A stretch of DNA of 36,133 nucleotides from Gemmatimonadota bacterium (GTDB taxonomy: Bacteria > Gemmatimonadota > Gemmatimonadetes > Gemmatimonadales > GWC2-71-9), in the NCBI GenBank assembly GCA_003221895.1, contig QHUJ01000125.1, positions 1 through 36,133 of the forward strand. Reading direction: 5' to 3'. Positions within the stretch are counted from its first letter, which is position 1; each line of letters starts with the position of its first letter. Made by a program: the position numbers and the translations under genes. Under the pieces are notes generated by a model that saw only the letters and a program-made list of their open reading frames with translations, searched no databases and was not told where the DNA came from. Of this stretch, positions 1 through 36,133 are shown piece after piece.

Positions 1-1
1 C

Positions 2-298
2 GGCGGCGAGGAATTTGTCGTGATGCTGCTCGAGTGCCCCCTGGCGACGGCGGTGCTGGTCGCGGAGCGGATTCGCGCGCGCGTGGCCGATCAGGATCTC
101 GGCCAGGGCAAGCTGACGGTGAGCATCGGCCTGGCGGAGTATCCCGACGGCGGGGATACACCGGAGGAGCTGATTGCGACCGCCGACGCGGCGATGTATC
201 AGGCCAAGAGCTCCGGGCGCGACCAGGTCGTGGTTGCCGGCGCGATGCAGGAGCGCGCGGCCAAAAAAGCGCGCCGGAAGAAGGAATCGTCCGCGTAG
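2..298 (+). CDS. GGDEF-domain diguanylate cyclase, C-terminal fragment
   Basis: The reading frame enters from outside the window, and its first five residues are GGEEF, the active-site signature of diguanylate cyclases, which make cyclic-di-GMP from two GTP. It continues with TVSIGLAEYP and ADAAMYQAKSSGRD, both typical of the C-terminal half of GGDEF domains. The protein ends in a short Lys/Arg-rich tail. The sensor or N-terminal part is missing, so the input signal is unknown. The intact GGEEF motif suggests an active cyclase. The upstream RxxD inhibitory site would lie outside the window and cannot be checked. Confidence 0.93.
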   Translation, partial: GGEEFVVMLLECPLATAVLVAERIRARVADQDLGQGKLTVSIGLAEYPDGGDTPEELIATADAAMYQAKSSGRDQVVVAGAMQERAAKKARRKKESSA

Positions 299-367
299 AA
301 AACGGCTTGCCGACTCGGTAACGGCGCGGTAACATCAGCGCACCTCTTCCTCCGAAGCCGTCGATTT

Positions 368-3300
368 ATGAAAACGACCGTCTGCCTGTCTTTCGCACTC
401 CTCCTCGGGAGCGCGCCGGGGTTTGCCCAGCAACGAACCGTCACCGGCAAAGTGACCAGTGAGCAGGGCACGCCTCTCTCCGGAGTTACCGTCGCAGTCA
501 AGGGCGCGAGCACGACGACATCGACCAACCACCAGGGCGATTACTCGATTGCCGCCGAGGCCGGCCAGACCCTGCAGTTCCGATTGATCGGAACGGCGCT
601 GGTCGAGCGCGTCGTCGGGACTGAGGACGTCATCAACGTGCAGCTGCGGCGCGTGGCGATGGATCTCGATGCCGTCGTCGTGACGGCGCTGGGTGAGACC
701 GCGGCGCAACGCTCGCTCGGCACGTCGCAGCAGAGCGTCCGCGGCGCCGAAATCGCCCAGACGCAGCGGGAGAACTACTTCAACGCGCTGCCGGGACGCA
801 TTGCCGGCGTGGACGTCACGAGTACGTCGGGCGTGCCGGGTTCGTCCACGTCCATCGTCATCCGCGGCGTCAGCTCGATCAGCAGCAGCAATCAGCCGCT
901 CATCATCGTGGATGGGCTGCCGATGGACAATCGCACCGTCAACACCGCGCTGCTCGCGTCGGACAAAAGCTCCACGACCGCATTCAGCAACCGCGGCGTG
1001 GACTTCAGCAATCGCGCCTCCGACATGAACCCCGATGACATCGAAACGCTCACCGTGCTCAAGGGGCCGGAGGCCGCGGCGTTGTACGGGATCGATGCGG
1101 CGAACGGCGCGATCGTCATCAGGACCAAACGCGGGAGCGCAGGTGGCGGCTGGCAGCTTCGCGTCGGCACGAGGGTCGAAAAAACCGGCCTCAAGCCGGA
1201 GATGCAGCGGGTCTATGGGCCGACCACGGCGGTGGATGGAACGACCCAGAACTTTCTGTACTTTGGCGCGCCCTACGCTTCCGGAACCCAGTTCTATGAC
1301 AACGTCAGCGGCTTCTTACAGACCGGCGTCAGCCAGAACTACAGCCTGTCCTTCAGCGGCGGAGCAGCAGACAACACGATCAATTACCGCCTCGGCACGG
1401 CCCTCGACAAAGAGGTGGGCGTCGTTCCCAATTCCGGCTACGACCGCGTCAATGTGACGGGCGCGTCCCAGGCGCGCATCAACTCGTGGTTGAGCACCGA
1501 CTTGTCGATGACCTACACCTATACAACCAACGATCAGGTGTACAAAGGCGACACCGGCCCGCTGATCGGCTTGATGGTGTGGCCCCAAAACGACAACGCG
1601 AAGAACTACCTCACGCCCGCCGGCACGCGGCGTCGGTTGACCGCGCTGACATCGTCACTGGAAAACGACAATCCCTACTTCAACGTCCACAAGAACCCGA
1701 TCACCGCCAAGACCAATCGCCTCCTGACCAATGTCGGGTTCGTGATTTCGCCGTTCTCGTGGGGGAACGTCAAAGCAAACCTCGGCTCAGACAGCTATAC
1801 GAATCAGAACCAGCTCGTGCGGCACCCGGAGAGCGCGATCGGCAGCACCTTCAACGGGCTGCTCGATCAGGCGGACGTGATTACCCGCAACCTGAGCGCC
1901 CTCACGGTGCTCAACGTCTATAGCCATCCCGTCACGAGCAGTCTCGCGATCAGCGGTCTCGTGGGCAATCAGGTGACGGACCTGAGGTCCACCACGGATG
2001 CCGCGACGGGAATCGGCTGGCTGGATCCGAACTTCGTCTCCATGAACAACACGTCGAGCCGGTCGACGCTGAGCACGATCGAACAACGCCGCGTGGTAAG
2101 TCTCTTCGGTCAGGCCGTCCTCGACTACCAGCACTTCTGGTACCTCACGGTCACCGGACGGAACGACTGGACCTCGACAATCCCGCACCCGCGGAATTCA
2201 TTCTTCTATCCCTCCATCTCCACGAGTTTCGTCTTCTCCGACGCGTTCCCGAGCGTCCGCCGCTTTGTCACCGGGAAAATGCGTCTCGGCTACGCCGCGG
2301 TCGGCAAGGACGCGCGGCCCTATGCCTATCGGCCGGCGCTCCAGTACAAGACGACGTCATACGGCGGCTACGGCTACGACTTCTGGGGGCCGAACCTCGC
2401 GCTGAAGCCTGAGTTCAAGAAGTCCGTCGAGGGCGGCGTGGAGCTCTCGTTCCTCGACAATCGGCTGGGACTCGATGCGACGGCGTATCGCGCCGTCACC
2501 AAGGACCAGATCGTCAACGACATTCGCGGCAGCTATGGCACGGGGTTCATCCTGTTCAACCTGAACGGCGCCGAGACGCGCAGCCGGGGTCTGGAGCTCA
2601 CGGTGCGCGGGACGCCCGTCTCGAAGCCCACGTTCTCGTGGGATGTCCTGATGAATTGGACCAGCTCCGGAAGCGTCGTGACGTCCCTGCCCCACGATCT
2701 GCCGGAATCCTATGTCTCTGATACGTGGTTCTGGGGCAACGTGCGCAACGGGACGATGCCGGGACTCTCCACGTTGTCCCTCACCGGCTTCTTCTACCTC
2801 CGGAACAATCAGGGCAAGCTGCTGATCGATCCGGCGACGGGCCTGCCGATCCGGTCCAGCACGTTCATCGATGGCGGCTACGACCGCCAGCCCGATTTCA
2901 CGATTGGGCTCGGCAACACGTTCCGGTATAAGCGGTTCACCGTCGATTTCATGCTCGACATCCGCAAGGGCGGGGACGTCTTCAACGCGACGCAGCACTA
3001 TCTCACGACGCACGGCCTCAGCATGGAGACGCTGGACCGCAACCAGCCGCGCGTCATCGACGGAGTGCTGCGCGATGGGAAAGAGAACAGCGCGAACCCG
3101 ACGCCGAACAACATCGTCATCGTCCCAGGTGCCCAGACCGCCTACTACACCAACACGAGTGAAGAGCTGTACATCGAGAAGGACATCAACTGGCTCAGGC
3201 TCCGAGACATCACGCTGCGCTACGAGCTTCCGGGACGGTTGCTCCGCGCCCGGAACGCGAGCGTCTATCTCACGGGCACCGACCTGTTCCTGATCACCAA

Positions 3301-3430
3301 CTACTCCGGCCTCGACCCGATCGTGAACGGCAATACGGCCGCCGTGGGTGGGTCGGGCGCGGTGGGAATGGACTTCGGGAATTTCCCGATGCCGCGCGCG
3401 CTGAATTTCGGCATCAACGTGGGATTCTGA
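368..3430 (+). CDS. SusC/RagA-family TonB-dependent outer-membrane receptor
   Basis: At 1020 residues this has the length expected of SusC-type transporters, which import oligosaccharides or peptides across the outer membrane using TonB energy. A signal peptide ends near GFAQ (residue 21). Next come a CarboxypepD_reg-like domain (about 22-95, VTGKVTSEQGTPLSGVTV), a linker with VVVTALGE, and a plug domain (about 115-255) containing IVIRGVSS, PLIIVDGLPMD and TVLKGPEAAALYG. The rest is a long beta-barrel ending in a terminal Phe (GINVGF). The SusD partner starts 3 nt after the stop. No strong ribosome binding site is visible before the ATG. The substrate cannot be told from sequence; glycan is favoured by the GH3, GH30 and nagB genes elsewhere in the window. 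Confidence 0.95.
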   Translation: MKTTVCLSFALLLGSAPGFAQQRTVTGKVTSEQGTPLSGVTVAVKGASTTTSTNHQGDYSIAAEAGQTLQFRLIGTALVERVVGTEDVINVQLRRVAMDLDAVVVTALGETAAQRSLGTSQQSVRGAEIAQTQRENYFNALPGRIAGVDVTSTSGVPGSSTSIVIRGVSSISSSNQPLIIVDGLPMDNRTVNTALLASDKSSTTAFSNRGVDFSNRASDMNPDDIETLTVLKGPEAAALYGIDAANGAIVIRTKRGSAGGGWQLRVGTRVEKTGLKPEMQRVYGPTTAVDGTTQNFLYFGAPYASGTQFYDNVSGFLQTGVSQNYSLSFSGGAADNTINYRLGTALDKEVGVVPNSGYDRVNVTGASQARINSWLSTDLSMTYTYTTNDQVYKGDTGPLIGLMVWPQNDNAKNYLTPAGTRRRLTALTSSLENDNPYFNVHKNPITAKTNRLLTNVGFVISPFSWGNVKANLGSDSYTNQNQLVRHPESAIGSTFNGLLDQADVITRNLSALTVLNVYSHPVTSSLAISGLVGNQVTDLRSTTDAATGIGWLDPNFVSMNNTSSRSTLSTIEQRRVVSLFGQAVLDYQHFWYLTVTGRNDWTSTIPHPRNSFFYPSISTSFVFSDAFPSVRRFVTGKMRLGYAAVGKDARPYAYRPALQYKTTSYGGYGYDFWGPNLALKPEFKKSVEGGVELSFLDNRLGLDATAYRAVTKDQIVNDIRGSYGTGFILFNLNGAETRSRGLELTVRGTPVSKPTFSWDVLMNWTSSGSVVTSLPHDLPESYVSDTWFWGNVRNGTMPGLSTLSLTGFFYLRNNQGKLLIDPATGLPIRSSTFIDGGYDRQPDFTIGLGNTFRYKRFTVDFMLDIRKGGDVFNATQHYLTTHGLSMETLDRNQPRVIDGVLRDGKENSANPTPNNIVIVPGAQTAYYTNTSEELYIEKDINWLRLRDITLRYELPGRLLRARNASVYLTGTDLFLITNYSGLDPIVNGNTAAVGGSGAVGMDFGNFPMPRALNFGINVGF

Positions 3431-3432
3431 CC

Positions 3433-5010
3433 ATGAACAAGACCTATACCGCGGTGCTGATCGCGGGCCTCGCCGCCGCGAGCGCGTGCACCGACTACCT
3501 CGACGTCAACAACAATCCGAACGGTCCACAGGCCGTGTCGGCGAACCTGTACCTCCCGCCCATGCTGCACTGGATGGTGACCTCGCCGCAGTTCGACGGA
3601 CGCTTCGTCGGGCACTATGCGCAGGAGTGGTATTCGACGTCGACCGCCACGTCACCCGCCGCCACGTGGGGCAAGATGGGCTACGATCCGGGCAGCGACA
3701 ACGGCGCGCAGCAATGGCGTGACGTCTATTGGTCACTTGGCCAGAACCTGATCGACATGAACACCAAGGCCGAGGCCGAGCAGCGCTGGGATCTGCTCGG
3801 CGTCGGCATGATTCTGAAGGCCTGGGGATGGCAAGTGCTCACCGACTTGCACGGGGAGATCATCATCAAAGAGGCGATCGACCAAACCCGGACCACGTTC
3901 GACTACGACCCTCAGGACTACGCCTATCAAGAGGTCCAGCGCCTGCTCGACAGTGCGATCGTCCTGCTGAAGCGGACCGACGGCGCCGTGGATGCGACCT
4001 ATCTGGGTATCGGCGACAAGATCTACAATGGCGACCGGACCAGGTGGTTGAAGCTGGCGGCCGGCATGTTGGCGCTGAGCCTCAATCACTTTTCCAACAA
4101 GGCGTCATACGATCCCGGCCGCGTGATGCGGCTCGTGGACTCATCGTTCACGGGAAACTCCGACGATCCCCTGCTCGCCTATACCTGCACCTCCACAGAC
4201 TTCGCGGACTGCAACTTCTGGGGACGTACGCGCAACAACGTCACCGCCTACCGGCAGACGCAGTTCATCGTGGGACTGATGAACGGCACGCAGTTCGGGG
4301 GCGCCGTGGACCCGCGGATGAGCCGCATGCTGACGCTCGACTCCGCGAATACGACCTACCGCGGGCTGGACGTCAACCAGTCCGGATTTGGCGCGCTCAC
4401 GGTCACCCTGCAGCCCAGGAATTTCTTTGGGTACACCGGCACCAACGGGTCGGGATTACCCAGCCGGTATATCTTCGCCGATCGCTCGCGACTGCCGGTG
4501 ATGACCTACGCGGAGCTGCAGTTCGTCAAGGCCGAGGCCGCCTTGCGCTCCGGGAATTCCGCGCTCGCCAGAACGGCGTACGTCAACGGCATCTCGTCGC
4601 ATATCGACTTCGTCAACGCGCGCAACCTCGATGCGGGCCAGACGCCTCCGCAGATCACCGCGGCCGAGAAGGCGGCGTTCCTGGCCGACACCAACATCGT
4701 GCCCGCCACGGTGACCCTGTCGCACATCATGTCACAGAAGTACATCGCGTTGTGGGGCTGGGGACACAACGAGCTGTGGATGGACATGCGGCGCTATCAC
4801 TATACCGATCTGGACCCCGTCAGCGGCGTGCAGGTGTTTCGTGGCTTCACCGCGCCGACCACGCTGTATGCAGACAACATCGGGAAGATCGTGCAGCGCA
4901 TCCGTCCGCGGTACAACTCGGAGTACGTCTGGAACCGGGATGGGCTCGACGCGATCGGCGGGCTCGCCACCGATTATCACACCAAAGCACTGTGGATTAC
5001 GCAACCATGA
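3433..5010 (+). CDS. SusD/RagB-like surface lipoprotein (SusD-like_2 type)
   Basis: This 525-residue lipoprotein has a lipobox ending AASAC, giving lipidation at Cys19. The mature N-terminus CTDYLDVNNNPNGPQ is typical of SusD proteins that cap a SusC transporter and bind the ligand outside the cell. The C-terminal region (IALWGWGHNELWMDMRRY) matches the RYxxL-type helices of the SusD-like_2 group. It starts 3 nt after the SusC stop, so the two genes are surely co-transcribed. Its stop overlaps the next start in an ATGA arrangement, pointing to translational coupling. The function is clear at family level; the ligand is unknown. Confidence 0.94.
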   Translation: MNKTYTAVLIAGLAAASACTDYLDVNNNPNGPQAVSANLYLPPMLHWMVTSPQFDGRFVGHYAQEWYSTSTATSPAATWGKMGYDPGSDNGAQQWRDVYWSLGQNLIDMNTKAEAEQRWDLLGVGMILKAWGWQVLTDLHGEIIIKEAIDQTRTTFDYDPQDYAYQEVQRLLDSAIVLLKRTDGAVDATYLGIGDKIYNGDRTRWLKLAAGMLALSLNHFSNKASYDPGRVMRLVDSSFTGNSDDPLLAYTCTSTDFADCNFWGRTRNNVTAYRQTQFIVGLMNGTQFGGAVDPRMSRMLTLDSANTTYRGLDVNQSGFGALTVTLQPRNFFGYTGTNGSGLPSRYIFADRSRLPVMTYAELQFVKAEAALRSGNSALARTAYVNGISSHIDFVNARNLDAGQTPPQITAAEKAAFLADTNIVPATVTLSHIMSQKYIALWGWGHNELWMDMRRYHYTDLDPVSGVQVFRGFTAPTTLYADNIGKIVQRIRPRYNSEYVWNRDGLDAIGGLATDYHTKALWITQP

Positions 5011-5792
5011 CCACACACCCGAATATCTATCGGCTGTGCGCCGTACTCGTCACGACGCTCATGGCCGCCGCGTGCGGAGAGAATCCGGTGCAGGTGCTGC
5101 CCACCGATTCACTCGACGCATCACGCATCAAGTTCTTCAATTTTGGCGTGAACGCACCGGGCGTGAATTTTTACGCCGATGACGTCAAGATGACAGCAAT
5201 CCTGTCGGCGACCGGTAGCGAAGCGACGACCGGCGTGACGTACGGCAGCGTCGGGAACGGCGGCGCGTATTCACAGATCGCACCAGGCGCGTATACCATG
5301 ACCGGCAGAATTGCGGCAGCCACCGACAAGGATCTTCCCATTGCGTCGATCAACACGACGATCGCGGACGGAAAACGCTACTCCTTGTACATGAGCGGTT
5401 TTTACAACACCACGGCCAAGACCAGCGACGGGTTCGTGGTGGAAGATGCGTACCCGGCGCAGATCGATTACAGCGTCGCGCAGGTCCGATTCGTCCACGC
5501 GATTGCGAACGCCAATCCGCTCACGCTGTACGCCGCGAATACGACCACGCACGACACGCTCCTCGTCAACAGCGTCGTAGCATACAAGAGCGGGGGCGCT
5601 TTTAGTCCTGTGCCGCCCGGTATCTACGACCTATTTGCGCGCTATACCGACTCGACGACGAACAAGATCGTGCGCGCCGGCGTGACTCTCGCCGGTGGGC
5701 GGGTGTACACAGTCGGCGCGCGCGGCGACATCACCATCACCTCGACGACGGCCACCAATCGGCCGTTCCTGGATAACACGACGAACTACTAG
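5007..5792 (+). CDS. DUF4397-domain lipoprotein, third gene of the SusCD cassette
   Basis: I chose the ATG at 5007 because it overlaps the SusD stop (ATGA) and is followed at once by a lipoprotein signal (LMAAAC, Cys23). The open frame extends much further upstream but only as a shadow of susD. The 261-residue product carries two similar beta-rich segments. The first begins IKFFNFGVNAPGVNFYADD and the second VRFVHAIANANPLTLYAA, each followed by a PPGxY- or APGAY-type turn, as in DUF4397 domains. It sits where SusE/SusF-like accessory binding lipoproteins lie in other Sus systems, so a surface ligand-binding role is a reasonable inference. The convergent M20 gene ends only 4 bp away. Confidence 0.85.
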   Translation: MTTHPNIYRLCAVLVTTLMAAACGENPVQVLPTDSLDASRIKFFNFGVNAPGVNFYADDVKMTAILSATGSEATTGVTYGSVGNGGAYSQIAPGAYTMTGRIAAATDKDLPIASINTTIADGKRYSLYMSGFYNTTAKTSDGFVVEDAYPAQIDYSVAQVRFVHAIANANPLTLYAANTTTHDTLLVNSVVAYKSGGAFSPVPPGIYDLFARYTDSTTNKIVRAGVTLAGGRVYTVGARGDITITSTTATNRPFLDNTTNY

Positions 5793-5796
5793 GCAC

Positions 5797-7323
5797 TCAC
5801 TTCGTACGCGCGACTTCGAACAGATACTCCACGTACGACTTCACTCCGCCGTCGATTCCCTGGACTTTCGGGTTGGTTGACTCGATGACGTAGTACTCGT
5901 CGGGCGCATGCGCGCCGCTGCCGTGGCCAAGCCCGAAGTGCCCAGCGGCGAGCTTCAGCGGCTCACCGGTGAAGACGTAGCCGGGCCAGGAGCCGGCGTT
6001 CCTGGGCAGCAGAATCGGTTCGATCTTCGAGCGCCGGTAGACTGCCTCCTGCGCCCGAATGACCAGCGCATTCCGCGGCGTGCTCGTGGGATCGTACCCG
6101 CCCGTCATGTTGACCTCGATATCACCGAAGCCGCGCTTGGCGAGATGCGCCTTCAGCGCCGCCAGCGCGTCGGCGGCCGTCATGTCAGGGACGAGCCGCA
6201 GATCGAGCTTCGCGGTGGCGCGATGTGGCAGAATCGTCTTCCCGCCGGGGCCGGTGTAGCCGCCGACCAAACCCTCGATATTGACCGTCGGACGCGACAT
6301 CAGCAGCTCGAGCGCCTCGGTCCAGCTCACGTCATGCACCCAATGGTCAACGCCGAGCAGCTTCTTCGCCGCGGTCTCGTCCAGGCGCGCGGCGGCGGCC
6401 GCGATCAGGGACTTTTCGTCCGCCGAGGACGGCCGCGCCTTGTCGGCAAAATTCTCAATCGCGGGATCGTTGCCGTCGGACGACACGAGCGTGGCGAGCG
6501 CCTGCACGAGATGCCAGGCGGGGCTGTCGACGCGCGCCTTGTTACTGGAATGGATGTCCTGTTTGGGCCCGCGTCCCCACCGCTCGCCGCTCGAGACGAG
6601 CTCGCATTCGATGACGCCTTTGGCGCCCAGCGTGATGGTGACTTCACCATCGAGACCTTGCGACGCCGAGGGCATGAACATGCCGACGACCGGTTTGAGC
6701 GCGGCCAGCACTTCGGGACGCCGCACGATCTGGGGGAAGTGCGGCGAGCCGATCTCCTCTTCGCCTTCGGCAACGAGCACGAGATTGACGGGAAGTTTGC
6801 GATTGGCGCCGCGAATGGCGTGCAGCGCCGCGAGGAACGTGGCCTCGGGCCCCTTCTGGTTCACGGCGCCGCGGCCCATCACGACCTTGCCGAGGCCCGG
6901 CCTGTCCACGAGCGCGGCGTCCCAGGGCGGCGACGACCATTCGGACGGATCGACCTGCTTGACGTCATACATGAAGTAGAGGCCGAGCGTCTTCGGGGCA
7001 CCCGCGTCGAGCGTCGCGAAGATCCCGGGCTGGCCGTCGCTGGGGACTTTCGTCACCTGCTGGAAACCCGCCTCGCGCAGCATCCGTATCGTCAGCTCGC
7101 AGCCTTCATTCATGCCGCGGTTCTCGGCTGCAATCGACGGCTGGCGAATCCATTCCTGCAACCGTTGCACCGTCTCGTCGTGGCGACGGTCGACCTGGGC
7201 AAAGATGGGCGTGAGATCAGATTGCTGGGTCCACATGGAGGGCGCCACGGGCGGCAGAGACGGCAGAGTCAATCCGGCGACGGCGGCGGTGGCATCTTGC
7301 AAGAAGGCTCGACGGTCGATCAC
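5797..7323 (-). CDS. M20-family metallopeptidase homologue with Tat-type leader and altered metal site
   Basis: The 508-residue protein has an N-terminal RRAFLQD motif followed by a hydrophobic stretch, consistent with Tat export. The fold signature of M20/ArgE/CNDP peptidases is clear: VKQVDPSEWSSPPW, GRGAVNQKG, VLVAEGEEEIGS, and QDIHSS at the dimerisation lid. However, the usual His of the GHxDV motif is Met (FMYDV, Met118), the bridging Asp of the DDKG motif is Asn (Asn155), and the later SD(T/N) ligand is not recognisable around residues 215-221. The Glu pair (189-190) and a C-terminal His are kept. It may be a divergent hydrolase with different metal needs, or inactive. Its start is 51 bp from the divergent gene at 7375, so the two probably share a promoter region. 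Confidence 0.85.
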   Translation of the reverse strand: MIDRRAFLQDATAAVAGLTLPSLPPVAPSMWTQQSDLTPIFAQVDRRHDETVQRLQEWIRQPSIAAENRGMNEGCELTIRMLREAGFQQVTKVPSDGQPGIFATLDAGAPKTLGLYFMYDVKQVDPSEWSSPPWDAALVDRPGLGKVVMGRGAVNQKGPEATFLAALHAIRGANRKLPVNLVLVAEGEEEIGSPHFPQIVRRPEVLAALKPVVGMFMPSASQGLDGEVTITLGAKGVIECELVSSGERWGRGPKQDIHSSNKARVDSPAWHLVQALATLVSSDGNDPAIENFADKARPSSADEKSLIAAAAARLDETAAKKLLGVDHWVHDVSWTEALELLMSRPTVNIEGLVGGYTGPGGKTILPHRATAKLDLRLVPDMTAADALAALKAHLAKRGFGDIEVNMTGGYDPTSTPRNALVIRAQEAVYRRSKIEPILLPRNAGSWPGYVFTGEPLKLAAGHFGLGHGSGAHAPDEYYVIESTNPKVQGIDGGVKSYVEYLFEVARTK

Positions 7324-7374
7324 AGGCGGCTCGTGTCTGGAGTTACGATAATTCTAAGTCAGGGAGGCTCACCT

Positions 7375-8121
7375 GTGCGACCCGCGCTGATTGCACTGAC
7401 GGCTCTGCTGTTACCGTACAAAGTCTCGTCTCAGCAGGCCAGGAATTTTCCGCTCGAATCGGCCGCAGGCCTGCGGGTGCACAACGTCACGGCCGAGGCC
7501 GTCACTCTGGACGGCAAGCGAGGTGTGCGGCTGACGGTGTCTCCGGAGGTCACGCGTCGCCTGCAGGCGCTGACCCCCGACCAGCTCACGCAACTCGCGC
7601 AGCGTGGGAGCATCGAGGGAGTCGACTTGGAGCAGCTTGCCGTCATCGAGGGCATCGATTTCTCGAGCGGCGTGATCGAAGCGGAGATCGCGGGCGCACC
7701 CGCTCCCGACGCCGGCGCGGGGGCGCGCGGCTTTGTCGGCATCGGGTTCCGGGTGCAGCCGGACCTGCGGACGTATGACGCCTTCTATCTCCGCCCGACC
7801 AACGGCCGCGCCGAAGATCAAGAGCGGCGCAATCACGCCACGCAGTACATCTCGCATCCCGATTGGCCGTGGTTCCGGCTGCGCCAGGAGACCCCCAGCA
7901 AGTATGAGTCGTACGTGGATCTCGTGCCGGGCGTATGGACCAAGATCAAGATCGACGTGCGCGGCGACAAAGCACGACTCTACGTCAACGACAATCCGCA
8001 GCCCGTCCTCATTGTCAACGACGTGAAGTCCGGTGCAAACGGGCGCGGCGCAGTGGCGCTGTGGATCGGGCCGGGGACGATCGGGCACTTCCGGAACGTG
8101 ACGGTGACGCCGGGCCAATGA
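7375..8121 (+). CDS. Secreted concanavalin-fold protein, DUF1080/3-keto-disaccharide hydrolase-like
   Basis: The GTG start at 7375 is set by a strong ribosome binding site (AGGGAGG, 7361-7367) with 7 nt spacing and by the signal peptide that follows (RPALIALTALLLP). The long frame upstream is only antisense to the M20 gene. The 248-residue product has the pattern of LamG/DUF1080 jelly-roll domains: an early LRVHNVTAEAV strand, FVGIGFRV, YDAFYLRPTNGR, WFRLRQ, VPGVWTKIKIDVRGDKARLYVND, and a last strand GHFRNVTVTP. DUF1080 proteins include 3-keto-disaccharide hydrolases, but many relatives are only binding modules. I therefore assign the fold with more confidence than the activity. Confidence 0.75.
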   Translation: MRPALIALTALLLPYKVSSQQARNFPLESAAGLRVHNVTAEAVTLDGKRGVRLTVSPEVTRRLQALTPDQLTQLAQRGSIEGVDLEQLAVIEGIDFSSGVIEAEIAGAPAPDAGAGARGFVGIGFRVQPDLRTYDAFYLRPTNGRAEDQERRNHATQYISHPDWPWFRLRQETPSKYESYVDLVPGVWTKIKIDVRGDKARLYVNDNPQPVLIVNDVKSGANGRGAVALWIGPGTIGHFRNVTVTPGQ

Positions 8122-8301
8122 GCAGCGGGTCCCCGGCGTTCGTCTTGCGCTGGCAGCGTTGCCCGCTAGCATTCCAGCAGCGCTAGGGGCGCATCCAGTC
8201 CGCGGAAAGGGCCGTGCCCACCCACGAGTAGTGACGATCAGCGACGAACTTCTTTCAGCCCAGACACGCGGACAACGGGCGGGTTTTGAAAGGAGCTTCG
8301 T

Positions 8302-9588
8302 GTGTTTCCCAACCCGCAAGACGCGCTCCCGCTTCCTGCTCATCCGAGTATCGAGCAATACCGCAAGCTCGCCAAGGATCTGATCACGGCCTGCAAGGCC
8401 GGCCCGCCCGCAATCGCTAAATGGGCCGACCGCTGGATGGCGTCGCTGCTCGCCGGCTCGGATCGCAAGCACATCGATCGCGCGGCGACGCAGGTCGAGG
8501 CATTCGCGCAGCGCACCCTGACCCGCGAGGAGCGTCATTGCGTCCTCGCCGATGCCCAATTCGTGCTCGCCCGCTCACATGGATTTCCGAGCTGGACGGC
8601 GTTCGTCGCGCACCTCGAGGCACAGCAGCACGCCGGCACGGAGGCGGCGGCGTTCGAGCGGGCAGCCGATGCCATCGTCCGCGGCGACGAGGCCACACTC
8701 CGACAGCTGTTGCGCGAACATCCGCAGTTGGTTCGCGCGCGGTCCGCGCGGGAGCATCGCGCGACGTTGCTCCACTACGTCTCGGCGAACGGCGTCGAGA
8801 ACTACCGGCAGAAGTCACCGCCGAACGCCGCACGCATCACCGAGCTCCTCATCGAGGCCGGCGCTGCCGTCGACGCTGAGGCGGATGTGTACGGCGGTGG
8901 GTGCACCGCGCTGGGACTCGTGGCGACGAGCACGCCGCCCCGCCAGGCGGGCGTTCAGATTCCCGTGATCCAGGTCCTGTTGGATCACGGCGCCGAGATC
9001 GAGCACCCGAATCTGGCCGGCAATGGTGCAGACGCGCTCTATGCCTGCCTGGCCAATGGTTGTCCGGAAGCGGCCCAGTACCTCGTCGAGCGTGGTGCTC
9101 GATTCGGTCTGGTGGGTGCGGCAGGGATCGGGCGGCTCGACATCGTCCAGCAGCTCGTCGCAACCGCCGACGCGTCGAGACGGGACATGGCCCTCCGCTA
9201 TGCTGCCGGATATGGACAGCTCGAGGTGACCCGGTTCCTGCTCGAGCGCGGAGTGCCGGTTGACGCGCACTCCGGTGACGGCGAAACCGCCCTGTTCTAC
9301 GCGATCCTCGGCGATCACGTCGAGGTCGTGCGATTGCTGCTCGCGCGTGGCGCGAATCCAAACATTCGCACGCAATGGGGCGATCTCGTGGGTGCGGCGA
9401 TGTGGCGGGCGGCGCATGGCGGCAATGCCGATCGCTGCGCGGAAATCATGGAGTCCCTGATCGCCGCCGGCGGTAATGCACCGGAGCGCCACCCACCCGT
9501 CAGCGAGAAGATCGATGCCCTGCTCCGCCGATATGGCAGCGTAGCTGACTCGAGCCGGTACTGGTGGGGGGAAGAACCGCGGGGTTAA
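8302..9588 (+). CDS. Ankyrin-repeat protein
   Basis: The GTG start at 8302 follows an AAAGGAG site at about 8288-8295. The 428-residue protein has no signal peptide, so it is probably cytoplasmic. Residues 1-110 form a helical N-terminal region (HPSIEQYRKLAKDLI, FPSWTAFVAHLEAQ) seen in many ankyrin proteins of soil bacteria. From about residue 125 there are five to six ankyrin repeats of the form LLxxGAxxD, for example ITELLIEAGAAVDAEADVY, VIQVLLDHGAEIEHPN, VTRFLLERGVPVDAHSGDG and VVRLLLARGANPNIRTQWG. Ankyrin repeats bind other proteins; the partner is unknown. The downstream GH3 frame overlaps its last 25 nt. Confidence 0.9.
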   Translation: MFPNPQDALPLPAHPSIEQYRKLAKDLITACKAGPPAIAKWADRWMASLLAGSDRKHIDRAATQVEAFAQRTLTREERHCVLADAQFVLARSHGFPSWTAFVAHLEAQQHAGTEAAAFERAADAIVRGDEATLRQLLREHPQLVRARSAREHRATLLHYVSANGVENYRQKSPPNAARITELLIEAGAAVDAEADVYGGGCTALGLVATSTPPRQAGVQIPVIQVLLDHGAEIEHPNLAGNGADALYACLANGCPEAAQYLVERGARFGLVGAAGIGRLDIVQQLVATADASRRDMALRYAAGYGQLEVTRFLLERGVPVDAHSGDGETALFYAILGDHVEVVRLLLARGANPNIRTQWGDLVGAAMWRAAHGGNADRCAEIMESLIAAGGNAPERHPPVSEKIDALLRRYGSVADSSRYWWGEEPRG

Positions 9589-11534
9589 AATCCACGCTCT
9601 TTCACTGGAGCCCGACGATCCTCCTGCCCGTGCTGCTGCTGGCCCTGCAAGCGCCTGTGCTGAACCAGAACGGGTTGCAATTCAAGGATCTGAACAGGAA
9701 CGGGGTGCTCGATCCGTATGAGGATTGGCGCCTCACCCCGGACCAGCGGGCGCGCGATCTCGTGACGCGGATGACGCTCGAAGAGAAGGCCGGGACCATG
9801 ATGCACGGCACGGTGCGCAGCAAGGGTCCTGCCGGCGGCGTGGGGATGGGTGCCGAGTACGACACCGCGGCCAACCGCAAGCTCATCGATAGCGCAAAAG
9901 TCACCAACATGATCACGCGGCTCACCGCGGATCCCGCGACCATCGCCGCGCAGAACAACGTGCTGCAGCGCATCGCCGAGAACACCCGGCTCGGTATTCC
10001 CCTTACGATCAGTACCGACCCGCGCAACCACTTCCAGAATGTCGTCGGTGCAACGGTCCAAACCAACCGCTTTTCGCAGTGGCCGGAGCCCCTGGGCTTC
10101 GGCGCCATCGATGACACCGCATTGACCCGCCGCTTCGGCGACATCGCGCGTCAGGAATACCGCGCCGTCGGCATCCACATGGCTCTGTCGCCGCAGGCCG
10201 ACCTCGCGACCGAGCCGCGCTGGCCGCGGGTGGCCGGGACGTTCGGGGAAGACGCCGCCCTCGCCGAACGACTGGTGCGCGCTTACGTCGCCGGATTCCA
10301 GCACGGAGCGAAGGGTCTCGACACCGGGAGCGTCGTCGCGGTCGTGAAGCACTGGGTCGGCTACGGCGCGGCGAAGGATGGTTGGGATAGCCACACCTAC
10401 TACGGACGCTTCGCGTCGTTCACCGGTCCACATCTCGACTATCACATTCGCCCCTTCGTGGGCGCATTCGCCGCCCAGGTCGGCGCGGTGATGCCGACGT
10501 ACTCGATCCTGCAAGGTGCGACGTGGAATGGCCAGCGCATCGAGCAAGTGGGCGCCGGCTACAATCGCCAGCTGCTCAGCGAGATCCTGCGCGGCGCGTA
10601 CGGATTTCGCGGCATCGTTCTGACGGATTGGGCGATCACGTCGGAGTGCGGTGACCGCTGCATCAACGGCGCGCCTGCGGGTGAACGCCCCTCGTTTGCC
10701 GACGTGGGGATGCCCTGGGGCGTGGAAAACCTCACGCTGCGGGGGCGCTTCGTGAAAGCCGTGGATGCCGGCGTCGACGAATTCGGCGGCACGGAGCGGG
10801 CCGATGTGCTGGTCGAGGCCGTACGTAAGGGCGAGCTCACGGAGGCCAGGGTCGACAGCTCCGTCCTGCGGATTCTCACCCAGAAATTCGCGCAGGGCTT
10901 GTTCGAGCATCCCTACGCCGATACCGCTGCCGCGGCGCGGCTCGTGGGGAGCGACGCGTTCCGCACCGCGGGGCTCGAGGCGCAGCGTCGCGCGCTGGTG
11001 CTGCTCGAGAACAAGGGCGGGCTGCTGCCGTTACGCACGCCGCCGGATAAGCCGCTCCGCCTCTACCTCCACGGTGTCGCGCCGCAGGCAGCGGCGCGCG
11101 CGGGCTGGACCGTGGTGGACGATCCCAAGCAGGCCGACGTCGCCATCATGCGTCTCACCGCACCGTTCGAGCGGCTGCACCCGCAGTACGTGTTCGGCCA
11201 GTTCTTCCATGAAGGCAACCTGGCCTTCAAGGATGGCGATGCCGATTACGAAGCGTTCAAGCGCGTGAGCGCGATCGTGCCTACGATCGTGACCGTGTAT
11301 CTCGACCGCCCCGCGATCCTGACGCCGCTCCAGGCTACCGCTCGCGCCCTTATTGCGAACTTCGGTGTAAGCGATGAAGCCTTGATCGACGTATTGACCG
11401 GCCGAGCGAAGCCTGAAGGGAAGTTGCCGTTCGAATTACCGTCCTCCATGGACGCCGTCGCCGCACAGCGGCCGGACATGCCGCACGACAGTGCGCACCC
11501 GTTGTATCCGTTTGGATTCGGGCGCAGCTACTGA
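9564..11534 (+). CDS. Glycoside hydrolase family 3 (beta-glucosidase-like), secreted
   Basis: This 656-residue GH3 enzyme would release terminal beta-linked sugars from oligosaccharides. It begins at a GTG inside the ankyrin gene and has a hydrophobic export signal (ILLPVLLLALQAPV). Mature-region hallmarks are MTLEEKAGTMMHGT, GIPLTISTDPRNHFQN, AVVKHWVGYGA, and the nucleophile motif GIVLTDWAIT with Asp355. The second alpha/beta domain runs to PLYPFGFGRSY at the extreme C-terminus. No fibronectin-III-like domain follows, as in exo-1,3/1,4-glucanase-type members. The start is uncertain because no clear ribosome binding site precedes 9564. An exported DinB-like gene follows 25 nt downstream. Confidence 0.9.
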   Translation: MGGRTAGLKSTLFHWSPTILLPVLLLALQAPVLNQNGLQFKDLNRNGVLDPYEDWRLTPDQRARDLVTRMTLEEKAGTMMHGTVRSKGPAGGVGMGAEYDTAANRKLIDSAKVTNMITRLTADPATIAAQNNVLQRIAENTRLGIPLTISTDPRNHFQNVVGATVQTNRFSQWPEPLGFGAIDDTALTRRFGDIARQEYRAVGIHMALSPQADLATEPRWPRVAGTFGEDAALAERLVRAYVAGFQHGAKGLDTGSVVAVVKHWVGYGAAKDGWDSHTYYGRFASFTGPHLDYHIRPFVGAFAAQVGAVMPTYSILQGATWNGQRIEQVGAGYNRQLLSEILRGAYGFRGIVLTDWAITSECGDRCINGAPAGERPSFADVGMPWGVENLTLRGRFVKAVDAGVDEFGGTERADVLVEAVRKGELTEARVDSSVLRILTQKFAQGLFEHPYADTAAAARLVGSDAFRTAGLEAQRRALVLLENKGGLLPLRTPPDKPLRLYLHGVAPQAAARAGWTVVDDPKQADVAIMRLTAPFERLHPQYVFGQFFHEGNLAFKDGDADYEAFKRVSAIVPTIVTVYLDRPAILTPLQATARALIANFGVSDEALIDVLTGRAKPEGKLPFELPSSMDAVAAQRPDMPHDSAHPLYPFGFGRSY

Positions 11535-11559
11535 CGTTTCCTTTTATTGGAGGTGTACA

Positions 11560-12153
11560 ATGCAGGCTCGATCCTATTTGCTGGTGTTTGCAGGCGCCGT
11601 GCTTCCCGCGGCGCTCGTCGCGCAGGCGACGAATCCACCCCCTGCCGCGACCGCGGCCGCGATGGCAGCCGCGCCCGCCGCGTCGACCAGTCCTGTCACC
11701 GACGCGTTGCGCCAGATGCAGCAGCGCTACTCGCGGATTCTGGTTGCGGCCGCCGAGGCGATGCCCGCCGAGAAGTACACCTATCGTCCCACCCCGGCGC
11801 AGATGAGCTTCGGGCAAATCCAGGTGCATCTGGCCAACGAGGGCAACGATCTCCTGTGCAGCAAAGTCGCCGGCGTGCCGGCGCCGCAGCGCACCGCCGC
11901 GGATAGCACGCTGAACAAGGAGCAGCTCATCGCTCGCCTGAAAGACACCTTCCAGTTTTGCGAGCAGGCGTTTGCCAAGCTGGACGACTCGAAGCTGAGC
12001 GAGCCCATCCAGCTCTTCGGCCCCAATCCCTTCACGCGCGCAGCCGCGATTCTCATCACGGTCGGCGATTGGGCGGACCACTACAGCCAGGAAGCGAATT
12101 ACCTCCGCCTGAACGGCGTGCTGCCGCCCACGGCGCAGCGCCGCGCGATGTAA
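11560..12153 (+). CDS. Exported DinB-like four-helix protein
   Basis: The ATG at 11560 is preceded by TTGGAGGTG (11548-11556) with good spacing. The first 22 residues form a signal peptide (LVFAGAVLPAALVAQ), followed by an Ala/Pro-rich linker to about residue 45. The rest has the DinB/YfiT helical-bundle pattern: VTDALRQMQQRYSRIL, AEKYTYRPTPAQMSFGQIQVHLA, FCEQAFAKLDDSKL and VGDWADHYSQEANYLRLNGVLPP. DinB-family proteins usually bind a metal through three His. Here VHLA and DHYSQ supply two obvious ones; a third is not clear. The role is unknown, and export implies a function unlike cytoplasmic thiol transferases of this fold. Confidence 0.82.
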   Translation: MQARSYLLVFAGAVLPAALVAQATNPPPAATAAAMAAAPAASTSPVTDALRQMQQRYSRILVAAAEAMPAEKYTYRPTPAQMSFGQIQVHLANEGNDLLCSKVAGVPAPQRTAADSTLNKEQLIARLKDTFQFCEQAFAKLDDSKLSEPIQLFGPNPFTRAAAILITVGDWADHYSQEANYLRLNGVLPPTAQRRAM

Positions 12154-12180
12154 TCCAGCCACCCCCTTCCTGCCCTGCGT

Positions 12181-12220
12181 TCCCCTCTCCCGAAAAGGGA
12201 GAGGGGGCCAGGGGTGAGGC
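12181..12220. repeat. REP-like palindromic element upstream of nagB
   Basis: A perfect 10-bp inverted repeat, CCCCTCTCCC (12182-12191) and GGGAGAGGGG (12197-12206), encloses the loop GAAAA. It is followed by CCAGGGGTGAGG. This layout is a familiar dispersed extragenic palindrome in many GC-rich bacterial genomes. Read on the other strand it gives the recurrent false peptide HPWPPLPFRER. It fills most of the 69-bp gap between the DinB-like gene and nagB, and the GTGAGG at its end lies just before the nagB ATG. Only one copy is present in this window. Confidence 0.75.
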
Positions 12221-12222
12221 CC

Positions 12223-13005
12223 ATGGAAGTCATCGTCCAGAAAAACTACGAGCAGATGAGCAAAGTCGCGGCGCAGATCGTCGCGGAGCTGCTCAACACC
12301 AAACCGAATGCCGTGCTTGGCATGGCGACGGGCTCGACGCCGCTCGGCCTCTATCAGGAGCTCGTGCGCCTGCACAAGAAGGAGCAGCTCGACTTCTCAC
12401 GGGTGACGACGTTCAATCTGGATGAATACGTCGGCCTGAACGCGAACCACCCGCAGAGCTACCACTATTTCATGCACGAGCATTTTTTTCGCCACGTGAA
12501 CATCCCCGCGCAAAACATCAACATCCCCTCCGGGACGACCAGCAATTATCCAGCGTTCTGCGCGTGGTACGAAAAGCGCATCGAAGAGTGCGGGGGAATC
12601 GATCTGCAGATCCTGGGCATCGGCACCGATGGTCACATCGCCTTTAACGAGCCGACGAGCTCGCTCAGCTCACGAACGCGACTCAAGACGCTGTCCAAGC
12701 AAACCATCGATGACAACGCGCGGTTCTTCGAGCACCGGGCGGACGTACCGGTCTACGCCATCACGATGGGCGTGGGCACGATTCTCGAAGCGCGCAACCT
12801 CATCCTGGTGGCGAGCGGCAAGGCCAAAGCGAAGGCAATTGCCCAGGCGGTGGAAGGGCCGGTGACGAGTATGGTGACAGCGAGTGCGCTGCAGCTGCAT
12901 CGCGATGCCATCGTGATCGTGGACGAGGAGGCCGCGGGCGGTCTCGCGATGCGAGACTACTACGACTTCATCTACGCGGCGAAGCCGGCGGCGCCGAGGG
13001 CTTAG
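12223..13005 (+). CDS. nagB: Glucosamine-6-phosphate deaminase
   Basis: NagB converts glucosamine-6-phosphate to fructose-6-phosphate and ammonia, the step that feeds amino sugars into glycolysis. I prefer the ATG at 12223 (MEVIVQKNYEQMS), giving 260 residues against 266 for the E. coli enzyme; a GTG lies 9 nt earlier. The sequence shows the phosphate-binding ATGSTP loop (about 35-40), FNLDEYVGL with Asp67 equivalent to the catalytic Asp72, and LGIGTDGHIAFNEP with Asp136, His138 and Glu143. All catalytic residues are present. A REP-like palindrome directly upstream may affect expression. The convergent lipoprotein gene ends 6 bp away. Confidence 0.95.
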   Translation: MEVIVQKNYEQMSKVAAQIVAELLNTKPNAVLGMATGSTPLGLYQELVRLHKKEQLDFSRVTTFNLDEYVGLNANHPQSYHYFMHEHFFRHVNIPAQNINIPSGTTSNYPAFCAWYEKRIEECGGIDLQILGIGTDGHIAFNEPTSSLSSRTRLKTLSKQTIDDNARFFEHRADVPVYAITMGVGTILEARNLILVASGKAKAKAIAQAVEGPVTSMVTASALQLHRDAIVIVDEEAAGGLAMRDYYDFIYAAKPAAPRA

Positions 13006-13011
13006 GGATCC

Positions 13012-13911
13012 TTAGTGGCCGCCCTCTTCTTCGTGATCGTCGTCGCCGTCGTGGTTGTCGTCCCTGAACGCACGCAGCGATGCACGGATGTTGCCTTCGA
13101 TCGCGTGTTGATTCTCTGAGCTCGTGGGATCGATTATCGCGCCAGCCGCATCCTTGAACCAGCTGCTCACATCCACGTCGATGGTGAGATTGGTGGTTCC
13201 AGCGCCGACGGTGACAGGGTTGTCAAACTGCATGTGCATGATCGCCCTTAGGCCCGACGTAAACGTGAACGCGTGATCCGTGCCGCCCGCATCGGTGAAC
13301 ACCCCGACCACCTTCACACTAAGGCCCGCGAATTCGGGGTGAGCGGCGAGGAAGTCGCCGGCACCGTTGTCGTCGCTGTCGACGGCGTCCAGTTTGGCTT
13401 GCAGCCGAGTGTAAGTGCCTGCCGGAACCAGGGCGTCGAGCACGACCTTCGTCGTGCCGTCGAGCGGCAGGTCCACTAACGCAGGACCGGCCTTGATCGG
13501 CGCGCAGCCGGACTCCCCATCATGGTTCTCGCCCTGATCGTGGCCGTCGTTCTCGACATCGGCCGTGTCATGGGCCGCCGAGTCGTCGTTCTCGACATCG
13601 GCCGTGTCATGGACCGCCGAGTGCTCGACGGAATCTTCCGGTTGCTCGACGTCGTCGGAGTCGGCAGCGCACGGGTCATTATTCGCGAGCTTGAGCCGAG
13701 ACAGCACGATCTGGGCCGAAGAGATTTTCACCGACCCACCCTCACCCGTGACGATGAGGTCCGCACTGATACCTGGTGAAGGACGCACTCCCGCAGACGC
13801 GATCGCGGCCGACACGCTGATGCGATGCATGGCGTTGGGTTCGGTCGAGTTGCAGGCGGTGACTACAAGTGCGGCGGGCGCGAGGAGCAGCAGACGACGA
13901 ACGACGTTCAT
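13012..13911 (-). CDS. Acidic lipoprotein, DUF4382-like
   Basis: The start is supported by CTGGAGG about 6 nt upstream on this strand. The signal ends in VVTAC, so Cys20 should be lipidated. The 299-residue protein has an early strand pattern (ISVSAAIASAGV, VKISSAQIVLSRLKL) and PAGTYTRLQAKLDAVD, which resemble DUF4382 domains of bacterial surface lipoproteins. A central insert at about residues 95-135 is rich in Asp, Glu and His and holds two copies of a 13-residue repeat around HDTADVEND. The C-terminus (DDNHDGDDDHEEEGGH) is also acidic and His-rich. These runs could bind divalent metals, which is inference from composition only. The family assignment is moderate. Confidence 0.72.
   Translation of the reverse strand: MNVVRRLLLLAPAALVVTACNSTEPNAMHRISVSAAIASAGVRPSPGISADLIVTGEGGSVKISSAQIVLSRLKLANNDPCAADSDDVEQPEDSVEHSAVHDTADVENDDSAAHDTADVENDGHDQGENHDGESGCAPIKAGPALVDLPLDGTTKVVLDALVPAGTYTRLQAKLDAVDSDDNGAGDFLAAHPEFAGLSVKVVGVFTDAGGTDHAFTFTSGLRAIMHMQFDNPVTVGAGTTNLTIDVDVSSWFKDAAGAIIDPTSSENQHAIEGNIRASLRAFRDDNHDGDDDHEEEGGH
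13546..13623. repeat. 39-bp tandem duplication inside the acidic lipoprotein gene
   Basis: Two adjacent 39-bp units (13546-13584 and 13585-13623) differ at only two positions. Being a multiple of three, the duplication keeps the reading frame and gives two near-identical 13-residue acidic units. The near identity suggests a recent duplication or continuing copy-number change by slippage. Confidence 0.9.
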
Positions 13912-14036
13912 AGAACCTCCAGAGTGCGATTCAGTCCCTGGAGTTGAACCTAGCCACTCGAGCAGCGAGCAACAGGTGTCGCTTCAGTGAAAGGCGTCGT
14001 CGCGCGGGCCAACCGTGTGTGACACGCGTCACCCTG

Positions 14037-14144
14037 TTAGCCGACCACCTGCACGCGACGCCGCGCTAGCAGATCGTCGACGAGCGGTGCGATGACGAGC
14101 GATGCGATTAGGAACGCGACCACGAACGAGGCTCGGAGACCCAT
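14037..14144 (-). CDS. Possible 35-residue single-span membrane peptide
   Basis: This lies in the 314-bp gap between the lipoprotein start (13911) and the HtrA start (14226), which otherwise shows only a short GTGAC-ACGC-GTCAC palindrome near 14020-14035 and the HtrA ribosome binding site. The frame reads MGLRASFVVAFLIASLVIAPLV and then a short Arg-rich tail ending VQVVG. This is one hydrophobic helix followed by positive charges, a plausible small inner-membrane protein. No convincing ribosome binding site precedes the ATG. It could equally be a remnant of a larger membrane protein or chance. Confidence 0.3.
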   Translation of the reverse strand: MGLRASFVVAFLIASLVIAPLVDDLLARRRVQVVG

Positions 14145-14225
14145 CGCCGCTCGAGTTCCGCGATCAGACGAAAGAGCAATAGTCCCCCGTTCCGAAGTGC
14201 GTTAGTCAGCAGGCTAGGAGGACTC

Positions 14226-15269
14226 ATGAGACAACTGGCTCGTCTAGGCGTTGGCTTAGGTGCAGTCGTGGCGGCGGCTGCCCTCGGGACGCCCGCGCAT
14301 GCGCAGCAGCTGAGCGAGCTCTTTCGCAAGGTCAGCCCCTCGGTGGTCCTGGTGCGCACCATCGAACGGGGCATCGCGCCGGAGCGCTCGACCGGGCTGA
14401 CCACCATTCCCGGGCTCGGCTCCGGCGTTCTGATCAGTGCAGAAGGCAAAATCATGACGGCGGCCCACGTCGTCCAGACCGCGGACAAGGTGGGCATCCA
14501 GTTCCAGGACGGCAAGATCTATCCCGCCCACGTGGTCGCATCGTCGGTACGCGCGGACGTGGCGTTACTGCAGCTCGATCAGTTCCCCATGGCGCTGGCA
14601 CCGGCCAAGCTGGGTAACTCCGACAGTCTTTCGGTAGGAGACCAGATCATCGTGATCGGGGCGCCGTACGGCCTCGGTCACAGTCTCACGGTCGGTCACG
14701 TCAGCGGCCGGATCCCAGGCGGGGGCATGGTAAGCGGCGGGCCAATGGAGATGATCCAGACTGACGCGGCGATCAACATGGGCAATTCCGGTGGCCCGAT
14801 GTTCAACATGAACGGCGAAGTGGTCGGCATCGTGAGCCGCATCCTGACGCAATCAGGCGGCTTCGAGGGATTGGGGTTTGCCATCCCCTCCAGAGTGGCG
14901 GAGCGCGTGCTGCTCAACGCCAAGTCGTTCTGGAGCGGCATCGACTTCGTGCTGCTGCAGGATACCATGGCTCAGGTTTTCAACGTGCCGCAGCCGGCCG
15001 GCCTTCTGGTCCAGCAGGTGGCGACCGGATCTCCGGGCGCACTGCTCGGAATTCGAGCGGGATCCGTGCGCGCGAAGATCGGTGAGGGTGAGGTCCTCGT
15101 TGGTGGCGACATCGTCCTCGACGTCGCCGGCATCTCCATCACGCCGAACGGTGGGTCATTCGAACAAATTCAAACCTACCTGAGCGGTCTCAAGGCGGGT
15201 GACAGCCTGAAGGTGAATGTGTTGCGCGGCGGCAAAGTCGTGCGGCTCGCCGCCGTCAGACCGCGGTGA
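14226..15269 (+). CDS. HtrA/DegP-type S1C serine protease with PDZ domain
   Basis: A strong AGGAGG site (about 14215-14220) fixes the ATG. A signal peptide ends at GTPAHAQQ, so the 347-residue protein should act in the periplasm in protein quality control. The trypsin-like triad is complete: His81 in MTAAHVVQ, Asp111 in RADVALLQLD and Ser188 in NMGNSGGPMFN. The VIGAPYGLGHSLTVGHVSG segment is typical of S1C proteases. A single PDZ domain occupies about residues 250-340 (AGLLVQQVATGSPGALLGI and GGDIVLDVAGI). The short form with one PDZ resembles DegS/HhoB-type members rather than two-PDZ DegP. The 3' end overlaps the convergent DUF998 remnant by 14 nt. Confidence 0.93.
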   Translation: MRQLARLGVGLGAVVAAAALGTPAHAQQLSELFRKVSPSVVLVRTIERGIAPERSTGLTTIPGLGSGVLISAEGKIMTAAHVVQTADKVGIQFQDGKIYPAHVVASSVRADVALLQLDQFPMALAPAKLGNSDSLSVGDQIIVIGAPYGLGHSLTVGHVSGRIPGGGMVSGGPMEMIQTDAAINMGNSGGPMFNMNGEVVGIVSRILTQSGGFEGLGFAIPSRVAERVLLNAKSFWSGIDFVLLQDTMAQVFNVPQPAGLLVQQVATGSPGALLGIRAGSVRAKIGEGEVLVGGDIVLDVAGISITPNGGSFEQIQTYLSGLKAGDSLKVNVLRGGKVVRLAAVRPR

Positions 15270-15715
15270 GGGCCCTCTGGCGCAGCAGCACAAGGGCAAA
15301 CACCACCATCCAGAGAGAGGACGCGCCGATGTTGACGCGCTCCCACACGCCGAAGAACGGCGTGGGCAGATTGGCCGCGACCTTCGGGGCGTCCAGGAAC
15401 GACACGACGCCAAACACGACGAAGATGCCCACAGTCGTGATCGAGTAGCCCCGGAAGCGCTGGCCGAACGCCGCCGCTCCGCAACCGATCGCGAGCAGCG
15501 TGCACAGCAGCGTCACCATCGTCCACACGATGTGCAGCGTGTCGGTCAGCGTGAGCTCGGCGCCGCGCAGGTGCATGGGCGGCCAAACCAGCCCAAGCAT
15601 TCCGGACGTCATCAACGCGCTCCCCGCAATTCGCAGTGCGCGTTGGTTCACTCCGGACATCCAGACGCAGCAGCGACGCCAGAATGCCACAGGAGAGGAA
15701 AAGTTTCCTCGCCAT
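15256..15715 (-). pseudogene. DUF998 membrane protein gene broken by an internal deletion and frameshift
   Basis: Two parts of one DUF998 protein are visible in different frames. The first starts at 15715 behind a strong GAGGAGG site and reads MARKLFLSCGILASLL, the usual N-terminus of the family. The second, from about 15669 to 15256, begins near VWMSGVNQRALRIAG. It carries the characteristic PPMHLRGAELTLTDTLHIVW, AAAFGQRFRGYSI and LPTPFFGVWERVNIG with four hydrophobic helices. Intact members run about 200 residues or more. Here the middle (roughly 60 residues, including a helix and the TSQxxSEL region) is missing and the junction is out of frame. A truncated 134-residue product could start at ATG 15660, but no ribosome binding site precedes it. 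Confidence 0.75.
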
Positions 15716-15777
15716 TGTTCCTCCTCGCAGTTACCCGGAGCCTCGCGGAGTGGCCGTGAGGAAACTGGGAGACAGTG

Positions 15778-17823
15778 ATGAAGCGATTGTCGTTGACGAT
15801 GCCACACCTGCGTCGTACGTTCAGCGCCCCTGCTCGACTGGAGAAACGCATCGTGATCACGCCGCACCTGACGCGAGCCGCGCTCGCAGCGCTGGTTCTC
15901 GTAGCCCCCGCCCCCGCCGCCTTGTCGGCGCAGAATCCGCCGTCACCGGATCCCCGTGTCGGCTTGCGCGCCGGCCTGATGAACGCGGCCCAGGCCGCGT
16001 GGAATCTGCGGCTGATCTCGACAACGCCCCCCCCGCGCGAGTTCGTGCCGGCCGAGCCTGGCGATTTCAACTACATGAACTCGGATCTCGCGTTCAAGGG
16101 AAACTACGTCATCCAGGGGAATTTCCAGGGGTTCTCGGTGTGGGACGTGACGGATCCGGCGCACCCCAAGCTCGTGCACACCGAGGTCTGCCCCGAACAA
16201 CAGAACGACGTCTCGGTGTATCGCAACCTGCTCTTCCTCTCCGGTGAGTCGGGGAACGGACGCGTCGACTGCGGCACGCAAGGAATCCAGGAGCATGTCA
16301 GCGCCCAACGCGTGCGCGGTGTCCGCGTCCTCGACATTTCCGACATCACGCACCCCCGCAGCATCACGAACGTGCAGACCTGCCGCGGTTCCCACACGCA
16401 CACGTTTGTGACCGATCCGAAGGACACGAGCGTCGTGTACATCTATGTCTCAGGCCAGGCGTCCGTGCGTCCGTCAGAAGAGCTGGCCGGCTGTTCCGAC
16501 GCGCTGCCGTTTCAAGACACCGCGTCGGCGAAGTTTCGAATCGACATCATCCGCGTGCCGCTCGCCCATCCGGAGCAGGCCGCCGTCGTGAGCCGGCCGC
16601 GTATTTTCGAAGCGCTCGTGGATCCGCGCGTGCACGGCCCATCGACGACTGACTCCGCGGCCGCGGCGCGCGAGGCAGATTCCGCGCGGGCTGCTGGCGC
16701 GTTCGTCGTCACGTTTCAGGGCTCGCCGACGGCGGCTCCCACCGGATTCGTGAACGAGATGCTCGACAGCATCGTGAAGAGTCACGGGCGCACGGGCGCA
16801 CCGACCGCTGCCGACAGCGCGGAGCTCCGGGCGGGTATCCAGGGCTACGTCGATGCGAACTTCCTGTCGCCGATGGGCCCCGGCGGCGTGCGCCTCGGCC
16901 CCGATCAATGCCACGACATCACGGTCTATCCCACAGTCGGCATTGCCGGTGGTGCCTGCGCCGGGTACGGTCTGCTGCTCGACATCAAGGATCCCGTACA
17001 CCCGGTACGCGTCACGGCCGCATCAGACTCGAACTTCGCGTACTGGCACTCTGCGACGTTCAACAACGACGCAAGTAAAGTGATTTTCACCGACGAGTGG
17101 GGCGGCGGCGTGGCACCACGCTGCCGCGCAACCGACAAGCCCGAATGGGGCGCGGACGCGATCTTCACCGTCGACACCAAGCACGCCCTGACGTTCAAGG
17201 GTTACTACAAGCTGCCGGCGCCGCAGACGGCGGTGGAAAACTGCGTCGCGCACAACGGCAACCTGATTCCCGTCCCCGGCCGCGACATCATGGTGCAAGG
17301 CTGGTATCAGGGCGGCATTTCGGTATTCGACTTCACCGATCCCGCACATCCGAAGGAGATCGCGTTCTTCGACCGCGGGCCGATGGACTCGACCAAGCTC
17401 CAGATGGCGGGTAGCTGGTCGGCGTACTGGTACAACGGCTACATCTACAGCTCCGAGATTGCGCGCGGGCTCGATGTCCTGGAGCTCCAGCCGAGCGCGT
17501 TGTTGACGCAGCACGAGATCGACGCGGCGAAATTGGTGAAGCTCACATATCAGAACGTGCAGGATCAGCAGCGCCTGACTTGGCCGGCGAGCTTTGTCGT
17601 CGCGCGCGCGTATCTCGACCAGCTCGAGCGCTCGAAAGGGCTGGCGGCCGACCGCATCACGGCAGTGCGCGCGGCCCTCGGGACCGCGGAGAGCGCGCCA
17701 GTGCCGAAGCGACGGACCACCCTCAATGCGCTCGCCACGCAGCTCGACCGCGACGCCGCGGCCGCGGCGGATGGCGCAAAGGTGCGGTCGCTCGCGGGTG
17801 TCGTGAGAGGATTGGCGAAGTAG
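15778..17823 (+). CDS. Large exported LVIVD-repeat protein
   Basis: The start lies behind CTGGGAGA; ATG 15778 and GTG 15775 are both possible. After an N-terminal extension of about 25 residues comes an export signal (AALAALVLVAPAPAALSAQ). The 681-residue protein has LVIVD-type beta-propeller strands: FKGNYVIQGNFQGFSVWDVTDPAHPKL (about 100-130), GVRVLDISDITHPRSI, YGLLLDIKDPVHPVRV and GGISVFDFTDPAHPKEIAFF. Spread Cys residues (CPEQQND, TCRGSHTHTF, DQCHDITVYP, ENCVAHNG) and His in conserved spots fit a periplasmic or extracellular protein. The C-terminal 100 residues are helical. The repeat is thought to form a propeller at the cell surface; the activity is unknown. Confidence 0.85.
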   Translation: MKRLSLTMPHLRRTFSAPARLEKRIVITPHLTRAALAALVLVAPAPAALSAQNPPSPDPRVGLRAGLMNAAQAAWNLRLISTTPPPREFVPAEPGDFNYMNSDLAFKGNYVIQGNFQGFSVWDVTDPAHPKLVHTEVCPEQQNDVSVYRNLLFLSGESGNGRVDCGTQGIQEHVSAQRVRGVRVLDISDITHPRSITNVQTCRGSHTHTFVTDPKDTSVVYIYVSGQASVRPSEELAGCSDALPFQDTASAKFRIDIIRVPLAHPEQAAVVSRPRIFEALVDPRVHGPSTTDSAAAAREADSARAAGAFVVTFQGSPTAAPTGFVNEMLDSIVKSHGRTGAPTAADSAELRAGIQGYVDANFLSPMGPGGVRLGPDQCHDITVYPTVGIAGGACAGYGLLLDIKDPVHPVRVTAASDSNFAYWHSATFNNDASKVIFTDEWGGGVAPRCRATDKPEWGADAIFTVDTKHALTFKGYYKLPAPQTAVENCVAHNGNLIPVPGRDIMVQGWYQGGISVFDFTDPAHPKEIAFFDRGPMDSTKLQMAGSWSAYWYNGYIYSSEIARGLDVLELQPSALLTQHEIDAAKLVKLTYQNVQDQQRLTWPASFVVARAYLDQLERSKGLAADRITAVRAALGTAESAPVPKRRTTLNALATQLDRDAAAAADGAKVRSLAGVVRGLAK

Positions 17824-17865
17824 CGTTTTATTGATACGGTCTGCAGTCGTTTGATGATGAAGGGG

Positions 17866-17912
17866 CCAGGTCCTCGTACTACCGTGCCGCATGGCGTCGT
17901 ACGAGGACCTGG
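17866..17912. promoter_or_regulatory. Perfect 14-bp inverted repeat around the start codon of the four-helix-bundle gene
   Basis: CCAGGTCCTCGTAC (17866-17879) and GTACGAGGACCTGG (17899-17912) are exact reverse complements separated by 19 nt. The ATG at 17891 lies in the loop and the right arm is inside the coding region (YEDLD). No normal ribosome binding site sits before the ATG; the nearest purine run (AAGGGG, 17860-17865) is outside the hairpin. In mRNA the stem could control initiation. It is not followed by a T-run, so it is not an obvious terminator for the LVIVD gene. Confidence 0.7.
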
Positions 17913-18283
17913 ACGCATTTAAGGCGTGCCACCAGCTGGCGCTTGCCGTTCATACGCTCACCGAAGGGCTCGACGAGATAGACCCTGAGCTCAGCGCGCA
18001 GCTGTGGGGCGCGGCGCTGATCGCGCCGAGTCGCATCGCGCGCGGCTCCGCGTTCCGGAATCGGAAGATGTTCTGGGCATGCGTCGACCGCTCGTTGGCC
18101 GCGCTCTACGAAATCGAGTATCACCTCAAGATGGGATATACGATGGGATTGATCTCACAGGAGGAGCATCATCACCTCGAGAGTCTACGCGGGCGGGCAG
18201 TGTTCTATTCGGTGAAACTCGTGATGGACCTCATTGCGCCCCCGCCCCCCCCCCCCGATCCGGAGGACACCGCGAAGGCCTGA
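17891..18283 (+). CDS. Four-helix-bundle protein (23S rRNA intervening-sequence protein family)
   Basis: This 130-residue protein matches the family first seen in 23S rRNA intervening sequences and now common as stand-alone genes (TIGR02436/S23 group). It starts with the family motif YEDLDAFKACHQLALAVHTL. Typical later blocks are GAALIAPSRIARGSAFRN and RSLAALYEIEYHLKMGYTMGLIS. The proteins form small, often pentameric helical bundles and may bind RNA; their function is not established. The C-terminus is a Pro run encoded by 12 consecutive C (18245-18256), a slippage-prone tract. The gene starts within an inverted repeat and ends 11 bp from the convergent sufU-like gene. Confidence 0.88.
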   Translation: MASYEDLDAFKACHQLALAVHTLTEGLDEIDPELSAQLWGAALIAPSRIARGSAFRNRKMFWACVDRSLAALYEIEYHLKMGYTMGLISQEEHHHLESLRGRAVFYSVKLVMDLIAPPPPPPDPEDTAKA

Positions 18284-18294
18284 CTTCCGAAGGC

Positions 18295-18810
18295 CTACGT
18301 CACCCGCGCAGCCTGCTCCGCTCCCTCCCCAATCACGAGACCCGTTCCTGCGCCTTGCGCTGCGATCTCCCGACGCAGCTCGGCGATGTCACTGTCGGTG
18401 TGACCGGCTGCCCGCAGCTTCCGGTTCATCTCCACGGTCTTGACAGCACCCTTCAGCGTGCCGAGCGCCAGGGTCGCGCACTGGGGCCGCGACGCCGCGA
18501 TGCCCCGGCCGAGGAGATCCAGCATCTCCTCGTACGAGAAGTCGAGAATCTCCGCGAACGTCGGCTTCTCGTGGTTGGTCCGCTCGGCCAGGATCGACGC
18601 CGCCGCCTGGCTCAGCGTGCAGCCGACCCCTTCGAAGCTCACCGACTCGACGCGATCCGAGTCCTCGTGCGCTTTGAGGTACATCGTGATGATGTCGCCG
18701 CATCCCGGGTTGCCGCCCGGAATGCGAGCGTCCGCATCGGGGAGCTTGCCGCGGTGGCGCGGTCGTTGATAATGATCGACCAGCCAGGCGACCCGCGTTT
18801 CCTGATCCAC
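18295..18810 (-). CDS. sufU: Iron-sulfur cluster assembly scaffold, SufU/NifU-like
   Basis: A GTG start at 18810 shares one base with the rhodanese TAG stop, and GGAGAA lies just upstream. A longer frame reaches 19056 but only repeats antisense-like sequence inside the rhodanese gene. The 171-residue product carries the scaffold hallmarks: DHYQRPRHRGKL, NPGCGD with Cys37 and Asp39, FEGVGCTLSQAAASIL with Cys64, and RPQCATLALGTLKGAV with Cys111. These residues bind zinc or a nascent Fe-S cluster received from a cysteine desulfurase. Overlap with a sulfurtransferase gene suggests the two act together in sulfur supply for cluster building. No SufS or SufBCD genes lie in the window. Confidence 0.9.
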   Translation of the reverse strand: MDQETRVAWLVDHYQRPRHRGKLPDADARIPGGNPGCGDIITMYLKAHEDSDRVESVSFEGVGCTLSQAAASILAERTNHEKPTFAEILDFSYEEMLDLLGRGIAASRPQCATLALGTLKGAVKTVEMNRKLRAAGHTDSDIAELRREIAAQGAGTGLVIGEGAEQAARVT

Positions 18811-19697
18811 TACGGCTTCTCCACCGGGCTGCGCACGAGGTTGCCCCACTCCGTCCACGACCCGTCGTAGTTGCGCACCCGATCGAATCCCAGGAGATAC
18901 GTCAGCGCGAACCAGGTGTGGGACGAGCGCTCGCCGATGCGGCAGTAGGCAATCACCTCTTCGCCCGGTGTGAGCCCGTTTTCTTCCTGATAAATCGTCC
19001 GCAGCTCGCTCGCCGGCCTGAAGGTGTGCGTCTCCGGGTTTACCGCGCGACCCCACGGGATGCTCCGCGCGCCCGGGATGTGGCCGCCGCGCAGCGCACC
19101 CTCATTCGGGTACTCGGGCATATGCAGCCGCTCGCCGCGATACTCCTCCGGGCTTCGCACATCGACCAACGAATTGCCGCCTCTGACGTGCTCCAGGACC
19201 TGATCGCGGAACGCGCGGCTGCGACTGTCATCGCGGTCCGATACGGTGACGCTCCCCTCGCGATAGCGCGGCACCGCGGTCACGAGCTCGCGTCCCTCCT
19301 GGGCCCAGCGCAACCGCCCGCCGTCCATCAGCCGGAGATTGTTCAGGCCAAAGAGCCGGAATACCCAGAACGCGTACGTCGCCCACCAGTTGTTCTTATC
19401 ACCGTAGAAGACGATCGTCGTGTCGTCGTCGATGCCCTTCGAACGCAACAGGCGCTCCAATCGCTGGCCATCGATGTAGTCTCGGATCAACGGATCGTTG
19501 AGGTCCGCGACCCAATCGATTTTCACTGCGCCGGGGATATGCCCCGTTTCATAGAGCAGAATGTCCTCGTTGGATTCGACGAGGCGCACTTTCGGATCAT
19601 CCAGGTGATCGGCCACCCACTGGGTCGAAACCAGGACCTCGGGGTGCGCGTACCCGCGCGCCGCGATGTCGGCTACGGGTGCCACAGTCTCAGGCAT
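18810..19697 (-). CDS. Sulfurtransferase with two rhodanese domains (thiosulfate/3-mercaptopyruvate type)
   Basis: The 295-residue length and tandem layout match two-domain sulfurtransferases, which move sulfane sulfur to a thiophilic acceptor. The first, non-catalytic domain (about 20-150) shows [38 protein letters not shown] and [17 protein letters not shown]. The second (about 165-290) has [30 protein letters not shown] and the active loop [15 protein letters not shown] with catalytic Cys252. The CRIGERS loop favours thiosulfate sulfurtransferase (CysA-like) over 3-mercaptopyruvate forms, which more often have CGSGVT. GAGGAGG sits directly before the ATG. Translationally overlapped with the SufU-like gene. 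Confidence 0.92.
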
Positions 19698-19923
19698 GTT
19701 GCCTCCTCTTCAGCGTTTTCCGTCCGGGCCGAAAAGCAACGCGACCGGCCAGAGCCCGGATTCCGGGAGCCGCAGCCGGTCGCGTGATTCGTGAAGTGTG
19801 TTACGCTATGACGAAACCCACGCCCCGGCCGGACCCCGATGGGGCCCGCTACAGATGCAGAGTTGCGTCATGTTCGCCATAGCTCCCCGCAATAACGACG
19901 AAGTGGGCGGTGATGTCAAGGCG
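19698..19923 (-). promoter_or_regulatory. Leader of the rhodanese-sufU operon: possible promoter and hairpin
   Basis: This 226-bp gap has no gene. Reading the minus strand, TTGACA (19914-19919) is a perfect -35 hexamer, but the -10 about 17 nt later (GTTATT) is poor. Further on is a nested hairpin with outer arms CGCGACCGG (19740-19748) and CCGGTCGCG (19776-19784) and inner arms CCCGG/CCGGG. TTGCTTTTC follows on the minus strand. The hairpin may terminate the upstream DUF155-like transcript or attenuate the operon. I do not recognise a known riboswitch here. Confidence 0.4.
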
Positions 19924-21027
19924 CTAATGTTTCGGCGTCAGCGTCACAACTGACAGCACGGTCGATACCGCGATCAGGATGATGATGATCCACTCCAGGG
20001 TCTCCATCCGGCGCGTTGCCGCGCGGTCCGTCATCTTGCCGTAGATCCCGTCGATCGTCTGCAGCTTGCGCGCGATGCTCGCATCCCAATCGGCCAGGTG
20101 AAACCGCCGCGATGCGTGCGCGTACGCCCGCGAGAGAAACTGGTCGCCGACCAGCTTCAGCGCGTTGGTCACCTGCTCGAACAGAATCGCGGCGTCGAGC
20201 TCGAGGCGCGCCAGGCTGCGGAGATCGGGACCCACGGGCGCCATCCGCCACGGCCGGCGTGATCGACCCAGCAGCCCCTCGTACGCGCGCTCGAGCACAT
20301 CGTCCAGCTCATGATCCAGATAGCGCATTTCCAGCAGCTGGGTGTTGGCGAACTCGAGAATGTCGCGCACGTCATCGCCTTCGGGGTCGAACAGCATCGC
20401 GGCGTCCGTATCGATGATGGTGGCGTCATTCGGACCGAAGGAGAGCCGCGCCGCCGTCGCGTCCGCGATTTCCTGCTGTGACAAGGGATGGGGGGCGGCC
20501 CGCAGCAGCTGCGCCACCGTGAGTGCCTCAGTCGTCCACAGCATGGCGGCGTCGCACGGTTCGGTGAACGTCTCGATATGAAAGATCGAGTAGTCTTCGA
20601 CCAGGTCGGCGATGCGCGGACGGACGGCGGCGGCGCCCAGGTCGCCCAGCAGCTGCTCCACGTGGCGGCGCGAATCCTTGAGCAACCGCTCATTCCCCCA
20701 CAAGTCCTCGGCCAGGGCGGGCAGCCGCGTCAGCTCGCCAGCCAGCGGAATCGCATAGCTGACCGAGACTGCACCGAAGTCGTATAGCACGACTTCGACT
20801 CCCGGCATTGTTTGCCACCCGTCCCCCGTTTGTGGCTCGCCGCTACGGGGGACATGCACCGGGGCTGGCCGGTACTCAAAGGATGCCGGCGCGCGCCGCT
20901 TGTATTTGATCGTCTGACGCTCGACGCCTTCGAACAGGCGGCGCTGGGCGGCATCGAGATCGATCGCCTGGGCTACTTCGTAGGCGAACATCGGGAAACA
21001 TGTGCCCTTCGCAATGACGGGTCGCAT
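19924..21027 (-). CDS. Membrane-anchored protein resembling the DUF155/RMND1 family
   Basis: The 367-residue protein has no signal peptide. Around residues 80-110 it reads VEVVLYDFGAVSVSYAIPL, like the VxxFxYGxVVFW strand of DUF155 proteins. The middle is helical, with NTQLLEMRYLDHELDDVLERAYEGL. The C-terminus has SIARKLQTIDGIYGKMTDR followed by a single transmembrane helix (LEWIIIILIAVSTVLSVVTL). A C-terminal anchor after a helical region is the usual DUF155/RMD1/RMND1 architecture; the mitochondrial member is needed for translation, while bacterial roles are unknown. The start is only 26 bp from the divergent M14 gene and lacks a clear ribosome binding site, so a start further in is possible. 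Confidence 0.65.
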   Translation of the reverse strand: MRPVIAKGTCFPMFAYEVAQAIDLDAAQRRLFEGVERQTIKYKRRAPASFEYRPAPVHVPRSGEPQTGDGWQTMPGVEVVLYDFGAVSVSYAIPLAGELTRLPALAEDLWGNERLLKDSRRHVEQLLGDLGAAAVRPRIADLVEDYSIFHIETFTEPCDAAMLWTTEALTVAQLLRAAPHPLSQQEIADATAARLSFGPNDATIIDTDAAMLFDPEGDDVRDILEFANTQLLEMRYLDHELDDVLERAYEGLLGRSRRPWRMAPVGPDLRSLARLELDAAILFEQVTNALKLVGDQFLSRAYAHASRRFHLADWDASIARKLQTIDGIYGKMTDRAATRRMETLEWIIIILIAVSTVLSVVTLTPKH

Positions 21028-21053
21028 GTCAGAAAGCTAGTCACGGAGCCACT

Positions 21054-22442
21054 ATGTCGACTCTCCATGTCGCGATTACGGGACGGGACAAGCGCCACCT
21101 CGCAGCCCTCGGACCAAAGCTCCGGGTTGTGGTGGTGGGGTATCGTGAAGAGAAGCATCGCTTCGTCGTGGATGCGTATGTCCACGCTGACAAGGTCGCA
21201 TGGCTGAAGCGCCAAGGTTACGGCGTGGCGCGTCTGGAAGAGGTCGACGCGCACGATCGCGCTCGCCAGGCGGAAGGCCACGCCGCCGCCACCAGGCGAC
21301 TGAAGAAGGGACGCTACGGCGACGTCATCTGGGGCGGCGGCTACCTCACCGCCGATGAAGTCGAACAGGCAATGGTCCTCGGCGAACAGAACCACGGCGC
21401 GTATTTCGAGCGCATCGCGCTGCCGAATGTGACGTGGGAAAGACGCCGCTGTCACGCGTTCCGCATCGGCAAAGGGAACGGCCGGAGCCGACCTGCCGTC
21501 TGCTTCATCGGGGGCGTGCACGGACGCGAATGGGGCGGCCCCGACATCCTCATCTACTTCGCCGTGCGGCTGCTGCGCGCCTACCGGGACCGGGAAGGCT
21601 TCCGGCTCGGCAAGAAGCGCGTTTCGCCGGCGCTGGTCCGCCGCCTGGTGGAGACCATGGACATTGTGGTGCTGCCCCAGGTCAACCCCGACGGACGCGC
21701 CTTCAGCATGGACCGGCATCCCTTTTGGCGGAAGAACCGGCGGCCCGCGCCTCGCGGACAGGGATTCAGGTCCATCGGCGTGGACCTGAATCGCAACTTT
21801 CCCTTCTTGTGGCGCTTCGACCGGCACTTCGCCCAGGGCACAGTGGAGAGCACGCACAAGCCGGGCGACTACGAGACCTACGTCGGCCCCCGCCCGGCCT
21901 CCGAGCCGGAGACTCGCAACGTGATGTGGCTGCTCGACCGGTTTCCCAACATCCGCTACTACGTGGATCTGCACAGCTACGGCGAGACCATTCTCCACAG
22001 CTGGGGCAGCGATGACGACCAGTCGAAGGACCCCCGCATGAACTTTCGGAACACGACGTACGACGGAAAGCGGGGCCGCATCCTCGACGATGTGTATAGC
22101 GAATACATTCCGGCGACGGACAAGAACGATGCGGTGCAGATGGGTCGCCATATGGCAGCCGCGATTCGGCTGGTGCGGGGGCGCGAGTACGAAGTGAAGC
22201 AGTCGGTCGGCCTCTATCCCACGGCGGGGGCCTCAGACGACTACGCCTACAGCCGCCACTGGGTCGATCCGAAGAAGGGGAGGCTCATCGCCTTCACGAT
22301 CGAGTGGGGCCGCAGCCACGCGTCCACGCCGTTTCACCCGCCCTACCCCGAGATGCGCAAGGTCATGCGCGAGGTGAGCGCCGGCCTGCTGGCGCTGTGC
22401 CTGCGGGCGCTGGCGAAGCGCACCACGGGATCCAAGGCGTAA
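21054..22442 (+). CDS. M14 zinc carboxypeptidase
   Basis: This 462-residue enzyme would remove C-terminal residues from peptides. The zinc site is complete: His156 and Glu159 in GGVHGREWGG and His307 in YYVDLHSYGE. Substrate-binding Arg lies in GVDLNRNFPF and the catalytic Glu417 in IAFTIEWGRS. PQVNPDGRAFSMDRHPFWRKNRR is the usual block between ligands. The first 120 residues form a separate N-terminal domain (RVVVVGYREEKHRFVVDAYV) that resembles the propeptide-like region of some carboxypeptidases. No signal peptide is visible, which is unusual for the family and suggests a cytoplasmic role or non-classical export. CGGAG precedes the ATG. A terminator hairpin follows. Confidence 0.92.
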   Translation: MSTLHVAITGRDKRHLAALGPKLRVVVVGYREEKHRFVVDAYVHADKVAWLKRQGYGVARLEEVDAHDRARQAEGHAAATRRLKKGRYGDVIWGGGYLTADEVEQAMVLGEQNHGAYFERIALPNVTWERRRCHAFRIGKGNGRSRPAVCFIGGVHGREWGGPDILIYFAVRLLRAYRDREGFRLGKKRVSPALVRRLVETMDIVVLPQVNPDGRAFSMDRHPFWRKNRRPAPRGQGFRSIGVDLNRNFPFLWRFDRHFAQGTVESTHKPGDYETYVGPRPASEPETRNVMWLLDRFPNIRYYVDLHSYGETILHSWGSDDDQSKDPRMNFRNTTYDGKRGRILDDVYSEYIPATDKNDAVQMGRHMAAAIRLVRGREYEVKQSVGLYPTAGASDDYAYSRHWVDPKKGRLIAFTIEWGRSHASTPFHPPYPEMRKVMREVSAGLLALCLRALAKRTTGSKA

Positions 22443-22466
22443 ACGACACGGCGGGCCCAGCAAACG

Positions 22467-22500
22467 AAGCGCCCGGTGTCGACGTGACCCGGGCGCTTCC
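22467..22500. terminator. Hairpin terminator after the M14 gene
   Basis: GAAGCGCCCGG (22467-22477) and CCGGGCGCTTC (22490-22500) form an 11-bp perfect stem with a 12-nt loop. On the plus strand a T-rich pyrimidine tract follows at 22512-22536, as in an imperfect intrinsic terminator for the carboxypeptidase transcript. On the minus strand it lies 8 nt past the stop of the polylysine microgene and is followed only by GTTTGC, so it could also end that transcript. Confidence 0.7.
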
Positions 22501-22508
22501 TGCTTTCG

Positions 22509-22544
22509 CTACTTCTTTTTCTTTTTCTTCTTTTTCATCGCCAT
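22509..22544 (-). CDS. Possible polylysine micro-ORF (11 residues)
   Basis: On the minus strand ATG at 22544 reads MAMKKKKKKKK and stops with TAG. AGGAAGGAG (complement of 22552-22560) lies at ideal spacing, 7 nt before the ATG, which is better than many annotated genes here. TTGCCG and TACGTT about 16 nt apart further upstream could form a promoter, and a strong hairpin follows the stop. Together these look like a complete small transcription unit. Against it, the lysine codons are simply the complement of the T-rich tract behind the M14 terminator. A basic peptide of this size might bind nucleic acid, or the AAA/AAG run might stall ribosomes; both are guesses. Confidence 0.4.
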   Translation of the reverse strand: MAMKKKKKKKK

Positions 22545-22691
22545 GGGAGCACTCCTTCCTACGGGAAGTGCGGAGGCGCTTCGCTGTGAATCGCCCACGT
22601 TACAAGCAACGTACACACTCTCCGAGCGGCGGCAAGACCGTCAGAATCGGAAACTGCTTGACGACGGCGCCTGGAAGTGGAGAATAGTCCG

Positions 22692-24140
22692 ATGGCCACC
22701 ATCCGGATTTGGCGAGCACTGCTCGCTTCGTTCGTCCTCGCGACTCCCGGGCTGTCTGCTCAAAACGCCACGCTCGGAGGAAAGCGGGCGGTGGTGTACA
22801 CCACCGCCGACAGCACGAACCTCCGGCTGACGCCTTCCGATACCCTCACATTCCAGCAGTCCGCGCCCACCACCGAGGCCGAGATCTACGTGTTCGTCGA
22901 TCCGCGGCGCACGTTCCAAACGATGATCGGCATCGGCGGCGCGTTGACCGATGCCGCCGCGGAAACATTTGCCAAGATTCCGACGGAACGACAGGCACAG
23001 CTGCTCGACGCGTACTACAGTCCAGAGCGCGGCATAGGCTACACGCTCGCCCGGACGAACATCAACAGCTGCGATTTCTCGAGCGCGAGCTACACATATG
23101 TGACCGAAGGCGACAAAGATCTCAGCAGCTTCGACATCGCCCCCGATCTCAAGTACAAGATTCCGCTGATCAAGCGCGCGTTGGCGGCGAGCGGGAACAA
23201 GCTCAAGCTGTTCGCCAGTCCGTGGAGCCCGCCCGCCTATATGAAGGACAACAACGACATGCTCCACGGTGGCCATCTGCGACCGGAGTACCGCCAGGCG
23301 TGGGCGCTGTACTACACGAAATTCATCAAGAGCTACCGCCAGGCCGGCGTGCCGGTATGGGGAATCACGATCCAGAACGAGCCGATGGCGAAACAGACCT
23401 GGGAGTCGTGCATCTACCAACCCGAGGAGGAGCGGGACTTCCTCCGGGATCACCTCGGCCCCGTCATGGTCAAGGAGGGGCTCAAGGACGTCAACATCAT
23501 CGTCTGGGACCACAACCGCGATCTGATCGTGCAGCGCGCCCTGACGATTTTTGGGGATTCAGCCGCCGCCCGCTATGCCTGGGGCACCGGATTTCACTGG
23601 TACGAAGACTGGTCGGGCGGGACGCAGATGTACGAGAACGTGGCGCTCGTGAGCCGGCTGTTCCCGAACAAGCACCTGCTCTTTACCGAAGGCACGCCGG
23701 CGAATTTCGACTCCACCGCCTACGGACGGTGGAGCCTGGGCGAGGCGTACGGCCGCTCGATGATTCACGATTTCAATTCGGGCGCGGAGGGCTGGACGGA
23801 CTGGAACATCCTGCTCGATGAAAAGGGCGGTCCCAACCATGTCGGCAACTACTGCTTTGCACCGATCCATGCCGACACGCGCACCGGTCAGCTGATCTAC
23901 ACGAATTCGTACTATTACATCGGGCACTTCTCAAAATTCATCCGTCCGGGCGCCAAACGGATTGCCGTTGCGCCGAGTCGCAGCATGCTGCTCGTGACAG
24001 GGTTCAAGAACCCGGATGGCAGCGTCGCGGTGGTCGTGATGAATCCGACCGCGCGTGCCGGCGAGTACCACCTCAGCGTCGGTACAGCCGCGGTGACCGT
24101 GCGCTCGCCGGCACACTCGATTCAGACGGTGGTGTTCTAA
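22692..24140 (+). CDS. Glycoside hydrolase family 30 (glucosylceramidase/beta-1,6-glucanase-like), secreted
   Basis: I place the start at ATG 22692, with GGAG nine bases upstream and a signal peptide (LLASFVLATPGLSAQ); GTG 22677 is an in-frame alternative. The 482-residue protein is full length. The GH30 (beta/alpha)8 barrel begins at FQTMIGIGGALTDAAAE, with LARTNINSCDFS and FASPWSPPAYMKDNNDML. Glu230 in TIQNEP is the acid/base and Glu333 in LLFTEGTP the nucleophile. DFNSGAEGWTDWNILLD and the C-terminal beta-domain with VVVMNPTARAGEYHLSV complete the fold. Substrates in the family are beta-1,6-glucan, glucosylceramide or xylan; the INSCDFSSASYTY region fits the glucosylceramidase/glucanase branch. 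DUF2461 follows 10 nt later. Confidence 0.92.
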   Translation: MATIRIWRALLASFVLATPGLSAQNATLGGKRAVVYTTADSTNLRLTPSDTLTFQQSAPTTEAEIYVFVDPRRTFQTMIGIGGALTDAAAETFAKIPTERQAQLLDAYYSPERGIGYTLARTNINSCDFSSASYTYVTEGDKDLSSFDIAPDLKYKIPLIKRALAASGNKLKLFASPWSPPAYMKDNNDMLHGGHLRPEYRQAWALYYTKFIKSYRQAGVPVWGITIQNEPMAKQTWESCIYQPEEERDFLRDHLGPVMVKEGLKDVNIIVWDHNRDLIVQRALTIFGDSAAARYAWGTGFHWYEDWSGGTQMYENVALVSRLFPNKHLLFTEGTPANFDSTAYGRWSLGEAYGRSMIHDFNSGAEGWTDWNILLDEKGGPNHVGNYCFAPIHADTRTGQLIYTNSYYYIGHFSKFIRPGAKRIAVAPSRSMLLVTGFKNPDGSVAVVVMNPTARAGEYHLSVGTAAVTVRSPAHSIQTVVF

Positions 24141-24150
24141 GGGAGAAAGA

Positions 24151-24858
24151 ATGGTCTTCACGTCCGCTACGTTGACGTTCTTTCGCGGTCTCGCGCGCCA
24201 CAACGCGAAGCCCTGGTTCGAGGCGCACCGCGCGGACTACGAGCAGGAGGTCGTCGCGCCGATGCGGGCCCTGATCGAGGAGATGGACGTCCGCCTGGCC
24301 CGCTTCGCTCCGGAGATCACGGGGCACCCGAAGCGCTCGATGTTTCGCATTTACCGCGACGTGCGCTTCTCCAAGGACAAGTCGCCGTACAAGACCAACG
24401 CCGGCTGCTGGTTCTGGCATCGCGACGCGGACCCGCGAGTAGGAGACAGCGCCGAGGGGGGTGGTGCGGGGTTCTACTTCCACCTGCAGCCCGGAAGCTC
24501 GTTTACCGGCGCGGGAATCTGGATGCCGCCGCGCCCGCTGCTGGGCAAGCTGCGCGACGCCATCGCCGAGGATCCGCGCGGCTTCGAACGCGTAGTGAAA
24601 AACCCGAGCTTCGTGCGGCGCTTCGGAGGACTGGACGACGAGCATACTCTCAAGCGCATGCCGCGCGGCTTCGCGGAGACGCACCCCGCGGCGCGGTGGC
24701 TCAAGTTCCAGTCGTTTATCTCGGGACGCGATCTGAGCGACAAGAAGGTCACCAGCCCGCGGCTCGCCGCGGTGTTACAGGAGGACTTTTCGAAGCTCCT
24801 GCCCCTGGTGCGCTGGCTGAACGGAGCGTTGGGTCTCAAGACTGCAACGACGCGATAG
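24151..24858 (+). CDS. DUF2461 (TIGR02453) protein
   Basis: The 235-residue protein matches the DUF2461 family throughout: LTFFRGLARHNAKPWFEAHRADYE at the start, then MFRIYRDVRFSKDKSPYKTN, GGGAGFYFHLQPGSSFTGAGIW and a C-terminal YISGRDLSDK-like block (FISGRDLSDKKVTSP). AGGGAGAAAGA precedes the ATG. The family is widespread in bacteria and fungi and has no established function. It is cytoplasmic by lack of a signal. Its place between GH30 and the Gfo/Idh gene, with 10-12 nt gaps, suggests co-transcription but not necessarily a shared pathway. Confidence 0.92.
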   Translation: MVFTSATLTFFRGLARHNAKPWFEAHRADYEQEVVAPMRALIEEMDVRLARFAPEITGHPKRSMFRIYRDVRFSKDKSPYKTNAGCWFWHRDADPRVGDSAEGGGAGFYFHLQPGSSFTGAGIWMPPRPLLGKLRDAIAEDPRGFERVVKNPSFVRRFGGLDDEHTLKRMPRGFAETHPAARWLKFQSFISGRDLSDKKVTSPRLAAVLQEDFSKLLPLVRWLNGALGLKTATTR

Positions 24859-24870
24859 AACGGAGGACGC

Positions 24871-26154
24871 ATGTCAGACGTGAACCGTCGCACGTTCCTG
24901 GGCGTTACGGCCTCCGCCGCGGCCGCCGTGTTCATCAAGCCCGAATTGGTCCGCGGCACACGCACGAATTCCTCCATCCGGGTCGGCCTCCTCGGCTGCG
25001 GCGGACGCGGTACGGAAGACGCGTCCAATCTCGTCGATACCGGCGGCGCGCAAGTGGTCGCGCTGGCCGACCTCTTCCAGGACCAGCTCGACGCGGCGCA
25101 TGCCCACTTCGATCAGATGCAGCAGGCCAAAGGCTACGCCGCGCTCGATGCGAAACAGCTCTTCGTCGGCCCCCACGCGTTCGAGCAGATCGCCGCATCC
25201 AGGGACGTGGATGCGATCGTCATCGCGACACCGCCCTTCTTCCATCCCCAACACCTCGACGCGGTCGTCACGGGCGGCAAGCACGTCTACCTCGAGAAGC
25301 CGGTGGCCATCGACGTCCCCGGGGCGAAGAAGGTCATCGAGATTGGCAAGCGCGCCCAGGGCAAGCTCAGCCTCGACGTGGGATTCCAGATCCGCGACTG
25401 CCCGCCGTTTGTCGAGCTGGTCAACCGCATCCACAACGGGGCGATCGGCAACATCGTCTGCGGTGAGGCCTACTATCTGACCGGATACATCGATCGCCCG
25501 CCGTGGCCCACTGCCTCACCCGCCGAGCGGCGGCTGCGAAACTGGGTCCACGACCGGGTGCTGTCGGGCGACATCATCGTCGAGCAGAACATCCACGTCG
25601 TGGACATCTGCAACTGGGTGCTCCAGGCGCATCCGTTGAAGGTGAGCGCGACGGGCGGACGCCAGGGCCGACCCGCCGATGACGGCGATTGCTACGGGAA
25701 CTACAACGCCGTCTTTCACTATCCGAATGACGTACAGGTCACGTTTAGCTCGACGCAGTTCGCCAAGGGATGGTGGGACGTGAGCGAACGCTTCTTCGGC
25801 ACCAAGGGCACGTCGATCTCGCCCTACACCGGCCCCCTCGGCATCTGGGGCGACGAGCCGTGGCAGGCGCCGCTCGTGGTGCAGCAACCGGGGGGCGGGC
25901 AGCAGGCGGCGTTCTCTGTGACGGGCAACTTCACCTCCAATCTGCAGGACGCCGATTCCGAAAAGAAAAAAGCGTTCATCGAGAGCATCAACAGCGGCAA
26001 GTTTCACAATCAGACAGACAAGGGCGCTGAATCGGCGCTCTCGTGCATGATGGCGCGGACGGCCGCGTACACGGGACGCGATGTCACCTGGGACGAGCTG
26101 CTGAAGTCGACCGAAGTCTGGGACTCGAGACTCGACTTGGCCAAGCTGCGCTGA
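24871..26154 (+). CDS. Tat-exported Gfo/Idh/MocA-family oxidoreductase
   Basis: The 427-residue enzyme starts with a twin-arginine signal (NRRTFLGVTASAAAAVF) behind GGAGGA. The Rossmann fold begins at IRVGLLGCGGRGTEDA, and the family EKP motif is present in HVYLEKPVAIDVPGAKK, with the catalytic Lys. The C-terminal alpha/beta domain includes NWVHDRVLSGDIIVEQNIHVVDICNW, whose His is the likely acid/base. These enzymes oxidise sugars or cyclitols with NAD(P), often tightly bound so that the folded holoenzyme can be exported by Tat. The TIM-barrel gene follows after 9 nt. Together they suggest oxidation and rearrangement of a sugar or glycoside in the periplasm. Confidence 0.93.
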   Translation: MSDVNRRTFLGVTASAAAAVFIKPELVRGTRTNSSIRVGLLGCGGRGTEDASNLVDTGGAQVVALADLFQDQLDAAHAHFDQMQQAKGYAALDAKQLFVGPHAFEQIAASRDVDAIVIATPPFFHPQHLDAVVTGGKHVYLEKPVAIDVPGAKKVIEIGKRAQGKLSLDVGFQIRDCPPFVELVNRIHNGAIGNIVCGEAYYLTGYIDRPPWPTASPAERRLRNWVHDRVLSGDIIVEQNIHVVDICNWVLQAHPLKVSATGGRQGRPADDGDCYGNYNAVFHYPNDVQVTFSSTQFAKGWWDVSERFFGTKGTSISPYTGPLGIWGDEPWQAPLVVQQPGGGQQAAFSVTGNFTSNLQDADSEKKKAFIESINSGKFHNQTDKGAESALSCMMARTAAYTGRDVTWDELLKSTEVWDSRLDLAKLR

Positions 26155-26163
26155 GGAGCGGGT

Positions 26164-27030
26164 ATGGACATCACACGCCGTGACTTCGTGAAATCGTCCC
26201 TGGCGATCGCTGCGGTCTCGCGACTGCCGCTCGGCGCAGCGGCACCCGGGATCAAGAAGGGCCTCGTGTTCGACATGGTGTCAGACAAGCTGAGCTACGG
26301 CGACCGCTTCAAGCTGGTCCGGGACGCGGGCTTCGAAGTCGTACAGGCGCTGACGGAGCCCGATCGAGGCAAGGCCGAAGAGATGAAGCGCGCGGCGGAC
26401 GCGGCCAATCTCCGCATCGACTCGGTGATGAATGTTGATCACTGGCAGTATCCGCTCTCATCCAGCGATCCGGCCGTCGTGGAGAAGAGTTTGAGCGGCA
26501 TGCGCATGTCGCTCCAAAACGCCAAGCTGTGGGGCGCCGATGCGGTGCTGCTCGTTCCCGCCGTCGTGAATCCACAGACCTCCTATCGCGACGCCTGGAC
26601 GCGCTCGCAGGCGCAGATTCGCAAACTCCTGCCGCTGGCCGAGCAACTGAGAGTGGTGATTGCCATCGAGGAGGTTTGGAACAGGTTCTTGCTCAGCCCG
26701 CTCGAGATGGCGCAGTACATCGACGAATTCCAGAGCCCATGGATCCAGGCGTGGTTCGACGTCGGGAACGTCGTGCTGTACGGTTACCCGCAGGATTGGA
26801 TCCGGACGCTCGGCAAGCGGACGGTCAAGGTCCATCTCAAGGACTTCAAGCGCAAAGAGGGCGGGTACGCCTGGGTGAACCTCGGCGAGGGCGACGTGGA
26901 TTGGCCCGCCGTGCGAGCAGCGTTCACTGCCGTCGCCTATGCCGGCAGCGTGATCGCCGAGCTGGACGGCGGCGATGCGGCGTATCTGCAGGACGTCAGC
27001 CGCCGCATCGACCGCCTGCTCCTCGGTTAA
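26164..27030 (+). CDS. Tat-exported sugar isomerase/epimerase (xylose-isomerase-like TIM barrel)
   Basis: The 288-residue protein begins with a Tat signal (TRRDFVKSSLAIAAVSRL) behind GAGGAGCGGG. It shows the AP endonuclease-2/xylose isomerase-like barrel: FKLVRDAGFEVVQALTEPD, MRMSLQNAKLWGADAVLLVPAVV, VVIAIEEVWNRFLLSP with a metal-binding Glu, PWIQAWFDVGNVVLYGYP with Asp, VHLKDFKRKEGGYAWVNLGEGDVDW with His and Asp, and VIAELDGGD with the last Glu. All expected metal ligands are visible, so it is probably an active divalent-metal enzyme. It is probably the partner of the preceding dehydrogenase. Epimerase, isomerase and 3-keto-glycoside lyase roles are all known for related exported enzymes. 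Confidence 0.92.
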   Translation: MDITRRDFVKSSLAIAAVSRLPLGAAAPGIKKGLVFDMVSDKLSYGDRFKLVRDAGFEVVQALTEPDRGKAEEMKRAADAANLRIDSVMNVDHWQYPLSSSDPAVVEKSLSGMRMSLQNAKLWGADAVLLVPAVVNPQTSYRDAWTRSQAQIRKLLPLAEQLRVVIAIEEVWNRFLLSPLEMAQYIDEFQSPWIQAWFDVGNVVLYGYPQDWIRTLGKRTVKVHLKDFKRKEGGYAWVNLGEGDVDWPAVRAAFTAVAYAGSVIAELDGGDAAYLQDVSRRIDRLLLG

Positions 27031-27061
27031 GCCTCGTCTCAGCGCAGCGAGAGCGCGCTTC

Positions 27062-27952
27062 TTATTGCGGCGTCTTCAGCGGATCCTTGCTCCGTTCGGA
27101 GAACTCGTTCTGCAAGCGCAGGCTCTCTGAATCCGCTTTGACCGCCCGGATCGCCTGCACGACCCCGTTGATCCACGTTTTCGCCTCGAAATCGCCAAGC
27201 TCGCGCGACGCCACAGCGCCTTCCCCCGCATAGTGGTTCGGGAAACGCGCATACCACCAGATGCCGGTGTAGAGACCCTCGGGCAGCCCCTTCAAACGCC
27301 CCTGATCGGCGCCCGATTCCTGCGCCGCGCGATCCAGGTGCACGAGATCGGGCCGGGCGATCATGCTCAGGGACGTTTCGCTTTCGCCGGCATGCATGTC
27401 GGTCGCCGGATTTGATTTGTGCTTCGGCTCGCCCGGGCCGGCGCGCGTGATTCCGAGCACGTAGACGACGTAATCGTGCGGTGCCTCGAGCTGGGACTGG
27501 GCGAAGAACGGCAGCAAGCTGTTGTTTCCGCCGTGCCCGTTCACGATGATGATCTTCTTGCAGCCATTCCGCGCCATTTCGTCCGTGGTCTCCTGCAGCA
27601 GCTGGAGCTGTAATCCCCGGGTGTAGGCCACGGTGCCCGGCTCGTGCTTCGCTTCGAAGATTTGCCCGAAGTAGTACTCGGGGAAGACGATGGCGTATTC
27701 CTGCTGCGCGGCATTGAGCGCGACGTAGCGCACGTTGAGCAGGTCGTTGCCCAATGGCAGGTGCGGCCCATGCTTTTCCATGATGCCGAACGGCAGCAGA
27801 CAAGTGCCCTGGGCTTTGCCGATCCCGTCCTTGAAGTCCGCGGCGGTCAGCTCCTCCCAATGTACCGAGAGCTGTGCCGGTTTCGTCGCAGGTGCCTGCG
27901 ACCACAGGACCGAAACACAAAGTGCGTTGATGGCGAGCAGAGATCTGTACAC
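27062..27952 (-). CDS. Creatininase-family amidohydrolase, exported
   Basis: GGAGGA lies before the ATG and a short hydrophobic signal follows (LLAINALCVSVLWSQ). The 296-residue protein keeps the creatininase metal residues: Glu59, His61 and Asp70 in PFGIMEKHGPHLPLGND, His140 in IVNGHGGNN and Glu190 in DMHAGESETS. Relatives hydrolyse cyclic amides such as creatinine, formylated intermediates or mycofactocin precursor peptide. An exported form is common in Gemmatimonadota and Acidobacteriota but has no defined substrate. It converges on the isomerase gene with a 31-bp gap, which shows no clear terminator. Confidence 0.9.
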   Translation of the reverse strand: MYRSLLAINALCVSVLWSQAPATKPAQLSVHWEELTAADFKDGIGKAQGTCLLPFGIMEKHGPHLPLGNDLLNVRYVALNAAQQEYAIVFPEYYFGQIFEAKHEPGTVAYTRGLQLQLLQETTDEMARNGCKKIIIVNGHGGNNSLLPFFAQSQLEAPHDYVVYVLGITRAGPGEPKHKSNPATDMHAGESETSLSMIARPDLVHLDRAAQESGADQGRLKGLPEGLYTGIWWYARFPNHYAGEGAVASRELGDFEAKTWINGVVQAIRAVKADSESLRLQNEFSERSKDPLKTPQ

Positions 27953-28001
27953 GAGTCCTCCGAGGGTTCGTTCGAGACCTCTACGCTAGCTCGACATCGG
28001 G

Positions 28002-28721
28002 TCACCCCGCTAGAAACGCACCAGGCCTCGCGTGCTGCGAGGCCCGAGGATTGGCACCCTTGATCAAGAGCCACAGCATGATGGCCAACTCGGCAAAGAG
28101 GGCGGGCTGAGCGTAGAGGAAGACCTTGTCCTGGTATGCCGGGAACAGGATCCCCGTCAAGCACAGCACCACGTAGGCGGCGCCATTGATGATCAGCCAG
28201 ACGCCGATGAAGCGCGGCAGGAAGCCGGATTTGTACGTCAGCACACCCATCGGGAACAGCCACACGCCCCACAGGATCTCAGCTGAAACGACCTCATAGT
28301 GATTAAAGCGCAGGAACAGCAGGACGAACGCGTCGCGTTGCGACTGACCGAACGCGGAGAAGCCGGCGTCGCCGCGGGCGACCGCGAGGGCGGTGCCATC
28401 GATCGCCACGTGAAGCAGAGTGAAGATGGCGGGCATGATGCCGCCCGTGATCACGAGCAGGACAGCGAGATACTCGTCGACGTCTTTGAACAACCGATAG
28501 AACGCGAGGGTGAGAAAGATCAGGACGACCGCGCCCAGGACTTCGCTCAACATACCCAATCGGAAGAGCGATTCGTGCGCGGCGATGTTGCTCGCCGTCG
28601 CAGACGCGTTGCCTTCGACGAACAGCTTGTTGGGGATGTAGATGAGGCGCAGTGGGCCGGCGAAGACAAGGAGCAGATACCAGAGTCCAACCACTCTGCC
28701 AGGATTGCGGATCCCGCGCAT
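28002..28721 (-). CDS. DUF4386 integral membrane protein
   Basis: I choose the ATG at 28721 (MRGIRNPGRVVGLWYLLLV) because GGAGG sits just before it; the open frame to 28790 runs through a terminator hairpin. The 239-residue protein has six to seven hydrophobic helices with the DUF4386 features: RLIYIPNKLFVEGNASATA, ESLFRLGMLSEVLGAVVLIFL, YRLFKDVDEYLAVLLVI and GVLTYKSGFLPRFIGVWLIINGAAY. The function is unknown. The last 15 residues (PRASQHARPGAFLAG) are encoded by a hairpin that resembles the one upstream of the gene, so the natural end of the family fold is near LLIKGA. Confidence 0.88.
   Translation of the reverse strand: MRGIRNPGRVVGLWYLLLVFAGPLRLIYIPNKLFVEGNASATASNIAAHESLFRLGMLSEVLGAVVLIFLTLAFYRLFKDVDEYLAVLLVITGGIMPAIFTLLHVAIDGTALAVARGDAGFSAFGQSQRDAFVLLFLRFNHYEVVSAEILWGVWLFPMGVLTYKSGFLPRFIGVWLIINGAAYVVLCLTGILFPAYQDKVFLYAQPALFAELAIMLWLLIKGANPRASQHARPGAFLAG
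28024..28044 (-). terminator. Hairpin at the 3' end of the DUF4386 gene
   Basis: GGCCTCGC (28024-28031) and GCGAGGCC (28037-28044) form an 8-bp stem with a 5-nt loop. On the minus strand it is followed by TGGTGCGTTTCT and overlaps the final codons of the gene. It shares its stem sequence with the hairpin at 28752-28774 on the other side of the gene. A terminator role is likely but not certain, because the T-run is short and displaced. Confidence 0.45.
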
Positions 28722-28751
28722 CAGGCCTCCGTGGTAGAACGGTTGCAGAAA

Positions 28752-28774
28752 GGGCCTCGCACCGTGCGAGGCCC
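28752..28774 (-). terminator. Intrinsic terminator after the alpha/beta-hydrolase gene
   Basis: GGGCCTCGCAC and GTGCGAGGCCC are exact reverse complements around a single base, giving a stem of about nine pairs with a small loop. On the minus strand TTTCT follows. It lies 20 nt after the hydrolase stop and 30 nt before the DUF4386 start, so it probably separates the two transcripts. Confidence 0.65.
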
Positions 28775-28793
28775 CGCTTGCACCCGCCACTGA

Positions 28794-29771
28794 TTACGGG
28801 GCCGCCGCGCCGGCCGGCCACTTGCCCGCGAGGAACTCCTGCAGCGGCGTAATGACCGCATCCGGTTTCTCGAAAACCGCCAGGTGGCCGAGCCCGGGAA
28901 GTGTCAGCAGCCGAGCGCCGGGGATCGCCGCAGCCCATGCCTTGCCGCCTTCCGGGTTCGCGAAATAGTCGCGCTCGGCCCGGACGACGAGCGTCTGGGC
29001 CTTGATCGAGTGTGCCGGGGCTGTAAGGTCCCACGACCCGGACGCACTGCTGAGATAGCCGAGCCACAACAGCGAGGCGTCAACGGTCTCGTTCGGCACG
29101 GTACACCATGTAGGATTGAGCCGCGACGCCGCCGCGCGGTCACCGACGAACCAGCCACCACTCGCCTTCCAGAACTGCCGGCAGACTGCTTCCCGGCTGC
29201 CTCCGCTTTCGCGCAACCGCATCAGCTCGCGCTGCGCGCTCGAGTCAATCCGCGCGGTGCGTTCGGGTGGATGGTACGACGACTGAGACTCTGCCGTGGG
29301 GGCAATGGGATTCACGAGCGCCAGGCGAGCCACCCGGTCGGGGTATGCAGCGGCGTATGCGGCGGTCACGAGGCCATTCACCGAGACGCCGACGAGGTTC
29401 ATCCGGCCCACTCGGAAGAACTTTCGGAGCGTTTCGAGGTCCGCGACGATCGAGTCCATGGCAATCCGTGACGCGCTCGCCGTGTCGGACCGGCCGCGGC
29501 CGAGGAGATCGTAGAAGATGACGGTGTGATTCTGCGCGAGCGGCGCAAGGGCGGACTCCCAGAACACCGCACCCGGAACGACGATGGTGTCGCCCTTCGT
29601 GCCCGCCACCTCGTAATACAGGCGGCCGCCGGAAGGCAGTGGGACCCACCCCTTGCCTGCCCCCGCGCCCGCCGCAGGCTTCTCCTGCGCGCCGCATGCC
29701 GACGAGAGCACCGTGAGGAATACGAACAGTGGAGTCGCTGCTCTGAGTGCTGACGCTTGGCGCATGAGCAT
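28794..29771 (-). CDS. Alpha/beta-hydrolase lipoprotein
   Basis: I favour ATG 29771, with GGAAGG upstream; ATG 29765 and a GTG at 29807 are in frame. The signal ends in LSSAC, so Cys26 should carry lipid. The mature 300 residues form an alpha/beta-hydrolase: RLYYEVAGTKGDTIVVPGAVFW, FYDLLGRGRSDTASA, nucleophile elbow LVGVSVNGLV with Ser130, an acid in VRAERDYFAN and the catalytic His in LPGLGHLAVFEKP. The elbow has Asn where Gly is common after the Ser (SVNG for SMGG), which may alter the oxyanion hole. The substrate is unknown; esterase or proline-iminopeptidase-like activity is possible. Confidence 0.88.
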   Translation of the reverse strand: MLMRQASALRAATPLFVFLTVLSSACGAQEKPAAGAGAGKGWVPLPSGGRLYYEVAGTKGDTIVVPGAVFWESALAPLAQNHTVIFYDLLGRGRSDTASASRIAMDSIVADLETLRKFFRVGRMNLVGVSVNGLVTAAYAAAYPDRVARLALVNPIAPTAESQSSYHPPERTARIDSSAQRELMRLRESGGSREAVCRQFWKASGGWFVGDRAAASRLNPTWCTVPNETVDASLLWLGYLSSASGSWDLTAPAHSIKAQTLVVRAERDYFANPEGGKAWAAAIPGARLLTLPGLGHLAVFEKPDAVITPLQEFLAGKWPAGAAAP

Positions 29772-29897
29772 CCCTCGCCTTCCAATCAGGTTTGCGGCCT
29801 GGCTCACCGCGTTGTATCGCCGAGCCGATCACAGGAGTGACGCAGTGTATCGTATCGGCCCAGGTCAGCAATCTCGTTATTGGGCTTTGGTAGCACG

Positions 29898-29932
29898 TGG
29901 GCCAGGCTCCGAAATGCTGGAGCACTGGCCCA
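29898..29932. other. Strong hairpin in the 212-bp gap between Big2 lipoprotein and hydrolase genes
   Basis: TGGGCCAG-GCTCC (29898-29910) pairs with GGAGC-CTGGCCCA (29919-29932) across one bulged A, giving a 13-bp stem with loop GAAATGCT. A second short stem, GTATC/GATAC, lies at 29946-29962. There is no T-run on either side. On the minus strand TTGCTG and TACACT, 16 nt apart near 29850-29875, could be a promoter for the hydrolase. The hairpin may be a transcript-end structure, an RNA-stability element or an uncharacterised RNA. Confidence 0.5.
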
Positions 29933-29983
29933 GGGGAGTAGCTCTGTATCGTCAGGAGATACGGGACCGGTGTGGCTCTGGTA

Positions 29984-30637
29984 TCACGGCCTCACAGTCA
30001 CGACGGCGGTGCTGCTGTGCCCTTCGCTGGTCGCTGTGATCGTCGCGGTGCCCGCCCCGATCGCGCGAACGAACCCCGTGGCGAGCACAGTCGCGATACC
30101 GGCGTCGCTCGAGGTCCAGTCGATCGCCCGCCCGAAGATCGCGGCGCCGGTCGCATCAGCCAGCGTCGCGCTGAGGGTCGTCGTATCGGCGAGGGCGAGG
30201 CTGACGTTGGCAGGCTTAACCGAGACCGCGTTTACCGGGACCGCCGTTGCCGTAACGGCGATGCTGGCGGTTGCGGTCGGCGTGCCGGTGACGGTGGTGA
30301 CGATGAGCTGATAGGTACCGGTCTGCGCGGGTGCAGTATACGTGATGTGCGGTACACCAGCGATGATGCCATTGTTGACGATCGTCCCACCGGTCGCGGA
30401 CCACGTCAGCGAACCCGGTGACGCGGGATCGCCGTGAGACGTCGTGACGACTAAGGTGAGAGGCGCCGCCTGGAAGGGCAGCAGTGTGACGCGCCCGGGG
30501 ATGATGTTGATGTGATCGATGCGATCCACGACGGGTCCGGCCTGGGTGAGCCCACAGCCCAGGACGAACGCCGCGGCGATGATCGCTCCAAGCTTTATCC
30601 GCGCGAGTCGACGCGACAGCTTGAACCTGAAGTTCAT
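29984..30637 (-). CDS. Big2 (bacterial Ig-like) lipoprotein under a c-di-GMP riboswitch
   Basis: The ATG at 30637 lies about 18 nt past the riboswitch terminator, behind a GGGGGAGGGGGG stretch; the upstream part of the frame is the riboswitch and not coding. The signal ends in FVLGC, so Cys28 should be lipidated. The 217-residue protein has a first Ig-like segment (about 40-130: NIIPGRVTLLPFQAAPLTLVV, TWSATGGTI) and a C-terminal Big2 domain (about 135-215: VSVKPANVSLALADTTTLSATL, AIDWTSSDAGIATVLATGFVRAIGAGTATITA). Such domains build surface or adhesion proteins. Control by c-di-GMP supports a role in attachment, as inference. Confidence 0.88.
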   Translation of the reverse strand: MNFRFKLSRRLARIKLGAIIAAAFVLGCGLTQAGPVVDRIDHINIIPGRVTLLPFQAAPLTLVVTTSHGDPASPGSLTWSATGGTIVNNGIIAGVPHITYTAPAQTGTYQLIVTTVTGTPTATASIAVTATAVPVNAVSVKPANVSLALADTTTLSATLADATGAAIFGRAIDWTSSDAGIATVLATGFVRAIGAGTATITATSEGHSSTAVVTVRP

Positions 30638-30654
30638 CGGTCCCCCCCTCCCCC

Positions 30655-30695
30655 AAAAACAAAAAGGCCGCCGGCGGGTTGAATCGCTGGCGGCC
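30655..30695 (-). terminator. Riboswitch-linked intrinsic terminator before the Big2 lipoprotein gene
   Basis: On the minus strand GGCCGCCAGCG (complement of 30685-30695) pairs with CGCCGGCGGCC (complement of 30666-30676) with one mismatch. TTTTTGTTTTT follows directly (30655-30665). It is the best intrinsic terminator in the window, yet it stands upstream of the gene it precedes. Its left arm shares bases with the likely P1 stem of the c-di-GMP aptamer, so ligand binding can decide whether it forms. Confidence 0.85.
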
Positions 30696-30777
30696 AGGCG
30701 AGCAAGGCGGTCATCCGCCGTAGCCCCGTGGCTCTGCGTCCCCGCCTTTCGACGGGTTTGCTCTGAGCAGCAGGCCG
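30691..30777 (-). ncRNA. Cyclic-di-GMP-I (GEMM) riboswitch aptamer
   Basis: Reading the minus strand, AGCAAACC is followed by stem P2 (CCCGTC/GGCGGG) closed by a GAAA tetraloop (complement of 30747-30750). Next come GGGGACGCAGAGCCACGG and GGGGCTACGGCGG-ATGA-CCGCC, which forms the second hairpin with the UA receptor side. These are the conserved elements of the GEMM-I RNA (consensus GCAAACC..GAAA..GGGACGCAAAGCC). One A of the CAAAG segment is G here. CGGCC (complement of 30773-30777) can pair with GGCCG (complement of 30691-30695) as the base of P1. The terminator and lipoprotein gene follow at once. Confidence 0.87.
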
Positions 30778-30868
30778 AAATTGGCGGAGGTGCAGTCAAT
30801 CCGGCGTGACCACCGTCACAAGCGTGCTGGGAAAGGTGTAATCTAGAGGCTCCTTCGACGCGATCCGA

Positions 30869-32077
30869 ATGACTACACCACGCCCCGCCGCCAGCGATCA
30901 GAACGCGACCGTCGCCGCCGGTTTCCTCGGCTGGATGCTCGACGCGTTCGATTTTTTCCTGGTCGTGATGACGCTGACGGCCATCGCGAAGGAGTTCGGC
31001 AAGTCGGACGCCGCGATCGCCCTGTCGATCACGCTCACGCTCGCGTGCCGGCCCATCGGCGCATTCATCTTCGGCCTGCTCGCCGATCGCTACGGCCGCA
31101 AGATCCCGCTGATGGTCGACCTGGTGTTCTATTCGGTGATCGAGGTGCTGTCGGGCCTCGCGCCGAACTACACCACGTTTCTCATCCTGCGTGCGTTGTT
31201 CGGGATCGGCATGGGTGCGGAATGGGGCGTGGGCGCGTCACTCGTCATGGAGAAGGTGCCGCCGCGCCTGCGGGGCGTCATGTCGGGCCTCTTGCAGCAG
31301 GGGTATGCGGCCGGCTACCTGCTCGCCGCGCTCTGTTACCTGCTCGTCTTCCCGCACTGGGGCTGGCGCCCGCTGTTTTTTATCGGCGGCCTGCCGGCGC
31401 TGCTCGCGCTGTTCGTGCGCGCCCGCGTGCAGGAGTCCGACGTCTGGCGCGAGACCCGGCACGAGAGCTGGTCGCACCTGGGACAGGCGATCGCGTCGCA
31501 CTGGAAGCTCTTCCTTTATCTGACGCTGCTCATGGCCATGATGAACATGGTTTCGCACGGTACGCAGGATATGTACCCCACCTTCCTCGAGCGGGACTGG
31601 GGTTTCGGACCAACGACGCGCGCCGCGCTGACGGCATTCTCCCAGGTGGGCGCGCTCGTCGGTGGTGTCCTCTGCGGCCTGTACTCTGACCGGCTGGGCC
31701 GCCGGCGCACCATTGGGCTCGCGCTCGCCGGCGCGCTGGTCACGATTCCGTTTTGGGCGTTCGCACCCGCCACGGTGGTGCTCTGGGTCGGCGCGTTCGT
31801 GATGCAGTTCTTCGTTCAGGGAGCCTGGGGCGTGATTCCCGCGCACATCAACGAGCTCGCGCCGGACGGCGTGCGGGGCTTCCTGCCAGGCTTCGCCTAC
31901 CAGTGCGGAGTCGCGCTCGCGAGCCAGATTCCGCACGTGCAGGCGCTGTTCGCCGCGCATGCAACGTACGCGCAGACGATGGCGTTGTCGGCGGCGCTGG
32001 TGTTCGTCGGGGGAGGCGTGGTCGCCGTGTTGGGACCGGAGCGGCGAGGAGTCGCGTTTGGGCGCGGGCGGGGGTGA
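30869..32077 (+). CDS. MFS transporter, sialate:H+/lactate (SHS) carboxylate family
   Basis: The 402-residue protein has about 12 hydrophobic helices. The N-terminal helix FLGWMLDAFDFFLVVMTL, with Asp and Phe in these positions, is typical of SHS and aromatic-acid:H+ symporters (JEN1, lactate, sialate carriers). The MFS loop motif is present as GLLADRYGRKIPLM near residue 70, followed by LRALFGIGMGAEWGVGASLVMEKVPPRLRG. The second-half loop is GLYSDRLGRRRTIG. It probably imports a monocarboxylate or similar organic acid; the exact substrate is unclear. No strong ribosome binding site precedes the ATG. The promoter presumably lies in 30780-30868, shared with the divergent riboswitch transcript. 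Confidence 0.9.
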   Translation: MTTPRPAASDQNATVAAGFLGWMLDAFDFFLVVMTLTAIAKEFGKSDAAIALSITLTLACRPIGAFIFGLLADRYGRKIPLMVDLVFYSVIEVLSGLAPNYTTFLILRALFGIGMGAEWGVGASLVMEKVPPRLRGVMSGLLQQGYAAGYLLAALCYLLVFPHWGWRPLFFIGGLPALLALFVRARVQESDVWRETRHESWSHLGQAIASHWKLFLYLTLLMAMMNMVSHGTQDMYPTFLERDWGFGPTTRAALTAFSQVGALVGGVLCGLYSDRLGRRRTIGLALAGALVTIPFWAFAPATVVLWVGAFVMQFFVQGAWGVIPAHINELAPDGVRGFLPGFAYQCGVALASQIPHVQALFAAHATYAQTMALSAALVFVGGGVVAVLGPERRGVAFGRGRG

Positions 32078-32097
32078 GGACGCCCCTGGCTCACGCG

Positions 32098-32982
32098 TCA
32101 ATGCAGCGTGGCCGTGAGATTGAGATTGAGGTAGTAGAAGTCCAAGATCCCTATGCGCTCCGCGAGCGTGGGGGAGAACATCCGCACGACGTCCGGCAGC
32201 GTGGTCCCAATGCCGAAGTGAATCTCCCGAACCGCTGAGAGGCCATCCGGCGCCCGTCGCGTGCTGTGACCGAGACCTAATGAGAGCGGTTGTTTGACGC
32301 CCCCGCCCCCGCCCCACCGCAGGGGCGGACGATAGGTAGCCCAGAAAATCCAGTCGTCGTATTGGCGTTTGGTCTGGGAGAACGGCTGTGCCAAGCCCAC
32401 CCCTTTCGCGCTGGTTCTAATGCCCCAGTCACCGGGATGGCTGAGGCTCAACAGCCCGGCCCCGACTCCGGCGTAATCGAACACGAGATCTGATATCCCC
32501 AGCCCCTGCACCGGATTGAAGGCGTCCATCACTTCCACCAGCGTCATGGTGACGGCGCTTTCAACCGCGCCGACCGACCGCGCCGACTTGGCCTGCAGAC
32601 CGCCCCAACCCCACATCCCGGCGTAAACACGCGTCAGCGTATATCCGAAGAACAGATGACTCATCTCGTCGGCCTGGCTCAGCGTATCTCCGGTCCAGTC
32701 GTTCTTGACGTGAAAGCGTCCCCGCGAGTAGCCCCACGTCCGCTGCGCTTCGCCGTACACGAACGCCGCACCGGCAACCTGCACGCCGCCTACGACCCAG
32801 AGCCGCAAGGTGCTCCGACGCGGGCCTGCGCTCTGCCCCTGTGAGCCAGTGTTCGGCGCAGCGGCACTCGGTGACTCGGCGGCGAGGGCGGAACCGGAAG
32901 TGAAGGAAGGCGGCACGTGCTGGGCCAAGCCCACTCGCACGGTGAGTACGGTAACCAATCCGACAAGGGCAGCGGATGGCAT
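32098..32982 (-). CDS. DUF2279-like exported or membrane-associated protein
   Basis: I choose the ATG at 32982, which gives a signal peptide (PSAALVGLVTVLTVRVGLAQ) and 294 residues; the frame is open back to 33156, overlapping the divergent gene. The core carries the DUF2279 (YfiM-like) pattern: RFHVKNDWTGDTLSQADEMSHLFFGYTLTRVY, VESAVTMTLVEVMDAFNPVQGLGISDLVFDYAGVGAGLL. The latter resembles the ExxDGF...GxSxxDxxAN block of that family. The C-terminal part (WATYRPPLRW, DFYYLNLNLTATLH) alternates hydrophobic residues and may be beta-barrel-like. The function is unknown. No clear ribosome binding site supports either start. Confidence 0.7.
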   Translation of the reverse strand: MPSAALVGLVTVLTVRVGLAQHVPPSFTSGSALAAESPSAAAPNTGSQGQSAGPRRSTLRLWVVGGVQVAGAAFVYGEAQRTWGYSRGRFHVKNDWTGDTLSQADEMSHLFFGYTLTRVYAGMWGWGGLQAKSARSVGAVESAVTMTLVEVMDAFNPVQGLGISDLVFDYAGVGAGLLSLSHPGDWGIRTSAKGVGLAQPFSQTKRQYDDWIFWATYRPPLRWGGGGGVKQPLSLGLGHSTRRAPDGLSAVREIHFGIGTTLPDVVRMFSPTLAERIGILDFYYLNLNLTATLH

Positions 32983-33158
32983 CGCCGGGGAAAACGTATG
33001 CCCCGAAGGCAGCGGCCACAAGCGCTCACGTGCCGCCAGCAATTCTAAGGTGTCTACTGGCAACGGCGATCCGTAATCACCGCGAAGCAGCGTGCGGTAG
33101 CTCGGGTCGTGCACCCGAAGGCTCGCAAGTTTGACATGCGCCATCCATCTTGGCACTC

Positions 33159-33776
33159 ATGCGCATTCTTCCCGGCACCCTCTTCGCACTTGTCCTCGGC
33201 ACCCGGGTTTCGGTCGGCGTCTTTACGGCGCAGACGGATGTCGGCCGAGGTCGAGGCTCTGTGTCGTACGACGCGCAGCAGCACACGTATCTGATCGCGG
33301 GGTCGGGGCAGAACATGTGGGACACGCGGGACGATTTTCACTTCCTCTGGAAAAGAATGAGCGGCGACTTCATCCTCTCGACGCGCGCGCGGTTCGTCGG
33401 CAAGGGGGTGGAGGAACATCGCAAGATCGGGTGGACGATACGGCCCTCGCTCGAGCCGGGGAGCGCGCACGTGACCGCGGCGCTCCACGGCAACGGCTTG
33501 ATGTCGCTGCAGTTCCGGCGCGCGACCGGCGCGATCACGGAAGAGGAGAAGTCGGCGGACAGCCTGCCGGATGCCGACGCCGTGATCCAGCTCGAGCGGC
33601 GTGCTGGCGAGTACTTCCTGTCGGTGGCGCGTTTCGGCGACACGCTCGTTACGCAACGGCTCAGCGGGGTTTCACTCCCCGATACGGTCTATGTGGGTCT
33701 GTTTGTGTGCTCGCACAACGAGAAGGTCACGGAGCACGCGATGTTCCGTGACGTGCGGATCACGGCGAGGGATTGA
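33159..33776 (+). CDS. Secreted DUF1349-like jelly-roll protein
   Basis: The ATG at 33159 begins a signal peptide (LPGTLFALVLGTRVSVGVF); a TTG lies 9 nt earlier. The 205-residue product shows the DUF1349/concanavalin pattern: YLIAGSGQNMWDTRDDFHFLWKRMSGDFILSTRARFVG, HRKIGWTIRPSLEPGSAHVTAALHGNGLMSLQFRRATG, and a last strand MFRDVRITARD. Relatives are often attached to TolB-like beta-propeller proteins, and stand-alone forms probably bind carbohydrate. There is no good ribosome binding site. The convergent DHA2 gene ends 5 bp away. Confidence 0.8.
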   Translation: MRILPGTLFALVLGTRVSVGVFTAQTDVGRGRGSVSYDAQQHTYLIAGSGQNMWDTRDDFHFLWKRMSGDFILSTRARFVGKGVEEHRKIGWTIRPSLEPGSAHVTAALHGNGLMSLQFRRATGAITEEEKSADSLPDADAVIQLERRAGEYFLSVARFGDTLVTQRLSGVSLPDTVYVGLFVCSHNEKVTEHAMFRDVRITARD

Positions 33777-33781
33777 GTGCT

Positions 33782-35308
33782 CTAGTCCGCCGCAACCCCC
33801 ACACGCCGAAACGTCACCCACGCAAACACCGCCAGCACCAACGTCCCCACCCCGCTGACGACCTCGCTTACCACCAGCCCCCGCAGAAACGCCTCGCGCG
33901 CAGCGCCGACCAGCACCGTACCGACCTCGGCGGGCAGCTGCTCCGCCGCCACGACCGCACCGCCGAGCGTCGCCATGGCCGCGTGCGTGACATCCGGCGG
34001 CAATCCCGCGGGTAACTCGGGCGCCAGCAGCCCGCGATAAATCGCGACACCGATGCTGCCAAACATCGCGATCCCCAGCGCACCTCCCAACTCGGCGCAC
34101 GTCTCTGAAATGCCGGACGCAGTCCCTGCCCGCTCCGGCGGCGCGGAGCCGATGATCACATCGTTCGTGAGCGTGAAGACCGGCGAGATAAACAACGTCA
34201 GCACGAACGTCGCGACGGCAAACAGCACGAATTGATGGCCGCCCGTGTCCAATGTCGCGAGCAGGAAATAGCCAACCGCGGACACCGCGAGTCCCCAGGA
34301 CATCAGCAGCCCGGGGCGAATCCGCTGGGCAAGCGCCGGCGTCAGCAGTGAGCCGAGCACGAATCCCACCGCCCACGGCAGCGTCCACAGCCCGCCGCGC
34401 AGCGGCGAGAAGCCGAGGACGAGCTGGAGATACTGCGGCAGGAAGAGGAAGGCGCCGAACAACATCAGGATCGCCCCGCCATACAGCACGAGTGACGCCC
34501 GGAATGTGGGGATCGCGAAGAGCCGGAGATCGATGAACGGGTCGGCCAGCTGCTTCTGGCGACGCACGAACACCATCCCGATCGCGAGACCGGCAAGGAC
34601 ACTTAGGGCGGCCGCGACACTCACGCCGTCCTGAGCGATGAGCTTCAGCCCGTAAATGATCGACAGGACCGCGGCGCTCGCGAGCCCGGCGCTGAGTACG
34701 TCGGGTTTGCCGGCGTTGGCGTCGCGGTACTCCGGTAGGAGGAACGGCCCCACCGCAAGCAACAGGATCATGACCGGCACACTGATCAAGAACACCGCGC
34801 CCCACCAGAAGTACTCCAGGATCGCGCCGCCGAGCAGCGGCCCGATCGCACCGCCGAGCGAGAAGGCGATGATCCAGATACTGATCGCGGTGGTGCGTTC
34901 GCGGGCGTCGAGGAACATGTTGCGGATCAGCGAGAGCGTGGACGGCGCGAGAGTGGCCCCGGCAATCCCCAGGAGTGCGCGCGAGACGATCAGCATGGCG
35001 GCGCTGCGCGAGAATGCCGCGAGGATCGACGCGGCCCCGAAGAGGACGGCGCCGATCAAGAGCAGTCGCCGCCGCCCGATGCGGTCGCCGAGCGTGCCCA
35101 TCGTGATGAGCGAGCCCGCGAGCAGAAAGCCGTAGATATCGATGATCCACAGCAGCTGCACGCTGCTCGGCGCGAGAGCCGCGGTGAGGCGCGGCACCGC
35201 GAGGTGCAGCACTGTCAGATCCATCGAGTACAGCAGGCACGGCAACGCGATGACGGCTAGTCCGATCCACTCACGTTTGCCGGCTTTGGGTGGCGCTTCG
35301 CTGATCAC
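33782..35308 (-). CDS. DHA2-family (EmrB/QacA) 14-helix drug:H+ antiporter
   Basis: The GTG at 35308 (MISEAPPKAGKREWIGL) follows AGGGGAGA with 4-5 nt spacing; the frame runs on upstream without coding character. The 508-residue protein has about 14 hydrophobic helices. DHA2 hallmarks are LDLTVLHLAVPRL-like MDLTVLHLAVPRLTAAL in helix 1, LWIIDIYGFLLAGSLITMGTLGDRIGRRRLLLIG (motif A), RALLGIAGATLAPSTLSLIRNMF, and IAFSLGGAIGPLLGGAILEYFWW (motif C). It probably expels lipophilic cations or other toxic compounds. No regulator gene is adjacent inside the window; the divergent neighbour is an FAD-dependent enzyme. Confidence 0.93.
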   Translation of the reverse strand: MISEAPPKAGKREWIGLAVIALPCLLYSMDLTVLHLAVPRLTAALAPSSVQLLWIIDIYGFLLAGSLITMGTLGDRIGRRRLLLIGAVLFGAASILAAFSRSAAMLIVSRALLGIAGATLAPSTLSLIRNMFLDARERTTAISIWIIAFSLGGAIGPLLGGAILEYFWWGAVFLISVPVMILLLAVGPFLLPEYRDANAGKPDVLSAGLASAAVLSIIYGLKLIAQDGVSVAAALSVLAGLAIGMVFVRRQKQLADPFIDLRLFAIPTFRASLVLYGGAILMLFGAFLFLPQYLQLVLGFSPLRGGLWTLPWAVGFVLGSLLTPALAQRIRPGLLMSWGLAVSAVGYFLLATLDTGGHQFVLFAVATFVLTLFISPVFTLTNDVIIGSAPPERAGTASGISETCAELGGALGIAMFGSIGVAIYRGLLAPELPAGLPPDVTHAAMATLGGAVVAAEQLPAEVGTVLVGAAREAFLRGLVVSEVVSGVGTLVLAVFAWVTFRRVGVAAD

Positions 35309-35424
35309 GGTTCTCCCCTGGGGAGCCACTGAAGCGTCGAACCAGCCGACGCGGAATCGACGGAAGCTAAGGCCGACGCGAGCGTAAGAGTGGTGGGGTT
35401 GCATTACGTGCGGCAACTTGAGGC

Positions 35425-36133
35425 ATGCCTGACGACCGCCTCGGCATGCACGCGCCGATCTCGCGCCGCGACTTCTTGAACGGCACGCTCCTCGCGGGCG
35501 CCGGCCTCGTACTGGGCCCCTCCCCCCACGGTCAAGCGCCCGCCGTCTCGCCGGCCGACGCCTGGAACGGCTACGGCGGCGCCGGCGACTACGCACGCGC
35601 CCACGGCAACATGTACGACGTGATGACCACGGCACATCGCATGCGCGACGGAGAATTCGAGCGCGCGATTGCCGGCGCGACCGGCACCGGCGAGATGTAC
35701 GACCTGGTAGCCGTGGGCGGCGGGATCAGCGGGCTCGCCGCAGCCGTTGTTTTCCAACGGAAGCGCGGCGGACGCTGCCTGGTGCTCGACAACCACGCGA
35801 TCTTCGGCGGCGAAGCCAAGCGCAACGAGTTCTCGGTCGACGGCCACACCGTCGTCGCGCACCAGGCCTCGGCGATCTTCCTCGTGCCCCAGAAAGGCGG
35901 GTACACCGACGCCTTCTACAACCTGATCGGCATGGATCGATCGGCATTCGAATACCAGACATGCGCCGAGATGCCGCTGGCGCACAGCCCATACGACGAA
36001 CCGCCGAACTACGGCTTCTACTTTGGACCGCAGTTCGGCCAGCGTCCCGGCGTGTGGGTCATGGATCCGTGGGGAAAGAACCTCGCTGGCGCACCGCTCT
36101 CCGATGCCGTGAAGACGGAATTGCTGCGGTGGC
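35425..36133 (+). CDS. Tat-exported FAD/NAD(P)-dependent oxidoreductase, N-terminal part
   Basis: The gene runs off the right edge, with 236 codons visible. The ATG at 35425 has GAGG very close upstream; ATG 35446 is an alternative. A twin-arginine signal follows (SRRDFLNGTLLAGAGLVLG). A dinucleotide-binding fold begins at MYDLVAVGGGISGLAAAVVF with GGGISG near residue 98-103, and LVLDNHAIFGGEAKRNEF provides the acidic residue and the second glycine motif. This fits large exported NAD(P)/FAD-binding oxidoreductases found in Gemmatimonadota and proteobacteria. The substrate is unknown because the catalytic domain is cut off. The 116-bp gap to the divergent exporter presumably holds both promoters; I see no clear hexamers. 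Confidence 0.85.
   Translation, partial: MPDDRLGMHAPISRRDFLNGTLLAGAGLVLGPSPHGQAPAVSPADAWNGYGGAGDYARAHGNMYDVMTTAHRMRDGEFERAIAGATGTGEMYDLVAVGGGISGLAAAVVFQRKRGGRCLVLDNHAIFGGEAKRNEFSVDGHTVVAHQASAIFLVPQKGGYTDAFYNLIGMDRSAFEYQTCAEMPLAHSPYDEPPNYGFYFGPQFGQRPGVWVMDPWGKNLAGAPLSDAVKTELLRW

Follow-up and report, generated by a model that had tools for sequence, protein, structure and literature searches.

The bacterial histone H1-like proteins, such as Hc2 of Chlamydia (PF07382) and AlgP of Pseudomonas, are cationic Lys-rich chains of low complexity. Polyphosphate granules require the H1-like tail of AlgP for their spacing (PMC9239181). The window, which is the whole stretch of 36,133 nucleotides analysed here, contains a micro-ORF that would encode a chain of the same kind, but this chain consists of 11 residues instead of more than 100, and has neither repeats nor Ala/Pro. 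The closest systems in layout are the microgenes for H1-tail-like Lys/Ala peptides of the sister family f2, described below, which are of the same order and likewise consist of a Shine-Dalgarno, ATGGC, a stand-alone Lys-rich ORF, a stop and a hairpin. The f2 peptides differ from the window peptide in that Ala, Thr, Gly and Arg are mixed with Lys, that they are conserved across genera, and that a covarying leader precedes them, whereas the window ORF is nearly pure in Lys, unconserved and without the leader core. The leader type of f2 also precedes two SWIB proteins with a Lys-rich N-terminal tail (MAAKKKAAKKPAKK..), which, unlike the window ORF, carry a folded SWIB domain; no tailed SWIB protein is found in ten searched genomes of the genus of the window. 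The micro-ORF (11 aa) is shorter than the minimum of the profile search (20 residues), and a long f2 member, L161, matches PF07382 weakly (E 1e-6), its 29.4 bits staying under the cut-off of 40. The features of the locus are as follows.

21054..22442, plus strand: M14 zinc carboxypeptidase gene, convergent, lineage-specific (Pfam PF00246, E 4.5e-50)
22466..22499, no strand assigned: 11-bp perfect hairpin separating the two convergent stops, a candidate terminator for both directions that has no T-run next to it on either side (z −4.4/−4.2)
22509..22544, minus strand: micro-ORF MAMKKKKKKKK and stop (11 aa), the only Lys run of at least 4 in the window
22512..22538, plus strand: T-rich tract, complement of the Lys run
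22545..22628, minus strand: leader region, which R2, the model of the f2 leader, matches full-length at background level, ending on the ATGGCG of the micro-ORF
22552..22560, minus strand: Shine-Dalgarno AGGAAGGAG, separated from the ATG by 7 nt
22692..24140, plus strand: GH30 glycosidase gene, divergent (Pfam PF02055/PF17189)

The first-pass annotation described a Shine-Dalgarno, a 7-nt spacing, ATG, MAM with eight Lys, a stop and an 11-bp hairpin, and this description is confirmed from the minus strand. The spacer between AGGAAGGAG and the ATG is TGCTCCC (7 nt). The ORF starts with two ATGs in frame (ATG GCG ATG) and reads ATGGCGATG AAA AAG AAG AAA AAG AAA AAG AAG TAG, i.e. M-A-M-K8-stop. The hairpin begins 8-9 nt after the TAG, and its arms GAAGCGCCCGG (22499-22489) and CCGGGCGCTTC (22476-22466) are paired with each other. 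On the minus strand its fold gives a z of −4.4, none of 200 shuffles being as good, and no T-run follows it. A scan of the region 21500-23500 detects neither a sigma-70-like promoter on the minus strand nor a consensus terminator on either strand (0 sites). The minimum-energy fold holds the Shine-Dalgarno of the micro-ORF in a hairpin (GCACTTCC..GGAAGGAGTGC), but with a z of only −0.26.

The Lys run is the single run of at least four consecutive Lys codons in the 36-kb window when both strands are scanned, and runs of at least five are not obtained in 100 dinucleotide shuffles. It lies in DNA with a GC content of 63%. Its 24 nt contain five G, all at third codon positions, in an irregular mixture of AAA and AAG. 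The share of AAG is 5/8, and AAG accounts for 77% of Lys in the 19 window ORFs taken as genes (P(<=5/8) = 0.27). The third-position G pattern is as expected for Lys codons, and a simple repeat of 3 or 6 nt would also keep the G in phase.

The micro-ORF sits in the gap between the convergent M14 gene and the divergent GH30 gene. The Lys run had been linked to the M14 gene as the complement of the T-tract of its terminator. This link is weak, because the T-tract starts about 17 nt beyond the stem and the scan gives no terminator site. In an intrinsic terminator a T-run would directly follow the stem, and the reading of hairpin and T-tract as an M14 terminator is rejected. Among 61 genomes, three have a match to the M14 protein at E<=1e-20; two of these matches are partial (39-42% identity), so that the protein is full-length only in its own genome. 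At E<=1e-40 it is found in its own genome alone of 395. Of 41 genomes, 12 carry the GH30 gene, the genome of the window included. At ten of these GH30 loci, the genes that lie upstream of GH30 in the window are not found within about 1.5 kb beside GH30, and the intergenic DNA matches over 21 bases at most. A plasmid search gives the best M14 homologues of those found, which are full-length, about 47% identical and located on Paraburkholderia megaplasmids, and horizontal acquisition of this gene (21054-22442) is possible. No Lys-rich microORF is found near the M14 homologue at two of these megaplasmid loci, a 7-residue ORF (LKSSKRK) in a Streptomyces M14 locus is judged to be due to chance, and no source of the M14 gene is found in the viral contigs searched. 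Elsewhere in the window, a c-di-GMP-I riboswitch aptamer is detected at 30686-30772 on the minus strand (62.1 bits), near the start of the minus-strand ORF 29984-30799; it is the only match in a scan of the window with Rfam at gathering thresholds.

The micro-ORF is absent from all nine congeners and from the rest of the family. The 200 bases around it have no match over their length in 60 relatives, and two short matches of 27 and 22 bases (G046 and G031) look unrelated on reading. The pattern (AAR)7 with a stop occurs in 1 of 61 genomes, and a microORF of the type MA..KK..KK-stop in 1 of 102 family genomes, which in both cases is the genome of the window (G000). A collection of about 85,000 species was searched with the pattern GGAG-N4-10-ATG-N0-15-(AAR)7-TAR, which matches 42 loci. 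At 9 of these 42 the Lys run shares the frame of the ATG. Since 6 of the 16 spacings that the pattern allows are in frame, this share is not above expectation and indicates no database-wide excess of such genes, which speaks against more than chance; this control is crude, many out-of-frame matches looking like ordinary gene starts. Five of the in-frame hits are rejected: L045 and L062 read as ends of longer frames (open to the contig end and over 468 codons, respectively), L031 and L048 are contained in long ORFs that use a different frame, and in L044 the ATG is immediately followed by a stop. The other four, L028, L047, L053 and L064, are possible stand-alone polylysine microgenes with a Shine-Dalgarno (MAPK8, MAK7, MK7 and MAK7), each isolated; they belong to other phyla, two of them lying in contigs named archaeal.

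A looser microgene pattern, run on 395 genomes of the phylum, matches 12, the window's own included. Most of these matches belong to the beginning or the end of an ordinary gene or are out of frame, but three, all in one genus of f2, are MAAKKKAKKKAKKKK-type ORFs after near-identical leaders. A DNA search in that genus matches 17 of 18 genomes and gives the microgene at 16 loci (14-22 aa). A covariance model built from 14 of the leaders was searched against 390 genomes of the phylum, and it matches 71 places in 69 genomes, all in f2. All 71 places were inspected, and at each of them the leader ends directly on the start codon of a Lys-rich ORF; the ORF is 14-24 aa long at 39 of the 71 and 26-114 aa long at the remainder. 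Two of the places, L167:135-224 and L176:126-217, are those of the SWIB-domain proteins with the Lys-rich N-terminal tail; they are second leader copies in genomes (G247 and G143) that also hold the microgene. The model R2 was made with a stricter limit from 53 of 73 sources, which kept out nine matches that are antisense copies of true leaders or a weak opposite-strand match. Its matches in another family, f1 (G005, G006, G017 twice and G021), are judged false, as no Lys-rich ORF follows them, and so is an additional, weak match within f2, in G043.

The f2 leader is about 100 nt long, and its conserved core near CCACCGGGGG is present in nearly all 53 rows of the alignment (A3). The pairing is supported by covariation. 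In the 53 leaders 95.5% of the cells are paired and 183 double changes are counted, versus 50 in shuffles (0/500 as high), in an alignment that was fitted to the model and thereby favours the structure; slid structures score far lower. The Shine-Dalgarno hairpin has the least covariation: both partners change in only one of its five pairs. An outer helix that sequesters the start codon, which some folds of f2 leaders contain, is not general; in 26 of 47 leaders the longest helix exceeds the shuffled mean. In five groups of f2 ORFs of equal length, 30 codon alternatives are synonymous and 14 are not, although 22% synonymous would be expected, and 38 of 60 base changes fall at third positions. 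This codon analysis took 24 loci, the number of distinct sequences being smaller, and its two smallest groups (36- and 29-mers) lean towards non-synonymous alternatives (6 to 10). Rfam at E<=1, run on four loci of which three hold the leader, gives only matches below curated cut-offs, NCBIfam gives nothing for four short f2 members, and literature searches list no paper on the f2 leader or on Lys microgenes in Gemmatimonas. This structured RNA leader seems to be undescribed. It may regulate translation: the Shine-Dalgarno lies in a conserved hairpin that follows two covarying helical arms, and the opening or closing of this hairpin might depend on a ligand, on a protein or on the product itself.

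The window ORF is plausibly an orphan that encodes a free cationic tail peptide, or else a coincidence. The former reading is preferred with a probability of about 0.45. The Shine-Dalgarno, the ORF and the hairpin are present, and they suggest that the microgene may be transcribed, translated and functional. A short minus-strand transcript would start inside the M14-GH30 gap, the strong Shine-Dalgarno at 22560-22552 would direct translation into MAM and eight lysines, and the hairpin at 22499-22466 would close the transcript. The product would be a peptide with a charge of +8, a free tail of the histone H1 type that could neutralise DNA, RNA or polyphosphate. AlgP is a model for such tails. 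Gemmatimonas is described as polyphosphate-accumulating, so that polyphosphate would be a fair candidate target for this peptide. The microgene would probably be of recent origin, or have been acquired along with the adjoining M14 gene. The complete order from Shine-Dalgarno through ATG, (AAR)8 and stop to hairpin argues for this reading, as do the third-position G, the uniqueness of the Lys run in the window and of the microORF among the 102 family genomes, and the same-order precedent of the f2 leaders, which precede Lys-rich ORFs without exception. The tiny nucleic-acid-binding peptide proposed earlier is conceivable, since Lys-rich microgenes for 14-24 aa are under coding selection in the same order. 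Against the orphan microgene stand its lack of conservation, the lack of an in-frame database excess, of a sigma-70-like promoter on the minus strand and of a T-run after the hairpin, and a leader that is not unusually structured.

Coincidence is ranked nearly as likely. A low-complexity pyrimidine tract in the M14 3' region would then have a complement that happens to read ATG-Lys8-stop after the purine-rich AGGAAGGAG, and purine-rich tracts yield Shine-Dalgarno-like sites and Lys codons alike. The unconserved locus, the in-frame share of 9/42 and the minus strand without a detected promoter are consistent with this explanation, and a first-stage reading picks out striking runs. However, two in-frame ATGs, a good spacing, an immediate stop and a strong hairpin coincide, the Lys run is unique within a GC-rich stretch, and its G are confined to third positions.

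A wider scheme is improbable. According to it, the order would run free H1-like tails down to 11-24 residues from microgenes, f2 translation would be controlled by the undescribed leader that holds the Shine-Dalgarno in a hairpin and perhaps senses its own product or polyphosphate, and the window microgene would be the most reduced, leader-less member.

It is very unlikely that the window ORF is a divergent f2 leader-microgene member with a degenerated leader. It has the f2 traits of a stand-alone Lys-rich ORF from ATGGC and a hairpin soon after the stop (in the window no T-run adjoins this hairpin), R2 aligns over its full length, 1-105, and ends exactly on ATGGCG (10.5 bits, with E 0.0012 when 201 bases are searched), and the blocks CTCGGAG..GTGTA and GCGATTCAC look similar by eye. 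However, six other, unrelated matches of at least 10.5 bits are found in 95 kb of control DNA, and among 195 control ATGGC sites one other reaches 10.5 and one 9.6. When the leader is aligned to 45 f2 leaders, its mean score is no better than that of controls, as 83 of 1000 shuffles and 366 of 1000 genomic stretches attain it, and nhmmer gives the leader no score. The core hairpin loop near CCACCGGGGG is absent from 22545-22640 on the minus strand, and the fold of 22545..22628 is not unusually structured (z +0.64). Membership is thus disfavoured, and by analogy the window ORF may work like the f2 Lys/Ala microgenes, if it is translated.

The C-terminal end of a longer minus-strand ORF, giving a protein of about 35 aa with an octalysine tail, is an equally doubtful origin of the Lys run. 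The frame is open for 32 codons upstream of the ATG, with GTG codons (...VYVACNVGDSQRSASALPVGRSAPMAMK8), but the position of the strong Shine-Dalgarno suits the ATG at 22544, and relatives of the longer frame are not seen, its DNA being absent from the 60 relatives. A regulatory leader peptide, as suggested in the first-pass annotation, which would act by attenuation through slow Lys codons, can practically be discounted: in a reconstituted E. coli system ribosomes are slowed and shifted by Lys codons in succession (PMC9207662), but no co-directional gene follows the micro-ORF before the M14 gene is passed from end to end, the minus strand there being only M14 antisense and its next plausible long ORF lying at 19924-21027.

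The f2 leader finding is firmer and more important than the window microgene. The octalysine ORF, if translated, would be an extremely small, basic bacterial gene product, and a natural test of how ribosomes handle consecutive Lys codons. The f2 leader is tied to small H1-tail-like proteins at all 71 places, which makes the regulation and purpose of such H1-like tails in bacteria testable in cultivated relatives.
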